DNA from: a virus
Direction: 5' to 3' (one strand)
Length of the DNA stretch: 24,995 nt
IMG/VR virus record: IMGVR_UViG_3300012920_000246
Coordinates: 1 to 24,995 of that record
Positions 1 through 24,995 of the stretch are shown here, piece after piece. The notes beneath the pieces are model-generated. The model ran no database searches. It was not told where the DNA came from and worked only from the letters and a program-made list of their open reading frames with translations. The stretch's first letter is position 1. Each line of letters starts with the position of its first letter. The translations under genes and the position numbers were made by a program.

Positions 1-2
1 AG

Positions 3-131
3 AGGAAAGGTAGATTTCCACCGGAAGGTCGTGCAGACATTAATTTGCTCCACCTTGAACAATATGATGACCTCTTTAACCGGGTTCAAAAGACAGCCAG
101 AATTCTTGAAAAAAGATACAAAAAGGAGTAA
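3..131 (+). CDS. C-terminal end of an unknown upstream gene (partial)
   Basis: The window opens inside a reading frame with no stop until TAA at 129-131, giving about 42 residues rich in Arg, Lys and Glu and ending ILEKRYKKE. The stop lies 4 bases before the next gene's ATG, and the AAGGAG within its last codons serves as that gene's ribosome site, which is the usual arrangement in this window. An ATG at 31 in another frame is open into the next gene but lacks a ribosome site. The fragment is too short for a family call. A charged helical tail is all that can be said. Confidence 0.6.
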   Translation, partial: RKGRFPPEGRADINLLHLEQYDDLFNRVQKTARILEKRYKKE

Positions 132-135
132 ATCA

Positions 136-402
136 ATGACTAACGATGAAGAGTCTACGCACAATTACTTAGCGACAGTACAAGCGCAAATAAATTTACG
201 GAGGACACAAGATGAACTTGACCACAACAAAGCACAGCTAGAGTTCGCAATTGATTCGGTGGATGCACTATTGGAGAGTGCGTCTGAAAAATTACATGAC
301 ACAGGCGACTATGAGTCTACGGAATTGGACGAAGCCTGCACCCTATTGGACAAAGTCAGAGTAAAAATTGACCTGTTCAAAACTAAACAGCTTGACAGTT
401 AA
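136..402 (+). CDS. small acidic coiled-coil protein, unknown function
   Basis: This 88-residue protein starts at ATG 136, 7 bases after the strong AAGGAG at 123-128; an earlier in-frame ATG at 31 lacks such a site and overlaps the previous gene. The product is highly charged and predicted by eye to be almost entirely helical: residues about 10-60 show heptad-like spacing of Leu, Ile and Val among Glu, Asp, Lys and Gln, and there is a second helix around 65-83. It has no cysteine pairs, signal peptide or membrane segment. The sigma70 promoter of the following gene begins right at its 3' end, so it is probably the last gene of an upstream operon. I do not recognise a family. Confidence 0.75.
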   Translation: MTNDEESTHNYLATVQAQINLRRTQDELDHNKAQLEFAIDSVDALLESASEKLHDTGDYESTELDEACTLLDKVRVKIDLFKTKQLDS

Positions 403-419
403 TTTTTTATCCGTATAAT
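392..419 (+). promoter_or_regulatory. sigma70-type promoter upstream of the DUF932 gene
   Basis: TTGACA at 392-397 and TATAAT at 414-419, both perfect consensus hexamers, are separated by 16 bases. The -35 box overlaps the last codons of the preceding gene. Transcription would start near 426, giving a leader of about 35 bases before the DUF932 start at 461. Two further promoters in the window, at 14238 and 15294, share the 16-base spacer. Confidence 0.85.
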
Positions 420-431
420 TGTAAGCACAAT
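418..431. promoter_or_regulatory. candidate operator: inverted repeat ATTGT-AAGC-ACAAT
   Basis: A perfect 5-base inverted repeat with a 4-base centre overlaps the last bases of the -10 box and the expected transcription start of the promoter at 392-419. A repressor bound here would block initiation. The phage encodes small helix-turn-helix proteins nearby (1946 and 2131) that could bind it, but that link is inference. The arms are short and the region is AT-rich, so chance cannot be excluded. Confidence 0.35.
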
Positions 432-460
432 ATTATCACTTTGCTAAAGGAGCAAATGTT

Positions 461-1327
461 ATGAGCGTATATCAAGACTTTACTTCAATCCCTGCCCTTC
501 CTGTTGAACTGGACTTTGATCCAGTGCGGGAACCCCTTGTGCATAATGGGCGAAAGGTCGATGGGCATCATGCTATCATCAATCCTCTGACCGATGGGGT
601 CATGTGCGTGTCCAAGCGACAGCATAACCCCGTAAACTTCAGTCGTATGTGGGACGCCTTCCGCGAAGGCATCGAAGCATCTGGCATTGATACCTCACAA
701 ATACAAGTGAAGTTCAACAAAGCCAAAGGTAACTCAGCTTACTCAGTGGATATATTGTTCAAGAAGTATCAGTATGCACCTGCCGTGGGTGACCTACACT
801 CGATGCGCTTTCGCCTGTATGACTCACATGACATGACGTTCAAGCATCACATACAGTGTGGCTTATTCCGTTACTGGTGTAGCAATGGGTGTGCGTCTAT
901 CGCTGAGAACTTGCAGGTGGATCGTAAGCACACACTACTGGCTGATCCAGAAAAGCTAGGCACTGTCGTGGCTGATTGGCCTCAACGTCTTGAGCAAGAG
1001 GCGGAGATGTACGCAACCATGATGGGCACAGAGGTGACCAAGGAGATAGCTATAGAATTTATTCGCAAGGAAGTAGCTACGTATCGTGTTGCGTCAGGCA
1101 TCAAGATCAATGCCAAGATGGTTGAGGAAGGTGCTCGTATCTGGAATATGTACAAGAACCTCGGTGACACAGGTTACCGCCTGTTCAATGTCATGACTCA
1201 CATCGGCACACACGTCACTGGCCGGGAGGGTACAGACATGGCACGTAAGCAAGCCCGTATCGAGCAACAGGTACAGGATGTGATTGCCCGTCCTGCCTTC
1301 AAGACATTGGTAGGGATTGCGGCTTAA
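461..1327 (+). CDS. DUF932-family protein
   Basis: This 288-residue protein has an AAAGGAG ribosome site 8 bases before its ATG. The central part matches the DUF932 pattern of phage and plasmid proteins: a stretch around residues 125-150 with a Ser-His-Asp segment (YDSHDMTFK) followed by an Arg-x-x-Cys-Ser-Asn-Gly motif (RYWCSNGC). The C-terminal half is helical and charged. The family's biochemical role is not established; members are common on mobile elements near replication genes. Here the gene is a single transcription unit with a consensus promoter in front (392-419) and a strong terminator behind (1341-1369), so it is probably expressed early and at a high level. The family call is from pattern memory. 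Confidence 0.8.
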   Translation: MSVYQDFTSIPALPVELDFDPVREPLVHNGRKVDGHHAIINPLTDGVMCVSKRQHNPVNFSRMWDAFREGIEASGIDTSQIQVKFNKAKGNSAYSVDILFKKYQYAPAVGDLHSMRFRLYDSHDMTFKHHIQCGLFRYWCSNGCASIAENLQVDRKHTLLADPEKLGTVVADWPQRLEQEAEMYATMMGTEVTKEIAIEFIRKEVATYRVASGIKINAKMVEEGARIWNMYKNLGDTGYRLFNVMTHIGTHVTGREGTDMARKQARIEQQVQDVIARPAFKTLVGIAA

Positions 1328-1340
1328 TGCTTTGCTTTGG

Positions 1341-1369
1341 GGTCTGGGATTTTCCTAGACCTCTTTTTT
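1341..1369 (+). terminator. rho-independent terminator after the DUF932 gene
   Basis: GGTCTGGGA pairs with TCCTAGACC (9 base pairs, one G-U) around a TTT loop and is followed by TCTTTTTT at 1362-1369. It lies 14 bases after the DUF932 stop codon. The U-tract ends on the base before the first nucleotide of the tRNA, so the terminator and tRNA abut. Confidence 0.85.
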
Positions 1370-1444
1370 CTCAGGGTGGCAGAATGGTTATGCGGCTGAC
1401 TGCAAATCAGTTCTATGCAGGTTCGACTCCTGTCCCTGAGTCCA
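1370..1444 (+). tRNA. tRNA-Cys (anticodon GCA)
   Basis: This is a complete 75-nucleotide cloverleaf. The acceptor stem is CTCAGGG (1370-1376) with CCCTGAG (1434-1440), followed by discriminator U and an encoded CCA (1442-1444). The anticodon stem is GCTGA with TCAGT around the loop CTGCAAA (1400-1406), anticodon GCA at 1402-1404. The variable loop is TCTAT. The T stem is GCAGG with CCTGT around the loop TTCGACT. The U discriminator and GCA anticodon are the cysteine identity elements. The gene either supplements host tRNA-Cys or is kept as an integration site; an integrase lies 1.1 kb downstream. No separate promoter is seen. Confidence 0.95.
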
Positions 1445-1461
1445 ATTTATGGAGAGCATTT

Positions 1462-1605
1462 ATGTTTAAAATATATGCTTTTATTTTATTTGTGTTCGGT
1501 GCCACCGCAGGTGTCGGATATTTTATGTCGGATGAGAGTCGTAGCATCGGCTTCACTAACATTTGTGGTGAGCACAAGTATTTCTGTACGAGGAAAAAAC
1601 AATGA
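1462..1605 (+). CDS. small single-span membrane protein
   Basis: This 47-residue protein starts at ATG 1462, preceded by GGAGAG at 1451-1456; the same frame is open further upstream but only through the tRNA. Residues 2-24 form one hydrophobic segment (KIYAFILFVFGATAGVGYF), either a membrane anchor or an uncleaved signal, followed by a short polar tail with two cysteines and a basic end. Its stop overlaps the next ATG by 4 bases, so it belongs to the small-gene operon running to the integrase. I recognise no family. Confidence 0.7.
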   Translation: MFKIYAFILFVFGATAGVGYFMSDESRSIGFTNICGEHKYFCTRKKQ

Positions 1606-1814
1606 GTGATCTACACGAGCAAGCTGAAGAGCTTCGCAAGAAACGTAGCGACACATCGCTGATGAACTTTTTACAGAACAACAGAGTTTCTGTAGTCTAT
1701 TTAGGTGAGACCCGCAGTTGGGTTGCAAGGTCTCCCGATTCATTTCAGGAGGGTAGGGGCAATAGTTTGCGCTCTGCGATTGTAGATTTGGAAAGGAGAA
1801 TGAATGATAGATAA
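1602..1814 (+). CDS. small protein of unknown function (70 aa)
   Basis: The start is coupled to the previous stop through ATGA, with GAGG at 1590-1593 as ribosome site. The N-terminal 20 residues are helical and charged (EQAEELRKKR). The middle, around residues 28-52, looks like a small beta-sheet (VSVVYLGETRSWVARS). A final helix, SLRSAIVDLERRM, resembles those in small phage accessory proteins that modify substrates or bind a partner. There is no zinc ligand or membrane segment. The function is unknown. Confidence 0.7.
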   Translation: MSDLHEQAEELRKKRSDTSLMNFLQNNRVSVVYLGETRSWVARSPDSFQEGRGNSLRSAIVDLERRMNDR

Positions 1815-1956
1815 TGTAGGTTGGGAGGTTCACTGCCTAAAGTGTGATCACGTCTACCCTGAGACGTGGCCGTTGGCTCGGTCTTGTTCACATTGTGACA
1901 ACAGGGATATGGATCAAACAGTTTATTTACAACAGGAGCATAGTGATGAAAGCTAG
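1804..1956 (+). CDS. zinc-ribbon mini-protein (50 aa)
   Basis: This short gene starts at ATG 1804, inside the end of the previous gene and behind AAAGGAGA at 1792-1799, and stops at TAG 1954-1956. The 50-residue product has the knuckles C11-x2-C14 and C28-x2-C31, the classic four-cysteine zinc ribbon, then a polar tail. Such mini-ribbons often bind nucleic acid or a polymerase subunit, but the target is unknown. It overlaps the next gene by 11 bases. It is one of three short CxxC/CxxC proteins in the window (also at 4540 and 13982). Confidence 0.75.
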   Translation: MIDNVGWEVHCLKCDHVYPETWPLARSCSHCDNRDMDQTVYLQQEHSDES

Positions 1957-2134
1957 AGCTAACGTCTTACTACTTAACGCAGACGAAATTCGTGTCCTTC
2001 TTGCAGACCGCAAGCTATCAATGGTAGCTCGCAAAACTGGTATCCCATACGGGAATGTTCTTAATATCGCTAGGGGTATTATCAAAAAACCTAACTATCA
2101 GGACATGGATGCATTGCGAGAATATTTCTCATGA
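1946..2134 (+). CDS. small helix-turn-helix protein
   Basis: This 62-residue protein starts at ATG 1946, seven bases after AGGAG at 1934-1938, and overlaps the zinc-ribbon gene. Residues about 15-45 read as a helix-turn-helix: EIRVLLADRKLSMVARKTG, a turn with Pro-Tyr-Gly, then the recognition helix NVLNIARGI, as in Cro/C1-type and transposase-type DNA-binding folds. With almost nothing outside the DNA-binding unit it fits a small Cro-like repressor or excisionase-type regulator. Its place upstream of the integrase supports a regulatory role, which is inference. Confidence 0.7.
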   Translation: MKARANVLLLNADEIRVLLADRKLSMVARKTGIPYGNVLNIARGIIKKPNYQDMDALREYFS

Positions 2135-2355
2135 CAGTAGACCGTAAACATTACAGTGTTTACGCCCGTGACGCCCGCCATGAGTGGGCGCATGGGGAAA
2201 AGCACTACAGGGCAAAGCTCACTGAAGATGATGTGCGTCTGATTCGTGAGTTATCAAAAACACTAACTAACCGTGAGATTGCAGGTAAGTTTGATGTATC
2301 TCATCATTGCATTCATCAGGTTAATACGTACAAAACATGGAGACATGTGAGATAA
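2131..2355 (+). CDS. helix-turn-helix protein
   Basis: This 74-residue protein is coupled to the previous gene by an ATGA overlap. The C-terminal half, residues about 30-70, is a clear helix-turn-helix: KLTEDDVRLIRELSKTLTNR, then EIAGKFDVSHHCIHQV, then a closing aromatic-basic segment (YKTWRHV). This arrangement is the one found in the DNA-binding tails of phage HNH endonucleases and in free-standing phage regulators; no HNH residues are present here. Probably a small DNA-binding regulator. Target unknown. Confidence 0.7.
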   Translation: MTVDRKHYSVYARDARHEWAHGEKHYRAKLTEDDVRLIRELSKTLTNREIAGKFDVSHHCIHQVNTYKTWRHVR

Positions 2356-2357
2356 CT

Positions 2358-2549
2358 ATGTACCACACTAGACCAATTAAAACTTATGATCTTCTTACCG
2401 CATTGATTGATCGGGTCTCCGATGATCTTGTGGATGTGGATAAAGTTTATGATGAAGTGTTTAGTAATTCAAAGAGGGCTGACAAACGAAAATTGTTTGT
2501 GGCCCTTTCTGAGTTTAAAGATGCTTATCTGGAGAATCGCGATGGCTAA
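2358..2549 (+). CDS. small acidic protein of unknown function
   Basis: The chosen start is ATG 2358, just after the previous stop at 2355, giving 63 residues; an in-frame ATG at 2337 would add seven residues but lies inside the previous gene and has no better ribosome site. The product is helical, with alternating acidic and basic residues (VDVDKVYDEVF, SKRADKRKLF). No motif is recognisable. The last codons overlap the integrase start by 8 bases, implying translational coupling to the integrase. Confidence 0.6.
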   Translation: MYHTRPIKTYDLLTALIDRVSDDLVDVDKVYDEVFSNSKRADKRKLFVALSEFKDAYLENRDG

Positions 2550-3429
2550 ACGTATACATCAACCCTTTGAGGAGCTAGTGTCTTTGTACCTTGGCTCTAA
2601 CGAATTCAATAACTTAGCGCAAACAACTAGAAACCAGTACAAGTATTGGCTACGCCTTGCGTCAGAAAATTTACCTGCGGATATTGACTACCAAAAAATT
2701 ACTGGAGCTACTGCTAACTCTGCCTTTGACGCTATTGACAAAAGCATGGGGACCGTGTTGGCCAATCGTGTGCTTGCTGTGTGCCGCAGGCTGTACAGCT
2801 ATGCTATACGCATGGATCTTATTGACACGAACCCTTGGCGTAAGGTGAAGTCTAAGAGGGAGGAGGCACGTAGAATTGTTTGGACACCAGAGCAAGTGTC
2901 TAGTTTTTTGAGCACTGCTTACTCTGAGTGGGAGACACGTTCAATTGGACTCATTGCACAGATGTGCTACGAGTGGTGTCAACGTGTAGGTGACATGCGT
3001 CTGTTGACGTGGGATGCTATCAACTTTGAAGAGCAGTATGTAAAACTGGTTCAGTCAAAGCGCAGGGCACAAGTCAAGATTCCTATCAGCAACAATCTAT
3101 TTAACATGCTTCAACAGCAGAATGGTGCGTTCGACTTTCAGGATTACGTAGCACCCAGCATTACAGGTAGTATGAAACCGTATGACCTGTATCAGATATC
3201 ACGTTGGGTGAACAAGGTGAAGAGCCGTGCAGGATTACCCGACGAACTACGCCTCGCAGACTTACGTAGAACAGGCACAACGGAAATGGTTGAGGCGGGA
3301 GTACCTATGCCCCAGATCATGGCAGTCACCGGACACAGCACTCCTGCTTCGGTCATGCCGTATATGAAAAATAGTTTGACAAGCGCGAGTGAGGCCTGTA
3401 CGCTCCGCTCTGTCCACACCGGCAAATGA
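2542..3429 (+). CDS. int: tyrosine recombinase / phage integrase
   Basis: This 295-residue protein starts at ATG 2542 behind GGAG at 2531-2534. Residues about 8-105 form the SAM-like core-binding domain and about 110-290 the catalytic domain. Catalytic residues are Arg148 (CQRVGDMRLLTW), Lys173 (QSKRR), Arg242 (ADLRRTG), His265 (GHSTPAS) and the nucleophile Tyr274 (MPYMKN). The first His of the usual HxxR box is Ala239. The length is normal for a phage integrase without an extra arm-binding domain. It should integrate phage DNA by recombination between attP and attB, so the phage is probably temperate or recently descended from a temperate one. No att core was identified with confidence; the tRNA-Cys at 1370 is a candidate. 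Confidence 0.9.
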   Translation: MAKRIHQPFEELVSLYLGSNEFNNLAQTTRNQYKYWLRLASENLPADIDYQKITGATANSAFDAIDKSMGTVLANRVLAVCRRLYSYAIRMDLIDTNPWRKVKSKREEARRIVWTPEQVSSFLSTAYSEWETRSIGLIAQMCYEWCQRVGDMRLLTWDAINFEEQYVKLVQSKRRAQVKIPISNNLFNMLQQQNGAFDFQDYVAPSITGSMKPYDLYQISRWVNKVKSRAGLPDELRLADLRRTGTTEMVEAGVPMPQIMAVTGHSTPASVMPYMKNSLTSASEACTLRSVHTGK

Positions 3430-3449
3430 ACCATTAAAGGGAGCACAGT

Positions 3450-4235
3450 ATGTCAAGTCCTATTGTAGCCAAGCTTATTGATTCATTAAATCTTGATGAA
3501 GGACAAACGTACCGGGGCGACTGTCCTGTATGTTTAGGTAAAAATACTTTCACCGTGTCCCGCAATATGTACAGCATCTTATACAACTGCTACAAGAATA
3601 CCTGCCGTCTTTCTGGCGTGGAGAATACAAGCATGGAAGTATCGACAATAGAAGACATTCTAGCTGACGACATTGCACATCAATCCGAGCAAGAGTTATT
3701 TACTTTTGCGATACCTCCTCACCTTGTGCATTACCCGGATGTACAAAACCCCATATACCCTGCCTTCTTGAGGCGGTACGACATAGACCCACAAGATGTG
3801 TTCTATGACATACGCCAAGATCGTTTGGTATTTCTTGTGGTGCATAAGAATGGGGAGTTAGTTGATGCAGTTGGCAGATCGTTGAATGGTAGAAAACCCA
3901 AGTGGTTACGCTACGCTTCGTCCCCTGTTCCGTACGTGCATGGGCATAACCCTGACACCGTTGTGATTGTTGAAGATGCAATAAGTGCCTACGTTATAGG
4001 CACATTGTACCCACACAAATGTGTATGCCTAGCTTTGTTAGGTACAAACCTCACACCCTTCCACAAACAGTACATAAAAAAGCATTACGACAATGTGATT
4101 GTTGCACTTGACCCCGATGCTTTGATTAAGGCTATTGACATCGCCAATGAGCTAAATGGTAAAGTTTTAGGCTTAATGGATGATTTAAAATATAAGTTAT
4201 CAGAGGACTTACAAGCTCTAGAGGAGATGTTATAA
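3450..4235 (+). CDS. DNA primase with zinc finger and TOPRIM domain
   Basis: This 261-residue protein has AAAGGGAG ahead of its ATG. The N-terminal zinc-binding module has C25-x2-C28 and C47-x4-C52 (T7 gp4 has CxxC in both positions). A central region at 85-165 leads to a TOPRIM domain with the Glu motif VVIVEDAISA (Glu175) and the Asp pair VALDPDA (Asp221, Asp223) that binds Mg2+. It should synthesise RNA primers for lagging-strand replication. Unlike T7 gp4 it has no helicase domain; the helicase is a separate gene at 5592. The protein ends about 40 residues after the TOPRIM Asp motif. Confidence 0.85.
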   Translation: MSSPIVAKLIDSLNLDEGQTYRGDCPVCLGKNTFTVSRNMYSILYNCYKNTCRLSGVENTSMEVSTIEDILADDIAHQSEQELFTFAIPPHLVHYPDVQNPIYPAFLRRYDIDPQDVFYDIRQDRLVFLVVHKNGELVDAVGRSLNGRKPKWLRYASSPVPYVHGHNPDTVVIVEDAISAYVIGTLYPHKCVCLALLGTNLTPFHKQYIKKHYDNVIVALDPDALIKAIDIANELNGKVLGLMDDLKYKLSEDLQALEEML

Positions 4236-4553
4236 ATGAAAAGTACACGATGGCCCCAAGCTAGAATTGATAAGCTGGTCGCTCTGTATAGAGACGGTGT
4301 AATATTAGATGATATTGCAGAGGCGCTTGACACTCCCGTGACGACTATTAAATCTCGGATAAGAGTCATACGTGAAGAATATAATTTACCATACCGTGAT
4401 CCGAAAGAAGTTCAGCGCAAGGCAAGACCCAGAAATACTGTTACCAGTTACGATAAAAGGTGGAGTGGGCCTATTCCACGTGGGCATTGGATAATTACCC
4501 GAAAGTGGGAGCTTACTGACGAACAGAGGGAGGCGCTAAATGCAGAAGATTAA
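4236..4553 (+). CDS. helix-turn-helix DNA-binding protein
   Basis: This 105-residue protein starts directly after the primase stop, with GAGGAG at 4221-4226 as its ribosome site. Residues 4-45 resemble a Myb/GcrA-type or sigma-region-4-type helix-turn-helix: WPQARIDKLVALYRDG, a turn, DDIAEALDTP, then the recognition helix TTIKSRIRVI. The C-terminal half is basic and tryptophan-rich with no known motif. It could regulate replication genes or recruit host polymerase, but there is no direct evidence for either. It overlaps the next small gene by 14 bases. Confidence 0.75.
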   Translation: MKSTRWPQARIDKLVALYRDGVILDDIAEALDTPVTTIKSRIRVIREEYNLPYRDPKEVQRKARPRNTVTSYDKRWSGPIPRGHWIITRKWELTDEQREALNAED

Positions 4554-4677
4554 ATGTAATTACTGCGACAAACGTGCAGACGCAAAAGTAGGCGACACCC
4601 CGGAGTACTTGTGTGCGGAGTGCTGGTTAAAATTTTACAAGGAAAAAAGTCATGAGAAAGGTTTTAGAGTTTCTTAA
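4540..4677 (+). CDS. zinc-finger mini-protein (45 aa)
   Basis: This gene is nested between two others: ATG 4540 lies behind an excellent AGGGAGG at 4527-4533 and inside the end of the previous gene, and the stop is TAA 4675-4677. The 45-residue product carries C6-x2-C9 and C25-x2-C28 followed by Trp and a basic tail, a minimal four-cysteine zinc finger. Its 3' end overlaps the following membrane-protein gene by 26 bases. Function unknown; the strong ribosome site argues that it is translated. Confidence 0.75.
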   Translation: MQKIKCNYCDKRADAKVGDTPEYLCAECWLKFYKEKSHEKGFRVS

Positions 4678-4930
4678 TCCGTCATACAATGCCTTACGTA
4701 ATTCACCACCCGAATGGAAGTTTTTAGCTTCAATTATACTTGCAACTTTTTGGTGCTTAGCATTTGGCATACTAACCGGAGAATTGTTGTTTATAGGTCA
4801 TAGTATCCTTGGACATTACGCTCTACTCTTATGTGTGTTTCTGACATGGGCTGTGTTTAGGATTACACACAAGGTCTATGACGTTACGCCATCGAACAAA
4901 GTTAAATGGGATTTAGAAAAGGAGGCTTAA
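4652..4930 (+). CDS. two-span membrane protein of unknown function
   Basis: This 92-residue protein is preceded by GGAAAAAA. It has a cytoplasm-like N-terminus (MRKVLEFLNPSYNALRNSPP) and two hydrophobic segments at about 24-46 and 50-70, followed by a charged C-terminal tail of about 22 residues. The topology suggests an inner-membrane hairpin with both ends inside. It is in the replication block, not next to the lysis genes, so a holin role is unlikely; phages do carry small membrane proteins that modify host metabolism or exclude other phages. I recognise no family. Confidence 0.7.
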   Translation: MRKVLEFLNPSYNALRNSPPEWKFLASIILATFWCLAFGILTGELLFIGHSILGHYALLLCVFLTWAVFRITHKVYDVTPSNKVKWDLEKEA

Positions 4931-5170
4931 ATGAGTAAAGTTCCGTATGTCGAACGTGCCTATGGTAGCACGGGACTTACAGGTGAGTGCGCTTACCTGT
5001 GGTCATTGTTCCTAGCCAATGAGGCTGAGATGGCTAATGACATTGTCAATTACGATAAGTTCAAAGCTATGGCTGAACAGCTAGCACCTAAAATCGGCCT
5101 GCCTGTGCCTGCTAGTGTGCATTACCCGGCTCTTGAAGAAGAGATTCGTAAGTACCACACTCAGGAGTAG
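4931..5170 (+). CDS. small soluble protein of unknown function (79 aa)
   Basis: The start follows the previous stop immediately and has the strong site AAAAGGAGG at 4917-4925. The product is soluble, mostly helical and slightly acidic, with a central helix (DKFKAMAEQLAPKIG) and a C-terminal helix (ALEEEIRKYH). It has one Cys and no metal or nucleotide motif. It is part of the run of accessory genes between primase and helicase. No family recognised. Confidence 0.75.
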   Translation: MSKVPYVERAYGSTGLTGECAYLWSLFLANEAEMANDIVNYDKFKAMAEQLAPKIGLPVPASVHYPALEEEIRKYHTQE

Positions 5171-5176
5171 GGTTAT

Positions 5177-5344
5177 ATGATTTACCTTTATGATGTATAC
5201 TATCATCAGAAGTTGGTCATTCGTAATGTTCGTGCGATAAGCGAGCAAGATGCGATTGATCAGGTTTACATGAGAGACCGTAACGCTTCAGCGTCTGCGT
5301 ACACTGGAAGGGAAAGGTCAAACTATAGGGCAGTTAAGAAATGA
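5177..5344 (+). CDS. small protein of unknown function (55 aa)
   Basis: ATG 5177 follows GGAGTAGGG at 5164-5172; the stop TGA 5342-5344 overlaps the next ATG by 4 bases. The 55-residue product starts with a beta-strand-like MIYLYDVYYHQK, then VIRNVRAISEQDAIDQVYM, a pattern like small phage proteins with a beta-alpha fold, and ends in a basic Ser/Arg-rich tail. No motif is recognised. It qualifies as a gene by its ribosome site and coupling on both sides. Confidence 0.65.
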   Translation: MIYLYDVYYHQKLVIRNVRAISEQDAIDQVYMRDRNASASAYTGRERSNYRAVKK

Positions 5345-5595
5345 AAGAAGAAGCATGGGAAATTGTAATAACGACAGAAGCTCCTCGCATCGGCTCTGGG
5401 TATCGACTTGTCAGAGCAAAGCACGGCAGAAAGTGGACATATATAACCACCTTGTGGGGTGACGGGCGCACAAAACTTTCTAAGAGTGAGTGGAATAAAA
5501 TTAAAAAGCGGCAACAGCTTTGTATGAAAGAAGTGAATAAAGGTTTGCGCAAGGCAAATAAAAAGTTGTTTCCTCGATCATGGAGAAGTAAATGA
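5341..5595 (+). CDS. small basic protein of unknown function (84 aa)
   Basis: The protein is coupled to both neighbours by ATGA overlaps (5341-5344 and 5592-5595). Its 84 residues are strongly basic, especially from residue 40 on (SEWNKIKKRQ, KEVNKGLRKANKKLF, RSWRSK), with a beta-rich N-terminal part (EIVITTEAP, YRLVRAKHGRKW). The basic charge and tight link to the helicase suggest nucleic-acid binding, perhaps as a helicase or replisome accessory; this is inference from charge and context. No family recognised. Confidence 0.7.
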   Translation: MKEEAWEIVITTEAPRIGSGYRLVRAKHGRKWTYITTLWGDGRTKLSKSEWNKIKKRQQLCMKEVNKGLRKANKKLFPRSWRSK

Positions 5596-6812
5596 TAGAG
5601 GAATTGTCGCTAATAAAAAGTTTGTTAACCAAATCTTTTTACGATGATTACAAGGGCACAAAATGTCCGCCTAAATTATTTAGAACTAAAGAGCTTGGTC
5701 GTGTTAAAACAACTATCGATAAAGCAATGCAAGAGTACAAAAGAGATCTCTCTGCTGAAGAAGTTGCCGGGTTGTTTTTTGTTAATAATCCCACCATGAC
5801 CACAGCAGAGAGAGACTCCTATGAAAAACTTTTTACACAAATTAAATCTCAACCCACCATTGGCTCCGATGTAGCTAATGGAATCTTAGCTAAACTATTT
5901 CAAAAATATCTTGGGCGAGAGATTGCAAATGTCGGTGTGCGATATGTCAACGGAGGTGCAAACTCCCTTGAACCTTTGCGCAGAATCATCGAGAACTATC
6001 GTGATGATTTCCTACCAGACTTAAATATTGAGTGGGATGATCTTTCTCTTGAAGGCTTACTAGAAAAGAGCGATTTAGAAGCGCGATGGCGTTTTAATTT
6101 ATCCAGCCTTGCGGAGCGTGTTGAGGGCGTTAATGCGGGACATTTGATTATCGGAGGAGCCAGACCAAATACAGGCAAGACATCTTTCCATGCGTCTTTA
6201 TTGGCGGGACCGGATGGCTTTGCAGTGCAGGGAGCTAACTGTATTGTGTTGTGTAATGAGGAAGCACCCCATCGTGTAGGCTCCCGTTACTTGACTGCGG
6301 CATCCGGCATGACAATGCGGGAGATTAAAAATAATCCACGCGAAGCTTTGTCGAGATGGAACAAGCTTAGAAAAAACATTAAATTAAAAGATGCAACCGG
6401 GCAAAACATGCACTGGGTTGAGTTGATATGTAAAACATACAGCCCCGATATTCTTGTGTTAGATATGGGAGATAAATTTGCCCCCGATCAATCACACGAA
6501 GGCCTGAAGTTATGTGCAATTCATGCTAGGCAAATAGCTAAAGAGTACAACTGCGCTGTGTTCTATATGTCTCAGCTTTCAGCAGAGGCGGAGGGTAGGG
6601 CTAACCTCAATCAATCAATGATGGAGGGCAGTAAAACAGGCAAGGCTTCTGAAGCAGACCTGATGTTGTTGATTGCGAAAGACACTCCGGCGGAGGGGTT
6701 GGAAGCTAATGAGTTTTTGCGTCATGTAAACGTGGCTAAAAATAAATTATCAGGATGGCATGGGCGTATTGATTGTATCTTAGACTACACGATTAGCAGG
6801 TACGACGTTTGA
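5592..6812 (+). CDS. replicative DNA helicase, DnaB/T7 gp4-like RecA-fold ATPase
   Basis: This 406-residue protein has an N-terminal helical region of about 150 residues and a RecA-type motor from about 165. The Walker A motif is GARPNTGKTS (189-198) and Walker B is DILVLDMGD with Asp291. Later come a probable DNA-binding and sensor region (MSQLSAEAEG, GSKTGKASEADLML) and a C-terminal strand near VAKNKLSGWHGR that fits the arginine-finger and beta-hairpin end of DnaB motors. It should unwind DNA 5' to 3' as a hexamer, paired with the separate primase at 3450. It overlaps the gene before by 4 bases. Family A polymerase follows within 500 bases, as in T7-like replisomes. Confidence 0.85.
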   Translation: MIEELSLIKSLLTKSFYDDYKGTKCPPKLFRTKELGRVKTTIDKAMQEYKRDLSAEEVAGLFFVNNPTMTTAERDSYEKLFTQIKSQPTIGSDVANGILAKLFQKYLGREIANVGVRYVNGGANSLEPLRRIIENYRDDFLPDLNIEWDDLSLEGLLEKSDLEARWRFNLSSLAERVEGVNAGHLIIGGARPNTGKTSFHASLLAGPDGFAVQGANCIVLCNEEAPHRVGSRYLTAASGMTMREIKNNPREALSRWNKLRKNIKLKDATGQNMHWVELICKTYSPDILVLDMGDKFAPDQSHEGLKLCAIHARQIAKEYNCAVFYMSQLSAEAEGRANLNQSMMEGSKTGKASEADLMLLIAKDTPAEGLEANEFLRHVNVAKNKLSGWHGRIDCILDYTISRYDV

Positions 6813-6818
6813 ACTAAA

Positions 6819-7313
6819 ATGATTGAGCTTCTCATAACAGATAAACAACTATTAGAAGCAAGGGACTCAGCCGTTCAGATGGGCAGGTTGAATAACAGTA
6901 TTACTAGGGGCCAAGGAAACATAGCAGGATTTATTGGTGAAATTATTTCGGCACAGTTATTAAATGCCCTGCGTAAGAATACGTTTGATTACGATTTAGT
7001 TTTAGCTAATGGGCAAACCGTTGATGTAAAAACTAAAAGAACATCAGTGACACCGTTACCCCATTACGATTGTAGTGTAGCAGAGCTAAGCCTGCATCAG
7101 TGCTGTGATCATTATGCTTTTGTGCGTGTTAAAAACGATTATAGTGTTGCGTGGTTTCTTGGTTTGATTGCGCATAAAAAGTTTTTTGATTTAGCAAGGC
7201 ACATGAAGAAGGGAGAAATTGATCCCGACAACGGATACGTTGTTAAATCAACTTGCTACAATTTGTCTATCGAAGATTTATGGGAGGTGTCTACGCATGA
7301 AAGTTGTTCTTGA
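6819..7313 (+). CDS. PD-(D/E)XK nuclease-like protein
   Basis: This 164-residue protein follows the helicase by 6 bases. Its pattern fits the restriction-endonuclease fold: an N-terminal helix with Glu41 (GFIGEIISAQLL), then YDLVLANGQTVDVKTKR, where Asp59, Asp69 and Lys71 form a D...D-x-K site, followed by strands and helices that complete a minimal fold. The substrate could be branched or host DNA; the sequence does not say. It overlaps the DNA polymerase gene by 17 bases, placing it in the replication operon. Confidence is good for the fold and low for the substrate. Confidence 0.7.
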   Translation: MIELLITDKQLLEARDSAVQMGRLNNSITRGQGNIAGFIGEIISAQLLNALRKNTFDYDLVLANGQTVDVKTKRTSVTPLPHYDCSVAELSLHQCCDHYAFVRVKNDYSVAWFLGLIAHKKFFDLARHMKKGEIDPDNGYVVKSTCYNLSIEDLWEVSTHESCS

Positions 7314-9351
7314 CGTTGAGAATACTGTGACCCGGCGCGATGGTAAATTGCATCTCGATCCTTTTGAGTCAACAAATACTTTAGTTATGGTTGGTGTGCA
7401 AATCGAAGGGGAAAAGCCTAAGCATTTTACTTTTGATCATGCGGAGTATGACTGCAAGTATGAGTACAGAAAACAAGATTGCGATACCCTGCAAAAAATA
7501 TTAGATGAAACTACTGTTCTAATTGGGCAAAACATTAATCACGATTTACTATGGTTATGGGAGACGGGCTTTAAATATGATGGCATCGTCTGGGATACCA
7601 TGCTAGCAGAGTATATATTTCAACGCGGGATTAAAGAACCCCTCTCTCTAGAAGCGATAGCTGAAAGAAGAGATCTGTCTGCAAAAAAACAGGACACCAT
7701 GAAACAGTATTTGAAACAGGGTGTGCCGGTATCTGAAATTCCGTATGAAGAACTGAAGGAATATCTTTACGCTGACTTAGCCACTACATGGGCTTTATAC
7801 GATGAGCAGTCTGCGGACATGCATGACAAAGCTAACCGCGAGTTGAGCACCGTGTTAGATCTGACAATGCATACCTGTATGCTACTGTCTAGAATTTATC
7901 GCACTGGTTTTAAAGTAGACACTAAAGCACTGGAACAAGTACGGATAGAATTTGAAAGTGAGAAAGCCGCGCTTCAAAAGGAATTACAACGGGAGGTAAG
8001 AGAGCTTATGGGTGATACCCCCATCAACCTTAATTCTCCTGAACAACTTTCTTGGGTGATTTATTCTAGAAAACCTATAAACAAAACGGATTGGGCTAAT
8101 GAAGCTAATCCCTACATGAACACTGTGGACTTTAAAAGTTTTGTAAACAAACTATCAATTCCAGTTCGGCGCACCAAAGCTAAAAAGTGTAGCGAATGTA
8201 ATGGCAATGGCTCCTATTTTAAAACTAAAAAGGATGGGTCAGATTATAAAAAACCCACGAAATGTTCTACTTGCATGGGTCGTGGGTACGTGCTAATTAA
8301 TTTACCTAAACTAGCAGGACTAAAGTTTTCCGCTCCCAGTGCAAAGTGGCACAGTGCAAATGGATTCAGTACAAGCAAAACTAATTTGGAGTATTTAGAA
8401 CATGTTGCAAAGACTCGATCAATGGAGAGCGCGGCGAACTTCTTATCTAAGCTTAGAAGACTTTCTGCGCTCGATACGTATCTATCTAGTTTCATTGACG
8501 GTATCAGGATTCACACTAAGCATGACGATAGGCTTCATGTTAGATTAACTCAGCACATGACAGCAACGGGGAGATTCTCCGGGCGAGACCCTAACATGCA
8601 GAACATGCCTCGCGGTGGAACATTCCCCGTAAAACGTGTGTTCATATCACGTTGGGAAGGCGGCAAGATTATGGAAGCAGATTTTGCACAGCTTGAGTTT
8701 CGCGTTGCGGCTTTTTTATCGCAAGATCCGGTAGCCATGCAAGAAATAAATGAGGGGTTTGATGTCCATGCATACACCGCAAAAGTTATTTCGGAAGCGG
8801 GCCAAAAAATTAGCAGGCAGGAGGCGAAAGCACACACTTTTGCGCCGTTATATGGAGCAACAGGATATGGAAGAACATCAGCAGAGGCCGCATACTACGA
8901 ACAGTTTATCGATAAGTATAAAGGAATCGGACGATGGCACAGAGAGTTAGCCAAAGAAGTTCTTACCTATAAAAAAATAACCACTCCCAGTGGCAGACAG
9001 TTTTCTTTTCCTCATGTGAAGAGGCGTAGAGATGGAACGATTACAGACTTTACCGCAGTAAAAAACTATCCTGTTCAATCGCTTGCGACAGCGGACATAG
9101 TTCCTGCTGTGCTTCTTTGCATAGAACAGGAGTTGACAAAACTTAATTCGGTAATTGTAAATTCAGTACATGATTCCATTGTCATCGATGTGCATCCAGA
9201 TGAGGAGCGATCTGTTGTTCGGGTAATTAATAAAGTTAACAATGCGCTATACGATATTATTAAAGATCGTTTCGGAATAGAGTTCAACGTTCCTCTTGTA
9301 CTCGAAGCAAAATTAGGGCACAATTGGCTAGAACAAATGGAGGTCGCATAA
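7297..9351 (+). CDS. polA: DNA polymerase I family A with inserted DnaJ-like zinc domain
   Basis: This 684-residue protein starts at ATG 7297 behind GGAGG at 7282-7286; an in-frame ATG at 7219 lies inside the preceding gene. Residues 1-175 are the 3'-5' exonuclease: LDVEN (Asp6, Glu8), NINHD (Asp83) and YLYAD (Tyr156, Asp160). Residues about 295-333 hold two CxxCxGxG knuckles, CSECNGNG (298-305) and CSTCMGRG (323-330), as in the DnaJ central zinc domain. The polymerase domain follows: motif A ADFAQLEFR (Asp462), motif B KAHTFAPLYG (Lys511, Phe515, Tyr519) and motif C SVHDSIVIDV (His625, Asp626). Ser627 replaces the usual Glu of HDE. Such a partial DnaJ insert was described for SAR116 phage HMO-2011. 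There is no 5'-3' exonuclease domain. Confidence 0.95.
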   Translation: MKVVLDVENTVTRRDGKLHLDPFESTNTLVMVGVQIEGEKPKHFTFDHAEYDCKYEYRKQDCDTLQKILDETTVLIGQNINHDLLWLWETGFKYDGIVWDTMLAEYIFQRGIKEPLSLEAIAERRDLSAKKQDTMKQYLKQGVPVSEIPYEELKEYLYADLATTWALYDEQSADMHDKANRELSTVLDLTMHTCMLLSRIYRTGFKVDTKALEQVRIEFESEKAALQKELQREVRELMGDTPINLNSPEQLSWVIYSRKPINKTDWANEANPYMNTVDFKSFVNKLSIPVRRTKAKKCSECNGNGSYFKTKKDGSDYKKPTKCSTCMGRGYVLINLPKLAGLKFSAPSAKWHSANGFSTSKTNLEYLEHVAKTRSMESAANFLSKLRRLSALDTYLSSFIDGIRIHTKHDDRLHVRLTQHMTATGRFSGRDPNMQNMPRGGTFPVKRVFISRWEGGKIMEADFAQLEFRVAAFLSQDPVAMQEINEGFDVHAYTAKVISEAGQKISRQEAKAHTFAPLYGATGYGRTSAEAAYYEQFIDKYKGIGRWHRELAKEVLTYKKITTPSGRQFSFPHVKRRRDGTITDFTAVKNYPVQSLATADIVPAVLLCIEQELTKLNSVIVNSVHDSIVIDVHPDEERSVVRVINKVNNALYDIIKDRFGIEFNVPLVLEAKLGHNWLEQMEVA

Positions 9352-10241
9352 TGACTACTGAAGTATCAACAATCAATACAAGCAACTTTTCAGCTATGGC
9401 CCAAGCTATGGGCATGGGGGCCGACATGGCAAAGGCTCCTTCTAAATCTTCTACACTTCCCCGTCTTCGCATTTGGAATAAACCTGTCATGGGACAGGTT
9501 GAAGTCAAAGGCAAAATGAAAAACATGGAAGTTGTTTCTTCTGGTTCGTATCGACTGCAACTGCCTGATGATAAGTATGTCTATGCAGAGAGTATAGAGA
9601 TACGTGTTTTCCTACAGCGTTTTATGTATAAGCGTTATGATTCATCTGATAACACTTATGTGAAAACAATTATGGGTGAGGATCTCAATGGAGACATGAA
9701 GGATAACATTGGAACATTTAACTGTGGTAAGCCTCCGGGTTATATTCAAGACTTTGCATCTCTTCCAGAAGAAAAGAAAAAGTTTTTCAAAACAATTAAA
9801 CGTGTCCGTGTGTTACTCGGAGAAGTGCGACTAGTTAATGCAGTTGATGAATCGGGGGAAGCAATAACTTCTGACACGGTGCATTCGTTCATCTGGGAAA
9901 TAGACAATGCTGAAGCATTCCGCACAATGGGCGAACCCTTTACAAAATTAGGGAAGAACAAACGTCTTCCGATTCAGCATTGGATACAGTGCAGTTCTAC
10001 ACGGGGAGGCGAAGGCAATACTGCCATTGAATATTATGTCCCTAGTTACAAACTTGATATCTCTTCTACCGTAGAAATAACAGATGCGGATCAAGAGAAG
10101 TTTCAAAACTTCATAGAGTGGATTGGTAATTACAACGAATACATTGTGGAGTCGCACAACGAAAAGTTAAGTAAACAAATTTCTGAGGAGGATGCCGCTC
10201 TAGTCGATGAGTTTATCGACATAGAAGAGGATCAAGGATGA
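9351..10241 (+). CDS. putative single-stranded DNA-binding protein
   Basis: This 297-residue protein starts in the polymerase stop codon (TAATG). The first 35 residues are Ala/Met/Ser-rich and look disordered; residues 45-245 are beta-rich with many aromatics and a GTFNCGKPPG segment. The last 20 residues are strongly acidic (ALVDEFIDIEEDQG), the kind of tail that phage and bacterial SSBs use to recruit partners. Position between polymerase and exonuclease, the beta-rich middle and the acidic tail all suggest an SSB analogous to T7 gp2.5, but I recognise no family motif. The alternative is a polymerase accessory protein. It overlaps the exonuclease gene by 4 bases. Confidence 0.6.
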   Translation: MTTEVSTINTSNFSAMAQAMGMGADMAKAPSKSSTLPRLRIWNKPVMGQVEVKGKMKNMEVVSSGSYRLQLPDDKYVYAESIEIRVFLQRFMYKRYDSSDNTYVKTIMGEDLNGDMKDNIGTFNCGKPPGYIQDFASLPEEKKKFFKTIKRVRVLLGEVRLVNAVDESGEAITSDTVHSFIWEIDNAEAFRTMGEPFTKLGKNKRLPIQHWIQCSSTRGGEGNTAIEYYVPSYKLDISSTVEITDADQEKFQNFIEWIGNYNEYIVESHNEKLSKQISEEDAALVDEFIDIEEDQG

Positions 10242-11116
10242 ATCATCCACAGGAACTCAAGATACATAAGTACCTTGAGGACGCGAGAAAAGGCAACCGT
10301 AGTATGGAAGAAGCTACAGTTGCCCGTATCGTAGCCGATATCAAGGAAGCTATCGGCAAACAATTCAGCCAAAGGAAACGCAAGTTTACTTTACGCATGT
10401 CAAATATTGGCAGGCCGTATTGTCAACTTTGGTTTGAAAAAAATAAACCAGAGGATGGTGTGGATCCCCCTGCTAACTTCCTAATGAACATGATGATTGG
10501 TGACATTGTGGAAGCTGTCTTCAAAGGAGTGATGACAGAAGCAGGTGTGGATTTTAAAGATGGATATTTATCTACGCTTTCTTTAGGTAATCATAAGATC
10601 TCAGGTACGCATGATCTAACTCTAGACAATCGTGTTGACGATATTAAATCCGCATCGCCTTGGTCTTATAAAAATAAGTTCAAAGATTACCACACTCTAA
10701 AAGAGCATGATGCTTTTGGTTATGTCGGTCAGCTTGCTGGCTATGCAAAAGCATTGGGTGTTGACGTAGGCGGGTGGTGGGTTATTAATAAAGCCACAGG
10801 TGAATTTAAGTATGTGTCTGCGTGGGACATGGAGGTTCACAAACAAGACATACTTGATGATATAAAAGAAAAAGCAGACAAGCTGAAAAAAAATAAGTTT
10901 GAGCGTTGCTTTGAACCTGTACCCGAAACATTCAGAAAGAAACCAACTGGTAATAAGATTCTTGGTGAAGAATGCAGTTGGTGCAAATATAGATACAAGT
11001 GTTGGCCCTCTCTGCAAGAGCTACCCTCGCTTTGCTCGCAAGCAAAGGAACCTCCTACGGTTGCGTATATAGAGATAGCCGATGAAACACAACAGGACAA
11101 GACAGTTAGCGATTAA
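10238..11116 (+). CDS. RecB/Cas4-like PD-(D/E)XK exonuclease with Fe-S cysteines
   Basis: This 292-residue protein has a nuclease core around residues 85-180: GTHDLTLD (Asp126), VDDIKSAS (Asp135-x-Lys137) and YVGQLAGYAKAL (Gln165, motif of the RecB/lambda-exo class). Four cysteines sit as in AddB and Cas4 iron-sulfur nucleases: Cys62 before the core and Cys246-x2-Cys249-x5-Cys255 after it. It probably degrades DNA ends, for recombination or host-DNA recycling like T7 gp6. It overlaps the endonuclease I gene by 35 bases. The nuclease call is firm; the Fe-S cluster rests on cysteine spacing. Confidence 0.85.
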   Translation: MNHPQELKIHKYLEDARKGNRSMEEATVARIVADIKEAIGKQFSQRKRKFTLRMSNIGRPYCQLWFEKNKPEDGVDPPANFLMNMMIGDIVEAVFKGVMTEAGVDFKDGYLSTLSLGNHKISGTHDLTLDNRVDDIKSASPWSYKNKFKDYHTLKEHDAFGYVGQLAGYAKALGVDVGGWWVINKATGEFKYVSAWDMEVHKQDILDDIKEKADKLKKNKFERCFEPVPETFRKKPTGNKILGEECSWCKYRYKCWPSLQELPSLCSQAKEPPTVAYIEIADETQQDKTVSD

Positions 11117-11543
11117 GCATGGGTATAAGTCCGGCCTAGAAAAAAGTGTTCTGCAATCTTTAATGAGTCGTAAGTGCTCAGCTAAGTATGAGTGCATGAA
11201 AGTAGAGTGGGAAGATTTAGCATATCGCACTTATACACCGGACTTTCTATTGCCGAACGGGATCATAGTAGAAACTAAAGGCAGGTTCACCCCAGAAGAT
11301 AGGCGCAAACATCTTTTAATTAAAAGACAACACCCTAATTTAGACATTCGTTTTGTATTTAGTAACAGCAAATCTAAATTACGGAAGGGAGCTAAAACAA
11401 CCTACGCTTCTTGGTGCGAAAAGCATGGGTTCCTATACAATGATAAAGACGTACCACAAGAATGGATTGACGAAAAGAAAAAATCTGTTAAGCTGATGCC
11501 TAGCATATTTGTTAGTTTTCCGTGTAACAAAATACAAAGGTAG
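11082..11543 (+). CDS. endonuclease I (T7 gp3-type Holliday junction resolvase)
   Basis: This 153-residue protein aligns well with T7 endonuclease I as I remember it. Shared blocks are SGLEKSV, YTPDFLLPNG, VETKG, DRRKHLLIKRQHP, LDIRFVFS and CEKHG. The catalytic residues are Glu20, Asp54, Glu64 and Lys66, almost the same numbers as in T7 (20, 55, 65, 67), which also confirms the start even though it lies 35 bases inside the previous gene with only a weak site (GAGAT). It resolves branched DNA during replication and packaging and helps break down host DNA. The length is close to T7's 149 residues. Confidence 0.95.
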   Translation: MKHNRTRQLAIKHGYKSGLEKSVLQSLMSRKCSAKYECMKVEWEDLAYRTYTPDFLLPNGIIVETKGRFTPEDRRKHLLIKRQHPNLDIRFVFSNSKSKLRKGAKTTYASWCEKHGFLYNDKDVPQEWIDEKKKSVKLMPSIFVSFPCNKIQR

Positions 11544-11548
11544 TTACA

Positions 11549-11908
11549 ATGATTGATGATCAAGATGAGCGATACAATAAATCTTCTTTTGCTATTGCAG
11601 TAGAGCCTGTGTTTAATGACAAAGGCGAATGGGAAGGAGAAGTTAACTCATATGTTGAAGAACACTTAATGGGAGATTTAGCAGAGGATCAAATAGATTT
11701 AATACGTAATGTTTGTGGCATGCTTGCGTCTTGCTTACCGTTAATGGAAGAGGACGACGAGTTTCGCGAGCGGATTAAAGAATACTTTTTAAATACCTTT
11801 TCACATGTGTTAGAAGATTCCGAAGAAGAACAACCTGTCTTTACTAGAAGGGAAGATGGCAATGTGATTCACTTAACTTTTAATACAAAGACACATGGGA
11901 GTGCGTGA
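11549..11908 (+). CDS. acidic protein of unknown function (119 aa)
   Basis: The gene starts 5 bases after endonuclease I, with AAAGG at 11536-11540. The product is very acidic, with Glu/Asp runs around residues 40-75 and 90-97. A central helix pair (DQIDLIRNVCGMLASCLPLM and FRERIKEYFLNTFSHVL) is followed by a C-terminal beta-hairpin (NVIHLTFNT). It could be a DNA mimic or a chaperone-like adaptor; acidity is the only evidence for the first. It overlaps the next gene by 1 base. No family recognised. Confidence 0.7.
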   Translation: MIDDQDERYNKSSFAIAVEPVFNDKGEWEGEVNSYVEEHLMGDLAEDQIDLIRNVCGMLASCLPLMEEDDEFRERIKEYFLNTFSHVLEDSEEEQPVFTRREDGNVIHLTFNTKTHGSA

Positions 11909-12222
11909 TGGGCATGAAAGATATTCGGGAGTCACTAACTCCTGACGTGAACGCCGTCCTTGAAGACATGGTAGATGCGGACATGTGGGACGAGATTGAA
12001 AAACCAGAGCATTACAACAGTGGATCTATCGAAACGATTGACTATATTATTGATGTCCTTGGTCCTTATGACGCTATTCATTATTGTCATGGGAATGCTT
12101 TAAAGTATCTTGGCACTCGTCTTTGGCGCAAAGGAGATCCAATTAGTAACGTAGGTAAAGCCATTTGGTATCTGAAGAAAGCGAAAGAGCTAATGAAGCA
12201 GACTGAAGGAACAAACTGGTAA
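11908..12222 (+). CDS. DUF3310 protein, T7 gp1.7-like nucleotide kinase family
   Basis: The start is taken as ATG 11908, overlapping the previous stop (TGATG), with GGGAG at 11897-11901; a GTG at 11905 and an ATG at 11914 are alternatives. The 104-residue protein has the DUF3310 signature: PEHYNSGSIETIDYI, then YCHGNALKYLGTRLWRKGD, then KAIWYLKKA. T7 gp1.7 of this family phosphorylates dGMP and dTMP, so a role in nucleotide supply fits the ribonucleotide reductase gene that follows with a TAATG overlap. The family call is strong; activity in this member is inferred. Confidence 0.85.
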   Translation: MGMKDIRESLTPDVNAVLEDMVDADMWDEIEKPEHYNSGSIETIDYIIDVLGPYDAIHYCHGNALKYLGTRLWRKGDPISNVGKAIWYLKKAKELMKQTEGTNW

Positions 12223-13982
12223 TGAAATATTCAACTATTAATATTGATTTATCTAGAGATAATAACCTAAGTAAGCAAGGGATTGCTTTACTCAAAGATT
12301 ATTACATGTTAGATAATGAAACATCTCCACAGCAAGCATTTGCACGAGCGGCTGTGGCTTATTGTGAGGGTGATTATGATTTTGCTCAACGCATTTATGA
12401 TTACGCTAGCAACTGTTGGTTTATGTTTGCTAGCCCAGTTTTGTCTAATGCACCAGATTCCAACAATAGTCCGAAAGGGCTTCCTATTAGTTGCTTTCTT
12501 ACATATGTTGACGATACTTTGGATTCTCTTATTGAGCACAACTCTGAAGTAGCGTGGCTGTCTGTAAAAGGTGGCGGTGTGGGAGGTCACTGGTCCTCTG
12601 TTCGCCCCGTAAGTGATAAGGCACCCGGTGTAATACCGTTCATGAAAGTTGTTGACTCGCAGATGACAGCTTATAAACAAGGCAAGACTCGCAAGGGATC
12701 TTACGCGGCATATCTCGATGTATCTCACCCGGAGATTATTGAGTTTATAAACTTTAAAGTTCCCACAGGTGGGGACGTTAATAGAAAGTGTTTGAATTTA
12801 TTCAACGCAGTTAATATCACCGATGCTTTTATGGAGGCAGTACAAAATGGAGAACAATGGGAACTACGATGCCCTGATTCAGGAGCTATCAGATCTACAA
12901 TCCAAGCTAGAGAGTTGTGGCAAAGAATACTTGAGGCTCGTTTCAGAACAGGCTCCCCTTACCTCAACTTTATCGACACAGCAAACAGAGGGCTACCAGA
13001 TTCTCAAAAATCATTTGGACTTACAATTAAAGGCAGTAATCTCTGCAATGAAATTCATCTCGCAACATCTAAAAAACGCACAGCAGTTTGCTGTCTCTCC
13101 AGCGTCAACCTCGAAAAGTGGGACGAGTGGAGAACCAGTAGAATGGTTCAAGACTTGGTACGACTCTTGGACAACGTCCTTAAATTCTTTATCCGACATG
13201 CTTCGGAAGAATTAGAGAAGGCTAAGTATAGCGCGTATATGGAACGGTCCATTGGCTTAGGCGCAATGGGCTTTCACGGGTACCTACAAAACAAAGGTAT
13301 CGCATGGGATTCTTGGCAAGCGGCTAGTGAAAACTATCAGATGTTTAAGAAGATCAAAGAAGACGCTGTGGAGTCTACGCATGAATTGGCTAAAGAGAGA
13401 GGTGAATCACCTGATATGGCGGGCACAGGGAGGCGTAATGCGCATTTACTTGCGATTGCTCCTAATGCTAACTCGTCAATTATCTGCGGGTGCTCAGCGT
13501 CTATCGAACCTATCAAGTCGAATGCATACACTCACAGAACACGTGCAGGTGCGCATTTGGTTAAGAACAAAGCGTTAGAAAAAGTGCTGGAGGAACACGG
13601 TGAAAATACGGAGAGAACGTGGAAGGGTATCATTGCTTCAGAAGGCTCTGTCCAGCATCTGGACTTCCTCTCAGACCACGAAAAGAGAGTTTTCAAAACG
13701 GCCTTTGAACTCGATCAGACGTGGGTTATTGAACATGCGGCGAAGAGACAGGAGTTTATTTGCCAAGGACAGTCCGTGAATGTATTTTTCCCGGCTGGTT
13801 CACCTAAGTCGTACGTAAACTCTGTTCATATAAAAGCTTGGAAAGATGGCTTGAAAGGGTTATACTACTTACGTACAAACGCAGGAGTGTCTGCTGACAA
13901 AGTAGGTGCATCTGTGGAGCGCAATGCGCTAAAGGATTTCTCTGGCGACGATGCAGAAGAATGCATCAGTTGTCAGGGATAA
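12222..13982 (+). CDS. nrdA: ribonucleoside-diphosphate reductase alpha subunit (class I)
   Basis: This 586-residue catalytic subunit reduces ribonucleotides for DNA synthesis. Key residues are the redox Cys91 (LPISCFLTY), the active-site set N273-L-C275-N-E277, and partner Cys290 or the adjacent Cys291. The tyrosine pair of the radical path appears in GLYYLRT, and the C-terminal shuttle pair is C581-x2-C584 (ECISCQG). It is shorter than bacterial NrdA and lacks the N-terminal ATP-cone, as in many phage enzymes, so dATP inhibition through that site should be absent. The start is coupled to DUF3310 by TAATG. The small subunit follows after a zinc-finger gene. Confidence 0.95.
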   Translation: MKYSTINIDLSRDNNLSKQGIALLKDYYMLDNETSPQQAFARAAVAYCEGDYDFAQRIYDYASNCWFMFASPVLSNAPDSNNSPKGLPISCFLTYVDDTLDSLIEHNSEVAWLSVKGGGVGGHWSSVRPVSDKAPGVIPFMKVVDSQMTAYKQGKTRKGSYAAYLDVSHPEIIEFINFKVPTGGDVNRKCLNLFNAVNITDAFMEAVQNGEQWELRCPDSGAIRSTIQARELWQRILEARFRTGSPYLNFIDTANRGLPDSQKSFGLTIKGSNLCNEIHLATSKKRTAVCCLSSVNLEKWDEWRTSRMVQDLVRLLDNVLKFFIRHASEELEKAKYSAYMERSIGLGAMGFHGYLQNKGIAWDSWQAASENYQMFKKIKEDAVESTHELAKERGESPDMAGTGRRNAHLLAIAPNANSSIICGCSASIEPIKSNAYTHRTRAGAHLVKNKALEKVLEEHGENTERTWKGIIASEGSVQHLDFLSDHEKRVFKTAFELDQTWVIEHAAKRQEFICQGQSVNVFFPAGSPKSYVNSVHIKAWKDGLKGLYYLRTNAGVSADKVGASVERNALKDFSGDDAEECISCQG

Positions 13983-14245
13983 TGAGTATGATAGATAGAA
14001 GTCATCATGAGTTAGTTTGTTCCATCTGTCATGGTGAATTTGATATAGATCTTGAAGGTGGCTTAAGTGGAGAGCTAGGTATTTTACCAGTGTCTCTGTG
14101 TGCAATGTGTTACTCTGGGTTGAGTACTTTGTTTGATGACCCAGAGCTATATGAACAGATGGAAAAGGCAGAAAAAGAAATTGTTTATCTGCGTCAAAGA
14201 GTTAATGAATTAACTAAAGAGTTGAATAAAAAAGATGTTGACTAA
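13982..14245 (+). CDS. zinc-finger protein with C-terminal coiled coil
   Basis: The start is ATG 13982 inside the nrdA stop (TAATG); the frame is open back to 13961, but only through nrdA codons. The 87-residue protein has C13-x2-C16 and C40-x2-C43, a four-cysteine zinc site, then a helix and a C-terminal coiled coil (KAEKEIVYLRQRVNELTKEL). Its position between nrdA and nrdB might suggest a redox or assembly partner (a glutaredoxin often sits there), but it has no CPxC redox motif or thioredoxin fold signs. The -35 box of the nrdB-side promoter overlaps its final codons. Confidence 0.75.
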   Translation: MSMIDRSHHELVCSICHGEFDIDLEGGLSGELGILPVSLCAMCYSGLSTLFDDPELYEQMEKAEKEIVYLRQRVNELTKELNKKDVD

Positions 14246-14265
14246 TCTTTTTTGTTGAGTATAAC
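14238..14265 (+). promoter_or_regulatory. sigma70-type promoter upstream of nrdB
   Basis: TTGACT (14238-14243) and TATAAC (14260-14265) are separated by 16 bases. Transcription would start near 14272, only a few bases before the terminator hairpin at 14276-14299, so the new RNA would carry that hairpin at its very 5' end. It would drive nrdB on its own, uncoupled from nrdA. Confidence 0.6.
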
Positions 14266-14275
14266 TACCCTTGTT

Positions 14276-14299
14276 GCCGGTCTAGTACCGGCTTTTTTT
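14276..14299 (+). terminator. rho-independent terminator between nrdA block and nrdB
   Basis: GCCGGT pairs with ACCGGC around a 5-base CTAGT loop and is followed by seven T at 14293-14299. It lies 30 bases after the zinc-finger gene stop and 25 bases before the nrdB start, so it would end the long replication transcript ahead of nrdB. Confidence 0.85.
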
Positions 14300-14323
14300 A
14301 CACGTAATAAACGGAGTGGTGTC

Positions 14324-15286
14324 ATGCCCCTACTAGAAGAATCAAAGACATACAAGCCCTTTCAATATCCGTGGGCCGTGGAAAAAGCGGTTGCACATGA
14401 GAAGGTACACTGGGGTGAATGGGAATGCAGGTTACAAGATGATGTTTCTCAATGGAATAATGGAAAATTAACAGATGTCGAGAAGAACCATATCACGCAA
14501 ATACTTCGATTGTTTACGCAGTCAGATGTCCAAGTTGGAACTAACTATCTGGAATCTTACATCCCAAAATTTAAGAATAATGAAATACGTGCGATGCTTA
14601 CTAGCTTTGCTAACCGTGAGTTTGTTCATCAACGCTCTTACGCTTTACTTAATGATACACTAGGGTTGCCAGAAGAGGAGTTCTCCGCGTTCTTGGAGTA
14701 TCAAGAAATGTCAGACAAGATAGAATTCATGGCAGATCTTGATACTAACAGTAGGGGGGGACTTGCAAAGGCAGTAGCTAGATCTGTGATCAATGAAGGC
14801 ATGAGTTTGTTTAGTGCTTTTGTTATGTTACTTAACTATCAACGCTTCGGAAAAATGCGGGGCATGTGTGAAATAGTAGAATGGAGTGTACGCGATGAAA
14901 CAATGCATTGTGACGGCATGGTCAAATTATTTAGAACCTTTTGTCAGGAACATCCGCGAATCGTTAATGACTATCTTAAATCAGATATCTATCAAATGGT
15001 TAGAGATGCAGTCGCACTTGAAGATAAAGTTATTGAACTTGCATATGAAATGGGAGATCTGGAAGGACTCAGTCAAGAAGAAGTAAAGCAATACATCAGG
15101 TATATTGCTGATCGAAGACTGATTCAGCTTGGATTGAAAGGTAACTATAAAGTAAAAGAAAATCCCTTACCATGGGTAGATTGGGTAATCGCGGGTGATT
15201 CACACAAGAATTTCTTTGAAGGTGTTGTTACCGACTACAATGCCGCAGGCATGGAAGGCGATGATTGGGGATGGCAAGCGGCGTAA
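14324..15286 (+). CDS. nrdB: ribonucleoside-diphosphate reductase beta subunit (class I)
   Basis: This 320-residue protein starts at ATG 14324 behind CGGAG at 14311-14315; the frame is open back to 14252 but that would translate the terminator. It holds the diiron-tyrosyl cofactor that starts the NrdA radical reaction. Ligands read as Asp68 (QSDVQVG), Glu99 and His102 (REFVHQRSY), Glu158 (VINEGMSLF), Glu192 and His195 (RDETMHCDG). Tyr106 in the QRSY segment matches the radical tyrosine, so the enzyme is class Ia-like. The C-terminal DDWGWQAA resembles the NrdA-docking tails of this subunit. It may be transcribed from the promoter at 14238 or by read-through from nrdA. Confidence 0.95.
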   Translation: MPLLEESKTYKPFQYPWAVEKAVAHEKVHWGEWECRLQDDVSQWNNGKLTDVEKNHITQILRLFTQSDVQVGTNYLESYIPKFKNNEIRAMLTSFANREFVHQRSYALLNDTLGLPEEEFSAFLEYQEMSDKIEFMADLDTNSRGGLAKAVARSVINEGMSLFSAFVMLLNYQRFGKMRGMCEIVEWSVRDETMHCDGMVKLFRTFCQEHPRIVNDYLKSDIYQMVRDAVALEDKVIELAYEMGDLEGLSQEEVKQYIRYIADRRLIQLGLKGNYKVKENPLPWVDWVIAGDSHKNFFEGVVTDYNAAGMEGDDWGWQAA

Positions 15287-15293
15287 TAACTAC

Positions 15294-15321
15294 TTGACAT
15301 TTTAAATGTATTGTATATAAC
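15294..15321 (+). promoter_or_regulatory. sigma70-type promoter in the convergent intergenic gap
   Basis: TTGACA (15294-15299, perfect) and TATAAC (15316-15321) have the same 16-base spacer as the other two promoters and the same TATAACT -10 as the nrdB promoter. It begins 8 bases after the nrdB stop and points at the end of the minus-strand gene block. No plus-strand ORF lies downstream. A small inverted repeat, ACATT-TTA-AATGT (15298-15310), falls in the spacer and could be an operator. Confidence 0.7.
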
Positions 15322-15327
15322 TATATA

Positions 15328-15424
15328 TAATATATAAGAGAGAAGCTACTAAGGTAGCTTTCCCTCCGCTGTCAGCCCTCACACTAACAGCAAGCATACA
15401 GCCCCGTGCAATGCGGGGCTTTTT
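15328..15424 (+). ncRNA. candidate small non-coding RNA (about 97 nt)
   Basis: The interval runs from the predicted start site of the promoter at 15294-15321 to the end of the terminator at 15400-15424. It contains a 7-base-pair hairpin AAGCTAC-TAAG-GTAGCTT (15343-15360), a looser GCTGT...ACAGC pairing (15369-15373 with 15387-15391) and the terminator stem. It has no ribosome site with a start codon and no ORF. The RNA would touch only the last bases of the minus-strand gene, so it is not mainly an antisense transcript. Its existence is inferred from promoter-terminator spacing. Confidence 0.5.
15400..15424 (+). terminator. rho-independent terminator (plus strand)
   Basis: AGCCCCG pairs with CGGGGCT around TGCAATG and is followed by TTTT after the closing T. 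The reverse strand has no U-tract here, so it works for plus-strand transcripts only: nrdB read-through and the candidate small RNA. The U-tract overlaps the stop codon of the minus-strand 1543-residue gene (15423-15425). Confidence 0.85.
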
Positions 15425-18400
15425 ATGTGCGTCTACTTGCTAAGCCACCACGGTTCATTTTCTGGGTGATATCCATAATCCTTTCCTTTATGGGGGTAAG
15501 GATCTGACCGGCTTCTAGCGCAGTTACTGATTTATCTTGCATCAGGTCTGCGTGTTCTTCCATTGCTTCAGCAAGATCTCTCATCTGCTTACCTCTCTGC
15601 GTATCGCCTAGCATGTTAGCAGAACTTCTTAGTCCCTTGATGAAGTCGGGGTATATATCTTTGTTACCCAAATCATTTAGTATCTGATCATACTTACCTC
15701 TAGCACCGGCACCGGAAGTGTATTTAGCTAAACCAAGTGCCTGCTTCATTGTGCTCTTCACTGTGTTATAATGGACCATCGCATCTTTCTTGGATTTTAA
15801 AGTAGATCCGAGCTTCTCTACTTGATCTATATTACTGCGCACCTGTTTAAGTTCTCTTAAACCTTTGGTTACTTTTTCGTACAACTCCGGGTTATCTTTT
15901 AGTTTACTTACATCAATATCTTCTATGTTTTGAATTATAGTCTCAGCTTCTGTATGTGCTGTCTTAGGTATTTGTGTGGGTAACATCTCGCTCTCTTGCA
16001 CAAACTCCCTACCTGCCGTCCTATTCTCTTTTGCTTGAGCACGAAGCAGATCATACTCCCGTGCAGACATGTCCGTCTTAGCCGCTGGTCCACGTTTAGG
16101 CTTAGCTACAAACATGTCACCTACATCGCCCGATTGAAATGTTTCAGCGGACATCAACGGATCACGGGATGTACTTAACGAGGCAGTACCTAATTCTTGA
16201 TGTCCCTTAGTTCCACGTGCTTTCTTCTTGGGATCTATGAGTTGATCAACTGGTCTTCGCGCTCCGTGAAATAGCGGCATGTCTGGTCTAGCCGTATTCA
16301 TACCGGCGACAATCTTTTCCTGTTTAGCCGCAGACTGCACCAAACCGTCTAGGTCAGCTTCATCTGATAGGTCAGGTAATCTACCCTCTTTACTTGTGAA
16401 TTCAGCAAGCGCACGTTTCTTGATTACAGGATCACTGTTCTTGAACATATCGACTGTAACCTTCACGCCCTTGCTTAGTGCATTACCAATGAAGGGTACG
16501 AAACCAATAGCGTCTATTGCCGCATCTAAATACTTAGCCTGTCGAAGATTATCTGTTACGTTATAGGCATCATAAACATCACCTACAACAGGGATAAATC
16601 CTATGACAGTTTCCAGCGCGAGTTCTCCCGCGTTCTCCAACATTCTTCTTGTGTCAGGATCTAGATCGAAGGGGTCAATGATATCATCATCGGAACGGAA
16701 TTCTGTAAGCCCTTCCATTTCATCTAACAGTGCGTCCTCATCTAGCTCTGATAAATAATCTGCATCTGTTACCGTGTCTAGATCATCAGCAACATCATCG
16801 GCTTGTTTCTTTGCGCCCCCGAAAAGATCTAATACTGCACCACCTTTGCTAAAACTCATTTGCTTTCTTGCCGCCTTATATGTCGGCATAAATTCCTTCA
16901 TGAATTTTAGGTAATCATCAGATGGGGCTTCACCATACTGCTTCTTATACGCCGCTGTAGCACCCTTCTTTATTGCAGAGGGTAGAGTTTCATACATAAA
17001 CTGGGCGTTATACTTAGCTTCTGTCTCTTTAATCTGTGTTGTATCAAGCAACTGTTCACGGACATTAGCTCGTATATCAGACATAATGCTTTGTGAAGCA
17101 TTTATTAATATGTCGCGCTTGGTTTCTTCCGGGAGCGATTGATACTCTTCAGAGCGCATAAACGCAGTCATCTCTGGGGTCAATCTTCTAGCCGCTTCAC
17201 GTCGAATCAAACGATCTTCATATCCAAATGGAGTGGGCTTATAGATGTCGTAAGATGTGATGCGTAGTCTTCCTAGTTCTTTTTGGAAGTCATTCTTCGG
17301 CGCTCTCTTTGATACACCAAAGAGTTGTCGTTCTAGTGGATCAATGTATCTAAGTTCTTCTTCCTGTGTAATATCAAATCTTGGTTCTGCTTCATCTGCC
17401 TCCCCAAAATCTGGTAGCGAACGACCTGCTCTAGCTAAAAGAATATCAAGGAAGTTCGTATAGGCGCTCTCGTCGAGCATTCTTTTATCTGCATCTTCTA
17501 AAGATACTAGATCACGAATCGTAGCGGCAGGCAGAGTAAAGGTGTTAGCCATGTCACCTGCAAATCGAGCCGCAATCTTTTGCGATTTAAGCCCCGGCTC
17601 ACCCTCTTCTGACACAAGATCATTCCACATTTGATCTAAAGCGTATAAGCCTGTGCCTGCGCGGAACTGGGGACCGCCTAACATTTGTACTAAATCTTTT
17701 CCATTCTGAACTAAATTCTTTTGTATCAATCCCTTTGACTCACGAGCGTAAATGTCCGCCGCCCACATAAATGGAGCAATAGGACCAAGCGTTGCCCGCA
17801 AATCCATTGTCTTGCCACCATCTGTGGTGAACTCATACCATTCATTTTCTTCCGGCTGATTTGAGCGTAAAGCTAGAAAGCTACCAAACATCGCGCCCCC
17901 AGTAACTTGTTTAGCTAATGTTTCGGGCGTGACTGCTTTTTTGCCCATCATTTTATTAGCGGCCATAGCCAATAAAGGAGTATGTTGTGTAACAACGCTG
18001 AGTTGATTAATCACATAACGGGGGAAAGGAATAAATGAAGATATTAAAAATGGAAAATTGCGGTGGCCCCTTATAACAGCCTGTCCTATTCGAGATATTC
18101 CATCTTTACCTTTCGGATACTTTTGGTAAACGAAGTCTAAAGACATATCAATCGCTTCTTGCATCAATTCAGGATCAATATTCTTGAACTCTCCTTCAGC
18201 AATTGTTTCAGCAAGGCCACCTGCTTTGTTTTGCGCTCTACGTTGCTTACGCACAAGCTGATCCAGCTTTCCAGAAAATACAGCTTGCTTAAAGATATTG
18301 TCAGAAATGCGGTTAAGAGTGTTAAGCTTTGCGCCCATCGTAGTCAGTGGCCCGGTAGAGCCAAGAGTAGTCACCGTATCTAAGTTGTCAAAGAACTGTG

Positions 18401-20054
18401 AATAAAATCTTTCAGCCTCTACAGGCATGTGTTTTTCAAACAGTCCGCGTACAACCTTGGCTTCGTTCTGATTGAAAAGGAGGTTCTTGGATATAGCTAA
18501 GGGATCTTTAAATGCTTCTCTTGGCGACTGACCCCTAATTATGTTCAGTCCCGCATCAAATGCTATCTCAAAAGACTCATCTAAAATATCTAATGCTACA
18601 CGCATAGAGCCACCCGCAGTGTTCCGCACTGTGGTAGCTACCTGTGCCGTCATAGAAGCTAATCGGAATCTATCTATCTCGCTAAAGAACTTATACAAGC
18701 GATCACTTTGCGCGGCACTTTTGGCAATCCGCTTTGCTTCGTCTTTAGACAGCCCTCCTACAGTGCTATCCAGTAGTCCCTCAACAGCGCCTTGTAAATT
18801 ATTTAACTGGCGTTGCATGTTGTCTCGATCAGCAATTTTTGTAGGATCGTTCCTTGATTTCTTAGCTAGCCTAGATGCCTGCCCAAGTTTACGGCCCGCA
18901 TCAGATAATTCAGCCATGTATATATACGAAAACTGATCTGTCGTCAGATTGTATTTCTTTAATATTTGTTGGACAGATTCGGATGTAATCTCTCCGTCTG
19001 CTAATCCCCGTGCGACAGCTTCTGTAACACGCTTACCGGGCTTTATTTTAAGCTCTGTGCCAAGTTCTAATGCGGCGGCTGTTATCTGATCTAGGGTTTC
19101 GTCATCGAGCCGGACTAGGAGTTGCTCTGTAGTTGACAGGTCTTTTAATAATTCCTTGCCTTCGGCAACCTTTGTCTTATCTAACGCATCTTTCTGTCCC
19201 TGCGATTGTCTGTACGCTTTGCGGACTTCATCAATCTTATCACCCAGAATTTCTTTTTTAGTTTTTTCGACTCGCGTCTTACTGCGTATTTTGTTGAACT
19301 GTTTTTTTACTTCAGCCTTCGCTGATTCTTGTGCGGCTGTCTCTGCCGCCTCTCCGGCTTCCTGTAAAGCTCTAGCTTTTCTAGCTCCGCCTCTGCCTGT
19401 GAAGCCTACTGTTTGTTGCAGGCCAGCTAAACCAGCAGGCAATGCCCCACCAATAGCAGACAATGCGCCTGTCGATGCAGTGCGCACACCTGTAAACTCA
19501 TCTTGTACTCCAGTTTCTACACGAGCAGATTCTTGTGCGGCACCTTGGCCTGTTCCAATAACTCCCTCTACAGCCGCTCCTTTGAGGCCACTCTTTAATA
19601 CCTGTTTAGTAACCTCTCCCTTGAGAACTTCTCCTGTAACCGCTCTCATGCCTATCTGTGCGGCTTGCTTTCCCGCTAAGGCACTTAGTTTACCTGCACC
19701 ACCTGTAACGATTCCTAACCACGTAGACGGAGCCGTAACCCCTGCTTCTAGATAATCTCCAACCATATCTAGATTGATCTCACCTTCCATGCGATCAAAT
19801 ACATTCATCAGTCTGCCAAACTCAGCTTTAGAATCTTCGTCTGCTTCTTGTGCGTACATTAGATCCCTGACAGCAGTCACTTCATTTGTATCTTGAAAAC
19901 GCATATGCTTCATAAATGCATCATAGATATCTTCGTTAGTTTCATACGTCTTATCAGTACGCTTAGCTAAAAAAGATTCTGCATCTGCGATGAAGTCAAT
20001 GTCTTCTGTAAGCACCTCTCGATTGAGGCGTTCGTCTTCAAATTCAGTGTACAT
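15423..20054 (-). CDS. giant internal virion (ejection) protein with toxin-like C-terminus
   Basis: This 1543-residue protein starts at 20054 behind AAGGAT. Size, high Ala/Lys/Glu content and position after other virion genes fit the large internal core protein of T7-like podoviruses (gp16 position), ejected into the host to carry DNA across the envelope. Residues 100-215 are Ala/Gly-rich and partly hydrophobic, 230-310 form a charged coiled coil, and a hydrophobic stretch contains FLISSFIPFPRYVINQL. Residues 1152-1191 hold two matching hydrophobic motifs, GFIPVVGD and GFVPFIGN, like pre-toxin modules. Residues about 1258-1360 carry PLFHGAR (His1263), SLSTSRDP (1294-1296) and QESEML (Glu1354, Glu1356), the three-part pattern of ADP-ribosyltransferases. 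A helical tail follows. The ejection-protein call is from context; the transferase is inference. Confidence 0.75.
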   Translation of the reverse strand: MYTEFEDERLNREVLTEDIDFIADAESFLAKRTDKTYETNEDIYDAFMKHMRFQDTNEVTAVRDLMYAQEADEDSKAEFGRLMNVFDRMEGEINLDMVGDYLEAGVTAPSTWLGIVTGGAGKLSALAGKQAAQIGMRAVTGEVLKGEVTKQVLKSGLKGAAVEGVIGTGQGAAQESARVETGVQDEFTGVRTASTGALSAIGGALPAGLAGLQQTVGFTGRGGARKARALQEAGEAAETAAQESAKAEVKKQFNKIRSKTRVEKTKKEILGDKIDEVRKAYRQSQGQKDALDKTKVAEGKELLKDLSTTEQLLVRLDDETLDQITAAALELGTELKIKPGKRVTEAVARGLADGEITSESVQQILKKYNLTTDQFSYIYMAELSDAGRKLGQASRLAKKSRNDPTKIADRDNMQRQLNNLQGAVEGLLDSTVGGLSKDEAKRIAKSAAQSDRLYKFFSEIDRFRLASMTAQVATTVRNTAGGSMRVALDILDESFEIAFDAGLNIIRGQSPREAFKDPLAISKNLLFNQNEAKVVRGLFEKHMPVEAERFYSQFFDNLDTVTTLGSTGPLTTMGAKLNTLNRISDNIFKQAVFSGKLDQLVRKQRRAQNKAGGLAETIAEGEFKNIDPELMQEAIDMSLDFVYQKYPKGKDGISRIGQAVIRGHRNFPFLISSFIPFPRYVINQLSVVTQHTPLLAMAANKMMGKKAVTPETLAKQVTGGAMFGSFLALRSNQPEENEWYEFTTDGGKTMDLRATLGPIAPFMWAADIYARESKGLIQKNLVQNGKDLVQMLGGPQFRAGTGLYALDQMWNDLVSEEGEPGLKSQKIAARFAGDMANTFTLPAATIRDLVSLEDADKRMLDESAYTNFLDILLARAGRSLPDFGEADEAEPRFDITQEEELRYIDPLERQLFGVSKRAPKNDFQKELGRLRITSYDIYKPTPFGYEDRLIRREAARRLTPEMTAFMRSEEYQSLPEETKRDILINASQSIMSDIRANVREQLLDTTQIKETEAKYNAQFMYETLPSAIKKGATAAYKKQYGEAPSDDYLKFMKEFMPTYKAARKQMSFSKGGAVLDLFGGAKKQADDVADDLDTVTDADYLSELDEDALLDEMEGLTEFRSDDDIIDPFDLDPDTRRMLENAGELALETVIGFIPVVGDVYDAYNVTDNLRQAKYLDAAIDAIGFVPFIGNALSKGVKVTVDMFKNSDPVIKKRALAEFTSKEGRLPDLSDEADLDGLVQSAAKQEKIVAGMNTARPDMPLFHGARRPVDQLIDPKKKARGTKGHQELGTASLSTSRDPLMSAETFQSGDVGDMFVAKPKRGPAAKTDMSAREYDLLRAQAKENRTAGREFVQESEMLPTQIPKTAHTEAETIIQNIEDIDVSKLKDNPELYEKVTKGLRELKQVRSNIDQVEKLGSTLKSKKDAMVHYNTVKSTMKQALGLAKYTSGAGARGKYDQILNDLGNKDIYPDFIKGLRSSANMLGDTQRGKQMRDLAEAMEEHADLMQDKSVTALEAGQILTPIKERIMDITQKMNRGGLASRRT

Positions 20055-20062
20055 AGTAATCC

Positions 20063-21295
20063 TTATCGAAGAGCATCTTTAACAATTCTTCTGGCTTCAT
20101 TCATAGCATCTTTCTTAGACATGCCACCCTGCATTAAACTTTGGGCTATGCTTTTTCTTTGTGATTTTTTAAAATTTTCTTTTTGTTTTCTTTGTGTAAT
20201 CGCGTTGTATTCAGCTTTCAATCCAGCTACTTTAATCTCTGCATCGCCTGATGTCATCGGAACAACTGTTGATTCTAGCGGTGCTGATGTTTCAGTTTCT
20301 GGCAAAGCTACGTTTACGCCAAATTCGTTCGGCAAATATGTGTCCCCTAAATAATTTATTACGCGACCTATATTTGCGCGGTAATATGTTGCCATGTCAC
20401 CGTTCAGCAAGTTAATTCCCTCTTCGGCAGATTTGTTAATAATTGCGCGAGCTTGCGCCGCTCTTTTATTATCTACATTTGTACCGAAAAATTCGCCTTT
20501 TTCTGCATCATACCTAACGCCCTCGCCAACAAAGTTAGCTAAAGCTGGACCTAATGATTGTGCGACTAGAGAGGTAGTAGCTCTTTGATCTGATGGTTTC
20601 AGGGGTTCTGTTTTACCCAAAGCATCTATGTCAGCTTGAATTTCTTCAGCTTGTTTTCTGTAAAGGGCTGTTTTAGCCTTATCCAATTCTGACGGAGGAG
20701 TCTTAAACAGCGAGTAATCGATTTGCGCACCTGTTGGCAATGCTTCTGTTGTGTAATCTCCTGCGGCCTCTGCACTAATTGTGTCAAAGTCTTCGCCATA
20801 AGCTTCACCCAATAACTCAAATTGCTTCCTTGCTGTTTTGCTTCGATCAATATCAAACAATCCTTTATCTTTCTGGGCAAACGCCGGAAGCTTAGATTGT
20901 TCTGGTTTCTTGAGTTCGCCCATTGTCTTGTTAATAGCATCGGTTATTGTCATGTTTGTTTTTTCAGCAACAGTAACAACCTTACTAACATCAAAATCTT
21001 TGTTAAGCTTTCTAGCTTCTCTGGCCTGCGCCAAGAAATCTTTAGCGCCCTCTTCTCCCATAGACATAACACCAATCGTTTGCTGTTCGTTTAATCCAAA
21101 GAGTTCCAAAGATGCGGCTAACTCCTGCAATCTTTTTTTCCTAGCATTTCTTTCTTTGCGAGTTTCTTGCGCCTCTTCTAGTGCTTGCAAAAAAGCATCG
21201 CTGGAGGCTTTTTCTACAACGCTTCTAGTTTCTTGTCTTCGATCTGTCGCGGCCTCAACAAAGCCACGCCCAAAAGCGCCACCTAAACTAAACAT
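20063..21295 (-). CDS. probable internal virion protein (410 aa)
   Basis: This protein sits immediately upstream of the 1543-residue gene (8-base gap) and overlaps the gene before by 8 bases. It is 410 residues, helical and charged. It begins with a Gly/Ala-rich segment (MFSLGGAFGRGFVEAATD), followed by a strongly charged coiled coil at about 20-60, and ends in a basic helical tail (KKDAMNEARRIVKDALR). Similar alanine- and charge-rich proteins of this size precede the giant core protein in podoviruses, where they form the inner core and trans-envelope tunnel (T7 gp15 position). The role is inferred from composition and order only; no motif identifies it. Confidence 0.6.
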   Translation of the reverse strand: MFSLGGAFGRGFVEAATDRRQETRSVVEKASSDAFLQALEEAQETRKERNARKKRLQELAASLELFGLNEQQTIGVMSMGEEGAKDFLAQAREARKLNKDFDVSKVVTVAEKTNMTITDAINKTMGELKKPEQSKLPAFAQKDKGLFDIDRSKTARKQFELLGEAYGEDFDTISAEAAGDYTTEALPTGAQIDYSLFKTPPSELDKAKTALYRKQAEEIQADIDALGKTEPLKPSDQRATTSLVAQSLGPALANFVGEGVRYDAEKGEFFGTNVDNKRAAQARAIINKSAEEGINLLNGDMATYYRANIGRVINYLGDTYLPNEFGVNVALPETETSAPLESTVVPMTSGDAEIKVAGLKAEYNAITQRKQKENFKKSQRKSIAQSLMQGGMSKKDAMNEARRIVKDALR

Positions 21296-21809
21296 TTACT
21301 ACTTCCTCCGATTTTTTGACGGGACGCGACATTAGTCCACCCTTTTCTTGTTGTTTGGGTTTGTCTTCACTCGTCGGTTCAGGCATAACTTCATTATCTT
21401 TTTTGCCGTTGAATACTTTTTTAACCACTGCATTCGCCAAGTTTTCATCAATTTCATCTTCGTTTTCTTCTATACCCAAAGTATAGGCAATACCTTCGTG
21501 ATCGGCGGCGGCTTTCATAAACTCTATTAGCACTGGAGAAATTAAGATTCCTACATCCAAAGAATGTATCCCCTTTGTTACTCCTGCCGTTTGTAGTGTG
21601 TCAGCAATTAAAGTTAAAGGAGCACCTTCTTCTATTTTATCTAACATGTTTGCTAGCTTTTTAGGCTGAGAAAGATTTTCTAAATAAAAGAGAAGAGTGT
21701 CTTCGACAGTCGAATACATAGCGGGTTGTTCCCACGGACGAGCACCGGGTTCAGATGTGAGCGCTTGACCAGCAACAGGTCCGTCTAACATAGGGCTAGG
21801 TTTAGCCAT
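21288..21809 (-). CDS. virion-block protein of unknown function (173 aa)
   Basis: This 173-residue protein has a very strong AAGGAGGG site ahead of ATG 21809. Residues 30-130 are a mixed helical domain (YSTVEDTLLFYLENL, KKLANMLDKIEEGAPLTLIADTLQTAG); from about 135 a lysine/glutamate/proline-rich tail looks disordered. A short conserved-looking hydrophobic block, LDVGILISPVLIEFMKAAAD, falls at about 83-102. No family recognised. The dense overlaps on both sides tie it to the virion operon; it may be a structural or assembly factor. Confidence 0.65.
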   Translation of the reverse strand: MAKPSPMLDGPVAGQALTSEPGARPWEQPAMYSTVEDTLLFYLENLSQPKKLANMLDKIEEGAPLTLIADTLQTAGVTKGIHSLDVGILISPVLIEFMKAAADHEGIAYTLGIEENEDEIDENLANAVVKKVFNGKKDNEVMPEPTSEDKPKQQEKGGLMSRPVKKSEEVVNV

Positions 21810-22020
21810 CGGTCTTCCCTCCTTGCTTCCTTAAATTGTTCACAATGGATTGAATGAAATCCATATCTGAATTGTTTGAAGAATTTTCTGGCTTATTTAT
21901 ATTTCTACGAGCCAATAAACCAGTAGAAGAAGCAGTCAACTTATTCTTCATAGCAATTTTTCTTTTACCTTCTTGCCGTAAAAATTCTTTATAGGCACGG
22001 GTAATATCTTGAGAAGACAT
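21802..22020 (-). CDS. small basic virion-block protein (72 aa)
   Basis: This 72-residue protein has AGGAAAG before its ATG and overlaps the next gene by 8 bases. The N-terminal half is basic and helical (RAYKEFLRQEGKRKIAMKNK), the middle is Asn/Ser-rich (NKPENSSNNSD), and it ends in a short amphipathic helix, FIQSIVNNLRKQ. No motif is seen. It lies between two larger virion-type genes, so it may be a minor structural or assembly protein. Confidence 0.6.
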   Translation of the reverse strand: MSSQDITRAYKEFLRQEGKRKIAMKNKLTASSTGLLARRNINKPENSSNNSDMDFIQSIVNNLRKQGGKTDG

Positions 22021-22035
22021 ATTCTTTCCTATTAA

Positions 22036-23955
22036 TTAAATCCAATCACTTACCATATCAAAAACAAATCTACCCCATGCCGCAGAGTTAGCGGCATCTT
22101 CTTTTGCATCTGCTGAATATTTGTCTGCATCCACATTAAGTTTTGCTATTGCCAATGCTGAATCTCTTTGTCTTTCATTTTCAGTTGAGGTCCATGCCCA
22201 TTCCATTGTGTCTCTGTACTCTTGCCACAAATTGGAATACGCGATGTTAGAGATATTTAAAATAGCTTGAGCATTTGCTTGGTTGGCGGCGTTTACTGCC
22301 GCAGTATCTGCTGTTGCAATTTGTCTGCGCCACTGAGCGTTAGCTTGTTCTATGACTAATTGATTCTCTGCGTTAAATTGTTCACGTTGACTTTTTAGCT
22401 CTGCATTAAATCTACCTACAACATTAGATTGCTCTGCGTTAAACTGATTTTGTGCGTTTGCCTGACCCGCGTTAAACTGAGATACTTGCGCAGAAAGATT
22501 TGCAAAAAATTGATCTGTTTGATTCTGGGAACTGGCGTTAAATTGCTTTGCCGCATTGTCCGCCGCCTGATCTGAAAACAACGCCTGTATTCTACTCTGC
22601 GCTTTAAACATTTCAGTTTGTTGCCGGTTATTTAAATTAGCCATATCCATCTGTAAAAACGCTTGTGCGTTCTGCACTGCCGCCTGTTGACGATTATTTA
22701 AATTAGTAACTTCTAGATTGGCTATCTGCGCGGCTTCCGCCATAACCATTGCTTGACTGTTGGATAGGTTTTGTAGATCTACCGTCTGAGCCATTCTTGC
22801 ATTTTCTAAAGCAATCGTTTGCTCGGCGTTAAAGTTCATGTTGGCAATTTCAGAGATCTTTGTTGCGTTCATTACGCGGGCTTGGAATTCTTGATCAAAC
22901 TCCCGACCTATAAAATTAGCTCTTTGCTCAGCCGCTAACATTGCACGTGCTTGGCGATTGTCAAGATTTCGCATCTCAAAATTAGAAGTTGTCTGAGCAT
23001 CGATTTGAGCAATGGGAAGAGCCGCTTCCATAGTTGCTTGCAAAATTGCTTGACCTGCCATTGATGAAGAAGACAATCCACGTGCCGCCATTGCGGCGTT
23101 GGCATTTCGGATAGCACCAGCCGCCCAAGAAGGTGTTTGCCCCCCAGCAAAATCATCCATTAGATTGTCTAGTTGTCCTTGAACTAGAGCGGCTGTCGAT
23201 GGATCAGCTTGCGCCGCTTGTATAGACTCAGCAAAATCTGCGGCTTTCTGTGCGTCAAAGGTTGACTGAACCATTTCGCCATCTTGCAGAGTGCGAGACG
23301 CTGGTGCCTTTACTTTAGTAGCCTCAGTTATTTGAGCCGCAGGAATTGTTCCTACCTCAGTTTCTGTAGCGTTAGCCTCCGCCGCTTCCATCGAAGTAGT
23401 TACAGATCCAGTTTGTGCCTGTGTATTTTTTAATTCTTCTTTAGCTTTTTCTGTAACTTTGTCTGCGTCAAATGTAGCGGCAGTTCCCGCTGTAATATCC
23501 TGTGCCTTTTCTGTATCTGCTTGTGTGGCTGTTACAGAAACATCGCCTTCTACTTTTGCGTCTTGCCCTGTTACAAATTGACCCGGTTCAACCGCTGTAG
23601 ATTGAGCTATTGTAGTTCCCCCAACGGGCAATCCCGGTGTGGACATTCTGGCGGCGGCAATTTCTGGCATTGTTGCATCGCCCGATGGCGTTGTTGTTTC
23701 ATCGTACTGATATGTAGGTGTCATCTGAGCGGGTATAGGCTGTGTCGCCTGAGTAACAGCCTGATTAGCAGGAGGAACTGTTCCCCCCTCTTGCATTTTT
23801 AATTTTACTTTTTCATTTAACCCAGCAAATTTATTCATTGCTCCTTGGTTACTTTGTAAGAACTCACTGAACTTGCTCATTGGTCCGGTGTAACCCAGCT
23901 TTTCCGCAATGCGTTTCATTTGTTGTTCTGTAAAGCCTTTAAATTGCTTACTCAT
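22036..23955 (-). CDS. repeat-rich virion protein (639 aa)
   Basis: This 639-residue protein starts at 23955, overlapping the lysozyme gene by 8 bases. The first 55 residues are basic and helical. Residues about 60-250 are low-complexity Thr/Ala/Gln/Pro-rich and look extended. From about 260 an Ala-rich helical region has the segment AAMAARGLSSSSMAGQA. Residues about 325-535 carry degenerate repeats built on NLxNRQ and QFNAxxxN, rich in Gln and Asn. A C-terminal domain of about 80 residues ends WGRFVFDMVSDWI. Proteins like this lie next to the core proteins of marine podoviruses and are likely internal virion or tail-hub components. The role is inferred from order and composition. Confidence 0.65.
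   Translation of the reverse strand: MSKQFKGFTEQQMKRIAEKLGYTGPMSKFSEFLQSNQGAMNKFAGLNEKVKLKMQEGGTVPPANQAVTQATQPIPAQMTPTYQYDETTTPSGDATMPEIAAARMSTPGLPVGGTTIAQSTAVEPGQFVTGQDAKVEGDVSVTATQADTEKAQDITAGTAATFDADKVTEKAKEELKNTQAQTGSVTTSMEAAEANATETEVGTIPAAQITEATKVKAPASRTLQDGEMVQSTFDAQKAADFAESIQAAQADPSTAALVQGQLDNLMDDFAGGQTPSWAAGAIRNANAAMAARGLSSSSMAGQAILQATMEAALPIAQIDAQTTSNFEMRNLDNRQARAMLAAEQRANFIGREFDQEFQARVMNATKISEIANMNFNAEQTIALENARMAQTVDLQNLSNSQAMVMAEAAQIANLEVTNLNNRQQAAVQNAQAFLQMDMANLNNRQQTEMFKAQSRIQALFSDQAADNAAKQFNASSQNQTDQFFANLSAQVSQFNAGQANAQNQFNAEQSNVVGRFNAELKSQREQFNAENQLVIEQANAQWRRQIATADTAAVNAANQANAQAILNISNIAYSNLWQEYRDTMEWAWTSTENERQRDSALAIAKLNVDADKYSADAKEDAANSAAWGRFVFDMVSDWI
22355..22985 (-). repeat. 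degenerate coding repeats (NLxNRQ and QFNA units)
   Basis: Within the 639-residue gene, four NLxNRQ-type units (near 22620, 22695, 22765 and 22955) and six FNA units (near 22373, 22412, 22440, 22475, 22530 and 22835) recur, mostly at intervals of roughly 10-30 residues. The DNA copies differ in wobble positions, so the repeats are old and kept at protein level. They predict a long glutamine/asparagine-rich helical rod. Confidence 0.65.
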
Positions 23956-24451
23956 TGTCGATTAACTCCATTGCCTTGGCACGTGTCTCATCGATTCTAC
24001 GTTCCCATCCCCTGCCAAATGTATCGTAGATAGATAAACCTCTAATAAATTGCTGACGAATACTAGTAACCTCATTCACTACGTATTCTTCACCTTCGTT
24101 TTTGACTGTAGTCCAGACTGCGGCAAGTGAGTGGGGGCCGATGATGCCGTCACCCTCCTTGATTCCACAGGCACGTTGTAATGCTTTGGACGCACGACTG
24201 ATGCCTGAGTTGACACCATAGTCCATGACAACACAAGCAACACCCCTAGGCAAATCCTCACCTTTAATTTTGGACCAATAGTCCTTAAAATATATTTCTC
24301 CTGCATCTTCTTCCGTTAAATTAGCTATATCAATTTCTGGATAGGCACGTTTACTTATGCCATACTTAGTTTCACCACCCGGATCATTCGGATGATTGAT
24401 ATAGCCACCTTCGTGGTGAAGGACCATCTCGATTACAGAAGAGAAACTCAT
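23948..24451 (-). CDS. endolysin, glycoside hydrolase family 108 (DUF847) muramidase
   Basis: This 167-residue protein has AAGGAAT before its ATG and a 4-base ATGA overlap with the holin. The N-terminal EGGYINHPNDPGGETKYGIS block is the GH108 signature, with catalytic Glu14; IYFKDYW and a Gly/Asn-rich VMDYGVNSG segment follow as in the family. The C-terminal part, about 95-167 (GDGIIGPHSLAAV), fits the peptidoglycan-binding portion of this family. It should cleave the glycan backbone of peptidoglycan at the end of infection. It has no signal peptide, so release depends on the holin next door. Confidence 0.92.
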   Translation of the reverse strand: MSFSSVIEMVLHHEGGYINHPNDPGGETKYGISKRAYPEIDIANLTEEDAGEIYFKDYWSKIKGEDLPRGVACVVMDYGVNSGISRASKALQRACGIKEGDGIIGPHSLAAVWTTVKNEGEEYVVNEVTSIRQQFIRGLSIYDTFGRGWERRIDETRAKAMELIDNE

Positions 24452-24825
24452 TTCTTATTCCTTAAATTCATAATTTTATCTGCTGACTTCAAGCCAAAAG
24501 AAGCAGAAACAGCAATAAACAAGAGATACTGATACCACTCCGGTAGTTGACTGAGTGCCGCAAAGCCCTCGTTAACTCTAGAGATAATTTGTGGATCATC
24601 GACGATAACACTATACGCTACACCTATTAGTGGCAAAGAAAGTAGTACAGAAAACCATTCATCTTTCCAGCTTTTTTCCGCACCTGATGCCATCTTTGCT
24701 TCCCAATCGGCATCGTTCTGAATTGTTGCAATCTTTCTTTCTTGGATTGCTTTCTTTTCGTCTGCTTTTCCCTTAATAAAATCTTTTGCAAGATCTATTG
24801 CAGGCCCGATAATTAAATTTAGCAT
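24448..24825 (-). CDS. holin of the three-helix GTA type
   Basis: This 125-residue protein resembles the 3-TM holin family found in gene transfer agents and marine phages (PF11351, from memory). It has a short N-terminal hydrophobic and amphipathic stretch (MLNLIIGPAIDLAKDFIKG), a charged linker with KSWKDEWFSV, then two strong membrane segments at about 57-78 (VLLSLPLIGVAYSVIV) and 97-115 (YQYLLFIAVSASFGL), ending in a basic tail. It should form pores that release the endolysin. The order holin then endolysin with a 4-base overlap supports the call. Confidence 0.8.
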   Translation of the reverse strand: MLNLIIGPAIDLAKDFIKGKADEKKAIQERKIATIQNDADWEAKMASGAEKSWKDEWFSVLLSLPLIGVAYSVIVDDPQIISRVNEGFAALSQLPEWYQYLLFIAVSASFGLKSADKIMNLRNKK

Positions 24826-24992
24826 TTACAGTTGCCTTTTTTCTTTGCTTGGTAGGCTGACGCGCCGAAGAAACTGGCGACTAAAGCAGACACTGAAATA
24901 AAGTAAGTGCCAGAAATATTACCTAAAATAGTAGCGGCATTAGTAAGGTTAAAAAGATCGCAAAGAAATATTCCAGACGGGTATAATAACAT
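24819..24992 (-). CDS. small membrane protein in the lysis block, start uncertain
   Basis: A 57-residue reading frame starts at ATG 24992, four bases from the window edge, and stops at TAA inside the holin start (7-base overlap). It may begin further upstream. Residues about 27-47 form one hydrophobic segment (GTYFISVSALVASFFGASAYQ), and the tail is basic with two cysteines (AKKKGNCKC). The position before holin and endolysin suggests a lysis accessory protein, such as an antiholin or spanin-like component, but no lipobox or other motif confirms that. Confidence 0.6.
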   Translation of the reverse strand: MLLYPSGIFLCDLFNLTNAATILGNISGTYFISVSALVASFFGASAYQAKKKGNCKC

Positions 24993-24995
24993 CCC

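Follow-up and report, generated by a model that had tools for sequence, protein, structure and literature searches.

HMO-2011-type phages are reported to be dominant in the ocean (PMC9038755), and a partial DnaJ domain with two CxxCxGxG motifs has been described for the type (PMC9038755, PMC6918029). In HMO-2011, the pelagiphage HTVC033P and roseophages that include CRP-1, CRP-2 and CRP-3, the polymerase combines an exonuclease, this two-motif domain and a family A polymerase. The papers describing the domain give no tested function for it, while one suggestion, drawn from the use of DnaJ/DnaK by lambda, links it to DnaJ chaperones (PMC9038755). Inserts in the thumb with a grip on DNA or a binding site for a processivity factor are established for T7 and the human mitochondrial polymerase (PMC5984650, PMC7699545). 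In T7, basic residues of the thumb insert hold the DNA backbone (PMC5984650), and in plant organellar polymerases the lysines of thumb insertion 1 are functionally essential (PMC5984650, PMC7699545). According to PMC10061031, which cites Minnick 1996, a Klenow mutant with a truncated thumb has a lower affinity for DNA and is less processive, and its frameshift fidelity is reduced.

An HMO-2011-type polymerase in the window

The window, that is the whole stretch of DNA analysed here (Table 1), encodes a polymerase that is a further member of the published HMO-2011 kind. The protein displays 61% identity to the HMO-2011 polymerase over 683 aa, it has the same exonuclease, partial DnaJ and family A polymerase arrangement, and it differs from its HMO-2011 counterpart by sequence divergence only. 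By tblastn, identity was 54-58% to roseophages CRP-345, CRP-1, CRP-603, CRP-2 and CRP-207, 40% to pelagiphage HTVC033P and 37-39% to CRP-3, CRP-235, CRP-212 and CRP-738; beyond these it was ~25% at full coverage, or 35% at partial coverage (StenR_269). No near DNA match of the window was found among phage records. The first-pass annotation had named the partial DnaJ insert as the reported hallmark of HMO-2011, in agreement with the literature (PMC9038755, PMC6918029). Since the module has already been published as a feature of the type, the window polymerase adds one more member to it.

Phylogeny and gene order concur with the sequence identity. A palm-region tree joined the polymerase of the window to the HMO-2011 branch with support of 100/99, and the kinship proposed in the first-pass annotation thus withstood the test. 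The HMO-2011-type polymerases formed one clade (support 83/62) in a tree built without the two longest branches, T7 and Eleri; in one tree in which T7 and Eleri were included, StenR_269 and L252, both devoid of the insert, were nested within the HMO-2011-type group. The order primase, helicase, polymerase, gp13, exonuclease and endonuclease I is common to the window and HMO-2011, and the helicase, primase and DNAP core genes of HMO-2011-type phages are all present.

Other features of the locus were recorded alongside. A 164-aa ORF (6819-7313, +) lies between helicase and polymerase; HMO-2011 has no such ORF, the end of its helicase gene overlapping the start of the polymerase gene. Homologues of this ORF were present in 8 of the 80 nearest viral loci, and its product looks nuclease-like by eye ('DYDLVLANGQTVDVKTKR'), with a weak DUF6998 match as the only Pfam result. 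The window also carries genes for the large and small subunits of a class I ribonucleotide reductase (12222-15286, +), whereas the HMO-2011 enzyme is of the adenosylcobalamin-dependent class II, which amounts to a swap of reductase class within the phage type. A tRNA-Cys (gca) gene (1370-1444, +) is located upstream of an integrase gene at ~2524-3429.

Table 1. Coordinates of the polymerase, its thumb module and neighbouring genes
Feature	Position	Strand	Basis or remark
Viral record window	1-24,995	one strand	IMGVR_UViG_3300012920_000246, fragment of 24,995 bases
Family A DNA polymerase, HMO-2011 type, 684 aa, ATG at 7297	7297..9351	+	3'-5' exonuclease and thumb/palm/fingers
INLNS motif (residues 243-247) and thumb helix H1, residues 243-256	8023..8064	+	Upstream border of the insert
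Beta strand, residues 291-297	8167..8187	+	AF2 model; one side of the ribbon predicted to bear the zinc knuckle
CxxCxGxG motif 1, CSECNGNG, residues 298-305	8188..8211	+	ORF translation
Basic inter-motif loop, residues 306-322, SYFKTKKDGSDYKKPTK	8212..8262	+	Conservation, charge counts
CxxCxGxG motif 2, CSTCMGRG, residues 323-330	8263..8286	+	ORF translation
Beta strand, residues 331-339	8287..8313	+	AF2 model; opposite side of the ribbon
Thumb helix H2, residues 361-373	8377..8415	+	AF2 model, alignment; downstream border of the insert
SSB-like protein gene, HMO-2011 gp13 homologue	9351..10241	+	Acidic C-terminal tail ...DEFIDIEEDQG; putative function
DnaB-type replicative helicase	5592..6812	+	Pfam/PHROG searches
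DNA primase, PHROG 47	3450..4235	+	Contributes to the HMO-2011-type gene order

The cysteine module and its retention

Translation of the ORF confirmed that the two CxxCxGxG motifs delimit exactly the span assigned to them beforehand (8188-8286), and their location between exonuclease and polymerase matches the definition of the HMO-2011 type. A chance origin of the motifs was rejected, as 200,000 shuffles of the polymerase residues produced one CxxCxGxG in 0.0185% of cases and two never. In Pfam searches the polymerase matched DNA_pol_A (PF00476, E=4.9e-52) and a 3'-5' exonuclease (PF01612, E=4.8e-5), while DnaJ_CXXCXGXG (PF00684) was matched at residues 293-332 with E=5.9e-5 and 23.7 bits, which is below the gathering score of 32.7. 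The match covers positions 13-53 of the 65 in the PF00684 profile, this family was detected in 44 of 54 members, and the best sequence match of the module in the PDB was to repeats 2-3 of Ydj1 (1nlt, E=0.0071). In Ydj1, these repeats form the zinc-binding domain II (ZBDII), in which Cys162 and Cys185 lie (PMC6584821), and it is the CxxCxGxG pairs of this hairpin in the DnaJ/Ydj1 cysteine-rich domain that the module resembles. It differs from DnaJ in having two repeats instead of four and one predicted zinc site instead of two, and in being embedded in a thumb. The J domain is absent, only PF00476, PF01612 and PF00684 matching the polymerase at Pfam E<=0.1. As the J domain is missing and just two of the four repeats are present, the polymerase is not a DnaJ, and the module could at most act like half of the zinc region of DnaJ.

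PMC9038755 took in metagenomic genomes on condition that they had the motif, so that the presence of the module in all of them is partly circular. Our count of retention is free of that selection: relatives were retrieved by peptide words located outside the module, no word contained the cysteines of the module, and the one exception to the location, one of six words used for one later set, fell in the lysine loop and was devoid of Cys. Two C-x-x-C-x-x-x-G pairs were found in 243 of the 244 polymerases of the first sets, the sole exception being a contig that starts after the module. Both pairs were also carried by a further 26 polymerases of the deep CRP-3 group and 18 of the L245 group, four of which repeat earlier contigs; the remaining loci of these two sets are truncated fragments or distant polymerases and stand outside the count. 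Altogether, not one of ~283 module-spanning HMO-2011-type polymerases lacks any of the four cysteines, and the loss of zinc ligands in near relatives, which the first-pass annotation had named as evidence against its reading, was not observed among them.

Conservation within the module is concentrated on particular residues. Across 54-56 non-redundant sequences A295, C298, C301, G303, G305, C323, C326 and G330 never vary, while the residues adjacent to them vary freely. Conservation of K309, K311 and G314 reaches 90% or more, and the loop between the motifs, with a net charge of +3 to +11, is never neutral or acidic in the 243 relatives for which the charge was computed. The first glycine of motif 2 (Gly 328) is lost in some clades (CPDCKKVG, CATCNARG), which keep the cysteines and the loop charge; such changeability is expected if the cysteines are ligands and the glycine is structural. 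In the CRP-738-like L170-L249 group, the CxxC pairs are spaced by 37-38 residues as compared with 25, through a longer and more basic loop. When the 74-residue module region was searched by tblastn against 50,697 phage records, significant matches were obtained for 12 HMO-2011-type records only; outside the type no match in these records was significant, all others having E >=6.

Placement of the module in the thumb

The AlphaFold2 model of the polymerase, built from 54 sequences and representing the protein without metal or DNA, has a mean pLDDT of 91.1 and a pTM of 0.82, with ~85-93 in the blocks of the module. Its fold matches Bst, Klenow and the apicoplast polymerase (apPol) in structure comparison. 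In the model, the strands at 291-297 and 331-339 form the stem of the knuckle, and the module is confidently predicted to cap this beta-ribbon. The stem lies between helices 248-256 and 361-373, which we take to be H1 and H2, naming them after Pol I structures. The site initially proposed, roughly the exonuclease-thumb junction of T7 polymerase, had to be corrected: the module sits ~50 residues into the thumb, past INLNS (243-247) and between the two helices. Alignment and model place it at the thumb tip, in the H1-H2 loop, which corresponds to Pol I/Klenow residues ~594-607. In the alignment, the equivalent loop of E. coli Pol I follows FNLSSTKQL (578-586; FNLSS at 578-582), precedes STSEE (608-612) and contains KKTPGG (600-605). 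The Klenow deletion of the Minnick study of 1996 reportedly comprises residues 590-613. As truncation in this part of Klenow impairs DNA binding and processivity, the placement in the thumb loop turns the role of the module into a direct biochemical question.

The position of the T7 thioredoxin-binding domain (TBD) was considered for the module and rejected, because in the alignment the TBD precedes FNPSS (starting at 334) while the module follows the equivalent INLNS. Like the module, the TBD of T7 gp5 is a lysine-rich thumb insert in a phage family A replicase; it differs in its position before the motif, where it separates thumb helices H and H1, and in having no CxxC pair. According to the alignment, the H1-H2 loop contains at most a small insert in StenR_269, Eleri and E. 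coli Pol I.

Possible roles of the module

An always-basic turn on a ribbon at the thumb loop, fixed by zinc as we suppose, would most simply be a DNA-holding extension of the thumb. We infer zinc binding, DNA contact and an effect on processivity from the sequence and the model, and we give an even chance to the module being a zinc-stabilised extension of the thumb tip, with a basic hairpin that keeps hold of duplex DNA and so promotes processivity. A single-zinc Cys4 knuckle, equivalent to DnaJ repeats 2-3, would cap a two-stranded beta-ribbon inserted in the H1-H2 thumb loop of a Pol I-type phage replicase, and the zinc would fix the tip of the ribbon. The lysine-rich turn between the CxxC pairs (K309, K311, K312, G314) could then run along the phosphate backbone of the new duplex, strengthening the grip of the thumb and making the enzyme processive with no need to recruit a factor such as thioredoxin. 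Tuning of processivity, as proposed in the first-pass annotation, would fit both the corrected thumb site and the basic loop. Thumb insertion 1 of the plant organellar polymerases is similar in being lysine-rich, part of a family A replicase and modelled near dsDNA (PMC7699545); set beside the module by description, it differs in that no zinc motif is reported for it and in its roles in lesion bypass, lyase activity and end joining. We also put forward, tentatively and with some doubt, that the module is a built-in zinc-knuckle thumb clamp giving thioredoxin-free processivity, distinct from both the T7 TBD-thioredoxin arrangement and sliding clamps. If true, a dominant marine phage group would have its own solution to replicase processivity.

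Against a grip on DNA it can be held that DnaJ zinc knuckles of this type bind proteins, not DNA, and that the acidic tail of a protein would be an equally suitable ligand for the basic patch. The main rival explanation, which we consider unlikely, is that the module docks a partner, for which the SSB-like protein encoded next to the polymerase, with its acidic tail, is a candidate; binding of a partner such as SSB had also been proposed in the first-pass annotation. The gene for this protein is directly downstream of the polymerase in both the window and HMO-2011, and 117 of 119 distinct tails have a net charge of -3 or lower; in T7, binding of the SSB to the polymerase involves the C-terminal tail of the SSB and the TBD (PMC7699545), and an interaction at the thumb tip has been predicted for the PolA-SSB pair of C. 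perfringens (PMC10061031). Yet no consistent covariation was seen between the charges of module and tail (rho -0.10 overall, and +0.59, in the wrong direction, in the closest clade), the alignment puts the insert away from the TBD site, and the neighbour, with no Pfam or PHROG match, is only a putative SSB. That the knuckle merely locks a long surface loop and stabilises the fold, with no specific ligand, appears improbable. The loop does tolerate variation, since other phage polymerases carry quite dissimilar inserts there and StenR_269 has at most a small one, but the retention of all ligands together with the basic loop, individual lysines and Gly314 is more than a structural plug needs.

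The likeness to Ydj1 motifs 2-3 and the frequency of PF00684 matches among members would suit a mimic of DnaJ zinc centre 2 that recruits host DnaK/Hsp70 or chaperones replisome assembly. We regard this as very unlikely, however, since the part that stimulates DnaK, the J domain, is lacking, since the match is to just half of the DnaJ repeats (two of four) and zinc sites (one of two) and scores below the Pfam gathering score, and since some clades have lost the first glycine of motif 2 while the cysteines and the loop charge stay. Slimmer still is the chance of a redox switch, in which the CxxC pairs would sense redox state or thioredoxin and tune the polymerase. CxxC motifs are present and T7 polymerase does use thioredoxin (PMC5984650), but CxxCxGxG pairs are classical zinc ligands, the redox activity of thioredoxin is dispensable in T7 (PMC5984650), and the sequence analysis found no evidence of redox chemistry.

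Polymerases of Autographiviridae and Zobellviridae (ICP2, RHph_I38, Lullwater, R8W and others) also have an insert in the H1-H2 loop; it lacks the cysteine motif but includes a basic turn that follows the pattern K-x-G-x-x-x-G-x-x-K. By eye, the module could pass for a zinc-stabilised version of the ICP2/RHph/Lullwater hairpin; we make no such claim, as hhalign gave a probability of 2.7% (P=0.017) and aligned only 22 columns, all in the downstream flank, so that these inserts offer no independent structural parallel to the proposed thumb extension. In the model of one cysteine-free relative (L268), the insert region at 264-389 is mostly below pLDDT 50 (about 27-43). Among other family A polymerases, those of QDWS535, ICP2, VP41s3 and ctOsX528 (L086, L087, L255 and L261) are split into at least two genes near the thumb-palm border, and a distant PolA (L325) carries an intein-like insertion (CIAKGM...VHNC) before the QPNFQNMP motif.
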